Assembly: GCA_028291405.1 (NCBI GenBank)
Contig: JAQGID010000085.1
Coordinates: forward strand, 1 to 64,000
Length of the DNA: 64,000 nt
DNA from: Rhodospirillales bacterium
GTDB lineage: Bacteria; Pseudomonadota; Alphaproteobacteria; ATCC43930; CGMCC-115725
Direction: 5' to 3'
The position numbers were made by a program, and so were the translations under genes. Numbering within the stretch: position 1 is the stretch's first letter; every line of letters begins with the position of its first letter. The notes under the pieces are model-generated. The model ran no database searches. It was not told where the DNA came from and worked only from the letters and a program-made list of their open reading frames with translations. Positions 1 through 64,000 of this stretch are shown here, piece after piece.

Positions 1-296
1 CGGCGCTGGTCGATCGCGTCGGTCTCAAGGCGATGCAGTACCTCGTCTATTCCACCGCCGAGATCACCGCCGCCCGCGCCCTCAGCTTCGGCATCGTCAG
101 CGAGATCGTGCCGAAAGCATCGCTCGACGATGCGCTGGCGACGCTGACCGCGGCGCTGGTGAAAGCGCCGCAACCCGCGCTGCTCGCCGTCAAGGAATTC
201 GCCGCCTCGGCGCGCACGATGGCGATCCAGGGCGCGGTCGACTTCGCCCGCAATCTCCACGCGACGATCAATTCGTCGAGCGAGATGCGGCGTTGA
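1..296 (+). CDS. Enoyl-CoA hydratase/isomerase family protein, C-terminal fragment (truncated by window start)
   Basis: Open frame from base 3 to TGA at 294-296; A.ALSFGIVSEIVP motif followed by ALLAVKEF typical of crotonase-family C-termini. Confidence 0.7.
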   Translation, partial: ALVDRVGLKAMQYLVYSTAEITAARALSFGIVSEIVPKASLDDALATLTAALVKAPQPALLAVKEFAASARTMAIQGAVDFARNLHATINSSSEMRR

Positions 297-322
297 ACGG
301 TGTTTGATTCTGTACGATCGTT

Positions 323-458
323 CCCCCTCACCCTGCCCTCTCCCCCTCGCGGGGGCGAGGGTTCTGTGTGGTGATTCTGCCCTCGCCCCCGCGAGGGGGA
401 GAGGGTTGCTAAGGGTTAGCGAGGCACAGCCGAGCTTACCCGCAGCTGGGTGAGGGGG
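323..458. repeat. Palindromic intergenic (REP/MITE-like) element
   Basis: 26-nt perfect inverted repeat 336-361 / 380-405 (CCCTCTCCCCCTCGCGGGGGCGAGGG), outer inverted ends CCCCCTCACCC (323-333) / GGGTGAGGGGG (448-458); right part repeats at 5745-5825. Confidence 0.7.
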
Positions 459-483
459 TATCTCCGCAGAAGGAACCACGACC

Positions 484-1230
484 ATGCCGACCCTGAACCA
501 CGGCGATGCCGAGCTCTATTACGAGGAATACGGCGCCGGCTATCCCATCCTGCTCTTCGCCCCCGGCGGCCTGCGCTCGCAGATCGCGTATTGGCACGGC
601 AGTCCGAGCGACCCCAAGGCCGAGCCCGCCTGGATGGACCCGACCGTCGCCCTCGCCGACCGCTACCGCGTCATCGCGATGGACCAGCGCAATGCCGGAA
701 ACTCGCGCGCCCCGATCCGTGCGACCGACGGCTGGCAGACTTTCGCCGACGACCATATCGCGCTGATGGACCATCTCGGCTTCGACCGCTTCCACGTCAT
801 GGGCGGCTGCATCGGCTCGACCTTCTGCCTCACCCTCTGCGAGCGCATCCCCGAGCGGATCAGCGCCGCCGTGCTGCAGAACCCGATCGGCCTCGCGGGC
901 AACCGCAAGACCTTCGACGAGAGCTTCCGCAGCTGGTCGCAGGAGATCCGTCAGAGCCGGCCGGAGCTCGACGAATCGACGCTGAACCGCTTCGACCGCA
1001 ACCTTTACGCCGGCGATTTCGTCTTCAGCGTCACCCGCGACTTTGTCCGGCGCTGCCCGGTGCCGCTCTTCGTGATGCCGGGCAACGACGCGCCGCACCC
1101 GACCGCGATCGGCGAGGAGATCGTCGATCTGGCGCCCCACGTCGACGTGCTGCGCGACTGGAAGGGCCCGGCGCACAAGGCGGCAGCGACCGAGCGCGTC
1201 AGGAAGTTCCTGGCCGAGCATACGCCGTAG
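484..1230 (+). CDS. Alpha/beta hydrolase
   Basis: 248-aa ORF; alpha/beta-hydrolase layout with MDQRNAGNS and MGGCIGS nucleophile-elbow-like region. Confidence 0.75.
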
Positions 1231-4200
1231 CGCCGAGCCCGGGCGGACCCGGCTGGCGCATCCGGCTCGGCGCCGGTCCCCGCAGCAGCGCCTTCTGCGC
1301 CGCCCATTCGCTGGCGGGGTCGAGCGTCTCGAGGAACTCGACGGCCCCACCGGCGAGCAGCGCGATCGGCAGCCCGTCGCGATAGAGCAGCCGGTTGCCG
1401 GTCAGTGCCGCGAGCTTCGGCCCCGGCGTCAAGATGCCGGCGAGGTTCAGCGGGTCGGCGCCGGAGACCGAGACGAGGGCGGCCGTCGCCGCCATCCGCC
1501 TAACCTCGCGCAGCCGCCCGATCGCCTCGGGCAAGGCGAACTGCTCGCCGGAGAAGCCGGCGACGAAGCGCCCGCCGCGGATCTCGCCGCGCGCCTCCAG
1601 CCGACGATAGACCCGCAGCAGGTCGCGCCACGGCGGCAGCCAGGGGGCCTCGCGCTCCAGCAACCGCCAGAAGACGACGCCATAACGGCGCAGCAAAGCA
1701 CGCGCGAGATGCTCGACGGCATCCGGCGGGTCGCCCTGGTCGGCCGACCGCACCTGCCGCGCCAGCGCCCAGCGGCCCGCCTCGGCGATGCCCGGCCCGG
1801 CGCTGCGCCGCTTGCGGTGATCGGCGGGAACGAGGAGGGCGCGCAAGCCCACGAAACTGTCGGAGTTGACGATCCCCAGCCCGACCAGCTCGGCGAGCGC
1901 TTCCTCGACCTGCGGCCGCAGCAACCCGGTGCCCTCGACCAGCTCGTCGAAGAACGAGGCGCCGTGCTCGCGGATGCACTGGGCGACGAGCTCGGCGCGC
2001 GGGCTGGGGGAGGCGGCATCGCCCGGCGGCGACAGCGCCGCCCAGAGCGAGGCGTGGCGGCGCATGACGAGGGCGATCGGCGTCGTCCGCACCGGCGTCG
2101 CCTTGCGCTCGCCGCCGTCCGCCCGCGGATTGCGCGGCCGCAGCCGCAGCCAGGCGACCTTGCCTGCGCGGCACTGCTCGTCGAGCCAGGACGAATCATA
2201 GCCGCCAAGCCGCGCCGGCAGGATCTCGCTCTCCCAGGCCCCGGCCGCCGCCTCGTAGCCCTCGATCTGCTCGACCACCGCGGCGAGCGCCTCCGGCCCT
2301 TCCTTGCGAATCCCCGCGGCAACGCCCTGCCATTCCAGCAGGAACCGCAGGAAGTCGCGCGCCGCCACCGGCTCGATCTCGGCACGCAGCCGCTTGATCG
2401 TGTAGCGGTGGATACGCGCCAGCAGCCGCCGCTCGCACCATTCCTCGGCAGCGCCGCCGGTGAACTGCCCGCGCAGCGCGAAGCCCTCGGTCTCCAGCGC
2501 CGCGAGCGCCGGAGCGATCCCCGCTGCCACCAGGCCCAGCGGCGCCGCGAGCGCTTCCTGCGTCACCGGCCCCAGCCCTTCGAGCCGACCGCGCAGGATC
2601 TCGACCAGCGCCTCGTCCTGCGACCAGGCCTGTGCATTCGGCGCGGCGATGACGGGCTCGAGCGCCGCATCCGAGTACAGCGCCCGGAATTGCGCCAGCC
2701 GCTCCGCCGTGATCCACAGATCCCCCGCCGGCGCCCGCAACCGCGCGACGCGCTTCTGCCGCGCCAGCTCGTCGAGCCACTCGCGCCAGCCCTCCGCGAC
2801 CTCGCCGTCCCCGAGGAAGCCGAGCCAGACCAGCCCATCGTGCAGCTCGTCGGCATTCGCCGGCTCCGGCCAGGCCTCGCCGCGCACCCTGGCGATCGCC
2901 TCGGGATCGAGCCGGCCGAGATCCGCCGCCGTCTCGGGATCGAGGAAGCGCCGCCCCATCACCGCCTGCGTCCGGCGCTCCTCGAGCGGCGCGTCGTCGA
3001 GATAGGCGTAGGGTTTCGCCGACAGCACCTCGAGCGCCAGCGGCGACGGCGTCGTCAGATCGCGCGTCTCGACCGCGATCGTGCCGTCATGGATCCGCGT
3101 CAGCAGCCGCTCCAGCCCTTCCAGGTCCATCGCCTCGCCGAGGCAGTCGGCGATCGTCTGGCGGACCAGCGGATGATCCGGAATCTCGCGCTCGCCGACG
3201 AGGTTCTCGGCGCAGGCGATCTGGTCCGGGAAGATCGCGCCGATGAGATCCTCGGCGCCCATCCGCGACAGCTGCGGCGGCACCTTCCGCCCGCCGCGGA
3301 ACCGCGGCAGCGCCAGCGACACGCCGAGCGTCCAGCGCCAGCGCGTGATGAACATCGGCGAGTCGAGCAGCGCCTGGATCAGCACGTTGCGGACGCTTGC
3401 CGGGTGGAGATAGCGCGACACCTCGTCGAGCGCGAAACTATGCGCCGTCGTCAGCGACAGCACGATATTGTCCTCGGTCGCGGCCGCCTGGATCTCGAAG
3501 TTGAACTTGCCGCAGAACCGCTTGCGCAGCGCCAGCCCCCAGGCGCGGTTGAGCCGGCTGCCGAACGGCGAGTGGACGACGAGCTGCATGCCGCCGACCT
3601 CGTCGAAGAACCGCTCGATGACGATTCGCTCCTGCGTCGGCAAACAGCCCAGCGCCGCGTGTCCCGCCGCAAGATACTCGACGAGCTGAAGCGCCGCCGG
3701 CTCGGCGATGCCGATGTCGTCGATCAGACGGCGCAGCGCCGTCTCGCCCGTCGCATCCCCGGCCAGCAGCGCCGCGATCGTGTCCCGCAGCCGCGACACC
3801 GATTGCGACAGCTCGTCGCTGCGCCCCGGCGCCTCGCCCAGCCAGAACGGGATCGTCGGCGCCTGCCCTTCGGCATCGGCGACGCGCACCGTGCCGCGCT
3901 CGACCCGGATGATGCGGTACGAGGTATTGCCCAGTTGGAAGACGTCGCCGCCCAGGCTCTCGACCGCGAAATCCTCGTTGACCGTGCCGACGACCTGGTT
4001 CTCCGGCTCCAGCAGCACCTGGTAGTCGGCATTGTCCGGGATCGTGCCGCCGGCGGTCAGCGCCGTCATCCGCGCGCCGCGCCGCTCGCGCAGCATGTGG
4101 TTGACCGCATCGTGGTGGATCAGCGCGCCGCGGCGGCCCCGCCGCGTCGAGAACCCTTCGCCCAGCATCGCGACGACCGCGTCGAAATCCTCGCGCGGGA

Positions 4201-5536
4201 GATCGCGATAGGGCGACGCCCGGCGGATCAGCGCATAGAGCCCGTCCTCGTCCCATTCCTGCGCCGCGACCTCGGCGACGATCTGCTGCGCCAGCACGTC
4301 GAGCGGCGCCTCCGGGATCGTCAGCCGGTCGAGCTCGCCGCGCCCGACGCTGTCGAGCAGCGCGGCGCATTCGACCAGCTCGTCGCGCGACAGCGGGAAG
4401 AGCCGCCCCTTCGGCGTCCCGTCGACGGCATGGCCGGAGCGGCCGACCCGCTGCAGAAAGCTGGCGATCGCCCGCGGCGAGGCGATCTGGCAGACGAGAT
4501 CGATTTCGCCGATGTCGATGCCGAGCTCCAGCGAGGCCGTCGCCACCAGCACCTTCAGCGCGCCGCGCTTCAGCCGCTGCTCGGCGTCGAGCCGGCGCTC
4601 CTTGGCAAGGCTGCCGTGATGCGCCGCGACATGTTCGGCGCCGAGCCGCTCCGACAGCTGCCGCGTCACCCGCTCGGCGAGCCGCCGCGTGTTGACGAAG
4701 ACCAGCGTCGTGCGATGCGCCGCCACCAGCTCGGCGAGCCGGTCATAGACCTCGCTCCACACCTCGTGCGACATCACCGCCTCGAGCGGCGACGACGGCA
4801 CCTCGAGCGCGAGATCGCGTGCCCGGACGTGGCCGGTGTCGATGATGCGGCACGACGGTTCGGGCCCGCCCGCCGGCCCTACGCCGACGAGGAACCGCGC
4901 GACCGCCTCGATCGGCTTCTGCGTCGCCGAAAGCCCGATGCGGTGCAGCCGGTCGCCGCACAGCGCCGCCAGCCGCTCCAGCGACAGCGCGAGATGGACG
5001 CCGCGCTTGTTCGGCGCCACCGCATGGATCTCGTCGACGATGACGCTGCGCACCGTCGACAGCATCGCCCGCCCGGTTTTCGAGCCCAGCAGCACGTAAA
5101 GCGATTCCGGTGTCGTCACGACGATATGCGGCGGCCGCCGCCGCATGCGATCGCGCTCCTTGACCGGCGTGTCGCCGGTCCGGACCGCGACGCGGATCTC
5201 GACGTCGGGCAGCCCTTGAGATCGAAGCCGCTCGCGGATCCCCGCGAGCGGCGCCGCGAGGTTCTTCTCAATATCGTTCGACAGCGCCTTCAGCGGCGAG
5301 ACATAGACGATCTGCGTTTCGTCGCGCAGCTCGCCCGCCAGCCCCTGCCGCACCAGCCCGTCGATCGCCGCCAGAAACGCCGCCAGCGTCTTGCCCGATC
5401 CCGTCGGCGCCGCGATCAGCACATGCTCCTCGGCCTGGATCGCGGGCCACGCCGCTGCCTGCGCCGCCGTCGGCGCGCGGAAGCGCTCGCCGAACCATTC
5501 GGCGACGGCAGGATGGAAAATTTTGGAGAAATTCAT
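1199..5536 (-). CDS. lhr: Lhr-family DEAD/DEAH-box ATP-dependent helicase
   Basis: 1445 aa; [12 protein letters not shown] (Walker A), VDEIHA (DEIH box), [15 protein letters not shown] and long Lhr C-terminal region. Confidence 0.9.
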
Positions 5537-5645
5537 CGAGCAAATAATGGGTTTTCAGGCCCGAAAATCAACCCCGCGGCCACTATCTGTTCTCTACCCT
5601 CGCCCCCGAGTGTTCTCTGCCCTCGCCCCCGATAAATGTAACCAC

Positions 5646-5729
5646 CGTCATCCCGGCGCACGCCGGGATCCATCCCTGCCGAGGACTGGGACCGCGGCAC
5701 AATGGATCCCGGCGTGCGCCGGGATGACG
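5646..5729. repeat. REP-type long inverted repeat
   Basis: Perfect 28-nt inverted arms CGTCATCCCGGCGCACGCCGGGATCCAT (5646-5673) and its complement (5702-5729), 28-nt spacer. Confidence 0.8.
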
Positions 5730-5744
5730 ATGTGGGTGGATATG

Positions 5745-5825
5745 CCCTCGCCCCCGACTTCGGGGGAGAGGGTTGCTAAGGGTTAGCGAAGCAAAGCTGA
5801 GCTTACCCGCAGCTGGGTGAGGGGG
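5745..5825. repeat. Second copy of the 380-458 intergenic repeat
   Basis: Shares CCCTCGCCCCC...GAGAGGGTTGCTAAGGGTTAGCGA.GCA.AGC.GAGCTTACCCGCAGCTGGGTGAGGGGG with 380-458. Confidence 0.75.
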
Positions 5826-6014
5826 CCTCTTTCCGCCCGGCGCGACCGCGACCTCATTGAGCCACCCCCCGCGACGCTCTACACTCCCGACAACACGCAA
5901 TCGTCCGAAGCCCCTCACCCTCCCATTGCTTCCGCAATGGGCCCCTCCCTCTCCCGCCCAAGCGCGGGCGAGGGGCCCGAGGGATCCACCGGACGCACCA
6001 CCCCGGGAGGCCCC

Positions 6015-6791
6015 ATGCCGCGACGCCTGATCGACATCTCGATGTACCTCGAGAACGACGTCGTCTCGGATCCCCCCGGCTACGGCCCCAAGATCGAGTA
6101 CCGCACCCACCGCGACACCGCCGCCGACGTCGCCGCCTTCTTCCCCGGCCTCGCCACGACGGATCTGCCCGAGGGCGAGGGCTGGGCGATCGAGTGGATC
6201 CGCCTGATGACCCACAACGGCACGCATCTCGACGCGCCCTATCACTTCCACTCGACGATGAACCGCGGCGAGCGCGCCATCACGATCGACGAGGTGCCGC
6301 TCGACTGGTGCCTGCAGCCGGCGGTCAAGCTCGACTTCCGCCATTTCTCCGACGGCTACGTCGCGACTGCGGCCGACGTCGCCGCCGAGCTCGCCCGCAT
6401 CGGCCACGAGCTCCGGCCGCTCGACATCGTCGTCGTCAACACGCGGGCCGGCGCCGCCTACGGCAAGCCGGACTACGTCGCCGCCGGCTGCGGCATGGGC
6501 CGCGAAGCGACGCTCTACTTGCTCGAGCGCGGAATCCGCCTGACCGGTACCGACGCCTGGAGCTGGGACGCGCCCTTCGTCCACACCAAGGACAAATACG
6601 CCGCCAGCGGCGACGCCGGCCTCATCTGGGAAGGCCACAAGGCCGGCCGCGAGATCGGCTATTGCCACCTCGAAAAGCTGCACAACCTGGAGGCGCTGCC
6701 GGCGGACGGGTTTCAGATCAGCTGCTTTCCGGTGAAGATCAGGGGGGCGTCGGCGGGGTGGACAAGAGCGGTGGCGATCGTGGAGGAGTAG
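6015..6791 (+). CDS. Cyclase family protein (kynurenine formamidase-like)
   Basis: ORF with internal ATG at 6015 ([14 protein letters not shown]); [14 protein letters not shown] metal-binding motif of the cyclase family. Confidence 0.85.
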
Positions 6792-6876
6792 CGAAGGTGA
6801 CCATCAACGCAGCGTTGGATTATTTATCCAGCGCGTCCCTCCGCGTGGTTAATAACTTAATGCCAAGGGGTGCTTA

Positions 6877-7776
6877 TCAATCCGCAATGACTTCAGTTGA
6901 GACGACGTGAGTTGCCGTCCCCTTTGCGCCGGGCGGAAGCGCTTTGAACTCCCTTGCTTTGCCCAATGGCCAAGTATCAGTTTGTGCTTCGTGCAGTGAC
7001 TTGATTGGCAAGTCGATCACCTGGCTGGTTGATAGTTTCGCGCCAGAATGACGGTAGATGATTCGTTTTTCTGGACGTTTGTACGGGGAAACTCCAATGG
7101 ATCCTCCAAAAGATCCAGTGTTACATATGATTATATTGCAATAAATCATGCGGGAGAGTGCTTCGGCCGCGTGATCGAACGTATGAATGTCTTTATTATA
7201 TGAAAGAACGAAAAGGTGATGAATATTAAGCCTATAAGTCGCAACTCGCTCAAGATCCAGAAGGTCGAAGCACACGACAACCGCAAAACGTCCGAAACTG
7301 CCGGCTTCGAAGAGCCAAATCTCAGGTACACTACGGAACTCGTAGCCTAGACCCAAAAGCATCTGCTCTTCTTCGTGCGATGAATATGTTTTCCCGACGT
7401 AGCGGATTGTCGCTTTCGACGAATGGCGGGTCCCCCATCGATTTGGAATTATTACGGCGGCGCGATTTCTAGCTGCGACGGGAGATGAACCGGGGACCGG
7501 ATCAAAATCCAGCCCTCCGATAATGATGCAATTCATCTGCGATGCAATGCGCCGTAACCGCGAAATAAATCCGAGAGGCACGGCTACCTCCGGTAGCAAA
7601 ACGATATCTGGCTTTGGAGCCTCTAAGGCAAGCGAGGCAAGGTGCTGTTGTATTTCCGCTACAGCGCGCTCTTCCTCGATATTCGACATATTAACTCCTG
7701 CCGACCATGCAGCGTCGGAATCGACCGTCGTTTGTATGATTCCTACGCGAAGCCAATCTCGTAATGGCCCACTCAT
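6877..7776 (-). CDS. Nitrilase/carbon-nitrogen hydrolase-fold protein of RT cassette
   Basis: 299 aa; candidate catalytic Glu (LLPEVAVP), Lys (RYVGKTYSS), Cys (VVVCFDLLDLE); ATG overlaps upstream stop (ATGA). Confidence 0.8.
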   Translation of the reverse strand: MSGPLRDWLRVGIIQTTVDSDAAWSAGVNMSNIEEERAVAEIQQHLASLALEAPKPDIVLLPEVAVPLGFISRLRRIASQMNCIIIGGLDFDPVPGSSPVAARNRAAVIIPNRWGTRHSSKATIRYVGKTYSSHEEEQMLLGLGYEFRSVPEIWLFEAGSFGRFAVVVCFDLLDLERVATYRLNIHHLFVLSYNKDIHTFDHAAEALSRMIYCNIIICNTGSFGGSIGVSPYKRPEKRIIYRHSGAKLSTSQVIDLPIKSLHEAQTDTWPLGKAREFKALPPGAKGTATHVVSTEVIAD

Positions 7777-9452
7777 GGGTCGTTATCCATATCCATGAGA
7801 TCCACCGCGGCTCCGACCAACTGAATGACATTCATCGGAATCAACTGACGCGGAGCATGGTCGAGCACGCTGATCTGGCCACTGGCAAGGGTCCTTTGCG
7901 CGTTCACGATAGCTTCAGAAAGCCCTTCGACGTCGAGAATCAGTGGCGGATCGGTCGTCGTATCGTTGATCGAAGTCACGTTTTGGTCCCCAAAAAATGC
8001 CCATGGGTCCATACGCATCACTGCTGTCTCGGCGCTTCGTGGCAATAGTGCGGCTTCGATGATGGCGTGCGAATGTGAAGACAGCGGGATCTCTTCCAGC
8101 GATGCCTTAACAAACCTAGCTGTATCACGTTCTAGGCCTCTGACGTTCCAAGCGGCAGGCAACCGAAAGTCGCGTTTTACCAATCCCAGAAGTAGCAATC
8201 CGCACCCTCTTAGTCGCGCTCTCCAGCGGGCATGAGTGTCATTGTCATCAATGGTCGTCGGGGGCTGACGGCGAAAATCCTGAATTGGAAAGCGGGTCAG
8301 GGAAATTCCGGGCTTTGCAGAGCTGGCAACGTGTTTCCACGTCTCCCATGTCCAGCGCGCCTCGACGAAAATGCCAGGAGCTGGAGCTTCAGAAAGCCAC
8401 GCCCTCGGGAGTAGAACATTTGCGGGATGGAGTTCATCAAGGACCGTGATTTCGAGACCGGGAAATTCCCGGATGCGCTTCAGCAACTGCCGCAAGATTT
8501 CTAAAGCGGTCCATTCGCTCGCACGGGGATCATAGGGATCGCGCGCCACCAGGGAATTGAGCCAATCGACCCAATCAAGAGCTGTTAAACGATCTTTCTT
8601 GCTTGCGATTTCTTTTTGGTGACGGCGAAGACGACGTACGACCAAAGGCGGTCTTGAGAATACAGTGAGATCGCTGGGTTGGGTCGACGTCTGTTGATCC
8701 AAGAGCCAACCTGCGTCCGTTTTGCTGAGGGTCCGAAGGCCAGCACGGGCAAGATAATCGGCTTGCCTTATTGGTAGGCTTCGTGGTCCTTTGCGCAAGC
8801 TCTCCCAGTCAAGCCGGACTGTCGGATCGTGTTGAGGCGCAGTAACTTTCCAGATCGGCCCAGGATCGATTCCATCATGGCGAAGCACACCGTCTAACCA
8901 GTGCGTCCAAACCCCAATGGGGAATCCTGTGCTCTTGTTCCAGATGCTTGAAGCGGCAGTCAAAGAAGGAGGCCGTACTTGGACCGCGAGAGCCTTAAGA
9001 CCTTCGTGCCCATGAGCGCCGTTGCGGTTGAGCGTATCCACCGCGCAGGCTAAAGCGGCATAGAAACAAGCTCGCGCCGACATTGAGGCAACGTCTTGCG
9101 TGGGGCCTTTTAACATTGAAGCTAATGTCGAATGGATCTCTTTATCGCCTATACTATTTAGATAGAAATTTGCCGCGGTGCGTTGTCGCTGGAGGATTCG
9201 TTGATTGTTTACGTCAAATGCTGCTGTCGCCATGTGGCGAGCAATTGTTTGTAGTGCTAAGGGTCGGAGATATTCCGCTAAAGGACTCTGGTCATCGTCG
9301 AAATGCTCGAAAATCCATCTGAGGACGCGGCAGGTTCCGTTGTGTCCGGTTATGCGACAATAGTCCAATACGCGAATGAATAATCTTGACTTGTCCGGGT
9401 GGTCGCAAAACGCTTGGAAAATTAACTTGAAATAATGATCTATTCTTTTTTT
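7773..9452 (-). CDS. C-terminal region of the reverse transcriptase protein (different frame from N-terminal part)
   Basis: Frame of the 7773-9779 ORF; protein-like from KKRIDHYFKLIFQAFCDHPDKSRLFIRVLDYCRITGHNG onward, low-quality sequence before it; continuous with the RT after a 1-nt shift at the A8 run. Confidence 0.65.
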   Translation of the reverse strand, partial: KKRIDHYFKLIFQAFCDHPDKSRLFIRVLDYCRITGHNGTCRVLRWIFEHFDDDQSPLAEYLRPLALQTIARHMATAAFDVNNQRILQRQRTAANFYLNSIGDKEIHSTLASMLKGPTQDVASMSARACFYAALACAVDTLNRNGAHGHEGLKALAVQVRPPSLTAASSIWNKSTGFPIGVWTHWLDGVLRHDGIDPGPIWKVTAPQHDPTVRLDWESLRKGPRSLPIRQADYLARAGLRTLSKTDAGWLLDQQTSTQPSDLTVFSRPPLVVRRLRRHQKEIASKKDRLTALDWVDWLNSLVARDPYDPRASEWTALEILRQLLKRIREFPGLEITVLDELHPANVLLPRAWLSEAPAPGIFVEARWTWETWKHVASSAKPGISLTRFPIQDFRRQPPTTIDDNDTHARWRARLRGCGLLLLGLVKRDFRLPAAWNVRGLERDTARFVKASLEEIPLSSHSHAIIEAALLPRSAETAVMRMDPWAFFGDQNVTSINDTTTDPPLILDVEGLSEAIVNAQRTLASGQISVLDHAPRQLIPMNVIQLVGAAVDLMDMDNDP

Positions 9453-10980
9453 TGTATCTACTAAAGTCAATGTCTCGCCAAATTTTGAATGATTGTTCGG
9501 CAATCTCTCTTTTTTCTTTCTCGGCGGGACCTTCATTTTCAGATTTTTGTGAGTTAAGCCGAGCGAATTCCCTCCAGGCATCAAGTAGGTCAATAGAGGG
9601 GCTAAACGCAACTGGAACAAGAGTTGCGATGCGACCCGCTGCGAATGCCGCCCGTGTGTCTGACCGGATTTCGCGATCGGGCAAATCGGCCAAAAGCAAC
9701 CATTCGAGTTCCCGAAGTCGTTGATCTCTGGAATCCTCTGAGAGGATGTCGAAAGCGGTACCGGCCAATTCCGAGACAAGCGCGAGAGTCTTAGTCATTA
9801 ATTTGGAGGGATGGCTACCGTCGAGTTTGGATAGAGTCTTCGCCTTAGAGACTATCTCTTCGTCTGCATCAATTTTAAAGGCTTGGGCCATCTCTTCGGG
9901 ATCAAATTTGTCCGGTGAGATATTTGGCCCTACGCCTAATCGGCGAAGCGCCTTTTCGTAACGTCTTATCCACGCGCGAAGCTCATCGAAATCGTACGCG
10001 AGTATCGCGTGATCGTCGACAAATCGAAAATGGGCGATACGGTGGTTTCGCCGCAATCGTTGATCCGTCCAGAGATCGAGCCGGAGCATCGCAACGTTAG
10101 ACAGGAACCCCGCCACCATTAGGCCGGTCGGAATTCCGTCGAAGGGGCCCGCCCCCGTTTCCGGCTGCACGATTGGATTTCCGAGTAGGCGACTCCCGAC
10201 GTTCCCAACTTTAAAATCAAGCATCCGATCGATAAGTTCCCGGAGCCACATGTCATCGTTGAAATCGGCTAAGTACTTTTGAAAACCGTTTGTAATAGAA
10301 TGCCTGGAAATCTGTGGGTAAAATCTCTCTAGATCGATCGAAGCATAGTAGAGAATTGACGTGGTTACCGGACGCCAGTGCGCACGGTCTAGATAGAAAG
10401 GCTTGTCGGAATGATTTAGCGCGCTCTTTTCCGATGCGTCAAGTTGCTCTTCGTCTTCGAGAGCATGAACCATTAGCCGTGCAGAAAGAGATAAGTGCCG
10501 GCGGAAAAGTGGCCAACTGTGCTTAAATCTGCGATAGAGGTTTCCGCTCGAATGGCGGTAAGGTCCGATTTCTAAATGAGAAAGCCCTTCGTCTTTCTCT
10601 TCAAACCAAGCCGCCTTATAGAGCCTATGTCCATAGCTCCATGCTGGCATCCTTGAATCAAGGGTCGGACCTATAACATTGACGAGAGCGATCCATGCGA
10701 CTTGATCTCTTACCGAGACGTGGAAGCTTTGACGAAGTCGCGGGTTCCCGTATTTGTCTGGCTTCTTAGGCTGGGGAATAAGAGCCAAGCGGTGCAAGCA
10801 ATAGGAAAGATCTAAGAAGTCGTGCGCAATTGACCTTAGATTGCGTTCGAGGTCCAGTTCAAAGGCGGCGACTTCGCCAAAATTAACGGAACCATCGGCG
10901 CTTTCGTATAATCGGCGTGCCTTCTGCCATGCCCATGTTAGATTTTCGCGGCCTGCAACAAGTTCGCGAATTCTGCTCAC
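9292..10980 (-). CDS. Reverse transcriptase (UG/Abi-type, RNA-directed DNA polymerase), N-terminal part; genuine frame probably ends near 9446-9453
   Basis: 562-aa ORF, GTG start overlapping primase TGA (GTGA); motif A YASIDLERFYPQI, motif B GIPTGLMVAGFLSN, motif C HFRFVDDHAIL, motif D LGVGPNISPDK. Confidence 0.9.
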   Translation of the reverse strand: MSRIRELVAGRENLTWAWQKARRLYESADGSVNFGEVAAFELDLERNLRSIAHDFLDLSYCLHRLALIPQPKKPDKYGNPRLRQSFHVSVRDQVAWIALVNVIGPTLDSRMPAWSYGHRLYKAAWFEEKDEGLSHLEIGPYRHSSGNLYRRFKHSWPLFRRHLSLSARLMVHALEDEEQLDASEKSALNHSDKPFYLDRAHWRPVTTSILYYASIDLERFYPQISRHSITNGFQKYLADFNDDMWLRELIDRMLDFKVGNVGSRLLGNPIVQPETGAGPFDGIPTGLMVAGFLSNVAMLRLDLWTDQRLRRNHRIAHFRFVDDHAILAYDFDELRAWIRRYEKALRRLGVGPNISPDKFDPEEMAQAFKIDADEEIVSKAKTLSKLDGSHPSKLMTKTLALVSELAGTAFDILSEDSRDQRLRELEWLLLADLPDREIRSDTRAAFAAGRIATLVPVAFSPSIDLLDAWREFARLNSQKSENEGPAEKEKREIAEQSFKIWRDIDFSRYKKKNRSLFQVNFPSVLRPPGQVKIIHSRIGLLSHNRTQRNLPRPQMDFRAFRR

Positions 10981-12026
10981 TTTGACTTCCGAGTATGACG
11001 GAGATATTCATTGAGATCCTTACCTACTGGTAGGGATTTTGTAACGCTCTGGATACCTGCGCGGCGAAAGTCCGTCGTAAGCCTAGTCCGCATATCCATC
11101 CCTGCCTTATCGTTATCGGGAACTATGTACACGGTCCTGCCCCGGAGGGCTCGAAAAACATTCGTCGGGAAGTGCGAACCCGCACCGGGAAGCCCGATAG
11201 CTGCTAGGTCTAGTTCGTGAGCCGACAGCACATCTGTAGCTCCTTCGCAGATATATATCTCCCGCGATCCGGCTAGGGCTTCGAGGTTGTAAATTGGCTT
11301 TTCAATCCCGCGGGGTGCCATCCAGCGTGGCCCTTCATAACCGGGTAATATCCTCGTCTGGAGGTACACAATCCGCCCCCGCTCGATGAAGGGGAAGAGT
11401 ACGCTCGGACTAGGGAAGATCGTCGACATCCCACGTGCGTCCCGCTTGAGTAGCCCGGCTTGCCTTACGGCCGCTAGTCCGAACCGCCGAATAATCTGTT
11501 GAATGGCTGCCTTGGTATCGCCCAAGAAGCCGAGGCGGAAGTGAGACATGGTTGCTCGACTAAAGCCTCTGTCCGACAGATACATCACGGCTTCTTCGCG
11601 CAAAGGATGATCAGCCAGAAGAGCTTCGTAGATCTCCGGATTTGCGACGAACTCTGACGCCGGGGCAGAAACAACCGACTCGGTGATTAATGGGGCGCTG
11701 ACCTTTGCTGCAAACTTAGAGTGACTGATTCGCGGAGCTCCGAGATTGTAGCTTTGTCGAAGCCAAAGAATGGCGTCCCGCATCGACCATCTTTGAATCA
11801 GCGCAACCAAATCTATTGAATCCCCAGCGCGTCCACAGCCGTAACACCGCCATCTATTGGTCTTTCTGTTGAAGCAGAACGACGGATTGATGTCAGGATG
11901 ATCTGGAAAGGGGCATCGGATACTTCCCCGCCCGCTGCGCGTTATGCCAATACGGGACGCGACATCCAAAATGCTCAGAGCCCTAATCTCGTCGAGGGCG
12001 CTGACCCGGCGAATGGCGGTGGTCAT
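10977..12026 (-). CDS. CHC2 zinc-finger / TOPRIM primase-like protein
   Basis: Start at ATG 12026 (MTTAIRRVSALDEIRALSILDVA); CPFPDHPDINPSFCFNRKTNRWRCYGCGRAGDSIDL zinc finger; TOPRIM motifs CEGATDVLSA and VPDNDKAG. Confidence 0.85.
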   Translation of the reverse strand: MTTAIRRVSALDEIRALSILDVASRIGITRSGRGSIRCPFPDHPDINPSFCFNRKTNRWRCYGCGRAGDSIDLVALIQRWSMRDAILWLRQSYNLGAPRISHSKFAAKVSAPLITESVVSAPASEFVANPEIYEALLADHPLREEAVMYLSDRGFSRATMSHFRLGFLGDTKAAIQQIIRRFGLAAVRQAGLLKRDARGMSTIFPSPSVLFPFIERGRIVYLQTRILPGYEGPRWMAPRGIEKPIYNLEALAGSREIYICEGATDVLSAHELDLAAIGLPGAGSHFPTNVFRALRGRTVYIVPDNDKAGMDMRTRLTTDFRRAGIQSVTKSLPVGKDLNEYLRHTRKSK

Positions 12027-12034
12027 TTTGCGAC

Positions 12035-12925
12035 CTAAACTTGCCGTCGGAATCGGGTCTTTGCCGTCATGCGAAATAAATTTGGCGTCAGCGCTTTGCC
12101 ATTTTTTATAGCCTCTAAAGATGCGAGTTCCTTGTCCACGTCGTCGATCGGAATGTCTTTCCACCACGCTCGAGGATAACCATTCTGCCCGTCATTCCAG
12201 CGATAACCTCGGCGCTTTAACTCAATGCGCGAATCATAGGGAGCTCCGTCAGCGAACACTCTCATGTCGATTCGACGTGCATTTTGTAGAAGCGCTGATA
12301 ACACGGGAGTATTTGAGCGCGGAAGAGTGAGCGAGAGAATATGTACAACTGCGTTACAGTCATCAATTGCGCGGTGTGGATCGTAAAATCTGCCAAAACT
12401 ATGCGCGATGTACTCGAGCCTAGTTCCAGTTATACCCTCTGATCGCCACGGAATTTCGGTTGCCGAGCAAGCCCATGGTAGATCAATGAACGCGGGGACT
12501 AATGCTTCGCAAAATGGTCGGTCAAAGGCAGCATTATGCGCGATAATGAGGGTAGCGTCGGCTAAAAAGGTTTCGACGTCATTACCTGAGATTCGCTGGC
12601 CTCGAACATCGTGAGCATGAATTCCGGTCAGATCCGAAATGATTTTAGGGATTGCGACGTTTGGTTGATTGAAGGACTGAAAGGTTGAGATAATTTGGCC
12701 AACGTGCCCTTCGCGATCAAAGAGGAATTTGATCATCCCGAGTTCAATGACTTCATCGATCTCTACGTCTAGGCCGGTCGTCTCAACGTCGACGGCTACT
12801 CCAACCAAGGCATCGGCAACGAGAGCGTCGAATGAGGATGCCTTCGGAAATCGTTTCAATACTCGGTAGTCGCCAGTGTTCTCTAACAGAAAACGTGCGG
12901 CTTCGATTGCGACGTCCTCAGTCAC
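12035..12925 (-). CDS. DEDDh 3'-5' exonuclease (DnaQ/Pol III epsilon-like)
   Basis: Exo motifs VDVETTGLD, AHNAAFDRPF and HRAIDDCNA; C-terminal GYRWNDGQNGYPRAWW; GTG start. Confidence 0.85.
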   Translation of the reverse strand: MTEDVAIEAARFLLENTGDYRVLKRFPKASSFDALVADALVGVAVDVETTGLDVEIDEVIELGMIKFLFDREGHVGQIISTFQSFNQPNVAIPKIISDLTGIHAHDVRGQRISGNDVETFLADATLIIAHNAAFDRPFCEALVPAFIDLPWACSATEIPWRSEGITGTRLEYIAHSFGRFYDPHRAIDDCNAVVHILSLTLPRSNTPVLSALLQNARRIDMRVFADGAPYDSRIELKRRGYRWNDGQNGYPRAWWKDIPIDDVDKELASLEAIKNGKALTPNLFRMTAKTRFRRQV

Positions 12926-13280
12926 GCTGGTTTCTCATACTGCAATTCTTACTCCGGCATCGGTCGCGTAAGTGTACGAGCAAACGACAGCAATTGCACC
13001 TGGGTCGCGATTAATTTTTGTCCAGTGAGTCGCTTTCGCAAGACGATGATCCACGCCGAGGGGCGCCTATAAACGGGCCACGCTCGCGACATTGAACCGG
13101 TTAAGTTCCGCCACCGGCGACCCCGGGCCTCTACAACCTTCTGCGACAGTTAGCGAAGCGGAATTTTCTTGACACATCATGTCCGATATGGAACAAGTAT
13201 GGCGCTTTTGGTTCTTTGACATCGTCAAATCCGACCCGGCGCGCCTCGCCACCAAAATCGAACACTCGCGCCTGCATTTT

Positions 13281-13298
13281 CCCCTGCATTAACAGGGG
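13281..13298. repeat. Small perfect hairpin CCCCTG-CATTAA-CAGGGG
   Basis: 6-bp stem, 6-nt loop in the island's right-hand noncoding flank. Confidence 0.5.
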
Positions 13299-13376
13299 AC
13301 TTGTGAATTTATCGCGCCCCGATCCTTGCACCCCAGAACCACCCGCCGCGCCTGTATCCCGCCTGTTTTTACAGAC

Positions 13377-13396
13377 AACCGGAACCCAATCCGGTT
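13377..13396. terminator. Possible transcription terminator hairpin downstream of ureG
   Basis: AACCGGA-ACCCAA-TCCGGTT perfect 7-bp stem just beyond the ureG stop; no clear U-tract. Confidence 0.35.
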
Positions 13397-13406
13397 CATC
13401 TGCCCA

Positions 13407-14045
<639 letters not shown>

Positions 14046-14089
14046 GTCTCACCTCGCCCTATCGACGCGCGATGCGTCCTCCCGTCAGC

Positions 14090-14731
14090 TTAGCGCGGGC
14101 GGCGGCGGGTGGGCGGGATTTCTTCGCTTGCGGGGGCCGGCACGGCGCGCGCCGCCTCGGTCTTGCGGCGCTGCACCGAGACGATCTCGCCGGTTGCCGG
14201 ATCGGGCAGGACCGGCGTCGTCGTCGACAGCAGATCGTATTCGGCGAGCGGCAGATGCTGGTCCTTGGACGGCACCTGCCGGCTCATGACGTGCAGCACG
14301 GCATCGCCGGTCTGCCCGTCGTCGGCGAAGGGCAGCATGATCGTCTCGGCGTCCATCCAGGTGCCGTTGAAGACGAAGCTTCCGTCGCCGTGGAGCACGG
14401 CCGGGGTCGCGATCGCGCGAAGCAGCGGCGCCTCGAGCAGATGATGCGACGACATGAACTCGGCGAGCCGCCGGCCGCGCGACGGCTTGGTGAGGGTCCC
14501 ATAGATCGCGTCGCCGGCGAGGCGGCAGAGAAACGTCCGCTCCTCGGGCAGGAACTGATAAAGCGCCAGGAAGGGCAACACCGCCGGGATGGCGCAGGGG
14601 TCGAGGTCGCGGCGCCGCGGCAGCGCGTTGCCGCGGCGGATCTCGAACCAGTGGGTCAGCGCCGCCCGGACGAGCGGGTCGGCGACATGCGGAAAATGAG
14701 CGAGCGACAACACCGAAGGTCCTCCGGACAT
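14090..14731 (-). CDS. PAS_5-type PAS domain protein embedded in urease operon
   Basis: 213 aa; HWFEIRRGNALPRRRDLDP...LYQFLPEERTFLCRLAGDAI pattern of PAS_5 proteins. Confidence 0.65.
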   Translation of the reverse strand: MSGGPSVLSLAHFPHVADPLVRAALTHWFEIRRGNALPRRRDLDPCAIPAVLPFLALYQFLPEERTFLCRLAGDAIYGTLTKPSRGRRLAEFMSSHHLLEAPLLRAIATPAVLHGDGSFVFNGTWMDAETIMLPFADDGQTGDAVLHVMSRQVPSKDQHLPLAEYDLLSTTTPVLPDPATGEIVSVQRRKTEAARAVPAPASEEIPPTRRRPR

Positions 14732-14791
14732 TCGACCATTAAGGCAGGAAATCGTAAAGATTATACCCGCGCTGGCGAGGCGGCGCGGAAT

Positions 14792-15463
14792 TCAGGAACG
14801 GAACAGGCGGGCATATTGCGACTCGTGGCGCATCGACGTCCAGTCCACCATCGGCGCGGCGGCGCCGATTTCGTCGAGCGGCGCTGCCAGAGCCGCCTCG
14901 GCGGCGGCGCGAACCGCGGTTTCCAGCGCCGCCACCGCCCGCTGCCCGTCGCTCTGGCCGAGCGGAACGAGCCGTACGCCGGCGGAGACGAGGTTGCTGG
15001 AAAGGCCTTGCAGATAGGCCGCCAGCGCCTGGGCGAGCGGGACATGGCCGGCGAGGGCAATTGCGGCGGCGACCGGCAGGGCGACGGCATCGCCGTTGCG
15101 CCGGGCGAATTCGTCGAGGCGGGGATCGGGCCAGGCGGTGCGGGTGATCGTCAGGAAGGAGGCGCCCTGCTGCATCGTCTCCAGCGCGGTCTCGGCGGTG
15201 CCGCGGAAGGCGGCGGCGAGGGCGGCGACCGCGTCGAGCGCGGCGGGATCGTCGGCGGCGTCCCAGGCGGCGCGGAACAGCATCGCATCGACCCGCCCGG
15301 CGCCCGCCTCGAGGATCCAGCCGATCCAGTCGACCAGCGAGACGCGGTCGGTGACCAGCCCGGCCTCGACCGCGTATTCGATCCCGTGGCTATAGGAGAA
15401 GCCGCCGATCGGATAGGCCGGCGAGAACCACGCCATCAGCCGATAGAGCCCGGCGGAGTCCAT
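14792..15463 (-). CDS. ureF: Urease accessory protein UreF
   Basis: LMAWFSPAYPIGGFSYSHGIEYAVEAG N-terminus. Confidence 0.92.
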   Translation of the reverse strand: MDSAGLYRLMAWFSPAYPIGGFSYSHGIEYAVEAGLVTDRVSLVDWIGWILEAGAGRVDAMLFRAAWDAADDPAALDAVAALAAAFRGTAETALETMQQGASFLTITRTAWPDPRLDEFARRNGDAVALPVAAAIALAGHVPLAQALAAYLQGLSSNLVSAGVRLVPLGQSDGQRAVAALETAVRAAAEAALAAPLDEIGAAAPMVDWTSMRHESQYARLFRS

Positions 15464-15939
15464 TACGAGCCGTGGTGATGGTGGTCGTGATCGTGATGCG
15501 TCGCCGCCGAATCATAAGCGCCGCTCTCGGGGTCGAAGGGCGCGCTGATCGGCCTGACGCCGGCGCCGAGCCCCTGCAGCATCTCGGCGATGACATGGTC
15601 GGCGCGGATGAGGATGCGCCCGCCGCCGATCTGCGCCGCGAGATGGCGGTTGCCGAGATGCCAGGCGAGCCGCGCCAACGCCGCCGGCGAGGCGGCGGTG
15701 ACCTCGAGGAGATCCTCCGGCGCGGCGACGACCCGGACATAGGCGCCGCCGGAAAGCTTCAGCCCGTCGCCGTGGTGAAGGGTCGCCGTCGCCGGCAGGT
15801 CGAGGAGGAACTCGGTGCCGCCGGTCGCCGTCATCGCCAGGCGCCGGCGATGGCGGTCGTGATGGGCGAGGGTGATGCAGTCGCGCTCGGCCTCTGGGGG
15901 CCAAGTCCCGGCAGCAGCGATCTCGGTGACGCGTTCCAT
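15463..15939 (-). CDS. ureE: Urease accessory protein UreE
   Basis: Position between ureC and ureF; C-terminal His-rich THHDHDHHHHGS; GNRHLAAQ. Confidence 0.92.
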   Translation of the reverse strand: MERVTEIAAAGTWPPEAERDCITLAHHDRHRRRLAMTATGGTEFLLDLPATATLHHGDGLKLSGGAYVRVVAAPEDLLEVTAASPAALARLAWHLGNRHLAAQIGGGRILIRADHVIAEMLQGLGAGVRPISAPFDPESGAYDSAATHHDHDHHHHGS

Positions 15940-15940
15940 G

Positions 15941-17653
15941 TCAGAACAGGAAATAGCGCTGCGCCATCGGCAGCGTCTCGGCCGGGGCGCAGGTCAGGAG
16001 AGCGCCGTCGGCGCGGACCTCGTAGGTCTCGGGGTCGACCTCGATCTTCGGGGTCGCGCTGTTGTTGATCATGCTGGCCTTGCCGATGCCGCCCCTGGTG
16101 TTCTCGACCGCCAGCATCGGCCGCCCGACGCCGATCGCCTCGCCGAGGTTCTTCGCCAGCGCCGCCCCCGAGACGAAGAGCACCGAGCTCTGCTGGCTGC
16201 TGCGGCCGAAGGCGCCGAACATCGGCCGATAATGCACCGGCTGCGGCGTCGGGATCGAGGCATTGGGATCGCCCATCGCAGCCGCCGCGATCGAGCCGCA
16301 TTTCAGCACCATGTCGGGCTTGACCCCGAAGAAGGCCGGCGACCAGACGACGAGATCGGCGAGCTTCCCCACCTCGACCGACCCGACATGCCTGGAGATG
16401 CCCTGGGCGATCGCCGGGTTGATCGTGTATTTGGCGATGTAGCGCTTGCAGCGGGCGTTGTCGTTATCGCCCGTCTCCTCGGGCAAGGGGCCGCGCTGGC
16501 GCTTCATCTTGTCGGCGGTCTGCCAGGTCCGGATGATGACCTCGCCGACCCGCCCCATCGCCTGGCTATCCGACGAGATCATCGAGAAGGCGCCGAAGTC
16601 GTGCAGGATGTCCTCGGCGGCGATCGTCTCGCGGCGGATGCGGCTCTCGGCGAAGGCGACGTCCTCGGCGATGCGCTGGTCGAGGTGGTGGCAGACCATC
16701 AGCATGTCGAGATGCTCGTCGAGCGTGTTGACCGTGTAGGGCCGCGTCGGGTTTGTCGAAGACGGCAGAACGTTTGGTTCGCCGCAGACCCGGATGATAT
16801 CCGGCGCATGGCCGCCGCCGGCGCCCTCGGTGTGGAAGGCATGGATCGTGCGCCCCTTGAAGGCGGCGATCGTATGCTCGACGAAGCCGCTCTCGTTCAG
16901 CGTGTCGGTGTGGATCGCGACCTGCACGTCCATCTCGTCGGCGACCGAGAGGCAGGCGTCGATCGAGGCCGGCGTCGTCCCCCAATCCTCGTGCAGCTTG
17001 AGCCCGCAGGCGCCGGCCTCGACCTGCTCGACGAGCCCGGCCGGCAAGGTCGCGTTGCCCTTGCCGAAGAAGCCGAGGTTCATCGGGAAGGCCTCCGCCG
17101 CCTGCAGCATCCGCATCAGATGCCACGGTCCCGGCGTGCAGGTCGTGGCGTTGGTGCCGGTCGCCGGGCCGGTGCCGCCGCCCATCATCGTCGTGACGCC
17201 GCTGTTCAGCGCCTCGTCGATCTGCTGCGGCGCGATGAAGTGGATGTGGACGTCGATGCCGCCGGCGGTGACGATCTTGCCCTCGCCGGCGATGATCTCG
17301 GTGCCCGGCCCGATGACGATGTCGACGCCGGGCTGGACGTCCGGGTTGCCGGCCTTGCCGATCGCATGGATGCGGCCGTCGCGGATCGCGATGTCGGCCT
17401 TGACGATCCCCCAATGGTCGAGGATCAGCGCGTTGGTGATGACGGTATCGACGGCGCCCTGGGCGCGGCTCGCCTGGCCCTGGCCCTGGCCGTCGCGGAT
17501 CACCTTGCCGCCGCCGAACTTGACCTCCTCGCCGTAGATCGTGCGGTCCGCCTCGACCTCGATGAAGAGCTCGGTATCGGCGAGGCGGATCTTGTCGCCG
17601 ACCGTCGGCCCGAACATGTCGGCATAGAGGGCGCGGGAAATCGTGTAAGCCAT
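15941..17653 (-). CDS. ureC: Urease subunit alpha
   Basis: 570 aa; [18 protein letters not shown] (lysine ligand), MVCHHL, full-length UreC. Confidence 0.98.
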
Positions 17654-17656
17654 GGC

Positions 17657-17962
17657 TCAGAGCTTCCCGTTGACCTTGCCGTTGAACCCATAGACCTCGC
17701 GCCGCCCGGCATAAGGCACCAGTGTCACGCTTCGCTGCTGCCCCGGCTCGAAGCGCACCGCAGTGCCGGCCGGGATGTCGAGCCGCATGCCGCGAGCCTT
17801 GTCGCGGTCGAAGGCGAGCGCCGGGTTGGTCTCGTAGAAATGATAGTGGCTGCCGACCTGGATCGGCCGGTCGCCGGTATTGGCGACCTCGAGCGCCACG
17901 GTGGCGCGGCCTTCGTTGAGGACGATGTCGCCGGCCGCCGGGATGATCTCTCCGGGAATCAT
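17657..17962 (-). CDS. ureB: Urease subunit beta
   Basis: [41 protein letters not shown]. Confidence 0.97.
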
Positions 17963-17970
17963 GATGCCTC

Positions 17971-18273
17971 TCAGCGGATCGGGTCGTGGACGGTGACGAG
18001 CTTGGTCCCGTCCGGGAAGGTCGCCTCGATTTGGACGTCGTGGATCATCTCGGGGATGCCTTCCATCACCTGGTCGCGGCGGACGACCGTCGCCCCGTCG
18101 CGCATCAGCTCGGCGACGCTGCGACCGTCGCGCGCCCCCTCAACGACGAAATCGGTGATCAGCGCGATGGCCTCCGGGTGGTTGAGCTTGACGCCCCGCT
18201 CCAGCCGCTTCCTGGCCACGATCGCCGCCATTGCCACCAGCAGCTTGTCCTTTTCCCGCGAAGTCAGATTCAC
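17971..18273 (-). CDS. ureA: Urease subunit gamma
   Basis: GTG start 18273; [39 protein letters not shown]. Confidence 0.96.
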
Positions 18274-18286
18274 CCGTCGCCCCCTA

Positions 18287-19156
18287 TCAGATCGACCAGA
18301 CGCGCGGCATCCGCGCCGGCAGCCCGGCCGCCGCATGGCGGAAGCCGGCGCAGAAGCGTATGACGTCGCCGCGCAACGCCTGCGCGTCGCGGCCGAGAAA
18401 CCGTGCCACCATGATCCCGTTGACGATCGTTGCCGCCGCCCGGCAGACCGAATTTTCCAGCAGTGCCCGCGCCGCCTCGAGAAAGCGCGGCGCATCCTCG
18501 GCGGCGTAAAGCACCGTCGCCGCCGCCGCGGCGCCGTCGAAACCGGCCGGCCGGTCGAGCGTCCGTCGCAGATCGCCATCGAGAAGCAGCGCATCGGCCC
18601 AGACGAGCCGATCCCCACGGTAGAGCCGCCAGGAATCGAGCAGCCGGCCGCGCGTCAGAAGCTCACCGAAGGCGGCACGGCCGAAGACCACGATCTCCGC
18701 CACGAGCAGCCGGCCGCCGGGTTCGATGCGGACGGTGTTGCGGCGGGCGAGACGTGCCGCCTCGAAGAGGATCGTCTCCTGCGGCAGATATTCGAGATAG
18801 CCGCCCTCGCCGATGTCGAGCGAGACGTCGATCGCGCAGTCTGGGCCCAGCGAGCGGTAGATCTTCTCCGCCGCCTGCGTCGTCACCGTCGCGCTCGCCC
18901 CGGCATCGGCCGTGATCGCGATGCGGATCGCATCGCCGCCGGTGAGCCCGCCCGAGGTCGTGAGCAGCACCGCGGCGGTCGGATCGCCGGGCTCGACGTG
19001 CGGGAACAAGGCGCGGCACGGCGGTTGCTGGAAGACGCTGGCGACGTGGCTCCGCTTGCCCGCCGCGCCGACGGCGAAGCGGAGATCGAGGACGCCGCGG
19101 CAACGCTCGAGCAGCGTCTCCCCGACGCCGCGGTCAAGGACAGCATCATCGCGCAT
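18287..19156 (-). CDS. ureD: Urease accessory protein UreD
   Basis: [36 protein letters not shown]; operon position. Confidence 0.93.
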
Positions 19157-19852
19157 TCAGACCGTAAGGTAGCGGCGAACATCGCTTTCGACCATCCCCT
19201 GCGCGTCGCCCGCCAGGACGACCTCGCCACGGTCCATCACGGCATAGCGGTCGGCGAGATCGCGAGCGAACTCGAAATACTGCTCGACCAGGACGATCGC
19301 CATGTCGCCGCGGTCGGCGAGCATGCGGATGACGCGCTCGATGTCCTTGATGATCGACGGCTGGATGCCCTCGGTCGGCTCGTCGAGGATGAGGAGCTGT
19401 GGCCGCGTCACCAGGGCACGGCCGATCGCGAGCTGCTGCTGCTGGCCGCCCGAGAGATCGCCGCCCCGACGCTCCTGCATGTCCTTGAGGATCGGGAAGA
19501 GCGTGTAGATCTCGTCGGGAATGGTCCGCTCGGCGGGCGGCAAGGCAGCAAAGCCGGTCTTGAGATTCTCCAGCACCGAGAGCCGCGGGAAGATCTCGCG
19601 GCCCTGCGGCACCATGGCCATGTGCCGCCGCGCCCGCTCGTAGGGCTTCAGCCGCGTGATGTCGTGACCGTCCCAGACGATCGATCCGCTCGTCACCGGA
19701 TGGAGGCCGAAGATCGCGCGCAGCAGGCTCGACTTGCCGACCCCGTTGCGCCCGAGGACGCAGGTGATCTTGCCCTTCTCGGCGGTGATGCTGACCGAGC
19801 GCAGGGCGTGGCTGGCGCCGTAGTAGAGGTTGATGCCTTCGACCGACAGCAT
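19157..19852 (-). CDS. urtE: Urea ABC transporter ATP-binding protein UrtE
   Basis: ABC ATPase (GRNGVGKSSLLRA, LSGGQQQQLAIGRAL); LivF-like, in urt operon. Confidence 0.9.
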   Translation of the reverse strand: MLSVEGINLYYGASHALRSVSITAEKGKITCVLGRNGVGKSSLLRAIFGLHPVTSGSIVWDGHDITRLKPYERARRHMAMVPQGREIFPRLSVLENLKTGFAALPPAERTIPDEIYTLFPILKDMQERRGGDLSGGQQQQLAIGRALVTRPQLLILDEPTEGIQPSIIKDIERVIRMLADRGDMAIVLVEQYFEFARDLADRYAVMDRGEVVLAGDAQGMVESDVRRYLTV

Positions 19853-19855
19853 GGA

Positions 19856-20641
19856 TCAGCGCCCGAGATAGACTTCGATGACACGGGGATCGTTCTGGAC
19901 GTGGTCGAGCGGCCCCTCGGCCAGCACCGAGCCCTCATGCAGCACGGTGATGCGGGCGCCGAGGCGGCGCACGAACTCCATGTCGTGCTCGACGACGACG
20001 AGGGTGCGCTGGCCGGCGATCGACAGGATGAGGTCGGCGGTCTCCTCGGTTTCGTGGTCGGTCATGCCGGCGACGGGCTCGTCGAGCAGGAGCAGCTGCG
20101 CGTCCTGGACGAGCAGCATGCCGATCTCGAGCCATTGCTTCTGGCCGTGGCTGAGCGCGCCGGCGATCTCGTCGTGCCGTTCCTTGAGGCCGATCTCGAC
20201 GAGCATCTCCTCGATCCGGTCGCGTTCGGATCCGACCATCTTGTAGAAGAGGGTTCGCCAGGTGCCGCGCGCCGTCTTGAGGGCAAGCTCGAGGTTCTGG
20301 AAGACCGTCAGGTTCTCGAAGACGGTCGGCTTCTGGAACTTGCGGCCGATGCCGAGATTGGCGATGGCGCTCTCGTCCTGCTTGGTGAGATCGATCGTGC
20401 CGTCGAAGAAGACGACCCCGGTATTGGGCCGGGTCTTGCCGGTGATGATGTCCATCATCGTTGTCTTGCCGGCGCCGTTCGGGCCGATGATGGTGCGCAG
20501 CTCGCCCTTGCCGATGACCAGCGACAGATTGTTGATCGCCTTGAAGCCGTCGAAGCTGACCGAGACGCCGTCGAGGTAAAGATGCGTGTCGGCGGCGGGG
20601 CTCGCCGTCGGCGCGGGCGGTGCGACGAGGGTCTCAGTCAT
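19856..20641 (-). CDS. urtD: Urea ABC transporter ATP-binding protein UrtD
   Basis: ABC ATPase GPNGAGKTTMMDIITGKTRP; LSHGQKQWLEIGMLL; in urt operon. Confidence 0.9.
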   Translation of the reverse strand: MTETLVAPPAPTASPAADTHLYLDGVSVSFDGFKAINNLSLVIGKGELRTIIGPNGAGKTTMMDIITGKTRPNTGVVFFDGTIDLTKQDESAIANLGIGRKFQKPTVFENLTVFQNLELALKTARGTWRTLFYKMVGSERDRIEEMLVEIGLKERHDEIAGALSHGQKQWLEIGMLLVQDAQLLLLDEPVAGMTDHETEETADLILSIAGQRTLVVVEHDMEFVRRLGARITVLHEGSVLAEGPLDHVQNDPRVIEVYLGR

Positions 20642-21776
20642 GGCCTGCCGCCACCGCCACGGCGGATTGCCGCCGGGCTCGCCAGAAGCGCCATTTCTGC
20701 CCGATGCCGACGACGCCCTGCGGCAGGAACATGGTGACCAGGATGAACAATCCTCCGAGGAAGAAGAGCCAGAAATCCGGCGCCGCGCCGGTCAGCCAGG
20801 ATTTGCCGAGATTGACCAGGACGGCTCCCAGGATGGCGCCCGCGAGCGTGCCGCGGCCGCCGACCGCGACCCAGATCGCGATCTCGATCGAGTTGGCCGG
20901 CGAGAACTCGCTGGGATTGATGATGCCGATCTGCGGCACATAGAGCGCGCCGGCGAGCCCGGCCAGCATCGCCGAGACGGTGAAGACGAAGAGCTTGGCG
21001 TTGGTGGTCGAGTAGCCGATGAAGCGGACCCGCGCCTCGGCGTCGCGCAGCGCCAGCAGGACGCGGCCCAGCTTCGAGGTGACGATCGCCCGGCAGATCA
21101 GATAGGCGATGCCGAGGGCGATGACGGTCGCGATATAGAGGCCGATGCGGGTCGACGGCAGATGCAGATCGTAGCCGAGCAGCGACTTGAAATCGGTCAG
21201 CCCGTTGTTGCCGCCGAAGCCCATATCGTTGCGGAAGAAGGCGAGCATCAGCGCGAAGGTCGTCGCCTGGGTGATGATCGAGAGATAGACGCCGGTAACC
21301 CGCGAGCGGAAGGCGAACCAGCCGATCAGCATGCCGAAGAATCCGGGCACGAGCAGCGCCATCGCCGCAGCGAACCAGAAATGGTTGAAGCCGTACCAGT
21401 ACCAGGGCAGCTCCTGCCAGTTCAGGAACACCATGAAGTCGGGCAGCAGCGGATTGCCGTAGACGCCGCGCGTGCCGATCTCGCGCATCAGATACATGCC
21501 GAAGGCATAGCCGCCGAGCGCGAAGAACGCGCCGTGGCCGAGGCTGAGGATCCCGGCATAGCCCCAGATCAGATCGAGGGCGAGCGCCAGGATCGCGTAG
21601 CAGAGATACTTGCCGAGCAGCGGAATGAGGTAGTTGCCGAGGTGGAAGGCCGAGCCCTCCGGCGTCGCCAGATTGAGCAGCGGCACGACGGCGATCAGCA
21701 GGATGCCGACGCCGATGAAGACGGCCCAGCCCTGCCGGTTGAAGAGGAAGCCCGAGGGCGGCGCCGCTGTTGCCAT
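20634..21776 (-). CDS. urtC: Urea ABC transporter permease UrtC
   Basis: LivM-like permease, YAGILSLGHGAFFALGGYAFGMYLMREIG. Confidence 0.9.
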   Translation of the reverse strand: MATAAPPSGFLFNRQGWAVFIGVGILLIAVVPLLNLATPEGSAFHLGNYLIPLLGKYLCYAILALALDLIWGYAGILSLGHGAFFALGGYAFGMYLMREIGTRGVYGNPLLPDFMVFLNWQELPWYWYGFNHFWFAAAMALLVPGFFGMLIGWFAFRSRVTGVYLSIITQATTFALMLAFFRNDMGFGGNNGLTDFKSLLGYDLHLPSTRIGLYIATVIALGIAYLICRAIVTSKLGRVLLALRDAEARVRFIGYSTTNAKLFVFTVSAMLAGLAGALYVPQIGIINPSEFSPANSIEIAIWVAVGGRGTLAGAILGAVLVNLGKSWLTGAAPDFWLFFLGGLFILVTMFLPQGVVGIGQKWRFWRARRQSAVAVAAGHD

Positions 21777-21777
21777 G

Positions 21778-23430
21778 TCAGGCCTCGACCGAGCGGCCCT
21801 TGAGGGCGAAGAGCCCGCGCGGGCGTTTCTGGATGAAGAGGATGATGGCGACGAGCACGACGATCTTGCCGAGGATCGCGCCGGCGAAAGGCTCGAGCAG
21901 CTTGTTGACGATGCCGATGCCCATCGCGCCGACCAGCGTCCCCATCAGGCTGCCGACGCCGCCGAAGACGACGACGAGGAAACTGTCGACGATATAGATC
22001 GTCCCGAGGTTCGGGCTGACGTTGCCGATCTGGCTCAGCGCCACCCCGGCCATGCCGGCGATGCCGGAGCCAAGGCCGAAGGTCAGCGCATCGATCCGTG
22101 CCGTCGCGATCCCCATGACCGAGGCGATCGGCCGGTTCTGCATGACGGCGCGGACGTAGAGACCGTAGGAGGTGCGGCTCAGCGTCACTGCCAGGGCCGC
22201 CAGCACGACGAAGCAGAAGATGATGATGTAGACGCGGTTCCAGGTGACGGTGAGACCGCCGATCACGTTGAAGCCGCCGGTCATCCACTCGGGATTCGCC
22301 ACCGCCTTGTTGGGCGCGCCGAAGACCGAGCGCACGAGCTGTTGCAGCATCAGGCTGATCCCCCAGGTCGCAAGCAGCGTCTCGAGCGGGCGGCCGTAAA
22401 GGAAGCGGATGATGCAGCGCTCGAGAGCGACGCCGACGGCGCCGGCGACGAGGAAGGCGACGGGGATCGCGACGATGAGATAGAGGCCGAAGATGCCGGG
22501 CGGCAAGAAGGCACGGAACAGCTCCTGCACGACATAGGCGGTGTAGGCGCCAAGCATGATCATCTCGCCATGCGCCATGTTGATGACGCCCATCAGCCCG
22601 AAGGTGATCGCCAGACCGATCGCTGCGAGCAGCAGCACCGAGCCGAGGCTGATCCCTTCGATCAGATTGCCGGCGACCGAGATCATCTTCAGCTTGCGCT
22701 CGATGGCCTGTGCCGCAGTTTCGGCCGCCCGCTTGACGTCGGGCGGCGTGTCGCCGGCGTCGGCGAGGCCGCGCAGCATGCCGGCGATCTCGGGATCGGT
22801 CGTGCTTGCCAGAGTCGCGATCGCCTGCGTCCGCTCGGCGCTGGTGCCGGTCTTGAGACGGACAGCGGCGAGGCTGCGGGCCATCGCGTCGCGGACGGCG
22901 GGGACCGTCTCGGTCGTCAGCGCCTTCTCCAGCGTTGCAGCCATAGCCGGCGTCGCCGTGCGGAAGGCGTCGCGCGACGCTGCGAATCGTTGCTCGGGCG
23001 ATTTGCTGAAGATCTGCAGGGCGGACATGGCGCCGTCGATCGAGCTGCGCAGGCGATTGTTGACGCGGATGCGGTCGATCGCATCCTCGGCGACGGTGCC
23101 GAGATCCTCGCCGGTGACGGCATCAGTCAGCTTGAGGTCGTCGCCGGTGGCCTCGGTGATCGCGACCTTCTGACTCTCTTGGACGACGGCGAGCTGGCCG
23201 GCGGCGAGCGCTTGAAGGACGACGATCGCGCGGGGATCGCCGAGCTCGCCGAGCGCCTTGATGGCGCCGTCCTTCTCGCTGAAATCGTCGGAGCCCAGCG
23301 TCTTCACCAGCTCAGGCAGGTCGGCAGCGCTCGCCGAGTGCGGCCCGATGGTCGCGCCGAAGATCAAAAGGGCAAGCAGCGCCACGAAGAAGCCGTAGCC
23401 GGGCCGTCCGGTGCGGGTCGCGCGGACCAT
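21778..23430 (-). CDS. urtB: Urea ABC transporter permease UrtB
   Basis: LivH-like permease (GVINMAHGEMIMLGAYTAYVVQ) with the long N-terminal extension typical of UrtB. Confidence 0.9.
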   Translation of the reverse strand: MVRATRTGRPGYGFFVALLALLIFGATIGPHSASAADLPELVKTLGSDDFSEKDGAIKALGELGDPRAIVVLQALAAGQLAVVQESQKVAITEATGDDLKLTDAVTGEDLGTVAEDAIDRIRVNNRLRSSIDGAMSALQIFSKSPEQRFAASRDAFRTATPAMAATLEKALTTETVPAVRDAMARSLAAVRLKTGTSAERTQAIATLASTTDPEIAGMLRGLADAGDTPPDVKRAAETAAQAIERKLKMISVAGNLIEGISLGSVLLLAAIGLAITFGLMGVINMAHGEMIMLGAYTAYVVQELFRAFLPPGIFGLYLIVAIPVAFLVAGAVGVALERCIIRFLYGRPLETLLATWGISLMLQQLVRSVFGAPNKAVANPEWMTGGFNVIGGLTVTWNRVYIIIFCFVVLAALAVTLSRTSYGLYVRAVMQNRPIASVMGIATARIDALTFGLGSGIAGMAGVALSQIGNVSPNLGTIYIVDSFLVVVFGGVGSLMGTLVGAMGIGIVNKLLEPFAGAILGKIVVLVAIILFIQKRPRGLFALKGRSVEA

Positions 23431-23556
23431 CGTGCTTCGTCTCCTGACGCTGTGCCGAGCGGATTGGGCGGGGGAGTACGCTGCCGCGCGAGGCGGTGGG
23501 GCCCGCCCGCCCCCGGCCGGGCGGGCCCCGCGTTGCTTTGAAGAAGCTTCAGATGC

Positions 23557-24861
23557 TTAGTTTGCGAGTGCTGCTTCCTTGAACTTCGGCGCCGTGCAGT
23601 TGCCGCAGACCCAGGGGTAGGTCCAATCGGCGATCTTGCCCTTGTCCTCGGGCAGGAAGGGGCTCCAGGCGTCCGCCTTGATCGGACCCTTGGTCTGCCA
23701 GACGATGTCGAACTGACCGTTGGCCTGGATCTCGCCGATCATCACCGGCTTCGACAGGTGATGATTGGTGTTCATCACGGCGGTGAAGCCGCTCGGCGTC
23801 TTGACCTTCTGCCCGTACATCGCCTGACGCACGGCATCGACATCGGCGGTGCCGGCCTGGCGGACGGCCTGCGTCCACATCTTGAAGCCGATATAGGTCG
23901 CCTCCATCGGGTCGTTGGTCACGCGCTTGTCGTTCTTGATGAAGCTGTGCCATTCGTTGATGAAAGCCGTGTTGACCGGGCTCTTGACCGACTGGAAATA
24001 GTTCCAGGCGGCGAGATGGCCGAGCAGGTTCTTGGTGTCGATGCCGGCAAGCTCTTCCTCGCCGACAGAGAAGGCGACGACCGGAATGTCGGTTGCTTTG
24101 ATCCCCTGGTTGGCGAGTTCCTTGTAGAACGGCACGTTGGCATCGCCGTTGATCGTCGAGACGACCGCCGTCTTCTTGCCGGCTGCGGCGAACCGCTTGA
24201 TCGCGGCGACTTCGGTCTGCCAATCGGAGAAGCCGAACGGCGTGTAGTTGATCTTGATGTCCTCGGCCTTGACGCCCTTCGACTTCAGGAATGCCTCGAG
24301 GATCTTGTTCGTGGTGCGCGGATAGACATAGTCGGTGCCCTCGAGCACCCAGCGCTTCACCTCGCCGCCTTCCTTGCCCATCAGGTACTCGACCGCCGGG
24401 ATCGCCTGCTGGTTCGGCGCGGCACCGGTGTAGAACACGTTGTTCGAGCTTTCCTCGCCTTCGTACTGCACCGGGTAGAAGAGCAGCCCATTGAGCTCCT
24501 CGAAGACCGGCAGAACGGATTTGCGCGAGACCGAGGTCCAGCAGCCGAAGACCACCGAAACCTTGTCCTTCTGGATCAGCTCGCGCGCCTTCTCGGCGAA
24601 GAGCGGCCAGTCGGAGGCGGGATCGACGACGACGGCCTCGACCTTCTTGCCGAGCAGCCCGCCGTTCTTGTTGAGATCGTCGACCATCATCAGCACGGTA
24701 TCTTTCAGCGTGCTCTCGCTGATCGCCATCGTGCCAGAGAGGGAGTGAAGCACACCGATCTTGATCGTATCGGCCGCTTGTGCGCTCGCTCCGAACAGCG
24801 TGCCGGCGGCGAGCACGCTCGCCGCCGTCAGCCCCTGAATTCTTCCGCCCAGCTTCGCCAT
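23557..24861 (-). CDS. urtA: Urea ABC transporter substrate-binding protein UrtA
   Basis: ADTIKIGVLHSLSGTMAISESTLKDTVLMMVDDLN; ATG 24861 preceded by AGGAAAG. Confidence 0.95.
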   Translation of the reverse strand: MAKLGGRIQGLTAASVLAAGTLFGASAQAADTIKIGVLHSLSGTMAISESTLKDTVLMMVDDLNKNGGLLGKKVEAVVVDPASDWPLFAEKARELIQKDKVSVVFGCWTSVSRKSVLPVFEELNGLLFYPVQYEGEESSNNVFYTGAAPNQQAIPAVEYLMGKEGGEVKRWVLEGTDYVYPRTTNKILEAFLKSKGVKAEDIKINYTPFGFSDWQTEVAAIKRFAAAGKKTAVVSTINGDANVPFYKELANQGIKATDIPVVAFSVGEEELAGIDTKNLLGHLAAWNYFQSVKSPVNTAFINEWHSFIKNDKRVTNDPMEATYIGFKMWTQAVRQAGTADVDAVRQAMYGQKVKTPSGFTAVMNTNHHLSKPVMIGEIQANGQFDIVWQTKGPIKADAWSPFLPEDKGKIADWTYPWVCGNCTAPKFKEAALAN

Positions 24862-24907
24862 CTTTGCTTTCCTTGTGTTTGCTACAGGACGCACCACAGG
24901 GACCTTG

Positions 24908-24922
24908 GCAAAGACCGTGCCA
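24908..24922 (-). promoter_or_regulatory. Sigma-54 (-24/-12) promoter of urtA operon
   Basis: Minus strand TGGCACGGTCTTTGC, exact TGGCAC-N5-TTGC, 47 nt upstream of the urtA ATG. Confidence 0.75.
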
Positions 24923-24987
24923 TCGCTGGCGGCCGGCGCGCGGGGCGGAAATCGGCAGGAATGCTCGGCGCTTCCGGCAAAGGCGCG

Positions 24988-25019
24988 TTTTTAGGCACGA
25001 GCTGGGCGCTGCCTAAAAA
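24988..25019. promoter_or_regulatory. Palindromic candidate activator-binding site upstream of the urtA sigma-54 promoter
   Basis: TTTTTAGGCA (24988-24997) - 12 nt - TGCCTAAAAA (25010-25019); additional half-site GCCTAAA at 25042-25048. Confidence 0.5.
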
Positions 25020-25079
25020 GTAACCATGGGTAGGGCGTCTCGCCTAAAGATCCCGCATCTTCAGCTCGCGCGGGCGTCG

Positions 25080-26903
25080 TCACCCGCCCGCGACGAAACG
25101 CCGCCAGCTGCCGGTGTCGGAAATATCCCGCGCTCCGACGGTCGCGGCGGCCTCGCAGAGAAACCCCTTCACCACGGAGCCGTCGGCGAGGCGCAGCGAA
25201 CCGATCGACAAGGGCGGCGGCACCGCCGCGACGAAACGGCCGAAGGCAGCGGCGTCGAGCGCCCAGACCTCGGCCTCGAGCGCGGCGCCGTCGCCGTTTG
25301 CGACGCGCAGCAGGCCGGGCCGGGCCGGCGTGCCCGCGAGCAGAAACATGCGATAGCAGGAAGCGGTCCTGGTCTTGGCGACCAGCCGTGCTCCGAGGCG
25401 CTGCAGCTCGCCGTTGAGCGCCATGCCGCTCATATGCGCCCCGACCACGGCGAGCGCGAACTCGGGCGCAGCCGGCGCGGCGACGAGCGTGGTTTCGTCC
25501 GCCGTGGCGCCGGTCGCGCCGAGCGGCAGGGACAGGTGCCTCGCGAGACGATCGGCGTGAGCGGCGAGCGCATGATCGGAAAAGGCCGGTCCGATCAGGC
25601 TGACCCCCGCCGGCATGCCATCGCCGCGGAACCCGGCCGGGACAGCGATCGCCGCGAGGTCGAGCAGATTGACGAAAGTCGTGTAGAGCCCGAGATTTGC
25701 GTTGCGCTGCAGCGGCTCGGCGGCAATCTCGTCGAGGCGGTAGATTGTTCCGGCGGTCGGCAGCAACAGGAAGTCGAGGTCCGTGAGGATCGCCGCGCTC
25801 TGCCGCTTCAGCGCGCCCAGCTCGTAACTCGCGCGAAAGGCGTCGAGCGCGGTGTAGCGGCGGCCGCTCTCGATGATGCCGCGGGTGATCGGCAGGATCG
25901 CATCCGGCGATTGCGACAGCAGACGCTCGCTGGCGACCATACGCTCGGCGACCCAGGGGCCGTTGTAGAGCAATTGTCCGACGGCGTGGAACGGCGCGAA
26001 AGGAACCTCGACCGCAATGCCGCCCAGCGCCTTCATCCCCTGGACGGCGGCGGCGCAGAGTCGCGCGGTCTCGCGATCGCCGAAGAACTCCAAATCGTCC
26101 GCGGCGAGAACGCCGAAGCGAAAACCGCCGTCGCGGGCTGCCGATGCCGACGGCGCCGGGCGCGAGAACGGATCCTCCGGGTCGAAGCCGGCCGCGACAT
26201 CCAGGACAGCCATCGCATCCGCGACGGTCAGCGCGAAGATCGAGACGCAGTCGATCGAGCGGCAGGCCGGCACCACGCCGCGCGTGCTGACGAGGCCCGG
26301 CGTCGGCTTCAGCCCGACGATGTTGCCGAATGCCGCCGGTACGCGGCCCGAGCCGGCCGTGTCGGTGCCCAGCGAGAAGGACACGAGACCGGCAGCGACC
26401 GCAACCGCCGAGCCGGAGCTCGATCCACCCGGAATATAGGCGGCATCGAAGACGTTTCGCGCGACGCCATAGGGCGAGCGCGTGCCGACGAGGCCGGTCG
26501 CGAACTGGTCGAGGTTCGTCTTGCCGACCAGGATGGCGCCTGCCGCCAGCAGGTCGCGCACCACCGGCGCCGAGGCGGTGGGATGATAGGTGAAGGCGGG
26601 ACAGCCGGCCGTCGTCGGCAGCCCGGCGGCGTCGATATTGTCCTTCACTGCGAAGGGGATGCCGAACAGCGGCAGCGAGGCGACGGCGCCCGGCTGCGCG
26701 GCGAGCGCATCGAGCTCGCCGGCCCGCCGGCGCAGCGACGCCTCGTCGACACAGGTGATCCACACTGCCGGATCGCCGTGCGCGGCGAGGCGCTCGACGA
26801 GGTCGTCGACGAGCGCCGTCGCGGTCAGCCCGCCCGCGAGATAGGCGCGGCGCAGGGCCGACAGCTGCAGGGTGCGACGCGGTGACGCTCGAAGCTCGGT
26901 CAT
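25080..26903 (-). CDS. atzF: Allophanate hydrolase
   Basis: Amidase signature (KDNIDAAGLPTTAGCPAF, IPGGSSSGSAVAVAAG) plus C-terminal allophanate hydrolase domain; ATG 26903. Confidence 0.92.
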   Translation of the reverse strand: MTELRASPRRTLQLSALRRAYLAGGLTATALVDDLVERLAAHGDPAVWITCVDEASLRRRAGELDALAAQPGAVASLPLFGIPFAVKDNIDAAGLPTTAGCPAFTYHPTASAPVVRDLLAAGAILVGKTNLDQFATGLVGTRSPYGVARNVFDAAYIPGGSSSGSAVAVAAGLVSFSLGTDTAGSGRVPAAFGNIVGLKPTPGLVSTRGVVPACRSIDCVSIFALTVADAMAVLDVAAGFDPEDPFSRPAPSASAARDGGFRFGVLAADDLEFFGDRETARLCAAAVQGMKALGGIAVEVPFAPFHAVGQLLYNGPWVAERMVASERLLSQSPDAILPITRGIIESGRRYTALDAFRASYELGALKRQSAAILTDLDFLLLPTAGTIYRLDEIAAEPLQRNANLGLYTTFVNLLDLAAIAVPAGFRGDGMPAGVSLIGPAFSDHALAAHADRLARHLSLPLGATGATADETTLVAAPAAPEFALAVVGAHMSGMALNGELQRLGARLVAKTRTASCYRMFLLAGTPARPGLLRVANGDGAALEAEVWALDAAAFGRFVAAVPPPLSIGSLRLADGSVVKGFLCEAAATVGARDISDTGSWRRFVAGG

Positions 26904-26956
26904 GGTCTCTCGTAACGCTGATTTCCCGCGAGACGCGCGGGGTTCGGTTTGAGCAA

Positions 26957-26971
26957 GCAGGTTTGGTGCCA
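26957..26971 (-). promoter_or_regulatory. Sigma-54-like promoter of atzF
   Basis: Minus strand TGGCACCAAACCTGC (GG-N10-GC), 54 nt upstream of the ATG. Confidence 0.5.
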
Positions 26972-27009
26972 ATCGCCCCTCGCGGACGCGAAGCAGCGGC
27001 GTTGGGCGT

Positions 27010-27053
27010 CTTGCACACAGTCTTGCACACATAGTGATCAAGATCGTTGCACA
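27010..27053. promoter_or_regulatory. Direct-repeat operator-like array in divergent intergenic region
   Basis: CTTGCACACA at 27010-27019 and 27022-27031 (12-bp spacing), third TTGCACA at 27047-27053. Confidence 0.4.
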
Positions 27054-27093
27054 ATCGCTGCGCAGTTTGCCGCGTTTCGCGGTTTGGCGGGCG

Positions 27094-27109
27094 TGGCACG
27101 AAACTTGAA
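27094..27109 (+). promoter_or_regulatory. Weak sigma-54-like promoter of BMP transporter operon
   Basis: TGGCACGAAACTTGAA: perfect -24, -12 GC replaced by GA; 41 nt before the ATG at 27151. Confidence 0.35.
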
Positions 27110-27150
27110 GGAAAGCGTCGGCACAGAGTCCCGTCCGAAGAGGAACCGCC

Positions 27151-28275
27151 ATGGCCGCCGACCGCATGATCACCCGTCGTCACCTGCTGAAGACCACGAT
27201 GCTCGCGGGCGCGGGCGCCGCCTTGGCCGGCGTTGCGCCGTTACGCAGCGCCGCGGCCGCGACCTTGTCGATCGGCTTCATCTACGTCGGGCCGCGTGAC
27301 GACTTCGGCTACAATCAGGCGCATGCCGTGGGCGCTGCGGCGGTCAAGAAGATGGCGGACGTCAAGGTCCTCGAGGAGGAGAACGTCCCCGAGACGATCG
27401 CCGTCCAGAAGACCATGGAGTCGATGATCCAGCTCGACGGCGCCTCGCTGCTCTTCCCGACGTCCTTCGGCTATTACAGCCCGCAGGTGCTCAAGCTCGC
27501 GGCGCAGTTCCCCAAGGTCCGCTTCGAGCATTGCGGCGGGCTGTGGTCGGAGAAGGACCCGAAGAACGCCGCGAGCTACTTCGGCTACATCGATGAGTGC
27601 TGTCACCTCTCGGGCATCGTCGCCGGATATGCGACGAAAAGCGGCAAGCTCGGCTTCGTCGCGGCGAAACCGATCCCCCAGGTGCTGCGCAACATCAACA
27701 CCTTCGCGCTCGGTGCCCGGCTGGCGAATCCGAAGGCGACGGTGCAGGTCATCTTCACCGGCGACTGGTCGCTGCCGACCAAGGAGGCCGAGGCGACCAA
27801 CAGTCTCGTCGACCAGGGGATCGACGTCGTGACCTGCCACGTCGACAGCCCGAAGGTCGTTATCGAAACGGCCGAGCGCCGCGGCGCGATGGTCTGCGGC
27901 TACCACGCCAATCAGGCGCCGCTGGCACCGAAGGGGTTCCTCACCGGCGCCGAGTGGAACTGGGAGGAGCTCTATCCCGGCTTCGTCAGGACGGTCATGG
28001 CGGGCGGCACGATCCCGAACCTGGTGCGCGGCGGCCTCAAGGAGAAGATCGTCAAGCCCTCGGCCTACAGCAGCCTCGTCTCGGCCGAGGCGCGCAAGCA
28101 TGCCGACGACGCCAAGGCGAAGCTCACCGCCGGCGATTACGTCATCTTCAAGGGGCCGATCCTCGACAACAAGGGCAACACGGTCATCGGTGCCGGCACG
28201 TCGCGCGGCCAGACTGACATCGCGCTCGAGGAAATGAACTATCTCGTCGAGGGGGTGATCGGCGCGACGTCCTAG
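27151..28275 (+). CDS. BMP family ABC transporter substrate-binding protein
   Basis: MITRRHLLKTTMLAGAGAALAG signal, SIGFIYVGPRDDFGYNQAH as in BMP-family lipoproteins. Confidence 0.88.
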   Translation: MAADRMITRRHLLKTTMLAGAGAALAGVAPLRSAAAATLSIGFIYVGPRDDFGYNQAHAVGAAAVKKMADVKVLEEENVPETIAVQKTMESMIQLDGASLLFPTSFGYYSPQVLKLAAQFPKVRFEHCGGLWSEKDPKNAASYFGYIDECCHLSGIVAGYATKSGKLGFVAAKPIPQVLRNINTFALGARLANPKATVQVIFTGDWSLPTKEAEATNSLVDQGIDVVTCHVDSPKVVIETAERRGAMVCGYHANQAPLAPKGFLTGAEWNWEELYPGFVRTVMAGGTIPNLVRGGLKEKIVKPSAYSSLVSAEARKHADDAKAKLTAGDYVIFKGPILDNKGNTVIGAGTSRGQTDIALEEMNYLVEGVIGATS

Positions 28276-28304
28276 AGCGCCGCCCCCGGGAACGCCGCAG
28301 TCGC

Positions 28305-29366
28305 GTGCCGGTCCTCGCCGCCAAACCCGCCGGCGCCATCGTCGAGGCGATTCTTATCCCAGCGCTGGCGCTGGTGACGGCGCTGCTGCTGTTCGGCGTC
28401 TTCTGCGCCTTCCGCGGCGTCGCGCCCTTCGAGCTCTACGCCCTGATGTTTCAGGGTGGGTTCGGCTCGTGGTTCTCGTGGCAGAACACGCTGATCCGCG
28501 CCGCGCCGCTGCTGCTGACGGCGCTTTGCACGGCCTTGCCGGCGCAGCTCGGGATGGTGGTGATCGGCGGCGAGGGCGCCTTCGTCCTCGGCGGTCTCGC
28601 CGCCGCCAGCGCCGCAATCGCGCTGCACGGCGCGGCGCCGCTCGCCGTGCAGCTCGCCATGGCGGCGGCCGGGCTGCTGGCGGGCGGGTTGTGGATCGCC
28701 ATGGTTGGAGCGCTGCGCCAGTATCGCGGCGTCAACGAGACGATCTCGAGCCTGCTCCTCGTCTATATCGCGATCGCTTTGCTGAACCATCTCGTCGAAG
28801 GGCCGCTGCGCGATCCCGGCAGCCTGAACAAACCGTCCACCCCGCCGATCGGTGACGCCTACATGCTCGCCAACATTCCCGGCACCGAGGTTCATTGGGG
28901 CTTCGCCTTCGGCGTCGTCGTCTGTGTCCTCGCCTACGTGCTGATCCATCACACCGTCTTCGGCTTTTCGGCACGGGTCGTCGGCGGCAATGCGCGCGCT
29001 GCGAAGGTCGTCGGGCTGCCGATCGGCAGGCTCGTCCTCGGGATCACCTTCCTCGCGGGTGCTGCGCCCGGTCTTGCCGGCATGGTCGAGGTCGCGGCCG
29101 TCGACGGCCAGGCGAACGGCACGCTGGTTGCCGGCTACGGCTATACCGGCATCCTCGTCTCGTTTCTCGCGCGGCATCACCCGCTGGGCATTATCCCGGT
29201 GGCGATCCTGATGGGCGGCATCAGCGCCAGCGGCGGCTTGCTGCAGCGCCGCCTCGGCCTGCCGGACGCCGCGACGCTGGTGCTGCAGGGCACGGTCTTC
29301 ATGTGCCTTCTCGGCAGCGAGGTGCTCCACGGGCGCCTCAGCCTGCCGCGGCTGCAGAGGGCCTAG
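28305..29366 (+). CDS. ABC transporter permease (BMP/nucleoside type)
   Basis: Hydrophobic; YRGVNETISSLLLVYIAIALLNHLVEGPLRDP. Confidence 0.88.
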   Translation: MPVLAAKPAGAIVEAILIPALALVTALLLFGVFCAFRGVAPFELYALMFQGGFGSWFSWQNTLIRAAPLLLTALCTALPAQLGMVVIGGEGAFVLGGLAAASAAIALHGAAPLAVQLAMAAAGLLAGGLWIAMVGALRQYRGVNETISSLLLVYIAIALLNHLVEGPLRDPGSLNKPSTPPIGDAYMLANIPGTEVHWGFAFGVVVCVLAYVLIHHTVFGFSARVVGGNARAAKVVGLPIGRLVLGITFLAGAAPGLAGMVEVAAVDGQANGTLVAGYGYTGILVSFLARHHPLGIIPVAILMGGISASGGLLQRRLGLPDAATLVLQGTVFMCLLGSEVLHGRLSLPRLQRA

Positions 29367-29369
29367 GCA

Positions 29370-30296
29370 ATGACCGATGTCGCGCTCGGCTGGTGGGGCG
29401 TGCCGCTGGCGCTGCTCGGCGGCGCGATCCGTGCCAGCACTCCCTTCCTCTTCGTCAGCCTCGGCGAATGTCTCACCGAGAAGAGCGGCCGGATCAATCT
29501 CGGCCTCGAGGGCATCCTCGTGATGGGGGCGATGAGCGGTTACGCGATCTCGTACCTCACCGGCTCGCCCTGGCTCGGCGTGCTCGTCGCCGGCGGCGTC
29601 GGCGCCCTGCTCGGCGTCTTGCACGCGGTGATCTGCGGCTTGAAGCGCGTCAACGACATCGCCGTCGGCATCGCGCTGATGCTGTTCGGCATCGGCCTCG
29701 CCTTCTTTCTCGGCAAGAGCTTCATCCAGCCGGCGGCGCCGATGCTGCCCTCGCTCGACCTCGGCTGGTGGAGCGGCATCGCGCAGGTGCATGCCGCCCT
29801 GCAGGTCAATGTGCTGTTCATCGTCGGCCTGCTGCTCGCGCCGGCGATCGCCTGGGGGCTGCGCAACACGCGCTGGGGCCTCGTCCTGCGTATGGTCGGC
29901 GACAGCGCCGATGCGGCGCTGGCGGCAGGCTATTCGGTCAATCTTGTCCGGCTGGCGGCGACCGCCGCGGGCGGCTTCCTCAGCGGCATCGGCGGCTCGT
30001 TCCTCTCCCTCTATTATCCCGGCAGCTGGAACGAGCGGCTGTCGAGCGGCCAGGGGATCACCGCGGTCGCCCTCGTCATCTTCGCACGCTGGCAGCCGAT
30101 GTACTGCGTCTATGCCGCCTTACTCTTCGGCGCCGCCGGGGCCATCGGCCCGGCGCTGCAATCGGTCGGCGTCACCTCGGGGTATTACCTCTTCAACGCC
30201 GCGCCCTACCTGCTCACGCTTTTGATCATGGCGGTGACGTGCTCGCCCAAACGCGCTCTGGTGGGCGCGCCCAGCGAACTGACGATCAGCAAATAG
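29370..30296 (+). CDS. ABC transporter permease (BMP/nucleoside type)
   Basis: SLGECLTEKSGRINLGLEGILVMGAMSGY signature of this permease family. Confidence 0.9.
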   Translation: MTDVALGWWGVPLALLGGAIRASTPFLFVSLGECLTEKSGRINLGLEGILVMGAMSGYAISYLTGSPWLGVLVAGGVGALLGVLHAVICGLKRVNDIAVGIALMLFGIGLAFFLGKSFIQPAAPMLPSLDLGWWSGIAQVHAALQVNVLFIVGLLLAPAIAWGLRNTRWGLVLRMVGDSADAALAAGYSVNLVRLAATAAGGFLSGIGGSFLSLYYPGSWNERLSSGQGITAVALVIFARWQPMYCVYAALLFGAAGAIGPALQSVGVTSGYYLFNAAPYLLTLLIMAVTCSPKRALVGAPSELTISK

Positions 30297-30305
30297 GAGC
30301 CTCGC

Positions 30306-30989
30306 ATGCTGGAACGCTTCATCCGGTCCGAACCCTATGCCTGGCCCTACAACGGCGATTTGCGGCCCGAGAATACGGCGCTCGTCATCATCGACATGCA
30401 GACGGATTTCTGCGGCATCGGCGGCTACGTCGATCGCATGGGCTACGATCTGTCGCTGACCCGGGCGCCAATCGAGCCGATTCGCACTGTGCTCGCCGCC
30501 ATGCGCCGCGCCGGATATCACATCATCCATACGCGCGAAGGGCATCGCCCCGACCTCTCGGACCTGCCGGACAACAAGCGCTGGCGCTCGCGGCAGATCG
30601 GCGCCGGGATCGGCGATCCCGGGCCTTGCGGCCGCATCCTGGTGCGTGGCGAGCCCGGCTGGGAGATCATCCCCGAGCTGGTGCCGCTGCTCGGCGAGCC
30701 GATCATCGACAAGCCGGGCAAGGGCTCGTTCTGCGCGACCGATCTCGAGCTGATGCTGCGGCTGCGCGGCATTCAGAATTTGGTGCTGACCGGCATCACC
30801 ACCGACGTCTGCGTCCATACGACGATGCGCGAGGCCAACGACCGCGGCTTCGAATGCGTGCTGGTGGAGGATTGCTGCGGCGCGACCGATCGCAGCAACC
30901 ATGAGCATGCGGTCAAGATGGTCAAGATGCAGGGCGGCGTCTTCGGCGCGATCGCGAATTCGGCGAGCCTGATCGCGGCGCTCGGCTGA
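30306..30989 (+). CDS. biuH: Cysteine hydrolase, biuret amidohydrolase-like
   Basis: Isochorismatase-like fold with [10 protein letters not shown] (Asp), [13 protein letters not shown] (Lys), [19 protein letters not shown] (Cys); [21 protein letters not shown]-terminus and cluster context. Confidence 0.8.
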
Positions 30990-32509
30990 TGCTCGATCCG
31001 ACGCCGCCGACCTTCGGCATCGAGGCGATCTCGGTCACCAAGCGCTTCGGCGGCTTCACCGCTCTCGACCAGGTCTCGCTGCGCGTCCGGCCAGGCAGCT
31101 TCCATGCGCTGCTCGGCGAGAACGGCGCCGGCAAGTCGACGCTCGTCAAATGCATCATGGGCTATTACCGCGCCGATGCCGGCGAGATCATTCTCGGCGA
31201 TCAGCAGCAGGTGATCGACAGCCCACGCACCGCGCATGAGCTCGGCCTCGGCATGGTCTATCAGCATTTCACGCTGGTCCCCAGCATGACGGTCGCCGAG
31301 AATTTCGTACTCGGCAAGACCCGGCTGCCGGCGGTGCTCAACTGGCGCGAGGAGCTGGCGCGGCTCGAGGCATTCTTTGCCGCGATGCCGTTCCGAGTCC
31401 CGCTCGACGTCCCGGCCAGCGGGCTCGCCGCCGGCGAGAAGCAGAAGGCCGAGATCACCAAGCAGCTCTATCTCGGCCGCCGCTTTCTCATCCTCGACGA
31501 GCCGACCTCGGTGCTGACGCCCAACGAGGCCGACGAAATGCTGGGCCTCCTCAAGCGGATGACGCGTGACGGACGGCTGACGGTGCTGATGATCACGCAC
31601 AAGCTGCGCGAGGTGATGGCCTTCGCCGACGAGGTCAGCGTGCTGCGCCGTGGCCGCCACGTCGGCGGCGGCAGGGTCGGCGAGATCGGACCCCGCGAAT
31701 GCGCCGAGCTCATGCTCGGCAACGCCGAGATCCGCCGGCTGACCGATCGCGGGGGCGTGCCGGGCGCGCCGATGCTCGAGATCGCCGGCCTGTCCGCCGA
31801 CGACGATCGCGGTCATCCGGCGTGCCGCGGCATCGACGTTACGGTGCGTGCCGGCGAGATCGTCGGCATCGCCGGCGTTTCCGGAAACGGTCAGCGCGAG
31901 CTGGTCGAGGCGCTCGACGGCCAGCGTCCCCCGTCCGGCGGCACGATCCGCGTCCATGGCAAGCTCTACCATGCGCGGCGCGACGAGATGCACGATGCGC
32001 GGTTCTACTGCCTGCCGGAGGAGCCGCTGCGCAACGCCTGCGTTGCCAGCATGAGCGTCGCGGAGAACCTGGTGATGCGCGATTTCGACCGGCCGCCCTT
32101 CGCGTTCGGCGGTTGGTGGCTGCGGCCGAGCAGCTTCCGCGCTGCCGCGGCACGGCTGGTCGAGCGCTATCGCGTGAAGACATCCTCGCTCGACGCGCCG
32201 ATCGGGACGCTCTCCGGCGGCAACGTGCAACGCTGCGTGCTGGCCCGCGAGCTTGGCGGCGAGGTCGCGGTGCTGGTCGTCGCCAACCCGTGCTTCGGCC
32301 TCGACATGGCGGCGGTCGCCGAGATCCACGCCCAGCTCATGGAGGCGCGCAACCGCGGCGCCGCCATCCTGCTCGTGAGCGAGGACCTCGACGAGCTGCT
32401 CGAGCTATCCGATCGCATCTTCGTCATGTTCAACGGCCGCCTCGTGCACGAGGCGGCTGCCGCGACAACCGATCGCGTCGCAATCGGCCGCCACATGGCC
32501 GGTCATTGA
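30989..32509 (+). CDS. ABC transporter ATP-binding protein (two ABC domains, BMP-type system)
   Basis: LLGENGAGKSTLVKCIMGYY, GIAGVSGNGQRELVEALDG, LSGGNVQRCVLAREL. Confidence 0.9.
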   Translation: MLDPTPPTFGIEAISVTKRFGGFTALDQVSLRVRPGSFHALLGENGAGKSTLVKCIMGYYRADAGEIILGDQQQVIDSPRTAHELGLGMVYQHFTLVPSMTVAENFVLGKTRLPAVLNWREELARLEAFFAAMPFRVPLDVPASGLAAGEKQKAEITKQLYLGRRFLILDEPTSVLTPNEADEMLGLLKRMTRDGRLTVLMITHKLREVMAFADEVSVLRRGRHVGGGRVGEIGPRECAELMLGNAEIRRLTDRGGVPGAPMLEIAGLSADDDRGHPACRGIDVTVRAGEIVGIAGVSGNGQRELVEALDGQRPPSGGTIRVHGKLYHARRDEMHDARFYCLPEEPLRNACVASMSVAENLVMRDFDRPPFAFGGWWLRPSSFRAAAARLVERYRVKTSSLDAPIGTLSGGNVQRCVLARELGGEVAVLVVANPCFGLDMAAVAEIHAQLMEARNRGAAILLVSEDLDELLELSDRIFVMFNGRLVHEAAAATTDRVAIGRHMAGH

Positions 32510-32519
32510 TCGTCTGACT

Positions 32520-33911
32520 TCAGGCCACTGCCGCGACCGGTGCGGCGGCGACCCCGTCGCGCTCGAGCGCGAAGGCGACGCGCAGCGCATCGGCCTCGCG
32601 CCATGGCGCCGCGATCACCTGGATCCCGATCGGCAGGCGGCCCGGGCGATGGACCGGTACGGCGCAGATCGGCAAGCCGATGAACGAGAGCGGCTGGGTG
32701 AAGATCCCCAAATTAGGCCGCACCGCCATCTCGGTGCCGCCGATGGTCATCATCTCCTGCCCGATGAGCGGCGCCGGGCAGGGCGTCGACGGGGCGATGA
32801 TGACGTCGACGCCGTCGAACAGCGCGAGGACCTGCGAATGGTACCAGCGCCGGAATCGCTGCGCCTGCACCAGCCATGCCGCCGGCGTCAGCGCACCGGC
32901 GAGGAAGCGGTCGCGCGTCGTCGGATCGAAATCGTCAGGCCGCCGCTGGAGATCGGCGAGATGCTGGTTGGCACCTTCGGTCGCGGTGATCAGGAACGCG
33001 GCGGCACGTGCCCGCGCTGCTTCAGGGATCGTGACGTTCCGGGCCGCGCCCAAGGAAGCAGCGGCGATCGCGACGGCTTCCTGCGCGTCCGCGGTACCGC
33101 TCGGCGCGAAATAGCCGTCGGCGATGGCGATCCGCAGCCCCTCGGCACCGCGCTCGAGACCCTCGCTGACCGGCTCCGTCGGCCGATCGCTGCAGACCGG
33201 GTCCAGTGGGTCGAACCCCTGCATCGCGTCGTAGCACGACGCGAGGTCGCGGACCGAGCGCGCGAAGGGGCCAACGTGATCGAGGCTTGCGACGAAATGG
33301 GTCGAGCCGTGGCGGCTCAGCCTCCCATAGGTCGGCTTCAACCCGAAGATGCCGCAAAACGACGAGGGAACGCGGATCGAGCCGTTGGTGTCGCTGCCGA
33401 GCGACAACGGCACGAGGCCGCCGGCCACTGCCGCCGCCGAGCCGCCCGAGGAGCCGCCGGCGACGCGCGCCAGGTCGTGCGGGTTATGCGTCACCCCGTG
33501 ATGCGCGTTCTCGGTCGTGAAGCCATAGGCATACTCGTCCATGTTGAGGGCGCCGACCAGTATGGCGCCTGCATCGTGCAAGCGGCGGACGGCGAAGGCG
33601 TCGGCGGCGGCGGGACGGTGCTCGGTATCGATCTTGGAGCCGGCGAGCGTCACGACTCCCTTGATGTCGAACAGATTCTTCACGGCATAGGGCACGCCGG
33701 CGAGCGGACCCGGATCCTCGCCCTGCCAGCGCCGCGCGTCGATCGCCGCCGCCTCCTTGAGGGCGCGTTCCGGCATGACCTTGGTGAAGGCGTTGAGCTT
33801 GGGATCCAGCCGGGCGATCCGCTCGAGCGTGCGCTCGATCACGCGGACGGCGCTGACCGCGCCGCTGCGAACGCCGGCGGCAATCTCGGCGGCGAGGGCG
33901 GACTCGGTCAT
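32520..33911 (-). CDS. atzE: 1-carboxybiuret hydrolase subunit AtzE-like amidase
   Basis: Amidase signature (YAVKNLFDIKG, VAGGSSGGSAAAVAGG, GSDTNGSIRVPSSFCG); ATGA overlap with AtzG-like ORF. Confidence 0.85.
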   Translation of the reverse strand: MTESALAAEIAAGVRSGAVSAVRVIERTLERIARLDPKLNAFTKVMPERALKEAAAIDARRWQGEDPGPLAGVPYAVKNLFDIKGVVTLAGSKIDTEHRPAAADAFAVRRLHDAGAILVGALNMDEYAYGFTTENAHHGVTHNPHDLARVAGGSSGGSAAAVAGGLVPLSLGSDTNGSIRVPSSFCGIFGLKPTYGRLSRHGSTHFVASLDHVGPFARSVRDLASCYDAMQGFDPLDPVCSDRPTEPVSEGLERGAEGLRIAIADGYFAPSGTADAQEAVAIAAASLGAARNVTIPEAARARAAAFLITATEGANQHLADLQRRPDDFDPTTRDRFLAGALTPAAWLVQAQRFRRWYHSQVLALFDGVDVIIAPSTPCPAPLIGQEMMTIGGTEMAVRPNLGIFTQPLSFIGLPICAVPVHRPGRLPIGIQVIAAPWREADALRVAFALERDGVAAAPVAAVA

Positions 33912-34090
33912 GGGCGGAACACCGGTGCGGGCTCGCTCGCGTCGTCCAACGGAAAATCGAGGACGAGCGCCGCCAACGCGGCGATCCGCTCGATGTTGAG
34001 GATGACGCCGGGGAGTTGCTCCTCCGTGAGGTCGAGCTTCAGCATCGGCGCCGCGGCGGCGACATAAGCGCGGGCATTGAAATCCTCCAT
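33908..34090 (-). CDS. atzG: AtzG-like small subunit of 1-carboxybiuret hydrolase (DUF4089)
   Basis: MEDFNARAYVAAAAPMLKLDLTEEQLPGVILNIERIAALAALVLDFPLDD; start chosen by the GGGAGG RBS and sigma-54 site position. Confidence 0.8.
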   Translation of the reverse strand: MEDFNARAYVAAAAPMLKLDLTEEQLPGVILNIERIAALAALVLDFPLDDASEPAPVFRP

Positions 34091-34122
34091 GTCCTCCCTC
34101 CCGAAATCCACAGCGGAGATGG

Positions 34123-34138
34123 TGCAATCGCTGTGCCA
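34123..34138 (-). promoter_or_regulatory. Sigma-54 (-24/-12) promoter of atzG-atzE
   Basis: Minus strand TGGCACAGCGATTGCA (TGGCAC-N5-TTGCA), 33 nt upstream of atzG. Confidence 0.7.
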
Positions 34139-34230
34139 ATCAGCCGCGGAATTTCTGCTGCCGACGCGCGAAATCCGCTCGGATGTAGGCCGGCGGCCGC
34201 TATATTGGAACCCCTGACGCGTGGAGGCAT

Positions 34231-34605
34231 ATGGTCGAGGTCGACATTCCGGAAGTCCTGGCCGAGGTGACGGCGGTATTCGCCCGCTACGAGGCGGCGC
34301 TGGTCGGCAATGACGTCGCCGTCCTCGACGAGCTGTTCTGGAAATCGCCGCAGGTCCTGCGCTTCAGCCCGGATGCGACCTTGTACGGCTACGAGGCGAT
34401 CGCCGCATTCCGTGCCGGGCGCTCTCCCACCGGGTTGGCGCGTCGGCTGCACCATACGATCATCACCAGCTTCGGGCACGATTTCGCGACGGCGAACACC
34501 GAGTTCCTGCGCGAGGGTCAGCCCCTCGGGCGGCAAAGTCAGACATGGGTGCGCTTCGCCGAGGGCTGGCGAATCGTCGCCGCGCATATCAGCATGATCG
34601 GCTAA
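34231..34605 (+). CDS. atzH: AtzH-like protein (DUF3225, SnoaL/NTF2-like)
   Basis: [33 protein letters not shown]...[22 protein letters not shown]; adjacent to atzG/atzE. Confidence 0.8.
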
Positions 34606-34621
34606 GCATCGCCGGGAAGCC

Positions 34622-34655
34622 GGCCGGCGCGGCGCGCTAACGCGCCGCGCCGGCC
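34622..34655. terminator. Strong GC hairpin between convergent genes
   Basis: GGCCGGCGCGGCGCG-CTAA-CGCGCCGCGCCGGCC, perfect 15-bp stem; no U-tract. Confidence 0.55.
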
Positions 34656-34701
34656 AAGCCGACCGCGATGTTTCACGTCTCCGCGAGACGTTCCCCGAAC
34701 G

Positions 34702-35562
34702 CTAAAGGTTGGCGACCCGTCGTTCTTCGAAGGGAACGACCGACATCGACGGGCGTCCGAGCGGCTGGCTCAGATCGCCCATCTCGGGCCGCAGCATCGA
34801 CTCGACGGCGCTTTCCCGCGAGCACGAAGTCAGCTCGTATTTATGCAGCTCCTCGCCCTCGCCCGGGCGCGTCCGCCAGATCCCGAGATCGAGCGCCGTT
34901 GCACCGTAGACATCGAAAGCATGCCGTCGCGCCAGCGCGCCTTCGATGATGCCGAGCAGCCACGACCAGCGCCAATGACAGAGCACCCAGACGTGATGCA
35001 GCCGCAGCATCGCGGCCAGCGTATCGCCGCCGCTGACCTCCTGCGAGAGATAGATCGAGCCCGAGAAGACGACATGGCAGGAGCGGATCGTCTTGGCGAT
35101 GCCGGCGCGGACGACGCAGCGGTCGGCGGGCGACCACATGCTGGCCGGGTCGCGTACCCAAAACTGGCCGCTCTCCATCTCCTCGGCGAGCGAGTTCTCG
35201 CACCAGATCAGCCGTGCCGCGATACAGCCCTGCGGAACGTTGCCGCGCATCAGGGCGAGAACCATCGTATCGGCGGCGCTGGCGTTCGGCTGGAAGCGGG
35301 GATCATTGGTCTGGATGATGCGCTTCATCCGGCCGCCGCTCGCGCGCTGGAGCTTCACGATGGAGTTGAGATCGTGACCCACCACCGCGTGCAGTCCCTG
35401 TTGCTCGAGCGCGCGGAGCAATGGAGGAAGCACCCGCGCACCCGCCATCTGCACCCAATCGAAGGGGAAGGTCTCCGGCGGGTTGAAGGCGTCGAGATAG
35501 GGTGCGAAGTCATTAACGTAGGGGTTGAACTCGCTGACGACGACGGAACTCGCGTTTGCCAT
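34702..35562 (-). CDS. Uncharacterised 286-aa protein
   Basis: Long ORF with protein-like composition (MANASSVVVSEFNPYVNDFAPYLDAF...); no family recognised. Confidence 0.6.
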   Translation of the reverse strand: MANASSVVVSEFNPYVNDFAPYLDAFNPPETFPFDWVQMAGARVLPPLLRALEQQGLHAVVGHDLNSIVKLQRASGGRMKRIIQTNDPRFQPNASAADTMVLALMRGNVPQGCIAARLIWCENSLAEEMESGQFWVRDPASMWSPADRCVVRAGIAKTIRSCHVVFSGSIYLSQEVSGGDTLAAMLRLHHVWVLCHWRWSWLLGIIEGALARRHAFDVYGATALDLGIWRTRPGEGEELHKYELTSCSRESAVESMLRPEMGDLSQPLGRPSMSVVPFEERRVANL

Positions 35563-35872
35563 TTTGGGAATGCCTCAGGGCCGTGGAGCAAGCAGTTCTC
35601 CCCGCAGGCCCCGGTTGCAGGGAGCACCAACGTGAACCCAGATCTTCGCACCTCTTGGGCAGGTCGCCAAACGCGCAATATTTCCGGTGTTCTTGGTCGT
35701 CGACAGAAGAAACAGAGGCGATACTTTGCCCAGGATTTGACCTCGGTACCTCGTTCTGATACCCGTATATGGTGTCCAGCCGGCTCTCGGCTACAAAATC
35801 TGGGTGTTGGCGAAACCGAATTGAACGGAGGTTCCCGCCGAGCACGCACGACGAAGGGCCGGGGGCGCAACA

Positions 35873-36103
35873 CTAGGCGATTCCGGCGCAGGCGCGCGCA
35901 ACGAGCGCGGGAGAAAGCCGCGACAGGCGCAGGTTCGCGGCGAGGCCGAACATGATTGCGGAAGCAACAAAACGGGCCTTACGCCACTCAACCTCAGCGC
36001 GTGTCGCTCCTGCGTCCTGCCCTGCCCCTGCCGCGGGTCTCCGCGATGGCGGAACGGCCTCCGAAGGGACGATCTTCGGCGTCGGCCGATCAATCAAATC
36101 CAT
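35873..36103 (-). CDS. Possible small uncharacterised protein
   Basis: 76-aa ORF with amphipathic C-terminal segment; no family recognised. Confidence 0.3.
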   Translation of the reverse strand: MDLIDRPTPKIVPSEAVPPSRRPAAGAGQDAGATRAEVEWRKARFVASAIMFGLAANLRLSRLSPALVARACAGIA

Positions 36104-36315
36104 ACGAGTTCCCGTGGCGTTTGATCTTGCCGTGCGATATTTTTTCAGACGAGGCGACGGATCGTGGAGCGTTGCCAGCCGTTTGGGTCATGAGTGCTCC
36201 TCCAAAACAAAGGAACCGGCCGCTCAACCCTTGCGGGGGAGCGGATAATGCAACAGTATTGACTTAGGCGGACTCCAACACTGGGGTCCGGGACTACATT
36301 GTTGGGTGGCGACCA

Positions 36316-37452
36316 ATGGTCGATTTTCAAGAGCGCTTCCGAGAAGCCCTGAGACGCCGTCTCTTTCCGAATGCGTCCGTACACCTGAAGGAGATCGCGG
36401 GCGCCATCGGGCGGTCGGAGAACACGGTGACGCGCTGGTGGCGCGGCGAGACGCGGGTCAACGGTGAGGATCTCGACAGGATCGCCAGTTTTTTCGGTCG
36501 CCGCGGCGACCGAACTTTTCTCGACGAAGTGTTCGACGGAGCCCTCACGACGACGGCCTCGGCGACCGACTCAGTCGAGGAAAAGGCGCTCGCGCTGGTC
36601 CGCCTGGCGTTCGCCGAGGCGGAGCGGCAGTCGCGGTTGACCAGCGATTGCAACATCTGGTTCACCCCGGATGGGGCGATGGAGGTGGCGAAGCAGGGCC
36701 ACTCGGAATTCGTCCGCCGCACCTTGGCCTTGCCGGAGAGTGCCGGCGACCTCATCGGCTATGCGACCAGAGTTCTCGGCTGGATCGGGTTGGTCGACCG
36801 TGCCGATGGCGTGGTGGTCGTCCGACACGACGCGCGGCGTGTCGCGCGCCTCGCGGCAGAGCGTGCCTGCGAATGGCTGGACGACCGTGCCGACCGCATC
36901 TCGCTTGTCCGGCGCTCGGTGCATATGGAGGGGCGGTGGATCGAGGCGACCCACGCCGGCGCCCATGTCGCGGCCTCGGCAATCGCGAAGGTCGCCTTCA
37001 TCTCGCGCGTCGTCCGACGCCCCTGGCACGTCACGCAACTGCCGCTCGCGTCGATTACCGATAAGCGCCTTACGGCGCTTCTACGCGCTCACAACGAGGC
37101 ACCGCAGCAGATCATCCACGCCGCGGCGGAGATGGGAGCCTTCACCACGAGCCATATATTCGCGGTCAGCGGCGACGACGTGACGTCGCGCCACGTCGCC
37201 ACTCAGTTCGGCTTCGATCCCCGGACGATCGAGGGCTTCAACGTGCTCTCGCGGCCGGACACGGATTACGCGCTGATGGTTCAGTCCCGCATCCTGCGGA
37301 CCAAGCGTGATGGCGCCAACTATTGCGAGCTCACCGGCACGATCGACGGGAACTACGTCCGCTATCTGAATCTTGCGCTGCCGGAGCCGGGGCCCGGGGG
37401 GCGCGTCCTTACCTCGACCGTCATCCTCGAGCTGACGCCGCTCGCCGCCTGA
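36316..37452 (+). CDS. Putative HTH (XRE-like) regulator with uncharacterised C-terminal domain
   Basis: N-terminal VHLKEIAGAIGRSENTVTRWWRGETRVNGEDLDRIASFF helix-turn-helix. Confidence 0.65.
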   Translation: MVDFQERFREALRRRLFPNASVHLKEIAGAIGRSENTVTRWWRGETRVNGEDLDRIASFFGRRGDRTFLDEVFDGALTTTASATDSVEEKALALVRLAFAEAERQSRLTSDCNIWFTPDGAMEVAKQGHSEFVRRTLALPESAGDLIGYATRVLGWIGLVDRADGVVVVRHDARRVARLAAERACEWLDDRADRISLVRRSVHMEGRWIEATHAGAHVAASAIAKVAFISRVVRRPWHVTQLPLASITDKRLTALLRAHNEAPQQIIHAAAEMGAFTTSHIFAVSGDDVTSRHVATQFGFDPRTIEGFNVLSRPDTDYALMVQSRILRTKRDGANYCELTGTIDGNYVRYLNLALPEPGPGGRVLTSTVILELTPLAA

Positions 37453-37595
37453 CGCCGGCAACCGCCATCGGCGCCGTCTATCGAGCGCCGTCGCGGACCG
37501 GTCCGCGCGCGCAGACGCCAAGGCCGCACGTTCAGGCACTGCCGGCGGGCTAAGGATCGAGGCTCGGCAATGCGCGGCTAAGGCCGCGCAAGAGG

Positions 37596-37802
37596 TCAGC
37601 GTGCTCGGAGGTTCGTCGCCGCCGACTTGCCGTTCTTGCCGATCTCGGTCTCGTAGTCGATGCTCTGACCTTCGTTGAGGGAGCTCAGCCCGGCACGCTC
37701 CACGGCCGAGATGTGCACGAAGACGTCAGGTCCCCCGCCCGACGGGGCGATGAAGCCGTAGCCCTTTTGGGCGTTGAACCATTTCACTGTTCCGGTCGCC
37801 AT
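37596..37802 (-). CDS. Cold-shock protein (CspA family)
   Basis: MATGTVKWFNAQKGYGFIAPSGGGPDVFVHISAVERAG. Confidence 0.95.
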   Translation of the reverse strand: MATGTVKWFNAQKGYGFIAPSGGGPDVFVHISAVERAGLSSLNEGQSIDYETEIGKNGKSAATNLRAR

Positions 37803-37930
37803 GGCAGGATCTTTACAATCGAGTTTCGAACCGTGGGAGCATGGCACGATCCGAAAGGGCCGTCAGCTTTAATTGACGGGTCACAAATCGCCGAATCCGC
37901 AAGCGACGGCGCAACCAGGGGGAGGGTACG

Positions 37931-38902
37931 ATGTGCCAGGTATTCCGGCGGGCGGCGACGGTCGTCGCGGTGATCGCCGCCGCGCTGACGGTGTGCACGG
38001 CCGAGGCCGCAGCGCTCGACAAGCTGCGTGTCGCACGCACCGGCACGGCGATCGCGTTCACCGTGCCCGAGGTCGGACAGGCAGCAAAAATCTGGGATTC
38101 TTATCGGATCGAGCTCGAGCTGATCATGGTCGCGGGCGACGCCAAGGTGTGGCAGGCGCTGATCGCCGGCGAGGTTGACGTCGCACTGAACTCGGGTCCC
38201 GGGATGGGCTTTCGCGCCAAGGGCGCGCCGGGGACGCCGGTGGCCGCGATGGCCGGCCCGCCGTTCTCCTTCATCCTCGTCGTTGCCCCGGACGGGCCAA
38301 TCCGGACGATCGCCGATCTGAAGGGCAAGCGCGTCGGGGTGACGACCGCGGGCTCGCTGACAGACTGGCTGGTGCGCGAGCTGTCCCGTCAGCAAGGTTG
38401 GGGGATCGACGGCATCGTGAGCACGCCGGTCGGTGCGATGCGGTCGCAGATGGCGGCGATGAAGGGCGGCGACACGGTCGGCTCGATGATCACGACGGCG
38501 CCGGCCTTCGACTACGAGGAGCGGCACGAGGGACGGATCCTGACCTCGTTCGGCATGATCGTGACGCATTTCCATACCCACGTCATCACCGCGGCAGATA
38601 GCCTGATCGCCAGGAATCCGGACCTCGTCAACCGCTTCCTGCAGGGCTGGTTCAAGACCGTCGCCTTCATGAAGTCGCACAAGGAGGAAAGCGTCGCGGT
38701 GGTGGCCAAGGCGCTGGGCGTCAGTCCGCAGGCCGCAGCCAAGGGCTACGACAACGACATGCAGATGATGTCCGACGACGGCGTCTTCGATCCGGCAGCG
38801 ATCGAGGTGATCCGCAACTCGCTGGTCGCCCTCGGCATCCTCGACACCGTGCCCGAGGCTAAGGCGCTCTATAGCGAGCGCTTCGTTCCCGTCAAATACT
38901 GA
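37931..38902 (+). CDS. NMT1/TAXI-type substrate-binding protein
   Basis: Signal peptide; LKGKRVGVTTAGSLTDWLVRELSRQQGW and periplasmic-binding layout. Confidence 0.8.
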   Translation: MCQVFRRAATVVAVIAAALTVCTAEAAALDKLRVARTGTAIAFTVPEVGQAAKIWDSYRIELELIMVAGDAKVWQALIAGEVDVALNSGPGMGFRAKGAPGTPVAAMAGPPFSFILVVAPDGPIRTIADLKGKRVGVTTAGSLTDWLVRELSRQQGWGIDGIVSTPVGAMRSQMAAMKGGDTVGSMITTAPAFDYEERHEGRILTSFGMIVTHFHTHVITAADSLIARNPDLVNRFLQGWFKTVAFMKSHKEESVAVVAKALGVSPQAAAKGYDNDMQMMSDDGVFDPAAIEVIRNSLVALGILDTVPEAKALYSERFVPVKY

Positions 38903-38910
38903 GAGGCGTC

Positions 38911-40332
38911 ATGATCGCAGAAGTCGACGCCGCGGCGCTGACGACGACCGAGGCGGCGTCGCTGATCCGCAGCGGCGGGCTTGGCGCCGAGGACTACGCC
39001 GCCGCGCTGCTCGCACGCGCCGAGCGGCTGGACGATCTCAATGCGATCATCGCGATCGACCGGCAGGCGGTTCTCGCGGCGGCACGTGAAGTCGATCTCA
39101 GCCGCCGCCGCGACGCCTCGAGTCTGGGTCCGCTCGCCGGAATCCCGTTGCTCGTCAAGGACAACATCGATACGGCGTCGCTGCCGACGACGGCCGGCTG
39201 CCGTGGGCTCGCCGGTAACTGGCCGCGCCGCAACGCGGCGGTGCTCGACAGCCTGCTCGGCGCCGGTGCGCTCGTCTTCGCCAAGGCGAACATGCACGAG
39301 CTGGCGATGGGCATAACCAACAACAACGGGAGCTTCGGCGCCGTCCGCAACCCCTACGATCGGCACATGATCCCCGGCGGCAGCAGCGGCGGCACCGCGG
39401 CGGGTATCGCCGCCCGCATCGCGCCGGCCGGGCTCGGCAGCGACACCGGCGGCTCGGTGCGCATCCCGGCCTCGCTCTGCGGCATCGCCGGCTTGCGTCC
39501 GACGGTGCGCCGGTATGCCGGCGCCGGCGTCGTGCCTTTGAGCCATACCCGCGACACGATCGGGCCGATGGCGCGCACCGTGGCGGACGTCGCCTTGCTC
39601 GATGCGGTGATCACCGGCACCGCCGTTCCCGCCCCGGCCAGGCTCGCCGGGCTGCGCCTCGGGCTGGTGCGCGACCCTTATTGGCGCGAGCTCGACGGCG
39701 AGACCGACGCGGTGATGCGCGAGGCTCTCGAGCGCTTGACCTCGTTGGGGGTCGTCCTCGTCGAAGCCGATCTGCCGGAACTCTATATGCTACAGGCTCA
39801 GGTCGGGCTCGGCATGACGCGCTACGAGACGATCATCGACCTGCTGTCCTATCTCGCCGAGGCTGCGAACGGCATCACGCTCGACGAGGTCGCTTCCGGC
39901 ATCGGATCGCCGGACGTCGCTGCCAGCCTCCGCGCCGCGCGTGGCGATGCCGCACCGACGGCGGCGGTCTACGATACGACGATGAAGATTCTGCGGCCGC
40001 GGCTGCAGCGCCTCTATGCCGAGTATTTCATCGTGCATCGGGTCGACGCGATAGTCCTGCCGACGACGCCGCTGCCGGCGCGGCCCATCGGTGAGGACGA
40101 GACCGTGCGGCTGAACGGGCGCGAGGTGCCGACCTTCCAGACCTTCATCCGCAACACGGCCTGCGGCAGTACCGCCGGCATCCCCGGGCTGAGCCTGCCG
40201 GCCGGTCTCACGCGATCGGGCCTGCCGGTCGGCCTCGGCCTTGATGGCGCCGCGGGCAGCGACAAGCTGCTGCTCTCGATCGCGCTGGCGATCGAAGCCG
40301 AGTTCGGTCCGCTGCCGGCGCCGACGATCTAG
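38911..40332 (+). CDS. Amidase (amidase-signature family)
   Basis: PLLVKDNIDTASLPTTAGCRG, MIPGGSSGGTAAGIAARIAPAGLGSDTGGSVRIPASLCG. Confidence 0.9.
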   Translation: MIAEVDAAALTTTEAASLIRSGGLGAEDYAAALLARAERLDDLNAIIAIDRQAVLAAAREVDLSRRRDASSLGPLAGIPLLVKDNIDTASLPTTAGCRGLAGNWPRRNAAVLDSLLGAGALVFAKANMHELAMGITNNNGSFGAVRNPYDRHMIPGGSSGGTAAGIAARIAPAGLGSDTGGSVRIPASLCGIAGLRPTVRRYAGAGVVPLSHTRDTIGPMARTVADVALLDAVITGTAVPAPARLAGLRLGLVRDPYWRELDGETDAVMREALERLTSLGVVLVEADLPELYMLQAQVGLGMTRYETIIDLLSYLAEAANGITLDEVASGIGSPDVAASLRAARGDAAPTAAVYDTTMKILRPRLQRLYAEYFIVHRVDAIVLPTTPLPARPIGEDETVRLNGREVPTFQTFIRNTACGSTAGIPGLSLPAGLTRSGLPVGLGLDGAAGSDKLLLSIALAIEAEFGPLPAPTI

Positions 40333-41825
40333 GGGGCCGGCGCTGCCGCCTCGAGGGCCTCGAAGCCGCCGCCGCCCATCGCGACGAAGAGTTGCAGCGT
40401 ATCGCGATAGCGCTGTGCGACCGCCTGGAGATAGCTCAGCACCGCCCGCTCGCGCAGCCGCTCGGCATCCAGCGTCTGCAGGATGTTGACGTTGCCGGCG
40501 CGGTAGGCGATGCCGATCAGCCTGAGGGACGATTCCGCCGCAGCCGTGGCGTTGCGCTCGTCCTCGACGAGCTGCGCGTCGTGCGCCAGCCCTTGCAGCA
40601 GATCGGCGACCTGGCCGAAGGACAGTAGCACCGTCTGCTCATAGCGAGCTCGCGCCGCCTGCAGCGCCGCCTCCGCCGCGTGTTTCTGCGCCTGCAGCTC
40701 GCCGCCGTGGAAGATCGGCGTCGTCACCCCCGCGCCGAAGCGCCAGGCATTTTCCTGGTCGCCGAAGATGTCCCCCGGCGCCAGCGCCGCCTGGGTCAGC
40801 GAGGCCGAGAGGGTGACGCGCGGGTAGAGCAGGGCGGTCGCGACCCCGACATCGGCGCTGGCGGCGTGGAGCTGCGCCTCGGCGGCGAGGATGTCGGGGC
40901 GCTGATGCACCAGCTCCGACGGCAGGCTCAGGGGCAGCTCGCGCGGCAGCTCGAACTCGGCGAGATCGAAATCGGGGGCCGACCAAGTGCCCGGCGATTT
41001 GCCGACGAGGATCGCGAGCGCATGGCGCGCAACGCTCAGCTGCTGTCGCAGTGGCGAGAGCAGCGCGCGGTCGGCGGCGAGCTGGCTGGCGGCGACCTGG
41101 ACGTCGATCTCCGACACCGTGCCGATGCGCATCGCGTCGCGGGTCAGGCGCAGATTCTGGTCGTCGTCCCGAATGATGCCCTCGACCGCGGCGATCTGGG
41201 CGCGGACCGCGGCGATCTGGATCGCCTGCGCTGCCGCATTCGCGGTCAGGGTCAGATAGGTCGCATGCAGCTGGTGGTTCTGGTACTCGGCGAGCGCCTG
41301 CTGCTGCTCGATCTGCCGGCGCGTGCCGCCGGCGAGGTCGAGTGCGTAATCGATCGTGCCGCCGAAGCTGAAGAGATTGAAGACGGTGTCGGGGAAGGAC
41401 TTGAGGCCGCTCAACGCGGCGAAGTCGACCTTTTGCCGCGATGCCCCGCCCGAGGCGTCGATCTGCGGAAAGAGTCCCGCGGTCACCTCCTTGACGGTCT
41501 CCTGGGCCTGGGCGAGATTCGCCCGCGCCGCTGCGAGGTCGCGGTTGCCGGCGATCGCCTGGCGCAGCACGTCGTCGAGTTGCCGCGAATGGAGCAGGCG
41601 CCACCACTCGGCCGAGACCTTCTCCCCGAGGGCAATGCGCTGCGGCGGCTCCGGGCTGCCCGGGACGGCCGGCGGCGGCGCGCCGGCGAGATCGTAGGAT
41701 GCGACCTCGGAGGTCGGCGGCACGAAATCCGGGCCGACGGTGCAGCCTGCGACCGCAACCGCGATTCCGGCAGCCAAAACCATCCCGCGCCACGCCGCTG
41801 GCGCCGGCTTTCTAGTGTTGCTCAT
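40329..41825 (-). CDS. Efflux transporter outer membrane factor (NodT family lipoprotein)
   Basis: AGCTVGPDFVPP lipobox; LPLSLPSELVHQRPDILAAEAQLHAASADVGVA. Confidence 0.92.
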   Translation of the reverse strand: MSNTRKPAPAAWRGMVLAAGIAVAVAGCTVGPDFVPPTSEVASYDLAGAPPPAVPGSPEPPQRIALGEKVSAEWWRLLHSRQLDDVLRQAIAGNRDLAAARANLAQAQETVKEVTAGLFPQIDASGGASRQKVDFAALSGLKSFPDTVFNLFSFGGTIDYALDLAGGTRRQIEQQQALAEYQNHQLHATYLTLTANAAAQAIQIAAVRAQIAAVEGIIRDDDQNLRLTRDAMRIGTVSEIDVQVAASQLAADRALLSPLRQQLSVARHALAILVGKSPGTWSAPDFDLAEFELPRELPLSLPSELVHQRPDILAAEAQLHAASADVGVATALLYPRVTLSASLTQAALAPGDIFGDQENAWRFGAGVTTPIFHGGELQAQKHAAEAALQAARARYEQTVLLSFGQVADLLQGLAHDAQLVEDERNATAAAESSLRLIGIAYRAGNVNILQTLDAERLRERAVLSYLQAVAQRYRDTLQLFVAMGGGGFEALEAAAPAP

Positions 41826-41826
41826 G

Positions 41827-43440
41827 TCAATCCATCACGATGGCGGCGTCGGGCTTGTCCGGGCGTCCTGGGCGCCGCAGCAGCAGCAGCAGCGGCATCG
41901 AGCACAAGGCGACGATCATCATCATCTTGTAGTCGTCGTTGTAGGAGATCATCGCCGCCTGACGGGTGATCTCCTGATTGAGCGCGGCAAGTCCGGCGCC
42001 CGTATGGATGCTCCACGCCTGCTGCGCCGCAGGAGCCTGCAGCGCGGTATTGAACGGCGTGATCTGCGCCGCCAGCGAGGAATGGCTGATCTGCGAATTC
42101 TGCGTCAGCATGCTCTCGACGACCGCGATGCCGATGCTGCTGCCGATATTGCGGATCAGGCTGAAGACGCTCGCCGCCTCGGTGCGCTTCGCCACTGGCA
42201 GCGTCGCGAAGGCGAGGGCGCTGAGCGGGACCCACAGGCAGCCGAGCCCGATCCCCTGGATGAGGCCGGCCCAGATCACCAGGCGGTTGTCCATCTGCAG
42301 GGTGAAGCCGGTCATCATCCACAACGAGCCGGCGGTCAGGATCAGCCCGAGCAACAGGATGTAGCGGGCGTCGATCTTCGCCATCAGCCGGCCGACGAAC
42401 AGCATCGCGATCATCGTCCCGACACCGCGCGGCATGACGACGAAGCCGACGGTGACGACCGGCATGTTCATCAGCCCCTGCAGCATCGGCGGCAGAAGGG
42501 CGAGCGTCGCGTAAAGAATGAGGCCGATGATGAAGATGAGGATCAGGCTGGCGCCGAAGTTGCGATCCTTGAGAAGCTTGGGATCGAGGAAAGGGTGATC
42601 GGCGGTGAAGGAATGCACCGCGAACATCCACAGGCCGAGCCCGCCGAGGGTCGCCTCGATGATGATCTCGAGCGAGCCGAACCAATCCTTCTGCTCGCCG
42701 CGATCGAGCATCAGCTGGATCGACGCGAGTCCGATGCTGAGCAGCGCGAAGCCGAGCCAGTCGAACGGCCGGTCGCGGTCCTTGACGCTCTCGCGCACGA
42801 AGGCGAAGACGCCGAGGAACGCCATGATGCCGATCGGCAGGTTGATGTAGAAGACCCAGCGCCAATTGTAGTTGTCGGTCAGCCAGCCGCCCAGCGTCGG
42901 CCCGAGGATCGGCGCCACCATGACGCCAGCACCCCACATCGCCATCGCCTGGCCGTGCCGCTCGCGCGGGTTGATGTCGAGCAGCACGGCCTGCGACAGC
43001 GGCACGAGCGCGGCGCCGCAAATGCCCTGGAAGGTCCGGTAGATCACCATCTGCGGCAAATTGACGGCGATGCCGCAGAGCAGCGACGCGACGGTGAAGC
43101 CGAAGATCGAGAACAACAGCACCTGGCGGGTACCGAAACGCCCGGTGAGCCAGCCGGTGACCGGCGTCATGATCGCCGCGGCGACGATGTACGAGGTCAG
43201 CACCCAGCTGATCTGGTCCTGCGCCGCCGAGAGGCTGCCCTGCATATGCGGCATCGCGACGTTGGCGATCGTCGTGTCGAGCGCCTGCATGATCGTCGCG
43301 AGCATGATCGACACGGTAATGAGGCCGCGATGCCCGACCGTCCCGGACGCCGGCGCGGGCGCGGCGGTGGCCGCGCTCATCGAGCGATTCTCATCGCGCT
43401 TGGGCGCTCGTGCCGAAGAAGCGCTGTACCCGGGCGACAA
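41827..43440 (-). CDS. emrB: DHA2 family MFS efflux permease (EmrB-like)
   Basis: LDTTIANVAMPHMQGSLSAAQDQISWVLTSYIVAAAIMTPVTGWL. Confidence 0.92.
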   Translation of the reverse strand: MSPGYSASSARAPKRDENRSMSAATAAPAPASGTVGHRGLITVSIMLATIMQALDTTIANVAMPHMQGSLSAAQDQISWVLTSYIVAAAIMTPVTGWLTGRFGTRQVLLFSIFGFTVASLLCGIAVNLPQMVIYRTFQGICGAALVPLSQAVLLDINPRERHGQAMAMWGAGVMVAPILGPTLGGWLTDNYNWRWVFYINLPIGIMAFLGVFAFVRESVKDRDRPFDWLGFALLSIGLASIQLMLDRGEQKDWFGSLEIIIEATLGGLGLWMFAVHSFTADHPFLDPKLLKDRNFGASLILIFIIGLILYATLALLPPMLQGLMNMPVVTVGFVVMPRGVGTMIAMLFVGRLMAKIDARYILLLGLILTAGSLWMMTGFTLQMDNRLVIWAGLIQGIGLGCLWVPLSALAFATLPVAKRTEAASVFSLIRNIGSSIGIAVVESMLTQNSQISHSSLAAQITPFNTALQAPAAQQAWSIHTGAGLAALNQEITRQAAMISYNDDYKMMMIVALCSMPLLLLLRRPGRPDKPDAAIVMD

Positions 43441-44515
43441 AGGGGTGGACGTAGCCGGTGTCGACGTCGACGGTCACGCTCATCCCGGTGCGCAGGGGCT
43501 TGTCGCGGTCGGGATTGTCGATCGCGATGCGGACCGGCAGACGCTGCACCACCTTGACCCAGTTGCCGGTCGCGTTCTGCGGCGGCAGGACCGAGAACTC
43601 CGAGCCGGTCCCGGGGCTGATGCTGCCGACGTGGGCGTGGAACTCGGTACCGGGATAGGCGTCGACCGTCACGGTCGCCGGTTGCCCGTCGCGCATATGC
43701 GTCAGGTCGGTTTCCTTGAAGTTCGCCTCGACCCAGACGCGGTCGATCGCGATCAGCGAAAACGCCGGGACGGCAGTGTTCAGATAGTTGCCGATCGGCA
43801 GCTTGTCGACCTTCGTCACCATGCCGTCGAGCGGCGCGAGGATGGTGGTATGCGACAGGTCGAGCTGCGCCTGGTCGAGCTGCGCCTGCATCTGCTGGAC
43901 CAGCGGATGCTGGTCGGTCTCGATGTTCGGGTCGCCGCCCAGGCTGGCCAGGACGTTGGCGATCTGCTGCTGTGTCGACGAGACCTGCTGGCGGGCGCTG
44001 TCCAGCGCGTTCCGCGTCTGGTCGAGCGCCGCCTGCGAGACGACATGCGAGGCGGCGAGCTGCTGCTGGCGATCGAACTCGCGCTGCTGATAGGCCATCG
44101 TATCCTGGGTCGCCTTGAGGTCGGACAGCTTCTGCCGGTACGTCGCGCGCAGCCCCTCGACCTGCAGCCTCGCGCCGGCGAGCTGCGCCTTGGCGCGCTC
44201 GACAGCGATGCGGTACGGCCGGTCGTCCAGCTTGAAGAGCAGCTGGCCGCGGGTCACCCGCTGGTTGTTGTGCACCGCCACCTCGGTGACGCGGCCGCCG
44301 ACATCGGCGCTGACCATCACCATGTCGGACTGCACATAGGCATCGTCGGTCGAGGCATAGCGGCCCGACGTCAGATACCACCAGCCGCCGGCCAGGACGA
44401 CGACCAGCGGCAGAACGATCATCAGCAGCAGGCGCAGGAGACGGCGGCGCAGCTGGCTCGCGCGGCGGCGTTCGGAGGCGCCGCGTTCGCTGACGCCGTC
44501 GGCGATCGAGGTCAT
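43391..44515 (-). CDS. emrA: HlyD family secretion periplasmic adaptor (EmrA-like)
   Basis: GRYASTDDAYVQSDMVMVSADVGGRVTEVAVHNNQRVTRGQLLFKLD; ATG 44515. Confidence 0.9.
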   Translation of the reverse strand: MTSIADGVSERGASERRRASQLRRRLLRLLLMIVLPLVVVLAGGWWYLTSGRYASTDDAYVQSDMVMVSADVGGRVTEVAVHNNQRVTRGQLLFKLDDRPYRIAVERAKAQLAGARLQVEGLRATYRQKLSDLKATQDTMAYQQREFDRQQQLAASHVVSQAALDQTRNALDSARQQVSSTQQQIANVLASLGGDPNIETDQHPLVQQMQAQLDQAQLDLSHTTILAPLDGMVTKVDKLPIGNYLNTAVPAFSLIAIDRVWVEANFKETDLTHMRDGQPATVTVDAYPGTEFHAHVGSISPGTGSEFSVLPPQNATGNWVKVVQRLPVRIAIDNPDRDKPLRTGMSVTVDVDTGYVHPFVARVQRFFGTSAQAR

Positions 44516-45024
44516 CGTGCGCGCTCCAGCACGTCGGCCGCCGGTCGATCCGCCTCGTCCGCCGCGCCCTCGCGCGAGGCCAGGCGGGGCGTGCGGTCGG
44601 AGAGATTGGCACGAACATGGATCAGCAGATCGAGAAGCAGGGTCCGCTCGCGGTCGCCGAGACCGGAAAGCGCCTCGCCGAGAAGCTCCTCGCCCAGCGC
44701 CATGATGCCGGTCAGGACCGGACGGGCGCGATCGGTCATATAGAGACGGTGGGCCCGGCGATCGGCGGGGTCGGCGCGCCTGGTGAGCCAACCGGCCTCC
44801 TCCATGCGGTCGACGATCCGGCCGACGGTGATCGGCTCGAGCTCGAGGATATCGGCGAGGCCGGATTGGTTGATGCCCTCGTGGCGGTTGAGATGCGCCA
44901 GCAATTGCCACTGGGCGCGCGTCAGCCCCAAGCCCTTAGCGCGCTGCTCGAAGCGTTTGCGGAGGAGGCGGGCGACGTCGTGGAGCACGAAGCCGAAGCT
45001 GCGGTCGAGGTTTGGATCTGCCAT
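44512..45024 (-). CDS. MarR family transcriptional regulator
   Basis: GLTRAQWQLLAHLNRHEGINQSGLADILELEPITVGRIVDRMEEAGWL; ATG 45024, ATGA overlap with emrA. Confidence 0.92.
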   Translation of the reverse strand: MADPNLDRSFGFVLHDVARLLRKRFEQRAKGLGLTRAQWQLLAHLNRHEGINQSGLADILELEPITVGRIVDRMEEAGWLTRRADPADRRAHRLYMTDRARPVLTGIMALGEELLGEALSGLGDRERTLLLDLLIHVRANLSDRTPRLASREGAADEADRPAADVLERAR

Positions 45025-45144
45025 GCCGCCGAGAATAGTAAGTCTGCTTATAATAGCCATGCATAATTGTGAATTGCTGCTCTGCCGAAAGCGAAACCAT
45101 CGAGGCTTGACCGGGCGGCGGGCGGATCGGCATATCCGGTGGCG

Positions 45145-45294
45145 ATGAACTATCTCGGCGTCCTCGTCGCCGTCGCGGCGGCGTTCCTGCTCTCGTGGTT
45201 CGCGCTCGAGTTCGCGGACTGGAACAAACAGCAGGCTTGCGCGACCTCGGGCGGCCGCAATTGCGGAGCGCCCCGCGCTTATTTCAGCCACTGA
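45145..45294 (+). CDS. Small single-TM protein (49 aa), not in the supplied ORF track
   Basis: MNYLGVLVAVAAAFLLSWFALEFADWNKQQACATSGGRNCGAPRAYFSH. Confidence 0.4.
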   Translation: MNYLGVLVAVAAAFLLSWFALEFADWNKQQACATSGGRNCGAPRAYFSH

Positions 45295-45415
45295 ACGGGG
45301 AACCGCGACCGCCCGCGGCTTTTCCGCGACAGCAGCGTTTCAGGTTGCGTCGCGCCGGGCCAGACCATAAGACTGGCCGCCACGCGAAATCGACGCTGGG
45401 AAGACCTACTCCGAC

Positions 45416-46048
45416 ATGCTGTTCGTCTTCCTCCTCAAGGGCATCGCTGTCGGCTTCGTCATCGCCGTTCCGGTCGGGCCCGTCGGCGTCCTCTGCGTCC
45501 GTCGGACGATCTTCGAAGGGCGGCTGTTCGGCTTCGTGTCCGGGCTCGGCGCGGCCAGCGCCGATACGATTTTCGGCATCATCGCCGGCTTCGGCCTGAC
45601 CGTCGTTTCCAATCTCCTGCTCGATTACCAGGGATGGCTGCGCAGCCTCGGCGGGCTGTTCCTGGTCTACATCGGGATCAGGGCGCTGCGCCAAGGCGCC
45701 GTGCACGAGGCGCCGCCCGAAAAAAATGCCGAAAACCTGTTCGCTGCCTATCTCTCGACCTTCGTTCTCACCATCACCAACCCGGTGACCATCCTAGCCT
45801 TTCTCGGCATCTTCGCGGCGGTCGGCTTCACCGGGAGCGAGGCAACCGTTGGGCGCGCCGCCATGCTGGTCGCCGGCGTTTTTCTCGGCTCGCTGATCTG
45901 GTGGCTCGGGCTCAGCCTCGGCGCGGGGCTCTTCCGGCAATCGATCGGCGAGACACATCTTGTATGGTTGAATCGGGCATCCGGCACGATCCTGACCTTG
46001 TCGGGCATCGCCCTGCTCGCCAGCCTCGCCTACGACCGGCTGGCTTGA
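45416..46048 (+). CDS. LysE family translocator
   Basis: AVPVGPVGVLCVRRTIFEGRLFGFVSGLGAASADTIFGIIAGFGL. Confidence 0.9.
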   Translation: MLFVFLLKGIAVGFVIAVPVGPVGVLCVRRTIFEGRLFGFVSGLGAASADTIFGIIAGFGLTVVSNLLLDYQGWLRSLGGLFLVYIGIRALRQGAVHEAPPEKNAENLFAAYLSTFVLTITNPVTILAFLGIFAAVGFTGSEATVGRAAMLVAGVFLGSLIWWLGLSLGAGLFRQSIGETHLVWLNRASGTILTLSGIALLASLAYDRLA

Positions 46049-46146
46049 ACCGCTGGCCTGGTCGCGGCCACGGCGAAATAGGGTCATTTTGTGATCGACG
46101 GCCGCAATGCTTGGCCGGTCCGGCCGGCGTCGCTAATCTAAGGGCC

Positions 46147-48447
46147 ATGATCGATCGATCCCTTACCGGGCGCTCGGCTGCGGCGCGCGTCGGGTTAACC
46201 GTCGTCTGCCATGCGCTCCTCGTCGTTCTGGTGCTGGTTCTCGGCGTCGTCCGGAGCACGCCGGCCGTTGCCCAGAGCGCGCCGGCCGGGAGCGCGTCGA
46301 CTCCGGCGCCGGTCAGTGTCGACGAGTTGCAGCGTCTCGTCGATACGCTGCAGAACGACCAGCAGCGCGCTCAGCTCGTCCAGCAACTACAAGCGCTCGT
46401 CGCCGCACAGCGCGCCGAACAGGAAAAATCTGCCGTAATTGGTCCCGTGACGCTGCTCGAGCAGTTCTCCCAGCGCGCCGACTCGCTGAGCGGCGAGATC
46501 CTGGCCGCGGCGGCCGTCGTCGTCGACGCGCCGCGTCTGATCGCCTGGCTGCGCGCGCAGGCGAGCGACGAGTACACCCGCAGCTTCTGGCTCGAGGTCG
46601 GCCTCAAACTCTGCATCATCTTCGGCCTGGCATTGTTCTCCGAATGGCTGGTCCGGCGCATCCTGGCGCGCCCGCGGCATGCGCTCGCGGAAAGCCGGAG
46701 CGATCATCTCGTGCTCCGCCTCGTGTTGACGCTGCTGCGAGCGGCGCTCGATGCTCTGCCGATCCTGGCCTTCGCCGTCGTCGCCTATGTCACGCTGGTG
46801 ACGATTGACGCACGGTTCGGCACCTCCAAGGTTGCGACGACGCTGATCGGCGCCTATGTCACGGCACGCATCATCACCGCCTTGGCGCGCATCGCCCTGC
46901 TGCCGCGCTCCGGCGCGCCCCTCTTCGCGTGGATCAGCGATGAGACCCGCGGCTATCTCTTCGTCTGGATCAAGCGCTTTACCTACTGGTCGGTCTACGG
47001 CTATGCCGTCGCCTCCGGCGCCTGGTGGCTCGGGGTTCCGGGCAGCATCTATGGGCTGCTGCTGAAGGCGGTCGCGCTGGTCCTGGCCCTCCTCGCCATC
47101 ATCTTCGTCCTGCAGAACCGCGCGACCGTTAGCGCCTGGCTGCGCGGCGCCGGCGAGCCGCTACAGCCGGCGCGTTCGAACGGCTGGCGGCTGCTGCGGG
47201 CCCGCCTTGCCGACGTCTGGCATATCTTGGCGATCGCTTATATCGTCGGCATCTATCTCGTCTACGCGCTGCGCGTCGCGGGCGGCTTCCTTTTCGTCCT
47301 GCGCGGCACGCTCGTCACCCTTGTGGTGGTCGTCGCAGCGCGGGTGATCGTCAATCTCGTGCGGCGCTTCAGCCAGCGCGGCTTCGCTGTCGGCAACGAT
47401 CTCAAGAGCCGCTTTCCGACGCTCGAGCAACGCGCCAACCGCTACGTGCCGGTCCTCACGAACATCGTCGCCGGGCTGGTCTATGCCTTCGCCGCGCTCG
47501 CGGTGCTGGAGGCCTGGAGCATCCCATCCTTCGCGTGGTTCGGGTCCGAGATTGGCCGCCGCCTGACAAGTGGGTTGATCACCACCGGCACCGTCATCGT
47601 CGGCGCGCTCGTCGTCTGGGAGATCTTCACCTCGGCGATCGAACGCTACCTGAACGCCGTCGACGAGAACGGCATGCCGGTGCCACGCAGTGCCCGCGCC
47701 CGCACCCTCCTGCCGCTGCTGCGCACGATGATGATGATCCTGATCGTCGTCATGGTGTCGCTGATCGTGCTCTCCGAGCTCGGCGTCAATATCGCGCCGC
47801 TCCTCGCCGGCGCCGGCGTCGTCGGCCTCGCGATCGGCTTCGGCAGTCAGGCGCTCGTCAAGGACGTCATCACCGGGCTCTTCATCCTGATCGAGGACAG
47901 TCTCGCGGTCGGTGACGTCGTCGATCTCGGCAAAGGACACGTCGGAGTCGTCGAGGCGATCTCGGTCCGCACGATCCGCCTGCGCGATGCCGCCGGAGCA
48001 GTGCATTCGATTCCCTTCAGCGAGGTCACCTCGGTCAATAATCTGACCAAGGATTTCGCGTATTACGTCTGCAACGCCTCGATCTCATACCGCGAGGACG
48101 TCGACCGCGTCTCCGCGATCCTCATTGCGGTCGGCGACGATCTCTACGACGACGCCGAATACCGTCCTTTCATGCTCGACAAGCTCGAGTTCCTCGGCAT
48201 CGACAAGATGAGCGAGCTCGGCATCGTGCTGCAGGCGCGGATCAAGACCTTGCCGCGCCAGCAATGGAAGATCGGTCGCGAATTCAGCCGCCGCATGAAG
48301 CTCGCCTTCGACCGCGAGTGCGTCGAGATGCCCTATGCGGTGAAGCCCGGCTATCTCGCCGATATCGCGGAGCGTCTCAAGCAAGCCGCGGCGGCGAGCC
48401 AGCCGGAATCCTCGGACGTGTCACCGCCGGCGAAGCGATTGGCCTGA
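46147..48447 (+). CDS. Mechanosensitive ion channel (MscS family)
   Basis: LLAGAGVVGLAIGFGSQALVKDVITGLFILIEDSLAVGDVVDLG; ATG 46147. Confidence 0.93.
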   Translation: MIDRSLTGRSAAARVGLTVVCHALLVVLVLVLGVVRSTPAVAQSAPAGSASTPAPVSVDELQRLVDTLQNDQQRAQLVQQLQALVAAQRAEQEKSAVIGPVTLLEQFSQRADSLSGEILAAAAVVVDAPRLIAWLRAQASDEYTRSFWLEVGLKLCIIFGLALFSEWLVRRILARPRHALAESRSDHLVLRLVLTLLRAALDALPILAFAVVAYVTLVTIDARFGTSKVATTLIGAYVTARIITALARIALLPRSGAPLFAWISDETRGYLFVWIKRFTYWSVYGYAVASGAWWLGVPGSIYGLLLKAVALVLALLAIIFVLQNRATVSAWLRGAGEPLQPARSNGWRLLRARLADVWHILAIAYIVGIYLVYALRVAGGFLFVLRGTLVTLVVVVAARVIVNLVRRFSQRGFAVGNDLKSRFPTLEQRANRYVPVLTNIVAGLVYAFAALAVLEAWSIPSFAWFGSEIGRRLTSGLITTGTVIVGALVVWEIFTSAIERYLNAVDENGMPVPRSARARTLLPLLRTMMMILIVVMVSLIVLSELGVNIAPLLAGAGVVGLAIGFGSQALVKDVITGLFILIEDSLAVGDVVDLGKGHVGVVEAISVRTIRLRDAAGAVHSIPFSEVTSVNNLTKDFAYYVCNASISYREDVDRVSAILIAVGDDLYDDAEYRPFMLDKLEFLGIDKMSELGIVLQARIKTLPRQQWKIGREFSRRMKLAFDRECVEMPYAVKPGYLADIAERLKQAAAASQPESSDVSPPAKRLA

Positions 48448-48547
48448 CCCCCCAAAATCTCGCGTCGCGACAATTTCGTTGCATTTATACAATACAATTT
48501 ACAATGAAAAAGCGTGACAGGCGCGCGGCCGCGCTGTTCTCGGGAAC

Positions 48548-49678
48548 ATGCCGATAGCCGACACGGTGCGCCCTCGCGGGACGGGTCCTACGACTTCGGG
48601 GTCTCTGACTTCGGGACAGATCCGCTCGGTGCAGTTGCTGCGGGCCATCGCGGCGCTGTTCGTCGTCGCCTTCCATAGCACCGTCCTTTGGCGCGACAAG
48701 GCCGGTCCGGACGTGATTCCATGGCAGAATGGGAATTCCGGGGTCGATCTTTTCTTCGTCATTAGCGGCTTCATCATGGTGCTGTCGTCGCAGCGGTTGC
48801 TCGATCGCCCGGATGGTTGGCGACGTTTCCTCGTGCTGCGAATTGTCCGAATAACGCCGATGTATTGGCTCGTCACCGCAGCCAAGCTGGTCGCGATCCT
48901 CGCCGTCCCGGCCGGGGCCTTGCACACCCGGGTAGGCGGCTGGAATGTCCTGGCTTCCTTCCTGTTCATACCGTCGCACGACCCTGCCGGATTCGTCAGG
49001 CCAGTCATCATCGTCGGCTACACCTTGTCGTTCGAGTTTCTCTTCTACGCCGCCTTCGCGGCGGCGCTGTTCTTCGCGCTCGATCCGCTCGTCGTCGTCG
49101 CGCCGACGATGGCCGTACTTGCCATCCTGTCGATTGCGCGCGCGGCCGATTGGCCGGCCATCTCGATGCTCGCGGATCCGATCGTCCTGGAGTTCGTGTT
49201 GGGGGTCGTGCTCGGATACGTGTTCCTCGACGCCCGCCTGCAACGGCTATCTCCCTGGTGGGTGCTGCCGATCAGCTTCGGCGGCCTGCTTTGCCTGGCC
49301 TTCCTGCCCGCCGACGGACGGTGGGAGCGTGTCGTGGTCTGGGGCCTGGCGGCGATGGCGACGCTGGGAGCCGGCGCGATCGCGGACCGCTGGGTAGGCC
49401 GCTACCTGCCCGACAGATTGGTCGAAATCGGCGAGGCGTCGTATTCGATGTATTTGACGCATGGTTTCGTGCTGCCGGTCATTGGTGTGATAGTCGCGCG
49501 AACGAAATTGACCGGCGACGCGTTCGGCGTGGCACTGGTCGGCTTATGCCTGATCGTCAGTACCGTCGCTGCCGTGGCGACATACCGACACGTCGAAGTG
49601 CCGATGACCACATGGCTGCGGCGACGTGTCGGGGATCGGCGTCGAACGAGCCTGCCAGCGTCGAAGACGCCGATCTAG
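48548..49678 (+). CDS. Acyltransferase 3 family protein
   Basis: IRSVQLLRAIAALFVVAFHSTVLW...GVDLFFVISGFIMVLSS. Confidence 0.92.
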   Translation: MPIADTVRPRGTGPTTSGSLTSGQIRSVQLLRAIAALFVVAFHSTVLWRDKAGPDVIPWQNGNSGVDLFFVISGFIMVLSSQRLLDRPDGWRRFLVLRIVRITPMYWLVTAAKLVAILAVPAGALHTRVGGWNVLASFLFIPSHDPAGFVRPVIIVGYTLSFEFLFYAAFAAALFFALDPLVVVAPTMAVLAILSIARAADWPAISMLADPIVLEFVLGVVLGYVFLDARLQRLSPWWVLPISFGGLLCLAFLPADGRWERVVVWGLAAMATLGAGAIADRWVGRYLPDRLVEIGEASYSMYLTHGFVLPVIGVIVARTKLTGDAFGVALVGLCLIVSTVAAVATYRHVEVPMTTWLRRRVGDRRRTSLPASKTPI

Positions 49679-49705
49679 CCGAGCGGGCGTGGCCCAGCAA
49701 CCCGG

Positions 49706-50740
49706 TCAGTCTTTCGTCCAGACGCGGATATAATCGATCGCCCAATCCCAGCCATGGGGCTCGCCCCCCTGATCGGACAGGCCGGAGAGATCGTTGAATT
49801 TCGGCCCGATCTGCAGGCTGGCGATGAGATGCGCGGGAACGTCGCCCTCGCTGTTCCACTCGAAATACGTCTCGCGATAGACCTTGCCGTCCAGCAGATA
49901 CTTCAGCGTGTGGTCGCCCCAGTCGAGCGCATAGACGTGGAAGCCGGCGGTGAGATCCTGGGCCGGCTGATAGTACGGCTTATCCCCCCAATCCGGCGCG
50001 CGGTAGATGTCGTGCGGATTGCCGAACGCCGCATCCTTGCCGTTCGTCGGCGTGCCGCTGAAAAGATAGTGTCCGGGCTTGGTGTTGTTGAAGCCGAACT
50101 GGTCGAAGATGTCGATCTCCGGCGGCCACGGCCGCGCCGTGAAGCTCGGCTTGCCGCCTGGCGTCGCGGGCGGCATCTCGACTCCCGGCGTCAGCCAGAA
50201 CGCCGGCCACGCATACATGGCCGACGGCATCTTGCAGCGGATCTCGATATAGCTGCCCGGCCGGATCGGCAATGCAAAGCGCAGGATGCCGCTCTCGATA
50301 TTGCCGTCCGAGCAGTCCGTCCGGACCTTCGTCTCGAGGCCGCAATGCGCCTTCAGGACCAGGGCATCGGCGGTGAACACGTGGAGCGAGCGGGGATCGC
50401 CCTCGGGGTAGTCGCGGTGGCGGCTGCGATACTGGTCGTACAACCCGTCGGTGCCATTCCCGGTCGTCGCGGCGTCGCCGTAGATGTAGCGGTAATAGGC
50501 AATCCGATCGAGATCCCGCTTGTCGCGGACGGTGGCATCGTGACGGGCTTTGCCGAAGGTCGCATCCAGCCGATTGCGGAATGCGCCGTGCATCCCGAAT
50601 GGCTTCGCGCTGTCGCTCGTCGGGACGCCGCCGCCGCTCACCGTGGCGCCGTTCGGCAGTGCCGGCTGGGCAGACACCTGCGCCATCGCCCAAAGAACCG
50701 AAGCCGCCGCCAGCACAGCTCTCGAACCCGCGCGCGTCAC
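49706..50740 (-). CDS. Glycoside hydrolase family 16 protein
   Basis: PPEIDIFDQFG catalytic motif, GFHVYALDWGDHTLKYLLDGKVY. Confidence 0.85.
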   Translation of the reverse strand: MTRAGSRAVLAAASVLWAMAQVSAQPALPNGATVSGGGVPTSDSAKPFGMHGAFRNRLDATFGKARHDATVRDKRDLDRIAYYRYIYGDAATTGNGTDGLYDQYRSRHRDYPEGDPRSLHVFTADALVLKAHCGLETKVRTDCSDGNIESGILRFALPIRPGSYIEIRCKMPSAMYAWPAFWLTPGVEMPPATPGGKPSFTARPWPPEIDIFDQFGFNNTKPGHYLFSGTPTNGKDAAFGNPHDIYRAPDWGDKPYYQPAQDLTAGFHVYALDWGDHTLKYLLDGKVYRETYFEWNSEGDVPAHLIASLQIGPKFNDLSGLSDQGGEPHGWDWAIDYIRVWTKD

Positions 50741-50746
50741 GGCCGC

Positions 50747-51853
50747 TCAGAAAACGCTGCGACTCGGGATCGACATCAAGGCGTCGAGCAATTTGGAACT
50801 GGCCGCCGCCACTGCGATCGAGCGCGCCGCGATCAACCATGCCGAGAAGCGGCGCCTGTCGGTTTGGAAGAGCGGGTCGAGGCGGGCCTGCAGCGCCCGC
50901 GCCGGAATCATCGCGAGCAGCAGGAAGCCGAGCGTGCTGGCGAGGCGCTTGCGGAAGCTGAAATGCGGAAACTGCCACGCTGAGCGGATGCCGGCGCGAA
51001 CCAGGTCATGAACGTTGTCGCCGGCAATCGGGTGGCCGGCCGGGTCGAGGCGGAGCGACACGATGCGTGACTTGCAATGCGCCGGAATACCGAGCGCCAG
51101 CCTGTCGGGCAACGTCATGCCGAGCAGTTCGGCATGACCCCGCAGCGCCTTCTCGCGGTCGATCTCGTTGATCATGCCGTTGCGCAGCCTTTGGAGATCG
51201 AGCCTGCTCCAACCCGACATGTTGCGGTCATGGATTCGGTATCCGCCGTGCGCCGTCGGAACCGAGACGACCGGACCGTAGAGAGCCGACAGCGCGTTCA
51301 AGCAGCCGTCGACGCCGCGCCGCCACGACTGTTCGGGTACCGGCATGAGCTTCTCGAGCACGCTGCGCGCATAGGCGTTGCCGCTCGTCGGCGGCGACGG
51401 GTAATAGGCGTACCGGCGCAGCAACGCCGGCACTTCGTCTCCGGCGACGAAAGGAATATTCGGGGCGCGCTGACCGAGGTGGCGTCCGGCCGCGTCGATG
51501 CGGTCGAGGTAGAATTGCACCTTCGCCGTACCTGGCTCCCAATGCCGGACAACCGTCTCGACCGCGTCGGGATAGAGGATGTCGTCGGAATCGAGGAACA
51601 TGACGATCTCGCCGTGGCTCGCGGCGAACCCCGTGTTGCATGCTGCCGCCTCACCGCCGTTCGGCCGTGAGATGAAGCGCAGCCGGTCACCGAAGCCTGT
51701 GATGATCGTCGGCGAATCGTCGCTCGAATCGTCGTCGACGACGATCAGTTCGATCGCCGGATAGGTCTGCGCGAGAACGCTTTCGATCGTCAGTGCGACG
51801 TAATCTGCATAGTTGAAGCTCGTCACGATAATAGTAACTAACGGACGATTCAT
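50747..51853 (-). CDS. Glycosyltransferase family 2
   Basis: MNRPLVTIIVTSFNYADYVALTIESVLAQTYPAIELIVVDDDSSDDSP; MFLDSDD. Confidence 0.92.
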   Translation of the reverse strand: MNRPLVTIIVTSFNYADYVALTIESVLAQTYPAIELIVVDDDSSDDSPTIITGFGDRLRFISRPNGGEAAACNTGFAASHGEIVMFLDSDDILYPDAVETVVRHWEPGTAKVQFYLDRIDAAGRHLGQRAPNIPFVAGDEVPALLRRYAYYPSPPTSGNAYARSVLEKLMPVPEQSWRRGVDGCLNALSALYGPVVSVPTAHGGYRIHDRNMSGWSRLDLQRLRNGMINEIDREKALRGHAELLGMTLPDRLALGIPAHCKSRIVSLRLDPAGHPIAGDNVHDLVRAGIRSAWQFPHFSFRKRLASTLGFLLLAMIPARALQARLDPLFQTDRRRFSAWLIAARSIAVAAASSKLLDALMSIPSRSVF

Positions 51854-52021
51854 TCGTTTTTCCCAATCGCCGTGAGGCATTTTCTGATTGGACAAACGCG
51901 GGTTGACGTAGGGAAACGTAATCCAGCGAGACGGGTTCCGGAATAGAACTGGTTCTACTTCCGATTTTAGAACCTCAGATTTGCAAGCCCTTCTTCTATT
52001 GGCTTGTGACAATAAATAAAC

Positions 52022-52630
52022 TTAAACAGTGTCATCGTCTTGGCAACGCAGTAGCAATTCGACTGCAGCCGGATCGCGACAGTCGAGCACCCGCCGCGCC
52101 GTATTCTGGTCGAAACCGGCGCGGGCCAGCGCCGCCATGTCCTTCGGCCTGGCCGGGGCAGCGTCGCCGGCGCGGTAAGGCCCGAGGCGGCGCCGCCGCG
52201 CGAAGGCGACGGCCGCGATGAGGTCGGTGTCGCCGCCGTCCTCGTCGATGGCGCCGATCGCGTGGGTGATCAACTCGCGTTCGACGCCGTGTTGGGCCAG
52301 CCGTGCCGCGACGGCGCGGCGTGATCCGCCCCGCCGGTGCAGGCTGGCCGCCTTGATCTCGGCATAGCGTCGATCGTCCAGGATTCCGGCGCTCTGCAGC
52401 TTGGCGATCAGCGCCTCGACGAGCGCGGCGCCGTCGCTGCGGCGCGCCTCGGCAACCGTCCGGTCATCGTCTTCGGCGGCGCGGCGAACCCGGCGCAGCA
52501 GGACGCGGCGCAAATCAGCGGTCGAGGCGGCGAAGCGCTCGAGATAGTGCGTCGCGACATTCTCGAGCGACGTCGCGGTGATCGGCCGTGACGGCATGCG
52601 CTTCGTCGCCGGGGCCTTCCTGAACGTCAA
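52022..52630 (-). CDS. recX: Regulatory protein RecX family
   Basis: LIAKLQSAGILDDRRYAEIKAASLHRRGGSRRAVAARLAQHGV. Confidence 0.8.
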   Translation of the reverse strand: MTFRKAPATKRMPSRPITATSLENVATHYLERFAASTADLRRVLLRRVRRAAEDDDRTVAEARRSDGAALVEALIAKLQSAGILDDRRYAEIKAASLHRRGGSRRAVAARLAQHGVERELITHAIGAIDEDGGDTDLIAAVAFARRRRLGPYRAGDAAPARPKDMAALARAGFDQNTARRVLDCRDPAAVELLLRCQDDDTV

Positions 52631-52718
52631 TTTCGCTCCTCGCTTGCCTGGTCCGCCAAGCGGCTGCTACTTCTCCGGCGGCCGCGGGCACGTCGGGCCA
52701 TTGTAGCAGGAGGTCGTC

Positions 52719-53522
52719 GTGTTAACTGCATCCCCGCCCGACGTTCGCGTCATCGGCATCGTCAATTGGATCGGCTTCTGGACGCTCTACGCCCGCGAGG
52801 TCCGCCGCTTCATGAAGGTGTCGCTGCAGACGGTCGCGGCGCCGGTGATCACGACGCTCCTCTTTCTCGCCGTCTTCCTCCTCGCCCTGGGCGGCGCCGG
52901 GCGCAGCGTCGGCGGCGTGGACTACAGCCGCTTCCTCACCCCCGGCCTCGTCATGATGGCGGTGATGCAGAACGCCTTCGCCAATACCTCATCCTCGCTG
53001 ATGATCTCGAAGACGCAGGGCAACATCGTCGACGTGCTGATGCCGCCGTTGAGCGCCGGCGAACTGACGCTGGCCTTCGCGCTCGGCGGCATGACCCGCG
53101 GCATCGTCGTCGGCGTCGCCGTCGCGCTCGCCATCTGGTGCTTCGTTCCGATCCACATCGAGCACTGGGGCGCGGTCGTCTTCTTCGGCCTGTCGGCCTC
53201 GCTGCTCCTCGCGCTGCTCGGCATCCTCGGCGGCGTCTGGGCAGAGAAGTTCGATCATATCGCCGCCGTGACGAATTTCGTGGTGACGCCGCTCTCCTTC
53301 CTTTCGGGGACGTTCTACTCGATCGATCGGCTGCCGCAGAACTGGCAGTTTCTGGCCCATCTCGACCCGTTCTTCCACCTCATCGACGGGTTTCGCTACG
53401 GCTTCATCGGCCATGTCGACGGCACCCTTTGGATCAGCGCGGTCGTGCTCGTCGCCTGCAATGCCGGCCTGCTGGCCTTGTGCTTCAGCCTGTTCAGCCG
53501 CGGCTATAAGCTGAAGGCTTGA
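52719..53522 (+). CDS. ABC-2 type transporter permease
   Basis: FLALGGAGRSVGGVDYSRFLTPGLVMMAVMQNAFANTSSSLMISKTQGNIVDVLMPPLS. Confidence 0.9.
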   Translation: MLTASPPDVRVIGIVNWIGFWTLYAREVRRFMKVSLQTVAAPVITTLLFLAVFLLALGGAGRSVGGVDYSRFLTPGLVMMAVMQNAFANTSSSLMISKTQGNIVDVLMPPLSAGELTLAFALGGMTRGIVVGVAVALAIWCFVPIHIEHWGAVVFFGLSASLLLALLGILGGVWAEKFDHIAAVTNFVVTPLSFLSGTFYSIDRLPQNWQFLAHLDPFFHLIDGFRYGFIGHVDGTLWISAVVLVACNAGLLALCFSLFSRGYKLKA

Positions 53523-53668
53523 GCCGCGGGGGCCGATCAAATTGCGATCGCGCCGCGATTGCAGTCGACCTTCTGATCGCGTATGGATGACGACGGGTGT
53601 CGAACAACCCTTAGTTGGGTTCACGGGTCCGTGGTCGACGACCCCGGCGCCGTTCGGGACATGCGAAG

Positions 53669-53767
53669 ATGTGGCTGATGCTGGTCGTCGGAGGCTTGTT
53701 CGGAGCGGGCGTCTGCGCCGGCTACGCGACGCGCGCCTATATCTCGCGCCGTCGGACCAATCGCTGA
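53669..53767 (+). CDS. Candidate 32-aa single-TM microprotein, not in the supplied ORF track
   Basis: MWLMLVVGGLFGAGVCAGYATRAYISRRRTNR; glycine-rich TM helix followed by basic tail. Confidence 0.35.
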   Translation: MWLMLVVGGLFGAGVCAGYATRAYISRRRTNR

Positions 53768-54053
53768 TCGGAAGGCACCGATGTCGCCCGGCGCTGCGCT
53801 CCCCCACCGGCAGAATCTCCGGTTGATCGTCTTGCGTTGACAGGCGAGTCCGTGCTCTTCATACTCTCCCGCTTTCCGAGCGAGCGCGGTCGCGTTTGCG
53901 GCGAGAACGCCGTTCGATGGAGCGAGCAATGGTGCGCGGTTCTGGCCGATCGGGCCGGCAGACGAGGGGATGGCAGGCGCCGCCTGTGCGACGACGAGGT
54001 TAAATCTCGCTTCGTACGTTCCGCCTGTTCCCTTCTCGCGCAGGAGATTCCCC

Positions 54054-55226
54054 GTGATCCCAGCCGTATTGCCGACCTATGCTCGGTACGATCTCGTCTT
54101 TGAAAAAGGCGAAGGCGCCTATCTGACCGCGACCGACGGCCGCCGCTATCTCGATTTCGCCAGCGGCATCGCCGTGACCGTGCTCGGCCATTCCCACCCG
54201 CATCTCGTCGCGGCGCTGATCGAGCAGGGCCAGAAGCTCTGGCACGTCTCGAATCTATTCCGCATCGCCGGCCAGGAGCGCCTCGCCGAGCGGCTCGTCG
54301 CGAACTGCTTCGCCGACAGCGTCTTCTTCGGCAATTCCGGTGCCGAGGCGATGGAGCTGGCGATCAAGATGGTCCGCAAGTACCAGTATGAGACCGGCCA
54401 TCCCGAAAAACATCGGATCATCGCCTGCGCCGGCTCGTTCCACGGCCGGACGCTGGCGACGCTCGCCGCCGCCGGCAACGAGAAATACCTCAAGGGCTTT
54501 GGCCCCGACCTGCCGGGCTTCGACCATGTCGCCTTCGGCAATCTCAACGAGATGCGGGCGGTGATCCGCAAGGATACCGCCGCGATCGTCGTCGAGCCGG
54601 TGCAGGGCGAGGGCGGCATCAGGCCGGCCCCGGAGGGCTATCTGCGCGGGCTGCGCGAGATCGCCGACGAGTACGATCTGCTGCTCGTCTTCGACGAGGT
54701 GCAATGCGGCATGGGGCGGACCGGCAGGCTTTTCGCGCATGAATGGGCGGGCGTCACCCCCGACGTCATGGCGATCGCCAAGGGGCTCGGCGGCGGCTTC
54801 CCGGTCGGTGCTTGCCTCGCGACCGAGCGGGCGGCGGCGCCGATGGTCGCCGGGACGCATGGCTCGACTTTCGGCGGCAATCCGCTGGCGATGGCGGTCG
54901 GGAACGCCGTCCTCGACGTCGTGCTGGCGGACGGCTTCCTCGGCGACGTCGAGCGCATCGCCGCGATCCTGCGTCGGCGGCTGACGGCGCTCGTCGCGGA
55001 ATATCCCGCCGTCTTCGCCGAAGTGCGCGGCGCCGGGCTGCTGCTCGGACTGCGCGGCGTCGTGACAAATACCGAGATCATCGACCGGGCGCGCGCGAAA
55101 GGGCTGCTGACCGTCGCCGCCGGCGACAACGTCGTGCGGCTGATGCCGCCGCTGATCATCGACGAGACGCATGTCGACGAGGCGATCGGCGTCCTCGACG
55201 GCGTCGCCCGAAGCTTCGCCGGATGA
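54054..55226 (+). CDS. argD: Acetylornithine/aspartate aminotransferase family
   Basis: GTG 54054 after [49 protein letters not shown]. Confidence 0.93.
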
Positions 55227-56182
55227 GCGCGCGCAAGCCCCAGGCAGTGGCCGCGACGCTCGTCGCCGAGCCGCCGCGGCCGCGCCATTTTCTCGACCTC
55301 GATCGGTTCGACGGCGCCGCGCTTCGGCATATCCTCGATCTCGGCATCGCGTTCAAGAAGCGCGGCCGCGGCGGCGAGCGCCCGCTCGTCGGCCGCACCC
55401 TGGCGATGATCTTCGAGAAGCCGTCGACGCGGACCCGCGTCTCCTTCGAGGTCGCGATGTACCAGCTCGGCGGCGACGTCATCATGCTCGACACCGCGTC
55501 GAGCCAGCTCGGTCGCGGCGAGACCGTCGCCGATACGGCGCGCGTCCTGTCGCGCTACGTCGACGCCATCATGATCCGCACGACCAAGGCGGCGAAGCTC
55601 GACGAGCTGGCACTGCACGCCACGGTGCCGGTGATCAACGGGCTGACCGACCTCTCCCACCCCTGCCAGATCATGGCCGATCTGATGACGCTCGAGGAGC
55701 ATCGCGGTCCTCTCGCCGGCAAGATCGTCGCCTGGAGCGGCGACGGCAACAACGTCGTCGCCAGCTGGATCCACGCCGCAGTGCGCTTCGGTTTCGAGCT
55801 GCGCATCGCCTGCCCCGAGGCGCTGCGGCCACCGGCTCGCCTGATCGACTGGGCGCGCGTCAACGGCGGCAGCGTCAGCCTCACCACCGACCCGCGCGAG
55901 GCCGCCGACGGCGCCGATTGCCTGGTCACCGATACCTGGGTTTCGATGGGGGTTGACGACACGCTGAACCGCCACGAGATATTGGCTCCTTATCGCGTCG
56001 ACGAGCGGCTGATGGCGGTTGCCCGGCGCGGTGCGATTTTCATGCATTGCCTGCCGGCCAAACGCGGCGAAGAAGTCAGCGCCGCGGTGATCGACGGACC
56101 GCAATCGGTGGTCTGGGACGAGGCCGAGAATCGCCTGCACGCGCAGAAGGGAATTCTTGCCTGGTGCCTCGCCGCGGGCTGA
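55223..56182 (+). CDS. argF: Ornithine carbamoyltransferase
   Basis: [52 protein letters not shown] overlap with argD. Confidence 0.95.
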
Positions 56183-56231
56183 GCGATCGATGCTCCGCCG
56201 CGGCCGCTTGCGCCGCTTTGGAGCTTTGGTC

Positions 56232-57191
56232 ATGACGGCAACGACATCGGCGGATGAATTGGGGTTCTTGCGGTCGGTTCCCGACGATCTGGTGCAACCC
56301 TTTCAAATCGAATCCTCGGCGCTGCGCGGCCGCCTCGTGCGGCTCGGCAGCGCGGTCGACACGATCCTGACGCAGCACGACTATCCCGAGCCCGTCGCCA
56401 TCATGCTGGGCGAGGCGATCACGCTCGCGGCGATCCTGGCCGGCGCGCTCAAATACGAGGGCGTCTTCACGCTGCAGACCAAGGGCGACGGGCCGCTTCA
56501 CCTGCTGGTCGCCGACGTCACCAGCGCCGGGGCGCTGCGCGGCTATGCGCAATTCGACCGCGACAAGCTCGACCGGCTGATCGCCGAGAGCGGCGCCGCC
56601 GCGCTGCACGGCTCGGTGCCGAAGCTGCTCGGCGCCGGCTATATCGCCTTCACCGTCGACCAGGGCGAGCATACCGAGCGCTATCAAGGAATCGTAGAGC
56701 TGCAGGGCGGCCGCCTCGCCGATTGCGCGCACCATTATTTCCGTCAGTCCGAGCAGATCCAGGCTGGCATCAAGCTCGCCGTCGGACGCGATCCCGTGGC
56801 TGGAACCTGGCGCGCCGGCGGGCTCATGCTGCAGCGGCTGCCGACAGAGTCGGGCCGTCATTTCATCGACGAGCTCGAAGAGGACCGCTGGCGCCGCGCC
56901 ATGGTGCTGATGAGTTCCTCGACCGTCGGCGAGCTGCTCGACCCCTGCCTTGCGCCGAACGACCTCCTGTTCCGGCTGTTCCACGAGGACGGCGTCAGGG
57001 TCTACGACGCGCATGATCTCGCGGCGCGCTGCCGCTGCTCGCGCGAGCGGATCGAGCGCGTCCTGCGTAGCCTGCCCGAGGAGGACCGCACCGACCTCGC
57101 CGTCGACGGCGAGGTCCGCGTCACCTGCGAGTTCTGCAACGCCCAGCACGTCTTCTCGCCGGAGGAGGTCGCGGCCGGGCTGACCGATTGA
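56232..57191 (+). CDS. hslO: Hsp33 family redox chaperone
   Basis: CRCSRERIERVLRSLP and CEFCNAQHVFS cysteine pairs; ATG 56232. Confidence 0.92.
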   Translation: MTATTSADELGFLRSVPDDLVQPFQIESSALRGRLVRLGSAVDTILTQHDYPEPVAIMLGEAITLAAILAGALKYEGVFTLQTKGDGPLHLLVADVTSAGALRGYAQFDRDKLDRLIAESGAAALHGSVPKLLGAGYIAFTVDQGEHTERYQGIVELQGGRLADCAHHYFRQSEQIQAGIKLAVGRDPVAGTWRAGGLMLQRLPTESGRHFIDELEEDRWRRAMVLMSSSTVGELLDPCLAPNDLLFRLFHEDGVRVYDAHDLAARCRCSRERIERVLRSLPEEDRTDLAVDGEVRVTCEFCNAQHVFSPEEVAAGLTD

Positions 57192-57333
57192 CGGCGTCCC
57201 GGTTCGCCGGCATCTTCGGCGCGCCGGGAGGAAAGTCAGGGAGCGGAGGTTTTTCCCGGCGCCTCGTTAACGGTGGTCATTTACCGCGGGGCCTTGTACG
57301 GCTGCCGCAGCATCCCCGAGCGAGGCCCCCGGA

Positions 57334-57933
57334 ATGAGCCGTCGATTCTTTGCCCGCCCCGCCGCCGTCGCCGCGTTTGCCGTCCTCGGCATTCTGGCCG
57401 GCTGCGCCTCGCCGCCGCCGCGGCCGAGCTTTCCCGACATCCGTTTCACCAACGAGGCGCCGCTGCGCATCGACGCCGCGACGATCGAGGTCGTCACGGA
57501 TTTCAAGCCGAGCTTTAAGCCGCCGGAGGTCGAGCATCTCTTCCCGGTTCCGCCCGAGCTCGCCATCGAGAATTGGGTGCACGACCGGCTGCAGGCGACG
57601 GGCTCGGGCAGGCGCGTCCTCGTCCACATCGTCGACGCCCGCGTTCGCGAGGTCGAGCTGCCGAAGACGCCGGGGCTGCGCGGCGCCTTCACCACCGACC
57701 AGGCGGAGCGCTACGACGGCACGGTCGAGGTGCGCATCGATCTCCTCAACGAGCGCGGCTTTCCGGAGCGCACCGTCACCGCGAAGGCATCGCGCTCGCA
57801 ATCCGTGCCGGAAGGCATCACGGCGAACCAGCGCGACCAGGCGTGGTACGATATGACCCGCGCGATGATGTCCTATATTGACCAGGAGCTGGAAAAGCAG
57901 ATCCGCGAGAACTTCACCTTCTACGTCCAATGA
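57334..57933 (+). CDS. Putative lipoprotein
   Basis: Signal peptide with lipobox ILAGCASPPP; 199 aa. Confidence 0.75.
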   Translation: MSRRFFARPAAVAAFAVLGILAGCASPPPRPSFPDIRFTNEAPLRIDAATIEVVTDFKPSFKPPEVEHLFPVPPELAIENWVHDRLQATGSGRRVLVHIVDARVREVELPKTPGLRGAFTTDQAERYDGTVEVRIDLLNERGFPERTVTAKASRSQSVPEGITANQRDQAWYDMTRAMMSYIDQELEKQIRENFTFYVQ

Positions 57934-57973
57934 CGCGGACGGGGACCTGAGCGCCGCGAGGAGGCCGCACGAC

Positions 57974-58585
57974 ATGATGCCGACCGATCGACCGCAGCGG
58001 CGCCGCGTCATCGCCGGCGTCGCGCTGTCCGGGGCGCTGGCCCTCGCCGCCTGCAGCTTCGCCGGCGACGAGCCGCCGGCCGCGGGTCAGGCACCGGATA
58101 CCGTGGTTGCCCGCTTCGCGCCGGGCGGCGAGGTCTCCGTCATCGAAGTATCCGTCGACGACCCGCGCCCGCTGCGCCGCGCCGAGTTGGTTGGCCCCGG
58201 CGGCGTGATCGTTCCGGCGGATTCCATCGATGCGGGCAGCGCCCCGTCGCTGCAGGACCGGGTATTCCAGCAGTCCGCGCCGGAGCGACCGTTCGCGCCG
58301 CCGCCGAACGAGCCGGGTAGCGGCAACACTGGCGGCGTGGGCATCGGCGGCGGCTTCGGCTTCGGCATGGGCGCCGGGCTTCCCATGCCGCTGACCGGCG
58401 CCGAGGGAAACGGCGGACAGCTGCCGGATCCTGGACAAGTCCATTCCACCGCCCTCTTGCGCCTTCCCGATCCGCTGGGCTATCGCCTGGAATGGCAGCA
58501 ATGGCAGGTGCGGGTCCAGGTCGGCGATCCGCCGAACGCCAACATCGTCGTCCTGCCGGCGCCGCAGCCGCCGGCCAGCCTGTAG
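57974..58585 (+). CDS. Uncharacterised exported protein
   Basis: RRRVIAGVALSGALALAACSFAG signal/lipobox; Gly-rich segment. Confidence 0.65.
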   Translation: MMPTDRPQRRRVIAGVALSGALALAACSFAGDEPPAAGQAPDTVVARFAPGGEVSVIEVSVDDPRPLRRAELVGPGGVIVPADSIDAGSAPSLQDRVFQQSAPERPFAPPPNEPGSGNTGGVGIGGGFGFGMGAGLPMPLTGAEGNGGQLPDPGQVHSTALLRLPDPLGYRLEWQQWQVRVQVGDPPNANIVVLPAPQPPASL

Positions 58586-58630
58586 ACCCAGCCTGTAGAC
58601 CAATCCGTCAGGTTCTGCATCAGCCGGCTC

Positions 58631-59791
58631 TCAGCTCGCCCAGTCGGCGAGGCGGCGGAGGAACTGCGCCCCCGCGGCGATCTGCTCCAGCGCGATGAAC
58701 TCGTTCGCCTGATGCGCCTGGTCGATCGAGCCGGGGCCGCAGACGATTGCCGGGATGCCGGCCTCCTGGAACAGCCCGCCCTCGGTGCCGAAGGCGATGC
58801 TGGTCGTCCCGTTGGCGCCGGTCAGCTGCAAGGCGAGCGCCTCGGCCGGCGAATCCTTCTGCGGCACGAGGCAGGGGATATAGGCGGTCCGCCGCGTCGC
58901 GACCGCCGCCTCCGCGTGGCTGCTTCGCAGTCGGGGCAGCAGCTCATGGTCGGCGAAATCCTCGATCCTGCGTCGGATCGCCTCGGCGTCCTCGCCCGGC
59001 AGCGGCCGGAAGCTCCAAGTGAAATCGCATTGCGGCGCCACGACGTTCAGCGCGACGCCGCCGCCGATCGTCCCGATGTTGAAGGTCGTATACGGCGGCT
59101 CGAAGCCGTTCGCCGGATCGCCCTTGTCGCGCAGCTCGGCGGCCAGCGCGTCGATGAACTGGATGATCTCGGCCGCCGCGAGGATGGCGTTGAGGCCGCG
59201 CTCCGGTGCGCTCGAATGCGCGGCGCGGCCGGTGACCGCGGTGGTGAAGCCCTGGACGCCCTTATGCGCGTTGGCGACCTGCATCGAGGTCGGCTCGCCG
59301 ATGATCGCGAGCCGCGGCCGCGCCGGTCCCTGCGGCAGGTCGGCGATGAGATGCGGCACGCCGAGGCAGCCGACCTCCTCGTCGAACGAGAAGGCGAGAT
59401 GCAGCGGACGCGCCAGAGGCCGCGCGACGAGCTCCGGCACGAGCGAGAGCGCGATCGCGATGAAGCCCTTCATGTCGGCGGCGCCGCGGCCGTAGAGCTT
59501 GTCCTCCTTCTCGACGAGGGTGAAGGGATCGCTGTCCCAGGGCTGGTCCTCGACCGGCACGACGTCGGTATGGCCGGAGAGGATGACGCCGCCGCCGGTT
59601 TCCGCCGGGCCGATCGTCGCGAAGAGATTGGCCTTGCTGCGCGTCGCGTCATGCGTCAGCCGGCTGGCGACACCATGCAAGGCGAGGTATTCGGCGACCC
59701 ACTCGATCAGCGCGAGATTCGACTTCGCGGAGACCGTGTCGAAACCGACCAGGGTCCGCAGGATCGCGGTCGCCGAAAGCGTCTGCGTCAC
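58631..59791 (-). CDS. argE: Acetylornithine deacetylase
   Basis: LSGHTDVVPVEDQPWDSDPF, GRGAADMKGFIA, IGEPTSMQVANAHKG. Confidence 0.92.
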   Translation of the reverse strand: MTQTLSATAILRTLVGFDTVSAKSNLALIEWVAEYLALHGVASRLTHDATRSKANLFATIGPAETGGGVILSGHTDVVPVEDQPWDSDPFTLVEKEDKLYGRGAADMKGFIAIALSLVPELVARPLARPLHLAFSFDEEVGCLGVPHLIADLPQGPARPRLAIIGEPTSMQVANAHKGVQGFTTAVTGRAAHSSAPERGLNAILAAAEIIQFIDALAAELRDKGDPANGFEPPYTTFNIGTIGGGVALNVVAPQCDFTWSFRPLPGEDAEAIRRRIEDFADHELLPRLRSSHAEAAVATRRTAYIPCLVPQKDSPAEALALQLTGANGTTSIAFGTEGGLFQEAGIPAIVCGPGSIDQAHQANEFIALEQIAAGAQFLRRLADWAS

Positions 59792-59805
59792 CGCCTCACC
59801 TCCGC

Positions 59806-60474
59806 TCAGACATTCTCCAGCCCGTGCCGTCCCGGCGTCCCGATCATCGCCAGGAACTCGCGGCGCGTCGTCGGGTCGTCCCGGAAGGCGCCCAGCATGC
59901 TGCTCGTCACCATGCTAACGCCCGGCTTGTGGACGCCGCGCGTCGTCATGCATTGGTGCGCCGCCTCGATGACGACGGCGACGCCCTTCGGCTGCAGCAC
60001 GTCGCGCAGCGTCGTGGCGATCTGCGCCGTCATCTTCTCCTGAATCTGCAGCCGCTTGGCATAGACCTCGACGAGCCGCGCCAGCTTCGAGATGCCGACG
60101 ACCCGCTTGTCCGGCAGATAGGCGATATGCGCCTTGCCGATGATTGCCGCGATATGGTGCTCGCAATGCGATTCGAACCGGATGTCCTTGAGGACGACCA
60201 TCTCGTCATAGCCGTTGATCTCGTCGAAGGTGCGCTTCAGCAGCTCGACCGGGTCGCTGTCGTAGCCGCGAAAGAACTCCTCGTAGGAGCGCACGACCCG
60301 ATCCGGCGTTCCGACCAGCCCGGCACGGTCGGGGTCGTCGCCGGCCCATTGTATCAGGGTGCGTACGGCGGCCTCGGCCGCTTCGCGGCTCGGCCGCTTC
60401 AGCCGTCGCGGCGGGGCCGGCGGCGCATCGTCGTCGTCCGCCCGCGCGCGGCGGCGGGAAGGTTGCTTTGCCAT
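59806..60474 (-). CDS. folE: GTP cyclohydrolase I
   Basis: [38 protein letters not shown]. Confidence 0.96.
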
Positions 60475-60528
60475 CGGAAGCTCCTCGCGCGGTCGCGCCG
60501 GCCGTTCGTTGGCCGTTGTTGCGGCGGA

Positions 60529-60921
60529 TCAGTTCAGCCGGATCGCTTGGTGGGGGGAATCGAGCGAGAACGCGGGGATCGCCACCTCGAAGCTTTCGCC
60601 GCCGTGGGTCTCCATCTCATAGGTGCCCATCATGATGCCGGACGGCGTCGTGAGCGGTGTGCCGCTGGTGTATTCGAAGGTCTCGCCGGGCGCGAGCACG
60701 GGCTGCTCGCCGACCACGCCGGGGCCGCGCACCTCCTGCAGCCGTCCCATGCCGTCGGTGATCCGCCAATGCCGCCGCCGCAGCTGGACCGTCTCGCCGC
60801 CGGTGTTCTCGATCCGAACCTGATAGGCCCAGACATAGTGGTTCTCGGTCGGCGAGGATTGATCCTCGAGGTAGAACGGCTTGACGGTGACTTTGATCGA
60901 ACGGGTGATTTCCGAATACAT
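60529..60921 (-). CDS. apaG: Co2+/Mg2+ efflux protein ApaG
   Basis: [51 protein letters not shown]. Confidence 0.95.
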
Positions 60922-61010
60922 CTTGCATCCTTCGCGGTTCCCGTCAGGCGCCGCAGGGGAGCGTCGGCAAGGTCCGCTTAGACGTCATTTTGGCCGCTTA
61001 GGCTGCTCCG

Positions 61011-61676
61011 TCAAGCCTGCCGTAGCGGGACAGCCCGGTTTCGTGGCGCCGCCTGGGCTTCGCGCCGATCATCGGCGCCCGCAAACCGGCGATATGACCA
61101 GATCTGCGTCGGCAGAAAGTTGAGCCAAATGCGCTCGACCTCCCGCCCGGCGATCCCGAGACTCCGGCACGGTAGCGGCGATTCCAGCGCGTTGGTCAGC
61201 TGCACCAGGCGCCCCTCGGCGCCGAGCAGCGCGAAGGATTGCTCGACGATGTCGCGTTGCGCGGCGAGGGGAAACCATTTGATCGGCAAGCTCGAGGCGA
61301 TCTGCGACAGCTGCGTGATGCTGCGCGCGGCGAGCAGGGAAGCGAGGTCGGTCGCATCGCCCTCGACGACGGTAATGCCGGGGAAGCGGCGGCGCAGCAC
61401 CTCGGCGAGGGCCGGCTCCCGCTCGATGACGACGAGCCGCTCCGCCGGACAGCCGTGCCGCAGCAGGCCGGCGGTGATGCTGCCGGTCCCCGCCCCGAGC
61501 TCGAGGACGTGACCCGGCCGCGCGAGGTCCATTTGCCGCGCCATGGCGTCGGCGACGAGCCGGCCGCTCGGCACGGCGGCGGCGATGTCGATCGGCCGGC
61601 GCAGCCACAGTCCGAAGAAGAGCCCCAAATCCGACAGCACGTTGCGCTCCGCGAAGCCGTTCGAGGCAGTGACCAT
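61011..61676 (-). CDS. Class I SAM-dependent methyltransferase (phospholipid N-methyltransferase-like)
   Basis: VLELGAGTGSITAGLLRHG SAM motif I. Confidence 0.8.
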   Translation of the reverse strand: MVTASNGFAERNVLSDLGLFFGLWLRRPIDIAAAVPSGRLVADAMARQMDLARPGHVLELGAGTGSITAGLLRHGCPAERLVVIEREPALAEVLRRRFPGITVVEGDATDLASLLAARSITQLSQIASSLPIKWFPLAAQRDIVEQSFALLGAEGRLVQLTNALESPLPCRSLGIAGREVERIWLNFLPTQIWSYRRFAGADDRREAQAAPRNRAVPLRQA

Positions 61677-61799
61677 AAGACATCAACGTGTCAGTTTTTT
61701 TTGCTACCGCGCGTGCCGGCCGCCTCTAGTAGGCAGCCGCGAAAGTGTCATCAACATCTGGTAGGTCATCGGAAGCTCTGACAACGATCGGACCTCGCC

Positions 61800-62189
61800 A
61801 TGGCGCAATTGTCCTCGGCCGAACAGACCAGCGAGCAGACCGGACTGACCTTACGTTTCGCGCGTGGGGTCGTCCGGATGCTCGTGGCCATGCCGGCCGC
61901 GGCGACGGGACGTCGGATGCGCCGGAACGCGCGCTTCCGACGCCTCCTGCGGAGGCCGCAGGTTCCGACGGTCGTATCGCGGCCGGAACGTCCCGACCCC
62001 GTCGCGGTGGTGGTCATGGCGCTCGACCGGCTCGGGCCCGCCTCGATCCGCGCCTCGCTGTCGGGCGTCGGCGTCCGCGTCACCGTGCCGGACGAGCGGA
62101 TGGCGTCGGTGTTCCGTGCGGCGCTCACGGAGACGCAGCGACGCCGTGTCACCGATCGGCTGATCGAGATCGTCGTCGAGCCCGCCTGA
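61800..62189 (+). CDS. Uncharacterised 129-aa protein
   Basis: Complete ORF between oppositely oriented genes; no family recognised. Confidence 0.4.
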   Translation: MAQLSSAEQTSEQTGLTLRFARGVVRMLVAMPAAATGRRMRRNARFRRLLRRPQVPTVVSRPERPDPVAVVVMALDRLGPASIRASLSGVGVRVTVPDERMASVFRAALTETQRRRVTDRLIEIVVEPA

Positions 62190-62204
62190 CGGCAAGCCCG
62201 AACC

Positions 62205-62987
62205 CTATTCGTCACGCGGCAGGGCGCTCTCGTGCCAGCGCCGCAGCACCAGCCACGAGACCAGCGACAGCACCCAATAGATCGCGACGCCGGCGAAGGA
62301 CAGCAGGACCAGCGCCGCGAAAAGGCGCGGGATCTGCAGCCGGTAGCCGGCCTCGAGGATGCGGAAGGCGAGGCCGGTCTCGGTGCCGCCGGTGCCGGCG
62401 ACGAACTCCGCGACGACGGCGCCGATCAGCGCGAGGCCTCCCGAGATGCGCAGGCCGCCGAGGAAATAGGGCAGCGCCGCCGGCAGGCGGAGCAGCAGCA
62501 GCGCCTGCCAGCCGGTGGCGCCGTAGAGGCGGAACAGCTCGACGAGGTTGCGGTCGGCGCTGTTGAGCCCGAGCGTCGTGTTCGCGACGATCGGGAAGAA
62601 CGCCACGAGCCAGGCGCAGAGCAGCAGCGCCAGGAACGTGTTCTGCACCCAGATGATGATCAGCGGCGCGATTGCGACGATCGGCGTCACCTGCAGGATC
62701 ACCGCATACGGGAAGAGGCTGATCTCGAGCAGCCTGGAGCGGGCAAAGAGGATGGCGATCAGCCCGCCCAGCACCGCCGCGGCGGCGAGCGCGGCGGCGG
62801 TGATGCGCAGCGTCACCAGCAGCGAGCCGAAGAGGCTCGCCCCGTCGCGCCAGAGCGTCTCGGCGACGACGAGCGGCCCTGGCAGGACATAGACCGGGAT
62901 ATCCTCGATGCGGACGACCGCCTCCCAGGCGACGAGGAAGATAACGCCGACGACGAGCGGCGCGAGCAGCCGCCAGCTCGCCCTCAT
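62205..62987 (-). CDS. ABC transporter permease (SsuC/TauC-like)
   Basis: Hydrophobic; NSADRNLVELFRLYGATGWQALLLLRLPAALPYFLGGLRIS EAA-type loop. Confidence 0.9.
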   Translation of the reverse strand: MRASWRLLAPLVVGVIFLVAWEAVVRIEDIPVYVLPGPLVVAETLWRDGASLFGSLLVTLRITAAALAAAAVLGGLIAILFARSRLLEISLFPYAVILQVTPIVAIAPLIIIWVQNTFLALLLCAWLVAFFPIVANTTLGLNSADRNLVELFRLYGATGWQALLLLRLPAALPYFLGGLRISGGLALIGAVVAEFVAGTGGTETGLAFRILEAGYRLQIPRLFAALVLLSFAGVAIYWVLSLVSWLVLRRWHESALPRDE

Positions 62988-63000
62988 GGCCAGCTCGTCG

Positions 63001-63783
63001 TCATGGCCTGGCCATCGCCGCGGCGAGCGCCTCGGAGACGGTCCGGCAATGATCGCCGTACGTCGCCGTCATGCGCAGCTCGGTCTCGCGCGGGTAGGGG
63101 AGATCGATCGGCAGATCGGCGGCGATGCGCCCGGGACGCGGCGACAGGACGACGACGTGGCTCGACAGGAACACCGATTCGAAGACGCTGTGGGTGACGA
63201 AGACCACCGTCCAGCCGGCGGTGCGCCATAGCCGCAGCAAATCCTCGTTGAGCTTGAGGCGGGTGATCTCGTCGAGCGCCGCGAAGGGCTCGTCGAGCAG
63301 CAGGAGGCGGGGCCGCGTGGCGAAGGCGCGGGCGATGGAGACGCGCATCTTCATGCCGCCGGAGAGTTCGCGCGGATAGGCGCCGGCGAAGCCGTCGAGG
63401 CCGACTGCGGCGATCGCTTCGGCGATGCGCGGCCCGGCCTCGCGCCGCGACATGCCGGCGAGGCGCAGCGGCAGGTAGATGTTGTCGGCGACCGTCGCCC
63501 AGGGCATCAGCGTCGGCTCCTGGAAGACGAAGCCGACGGAACCCGAGGCGGCGCCGTCGGCAGCGAGCCAGCGTCGGCCGACGCTCGGCTCGACCAGCCC
63601 GGCGATGATCCGCAGCAGCGTCGACTTGCCGCAGCCCGACGGGCCCAGCAGGCTGACGAAGCTGCCCGCGGCGATCGTCAGATCGATCCCAGCGAGCGCC
63701 ACGGTGCCGTTGCGAAACGTCTTGCCGACGCCGGAGAGGGTCAGAAGTCCGTCGCCCGCGCTTGAACGGTGAGATTCACGCAT
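63001..63783 (-). CDS. ABC transporter ATP-binding protein (SsuB/TauB-like)
   Basis: LLGPSGCGKSTLLRIIAGL, LSGGMKMRVSIARAF, LLLDEPFAALDEITR. Confidence 0.93.
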   Translation of the reverse strand: MRESHRSSAGDGLLTLSGVGKTFRNGTVALAGIDLTIAAGSFVSLLGPSGCGKSTLLRIIAGLVEPSVGRRWLAADGAASGSVGFVFQEPTLMPWATVADNIYLPLRLAGMSRREAGPRIAEAIAAVGLDGFAGAYPRELSGGMKMRVSIARAFATRPRLLLLDEPFAALDEITRLKLNEDLLRLWRTAGWTVVFVTHSVFESVFLSSHVVVLSPRPGRIAADLPIDLPYPRETELRMTATYGDHCRTVSEALAAAMARP

Positions 63784-63797
63784 TGTCGCGTTCGGCT

Positions 63798-63963
63798 TTC
63801 CTCCCCCCTTGAGGGGGAGGTCGGCAACGCGGTAGCGTTGACGGGTGGGGGGTGCTGCTGGCGGGAAGCATGTTGCGTGAGACTCTTGGCGCGCTTCGCG
63901 CCTGTCCCCCCACCTGACCGAAGCCTGCGGCTTCGGCCATCCTCCCCCTCAAGGGGGGAGGAA
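63798..63963. repeat. MITE-like intergenic element with 23-nt terminal inverted repeats
   Basis: TTCCTCCCCCCTTGAGGGGGAGG (63798-63820) is the exact complement of 63941-63963. Confidence 0.7.
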
Positions 63964-64000
63964 TGCTCAGCAAACTCTGTCGCTCCTGAAGAGGCACTCT

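Follow-up and report, generated by a model that had tools for sequence, protein, structure and literature searches.

The window that we analysed, a 64,000-nt stretch of Rhodospirillales bacterium DNA (GCA_028291405.1 JAQGID010000085.1:1-64000), carries five co-directional reading frames on the minus strand at 6877-12925, all of them where the original prediction had placed them, and together these frames make up a four-gene cassette of exonuclease, primase, reverse transcriptase (RT, split over two frames) and nitrilase. The tight packing that had been described was borne out in each detail: inspection of the sequence gave an exact GTGA overlap between primase and RT (10977-10980) and an exact ATGA overlap between the C-terminal part of the RT and the nitrilase (7773-7776), and a spacer of 8 nt separates the exonuclease stop codon (12035) from the primase ATG (12026). 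The lower-GC setting was likewise evident, GC dropping from ~0.65-0.72 to 0.49-0.55 over 7.0-13.0 kb, with a GC3 of 0.48-0.55 in the operon genes versus 0.96 in the flanking ureG gene and 0.91 in a flanking lhr-like helicase gene. By the GC and GC3 profiles this block extends over 6800-13300 (edges approximate), has the operon as its only content, and lies between a cyclase-like gene (5817-6791, plus strand) and ureG (13407-14045, minus strand). No integrase or transposase is present among the operon frames and no integrase was found in the surroundings, as had been claimed; nor did we find a tRNA within the 64-kb window or direct or inverted repeats of at least 10 nt flanking the block. Our search for an empty site recovered no clean one, the relatives that bear the cyclase gene being without ureG beside it. 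Horizontal acquisition of the operon is part of the overall explanation that we develop below, and we put it forward as tentatively as that explanation as a whole. Beyond the block, 13407-19156 is a urease cluster of ordinary host genes; Pfam matches identify ureD, ureA and ureC, ureG is evident from its sequence, and the remaining frames in between are likely ureB, ureE and ureF. A second frameshift that we suspected at 17971-19156 was rejected, as this region holds ureA and ureD with an over-extended ureA frame overlapping at 18287-18618.

The two middle frames had been taken for an RT gene and a separate gene for its C-terminal part, and here our reading departs from the earlier one. Both frames match the same PADLOC profile, RT_UG6, in succession, with the frame at 9292-10980 covering profile positions 2-394 of 925 (2.6e-154) and that at 7773-9779 covering positions 404-920 (3.7e-125); this profile is thus the best match over the whole RT length, though across two frames, and the next best RT family scored only 4.4e-15. 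Because both frames match RT_UG6 and because each of nine relatives that we identified has one RT, in a single unbroken frame of 1036-1081 residues, we consider the two to be one gene split by a frameshift. The N-terminal part, with the RT domain and the motif HFRFVDDHA (9446-10980, minus strand), ends at an A8 homopolymer (9446-9453, minus strand) at which the reading frame changes, its listed ORF continuing out of frame to 9292, and the C-terminal alpha-helical part follows in the shifted frame (7773-9445, minus strand; listed ORF 7773-9779). The N-terminal part is 55% identical to the RT of a Qipengyuania relative (L003) over residues 5-511, and the L003 matches of the two parts run end to end (8803-10317, then 10312-11961) within one frame of 1064 residues. 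Removing one A from the A8 run gives an RT frame of 1068 residues, the junction of which aligns with L003 without gaps and at equal residue number (DFSRYKKRIDHYF versus DYKRYRKLTAHYF). The single intact RT frame seen in other UG6 operons is therefore absent here; this is a matter of the present copy, and an intact frame does not define the RT group.

We take the break, from this comparison, to be a one-base insertion, either a real lesion or an assembly error. Slippage could also account for it, though this finds no support in the relatives: the idea that slippage on the A8 run, during transcription or translation, serves as a deliberate device to give a fused RT, or that the RT is deliberately made as two subunits, would fit the position of the break at the only A/T run of at least 7 nt in the RT gene and the in-frame ATG (MKVPPRK) that the downstream frame offers ~24 codons ahead of the junction, but with the frame unbroken in 9/9 relatives and the homopolymer absent from the junction position in all six relatives checked, we regard such regulation as improbable. 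Because the RT is frameshifted, this copy of UG6 may be inactive, barring an assembly error or some bypass of the shift, and the frameshift counts against the explanation that we favor for the locus. We accordingly give considerable weight to the possibility that the window holds a decaying, non-functional UG6 remnant, all the more as one relative is clearly decayed (L020:3900-14200, G1460), with an IS3-like transposase gene in its primase gene and an IS66-like one in its SbcB gene. Set against this, the other frames of the window operon are open, the catalytic residues are intact, ~560 codons remain open past the shift, an indel in a homopolymer is the change that most easily arises by error, and we recognised no other broken gene among the window genes examined. 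The other eight relatives are without insertion-sequence damage, so the original prediction does not fall on the ground it had itself named, that all homologous loci be decayed.

The assignment of the RT to the UG/Abi group was upheld, and it can be narrowed to UG6. The Asp pair of RT motif 5 is present in the window (HFRFVDDHA) and the corresponding D326 and D327 are invariant in six relatives. A model of the L003 RT, of moderate quality (pLDDT 67.8, pTM 0.48), shows a long, entirely helical part after the RT core; given this quality, our only claim about the C-terminal fold is that it is largely helical. The fold matches of the model include group II, DGR and DRT enzymes. The RT core does weakly match the group II maturase model TIGR04416 (8.8e-8), which would speak for a mobile element, whether a group II intron, a DGR or a retron-like element, instead of a defense system. 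However, that match scores just 31.6 bits where the cut-off is 300, UG6 at 2.6e-154 is far ahead of every other RT family, the interval 6.7-13.5 kb has no Rfam RNA match, transposases and integrases are missing from the operon frames, and the linkage to nitrilase and primase is conserved (see below); with neither a maturase domain, an ncRNA nor a mobile-element RT model above its cut-off, we consider this origin very unlikely indeed. A blastn comparison of the UG6 operons revealed no conserved upstream sequence, so that, together with the Rfam result, no ncRNA was found.

The partners of the RT are equally recognizable. The primase gene (10977-12026, minus strand; the open frame reaches 12167 but the likely start is the ATG at 12026) encodes a DnaG-like core made up of a CHC2 zinc finger, a DnaG N domain and a TOPRIM domain, without the helicase-binding C-terminus; it matches the PADLOC RTasDnaG-like model (5.5e-93), the Toprim_2, Zn_ribbon_DnaG and DNAG_N models all score above their cut-offs, and the Cys/His zinc ligands and the TOPRIM residues E308, D351 and D353 are invariant in our alignment. 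The last gene of the operon (6877-7776, minus strand) encodes a stand-alone nitrilase of the carbon-nitrogen hydrolase type (RTasNitrilase, 4.5e-101), likely the effector of the system, in which E63, K129, E136 and C169, a catalytic tetrad of the DRT1 type, are invariant; its model (pLDDT 78.7) has carbon-nitrogen hydrolases as PDB fold matches. That the nitrilase would be a separate subunit agrees with what we see, as it is a separate gene in the window and in the nine relatives. The first gene (12035-12925, minus strand) encodes a 296-residue 3'-5' DEDDh exonuclease of the PRK09182 type (NF006615; 2.1e-97, 325.6 bits, cut-off 207), with D46, E48, D135, H184 and D189 invariant in the alignment of relatives, so that both a priming enzyme and an exonuclease are indeed added to the operon. 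We assign these conserved residues to catalysis from what is established for the nitrilase, DnaG and DEDDh families. The E-values of the family matches (1e-93 to 1e-154) and the synteny in 9/9 relatives make a chance assembly of these genes untenable.

These relatives came from two kinds of search. Scanning a single genome from each species yielded four (Qipengyuania L003, Stakelama L004, Sphingobium L005 and Sphingomonas L006), and profile searches of sampled genomes identified five more (L018, L020, L033, L034 and L035). UG6 is rare: profile searches of sampled genomes from the order, the class (385 genomes) and the phylum (399 genomes) of the window found no other, and UG6 was present in one of 398 genomes of another order and in a few of the ~400 and ~300 genomes sampled in and around Sphingomonadales, tallies that include the UG6-bearing genomes on which the sampling was centered. 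A first scan of genome contigs, and several scans of viral contigs, with RT or nitrilase peptides returned no relatives; plasmid records gave no UG6 RT match at 1e-5, and phage records gave a single weak one (27% identity over 28% of the UG6 RT). Alignments of the window with computer-generated variants (A1-A4) served solely in choosing RT-motif search patterns, and none of these variants entered a tree, profile or structure.

In all nine relatives the primase, RT, nitrilase and a DEDDh exonuclease are encoded in one direction by overlapping or closely spaced genes, which is the conserved partner synteny that had been put forward as a check. Gene order takes two forms, the exonuclease gene standing first (exonuclease-primase-RT-nitrilase) in the window, L003 and L006, and last (primase-RT-nitrilase-exonuclease) in the other seven. 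Several of the relatives also have neighbors of interest. Directly downstream of the Qipengyuania operon (L003:12951-18486) are genes for a Z1-domain protein (MzaC-like), a DUF4420 protein (MzaD-like) and a 613-residue protein with a weak match to the PADLOC candidate PDC-M33A, which are probably a second defense system. A tyrosine integrase gene adjoins the L018 operon (L018:2914-4266), suggesting an integrative island. Abutting the primase gene of L033 (L033:11701-16970) are genes for a large UvrD/GajB-like helicase, also RTasHel-like, and for a 631-residue protein without a PADLOC match, possibly a further defense module or extra partners of the RT.

The exonuclease differs in type among these operons. 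PADLOC lists SbcB as the exonuclease partner of UG6, which we take as typical of the group and not as a strict definition, and SbcB is what we found in two of the nine relatives, L018 and L020 (RTasSbcB, 1.7e-231 and 8.3e-108, respectively), with an ExoI C-terminal domain present in L018. The window and the other seven relatives have the PRK09182 type. The window exonuclease matched none of the RT-associated PADLOC models, RTasSbcB giving no match even at E ≤ 1, and a BlastP comparison with the L018 SbcB aligned a mere 20 residues (7e-4). The operon copy is the sole member of the PRK09182 family in the genome of the window, and in each UG6 genome searched with the PRK09182 model (G000 and the genomes of L003-L006) the operon copy was the sole match, except for one extra in Stakelama. 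This extra exonuclease (L016:3999-4883) is encoded away from UG6, near a 964-residue DNA methyltransferase-like protein. In the RT tree the SbcB pair splits off (100/100), the five operons with PRK09182 last are grouped (100/99) and the window joins L003 (100/100), while in the exonuclease tree the window and L003 (99/99) group with the free-standing exonucleases L038 and L039, the remaining UG6 copies lying with others; support for the deep fork (94/97) is slightly below the threshold used. A single clade of UG6 PRK09182 exonucleases was thus not supported. Taken together, the exonuclease slot has been filled by different enzymes at least twice, and perhaps three times.

The original prediction knew of no described system with this gene set, but PADLOC already contains RT_UG6, RTasNitrilase, RTasDnaG-like and RTasSbcB models, and UG6 is a known class of suspected antiviral RTs. 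The UG/Abi RTs were reportedly classified by Mestre et al. in 2022, and the UG6 partners are given here from the PADLOC model names. The literature that we searched yielded no experiments on UG6. The window operon resembles UG6 as modeled in PADLOC in its full-length RT profile, DnaG-like primase, separate nitrilase and DEDDh 3'-5' exonuclease in one operon, and differs in that its exonuclease is PRK09182 rather than SbcB, with its gene first instead of last, and in the split RT frame. Neither the PRK09182 exonuclease nor its interchange with SbcB is captured by the PADLOC UG6 models, and the window operon is in this respect a new variant.

Among characterized systems, the predicted relation to DRT1 (UG1) held up well. 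A search of the PDB with the nitrilase profile identified DRT1 (9yfd) as the sole chain at E ≤ 0.01 (4e-24), the match taking in the greater part of the domain, its active-site cysteine included, and reaching the C-terminal lid region, and 9yfd was also the best match of the RT profile (2.3e-6), although this match ends at residue 328. Of the solved structures, DRT1 is thus the closest to the nitrilase and, at the sequence level, also to the RT, and it shares with UG6 a class 3-like RT and alpha-helical domain working with a nitrilase. The two differ in that DRT1 is one chain of 1229 residues in which RT and nitrilase are fused, whereas UG6 has a separate nitrilase and an added primase and exonuclease, and in that the C-terminal part of the UG6 RT was not matched to DRT1. 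The UG5-nitrilase system (DRT5) also associates an RT with a nitrilase, and the window nitrilase matches the UG5 nitrilase profile (9.4e-42); however, the window RT is far nearer to UG6, the UG5-nitrilase RT profile scoring merely 3e-5, and we know of no primase or exonuclease partner of UG5. In DRT9 (UG17) a 3'-5' ssDNA exonuclease keeps the DNA product of the RT in check (PMC12483538), as we propose by analogy for UG6, but there the exonuclease comes from the host and the RT is of another group, whereas the UG6 exonuclease is operon-encoded.

Bringing these observations together, we infer that the locus is a horizontally acquired UG6-type, DRT1-like abortive-infection operon in which DNA made by the RT would be restrained by the exonuclease and would activate the nitrilase, a reading to which we assign a probability of about 0.45. 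It is favored by the UG6 families, the linkage in every relative and the invariant catalytic residues, by the foreign base composition, the Mza-like neighbors in L003 and the integrase beside the L018 operon, and by what is known of other DRTs. Its DRT1-like character is suggested by the two profile matches to 9yfd, and restraint by the fact that UG6 operons carry either SbcB itself or another DEDDh exonuclease. DRT1, DRT5S and DRT5L make protein-primed DNA, which in DRT1 is template-free; abortive infection and defense by DRT1 depend on the active sites of both enzymes, RT and nitrilase, and assembly is driven by DNA adducts (PMC13275509). DRT9 kills its host cell unless ExoI (sbcB) of the host degrades the DRT9 product, sbcB is essential in UG17 strains, and gp58 of phage T5 competes with ExoI by covering the DNA 3' end (PMC12483538); DRT3 is restrained by RecBCD in a like role (PMC13174585).

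By analogy with these systems, the RT with its alpha-helical domain would synthesize non-genomic DNA, probably with a protein as primer and without a template, on the precedent of DRT1; protein priming is a supposition in UG6, as the priming serine of DRT1 (S402) lacks conservation among other class 3 DRTs (PMC13275509). The DnaG-like primase, whose role is the least certain, may assist, for example with primers for the second strand or in initial priming. In healthy cells the operon's own 3'-5' exonuclease would break this DNA down, as host ExoI does for DRT9; upon infection the DNA would survive, with a phage protein binding its 3' end or inhibiting the nuclease, and the accumulated DNA would assemble and activate the separate nitrilase, which might then destroy an essential amide or amine metabolite so that the cell stops. 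To our knowledge, DRT1 in E. coli does not need a dedicated exonuclease or primase gene, which counts against this scheme.

It also counts against restraint that other tasks are open to the exonuclease, with phage DNA as its target or proofreading as its function. The enzyme may attack phage DNA, or, by trimming or proofreading what the RT makes, it may yield a defined DNA that activates the nitrilase. The window exonuclease does match exonuclease families of the DnaQ and phage polymerase types, and one can also conceive of trimming to length, given that DRT1 adducts of 17-30 nt are the protected remainder after ExoI treatment (PMC13275509). However, the exchange of the non-orthologous SbcB and PRK09182 enzymes suggests that generic degradation from the 3' end suffices, and the known relation between a DRT and an exonuclease is one of restraint (PMC12483538), so that we judge such an attacking or processing role rather unlikely, and we favor a nuclease limiting the DNA product of the RT over the "proofreading-type nuclease" of the original prediction.

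If the exonuclease does restrain the RT, UG6 operons may be self-contained devices in which the RT is the toxin and the nuclease the antitoxin, each with its own interchangeable exonuclease (SbcB or PRK09182, recruited more than once) guarding the DNA of the RT, and phage interference with the nuclease or with the 3' end would trigger the nitrilase; this extension we offer as a conjecture, a little more guardedly than the reading of the locus itself. Host nucleases have recently been shown to restrain the products of DRT9 and DRT3, whereas UG6 operons encode such a nuclease themselves, in a slot where different subfamilies replace one another. A small operon of this kind makes it a testable question whether DRT immunity is set by the synthesis versus the degradation of non-genomic DNA. 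As a physically separate version of the RT-nitrilase pair of DRT1, UG6 is also useful for studying nitrilase activation by DNA and for identifying the nitrilase substrate, and, should the toxin-antitoxin reading be true, it would represent a built-in version of the guarding of DRT9 by host ExoI.

What the first reader, a model, noticed from the sequence alone, without database searches (positions are those of the whole stretch)
9440..9460. Reading-frame switch at an A8 run inside the RT gene
Seen: on the minus strand GAC TTT AGT AGA TAC AAA AAA AAG AAT ... (A8 = 9453-9446). The RT frame is protein-like up to here, then becomes NRSLFQVNFPSVLRPPGQVK... and stops at 9292. The frame of the 7773-9779 ORF is poor before this point and protein-like after it (KKRIDHYFKLIFQAFCDHPDKSRLFIRVLDYCRITG). 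Losing one A or a +1 shift (or gaining two A / -2) gives one ~1068-aa protein. A -1 shift instead reaches GAA TAG and stops at once. Inference: transcriptional slippage or recoding could set the ratio of short RT (~562 aa) to long RT; alternatives are phase-variable inactivation, a pseudogene, or a homopolymer sequencing error.
Basis: partly seen in the sequence, partly recalled or inferred. Interest (0 to 1): 0.85.

Follow-up and report, generated by a model that had tools for sequence, protein, structure and literature searches.

The report
Private frameshift in a UG6 reverse transcriptase
A probable anti-phage reverse-transcriptase gene is knocked out of frame at a run of eight A's in this one genome, while every complete relative found is one uninterrupted gene without that run, so this is most likely an ordinary recent mutation (or an assembly error), not a built-in switch.

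Summary
In detail: on the minus strand an A8 run (9453-9446) separates two reading frames that both look like protein. The gene is a UG6 defence-associated reverse transcriptase (PADLOC RT_UG6: 514 bits for the first half, 417 for the second) in an exonuclease-primase-RT-nitrilase operon. A scan of 85,488 species genomes gave 16 UG6 relatives. Fourteen complete ones and one cut by a contig end encode the protein in a single frame; one is a decayed copy. None of the single-frame ones has an A run at this site, which lies in a hypervariable linker. There is no stimulatory RNA structure and no separate start signal for the second half. A -1 shift, or one extra A, stops at once, so the common slippage direction does not help. 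Downstream residues are fully conserved (18 of 18 family-invariant), so the break is very recent or an artefact. Sampling 268 kb of the same genome found no other clear frameshift, which argues mildly against a poor assembly, but A8 runs are too rare there to calibrate. Verdict: a private homopolymer length change in an otherwise intact system, probably a real mutation, possibly leaky through slippage. Programmed recoding is not supported. Low interest.

The parts
9446..9453 (-). A8 run at which the coding frame changes
   Evidence: private to this genome
9292..10980 (-). UG6 RT, first frame: intact RT domain (SIDL motif A, GIPTGLMVAGF, FVDD), then about 52 out-of-frame residues and a stop
   Evidence: RT_UG6 2-394, E 2.6e-154; GTG start overlaps the primase TGA stop
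7773..9452 (-). UG6 RT, second frame: C-terminal all-helical domain; no start codon with a Shine-Dalgarno-like sequence near its beginning
   Evidence: (RT_UG6 404-920, E 3.7e-125)
6877..7776 (-). RT-associated nitrilase (E-K-C residues conserved); ATGA overlap with the RT stop
   Evidence: (RTasNitrilase, E 4.5e-101)
10977..12026 (-). DnaG-like primase (CHC2 zinc finger and Toprim), RT-associated; likely ATG start at 12026
   Evidence: (RTasDnaG-like, E 5.5e-93)
12035..12925 (-). DEDDh-type 3'-5' exonuclease (RNase_T), first gene of the operon
   Evidence: same neighbour in L023, L024, L027

Best explanation
This is a UG6-type defence-associated reverse transcriptase gene in which the length of one A run differs by one base (modulo three) from what would keep the gene in frame. 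The change is private to this genome. Most likely it is a real, recent replication-slippage mutation. Shown: two frames, one gene, single-frame relatives, intact neighbours and intact downstream sequence. Inferred: most translation ends at 9292, giving an RT domain with a junk tail of about 52 residues and no C-terminal helical domain; loss of the ATGA coupling lowers nitrilase synthesis; so the system is off or strongly reduced. A small amount of full-length protein may still be made by accidental slippage on the A8 run.
For: Of 16 UG6 relatives, 14 complete ones and one cut by a contig end are single-frame, with no A run at the site; the 14 complete ones all match RT_UG6, and L027 does so in one piece, 110-1049. 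The downstream half keeps 18/18 residues invariant in the 14 complete relatives and 95/99 invariant in five alphaproteobacterial ones. Primase and nitrilase motifs are intact. No RNA structure follows the run (z +1.77). No start signal near the beginning of the second half. In E. coli, single-base transcript deletions in homopolymers are very rare and homopolymer errors are mostly insertions (PMC5574713), while here one inserted A stops at once. Another relative, L035, is a decayed copy, so loss of this gene occurs in nature. No other clear frameshift in 268 kb of the same genome.
Against: No reads were available, so a consensus error cannot be excluded. No second strain of the species with the gene was found, so the mutation's age and frequency are unknown. 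The lack of any further decay fits an error as well as it fits a recent mutation.
Confidence: 0.62

Rival explanations
1. Sequencing or assembly error in the homopolymer; the real gene is in frame and the system is intact.
For: Everything else in the operon is intact and conserved. The change sits exactly in the longest A run of the gene. The genome is a 461-contig draft.
Against: No other clear frameshift in 268 kb, including 34 G/C runs of 6 and 25 A/T runs of 6 or more. This suggests a good consensus, but only two A8/T8 runs were sampled, and the frame model used cannot see breaks in low-GC genes such as this one.
Confidence: 0.28
2. Programmed or selected transcriptional slippage, or ribosomal frameshifting, makes a short and a long RT in a set ratio, as in Citrobacter rodentium tssM1.
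For: Precedents: tssM1 (A11, 20-25% frameshifting, both forms needed; PMC4256274). Indels in an A8 run of M.HaeIII were bypassed in E. coli to give active enzyme (PMC3812077). The second half is fully conserved.
Against: No A run or frame switch at this site in any of 15 relatives that read in one frame. No structure. The A AAA AAG heptamer is in phase for -1, but -1 leads to a stop at once. The tssM1 precedent uses a longer run and inserts bases, whereas here one base must be lost or two gained.
Confidence: 0.06
3. Phase variation: the A run changes length in the population and switches the system on and off.
For: The run is the longest A run of the gene, and its length decides between full-length and truncated product.
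Against: The run is short for a phase-variable tract and absent from relatives, so there is no conserved contingency locus. UG6 genes L025 and L027 carry 8-base A or T runs elsewhere and stay in frame.
Confidence: 0.04

Closest known systems
UG6 RT family of the UG/Abi (DRT) reverse transcriptases, PADLOC RT_UG6 with RTasDnaG-like and RTasNitrilase
   Same: The two halves together match RT_UG6 nearly end to end; the associated primase and nitrilase are adjacent.
   Different: The RT gene is split between two frames at an A8 run; the relatives are single-frame. Three close relatives share the added exonuclease gene.
DRT1 (UG1), solved as 9yfd; a DRT1 structure and mechanism are described in PMC13275509
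   Same: RT, alpha-helical C-terminal region and nitrilase as parts; 46.7 bits of RT-domain similarity to 9yfd_A by profile.
   Different: DRT1 carries the nitrilase in the same polypeptide; here it is a separate gene with an extra primase and exonuclease. DRT1's filament mechanism was not tested for UG6.
Transcriptional frameshifting in Citrobacter rodentium tssM1 (PMC4256274)
   Same: A gene interrupted at a poly-A tract, with the second half preserved.
   Different: There the tract is A11 and slippage inserts bases and is demonstrated. Here the tract is A8, the direction is the unfavourable one, and nothing is shown.

Membership tests
UG6 reverse transcriptase (DRT) | Match to the RT_UG6 profile over its length | tested here: met
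   514 bits (2-394) and 417 bits (404-920), best hit by far, but in two frames
UG6 reverse transcriptase (DRT) | RT catalytic motifs (motif A Asp, xxDD) | tested here: met
   SIDLERFYP and FRFVDD present; the aspartates are invariant in the alignments
UG6 reverse transcriptase (DRT) | Associated DnaG-like primase and nitrilase | tested here: met
   RTasDnaG-like and RTasNitrilase hits adjacent to the RT; same order in relatives
UG6 reverse transcriptase (DRT) | Single continuous open reading frame (seen in all intact relatives, not part of the family's formal definition) | tested here: not met
   Frame break at 9453-9446; the 15 single-frame relatives have none
UG6 reverse transcriptase (DRT) | Anti-phage activity | not testable with these tools
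   Needs an infection assay; no paper found here reports one for UG6
Programmed frameshift or slippage gene | Slippery site and frame change conserved in relatives | tested here: not met
   No A run and no frame change in any single-frame relative
Programmed frameshift or slippage gene | Shift direction available at the site leads to the downstream frame | tested here: inconclusive
   -1 or one extra A stops at once; only +1, -2, loss of one A or gain of two reaches it
Programmed frameshift or slippage gene | Stimulatory mRNA structure (ribosomal type) | tested here: not met
   The downstream 79 nt fold less well than shuffles, z +1.77
Programmed frameshift or slippage gene | Both protein forms made in cells | not testable with these tools
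   Needs blot, mass spectrometry or RNA sequencing

The most novel reading that the evidence does not exclude
A newly arisen, lineage-specific slippage site in a DRT gene: the A8 run lets RNA polymerase make a few percent of full-length RT alongside a truncated RT domain, damping a potentially costly defence system while keeping it available.
Probability: 0.06. Interest if true: 0.55.

Novelty: new member of a known kind. Interest (0 to 1): 0.17.

Why it matters
If the break is real, it is an example of a defence operon switched off (or turned down) by a single homopolymer change while all other parts stay intact, the state expected soon after loss. The locus also adds a member to the little-studied UG6 family and shows an exonuclease-primase-RT-nitrilase operon shared by four alphaproteobacterial loci. 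If slippage proved functional it would be, as far as I know, the first such control reported for a DRT.

Tried and rejected
Close-relative scans with the single protein found nothing in genome contigs or viral contigs; an alignment with DRT1-like RTs was needed to reach UG6. Plasmid and phage records hold only remote RTs. Samples of the class and phylum and the 43 genomes of the order hold no other UG6 at strong E-values, so no sister strain could be compared. A viral-contig pattern search across the junction found nothing. Whole-genome download was not available, so 268 kb were sampled instead. One apparent frame switch there (L116, 18586) looks like a normal gene junction with a stop, in a TRAP-like transporter region. 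A separate second gene was rejected for lack of a start signal and because relatives are fused. Ribosomal -1 frameshifting as a way to the long product was rejected because it stops at once. The empty-site test in the only same-genus genome failed because both flanking genes are missing there.

Full report
On the minus strand the RT frame starts with GTG at 10980 and reads ...GAC TTT AGT AGA TAC AAA AAA AAG AAT..., with eight A's at 9453-9446, and stops at 9292. A second open frame on the same strand runs on to 7773. Both frames belong to one gene: the first matches positions 2-394 of the PADLOC RT_UG6 profile (E 2.6e-154) and the second positions 404-920 (E 3.7e-125) of its 925 positions. Read as one protein the product is about 1068 residues.

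The gene lies in a four-gene operon on the minus strand: a DEDDh-type exonuclease (12925-12035), a DnaG-like primase with CHC2 zinc finger and Toprim domains (12026-10977), the UG6 RT, and a nitrilase (7776-6877). The genes are tightly joined: the primase TGA overlaps the RT GTG start, and the RT stop overlaps the nitrilase start as ATGA. The block has about 46-56% G+C between flanks of about 64-73%, consistent with horizontal acquisition. Catalytic residues of the nitrilase (Glu, Lys, Cys) and of the primase Toprim domain are conserved with relatives.

Relatives were the main test. Direct searches found none, so the window RT was aligned with five DRT1-like RTs and the shared motifs were used to scan 85,488 species genomes. 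This returned 16 UG6 relatives, L023-L038, from alphaproteobacteria, Burkholderiales, Prevotella and an unclassified MAG. Fourteen have a complete single-frame gene of 1045-1083 residues. L037 is cut by its contig end but open throughout. L035 (Bradyrhizobium erythrophlei) is a decayed copy lacking its 5' part and shifted in frame. All 14 complete ones match RT_UG6, and L027 matches it in one continuous stretch.

At the place of the A run the relatives have ordinary mixed codons, for example CGT CGC CGC CTC ACG CAC TAT TTC in L027 and TAC CGC AAG TTG ACT GCC CAC TAT TTC in L024. None has an A run there and none changes frame. The site lies in a hypervariable linker (0-30% identity between the window and five close relatives). 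In the AlphaFold model of L027 (mean pLDDT 81.6) it falls within a long helix (482-520) just after the RT and thumb region, ahead of an all-helical C-terminal domain of about 500 residues. A truncated product would therefore keep the RT domain and lose that domain. Two relatives, L025 and L027, have 8-base A or T runs elsewhere in the gene and stay in frame.

The downstream half shows no decay. It keeps all 18 residues that are invariant in the 14 complete relatives and 95 of 99 that are invariant in the five alphaproteobacterial ones, no worse than intact relatives by the same yardstick. This means a very recent event, an error, or continued use. It does not separate these.

Programmed recoding is poorly supported. 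The site is not conserved. The 79 bases downstream fold less well than shuffles (z +1.77). The run contains the A AAA AAG heptamer in phase for a -1 shift, but -1, like insertion of one A, leads to GAA TAG. The second frame is reached only by +1 or -2, or by losing one A or gaining two. Transcription in E. coli rarely deletes single bases in homopolymers; its homopolymer errors are mostly single-base insertions (PMC5574713). On the other hand, indels in an A8 run of a methyltransferase gene were bypassed in E. coli to give active protein, including changes in either direction (PMC3812077), and C. rodentium tssM1 is rescued at an A11 run with 20-25% frameshifting (PMC4256274). Some full-length product is therefore plausible even from a mere mutation.

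Mutation or error cannot be decided without reads. The draft has 461 contigs. In 268 kb of it, a codon-usage frame scan found about 50 direct same-strand frame switches; all but one had the stop and start of a normal gene junction, and the remaining one also looks like a normal junction. This argues against a consensus full of indels, but the scan cannot see low-GC genes such as this one, and only two A8/T8 runs fell in the sample. I weigh real mutation over error at roughly two to one; that weighting is judgement.

As to family, the gene is a UG6 RT by profile, motifs and neighbours. The nearest solved relative by sequence profile is DRT1 (9yfd, 46.7 bits); in DRT1, RT, helical-repeat and nitrilase parts are one polypeptide and DNA synthesis controls the nitrilase (PMC13275509). 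A fold search found group II intron-like, DGR, AbiK and other DRT reverse transcriptases, with no match covering the whole model. Whether UG6 works like DRT1 was not tested. Defence by UG6 was not found in the open-access papers searched; that it defends against phage is inference from the family.

Noticed in passing
window 12035-12925; L023:4072-4992, L024:4027-4989, L027:4033-4977: A DEDDh exonuclease gene precedes the primase in the window and in the three closest UG6 loci, but an RNase_T gene was not seen among the upstream frames tested in L025 and L026: a possible fourth component of an alphaproteobacterial UG6 subtype.
   Followed up: partly
L035:5983-8192: The UG6 locus of Bradyrhizobium erythrophlei GAS478 is decayed: the RT lacks its 5' part and is shifted in frame near residue 318.
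   Followed up: partly
window 6877-13200: The operon is a low-GC block (about 46-56%) in a genome of about 66.5% G+C, between a cyclase-like gene and the urease cluster; UreG and the cyclase-like gene have no match in the only same-genus genome held.
   Followed up: partly
window 61695-61702: The only other A8/T8 run of the window lies near the start of a minus-strand open frame (61072-61725), just outside the predicted coding part.
   Followed up: no
L123:4631-4954: A viral contig (IMGVR_UViG_3300003472_000038) encodes a stretch 33% identical to the N-terminal part of UG6 RTs.
   Followed up: no
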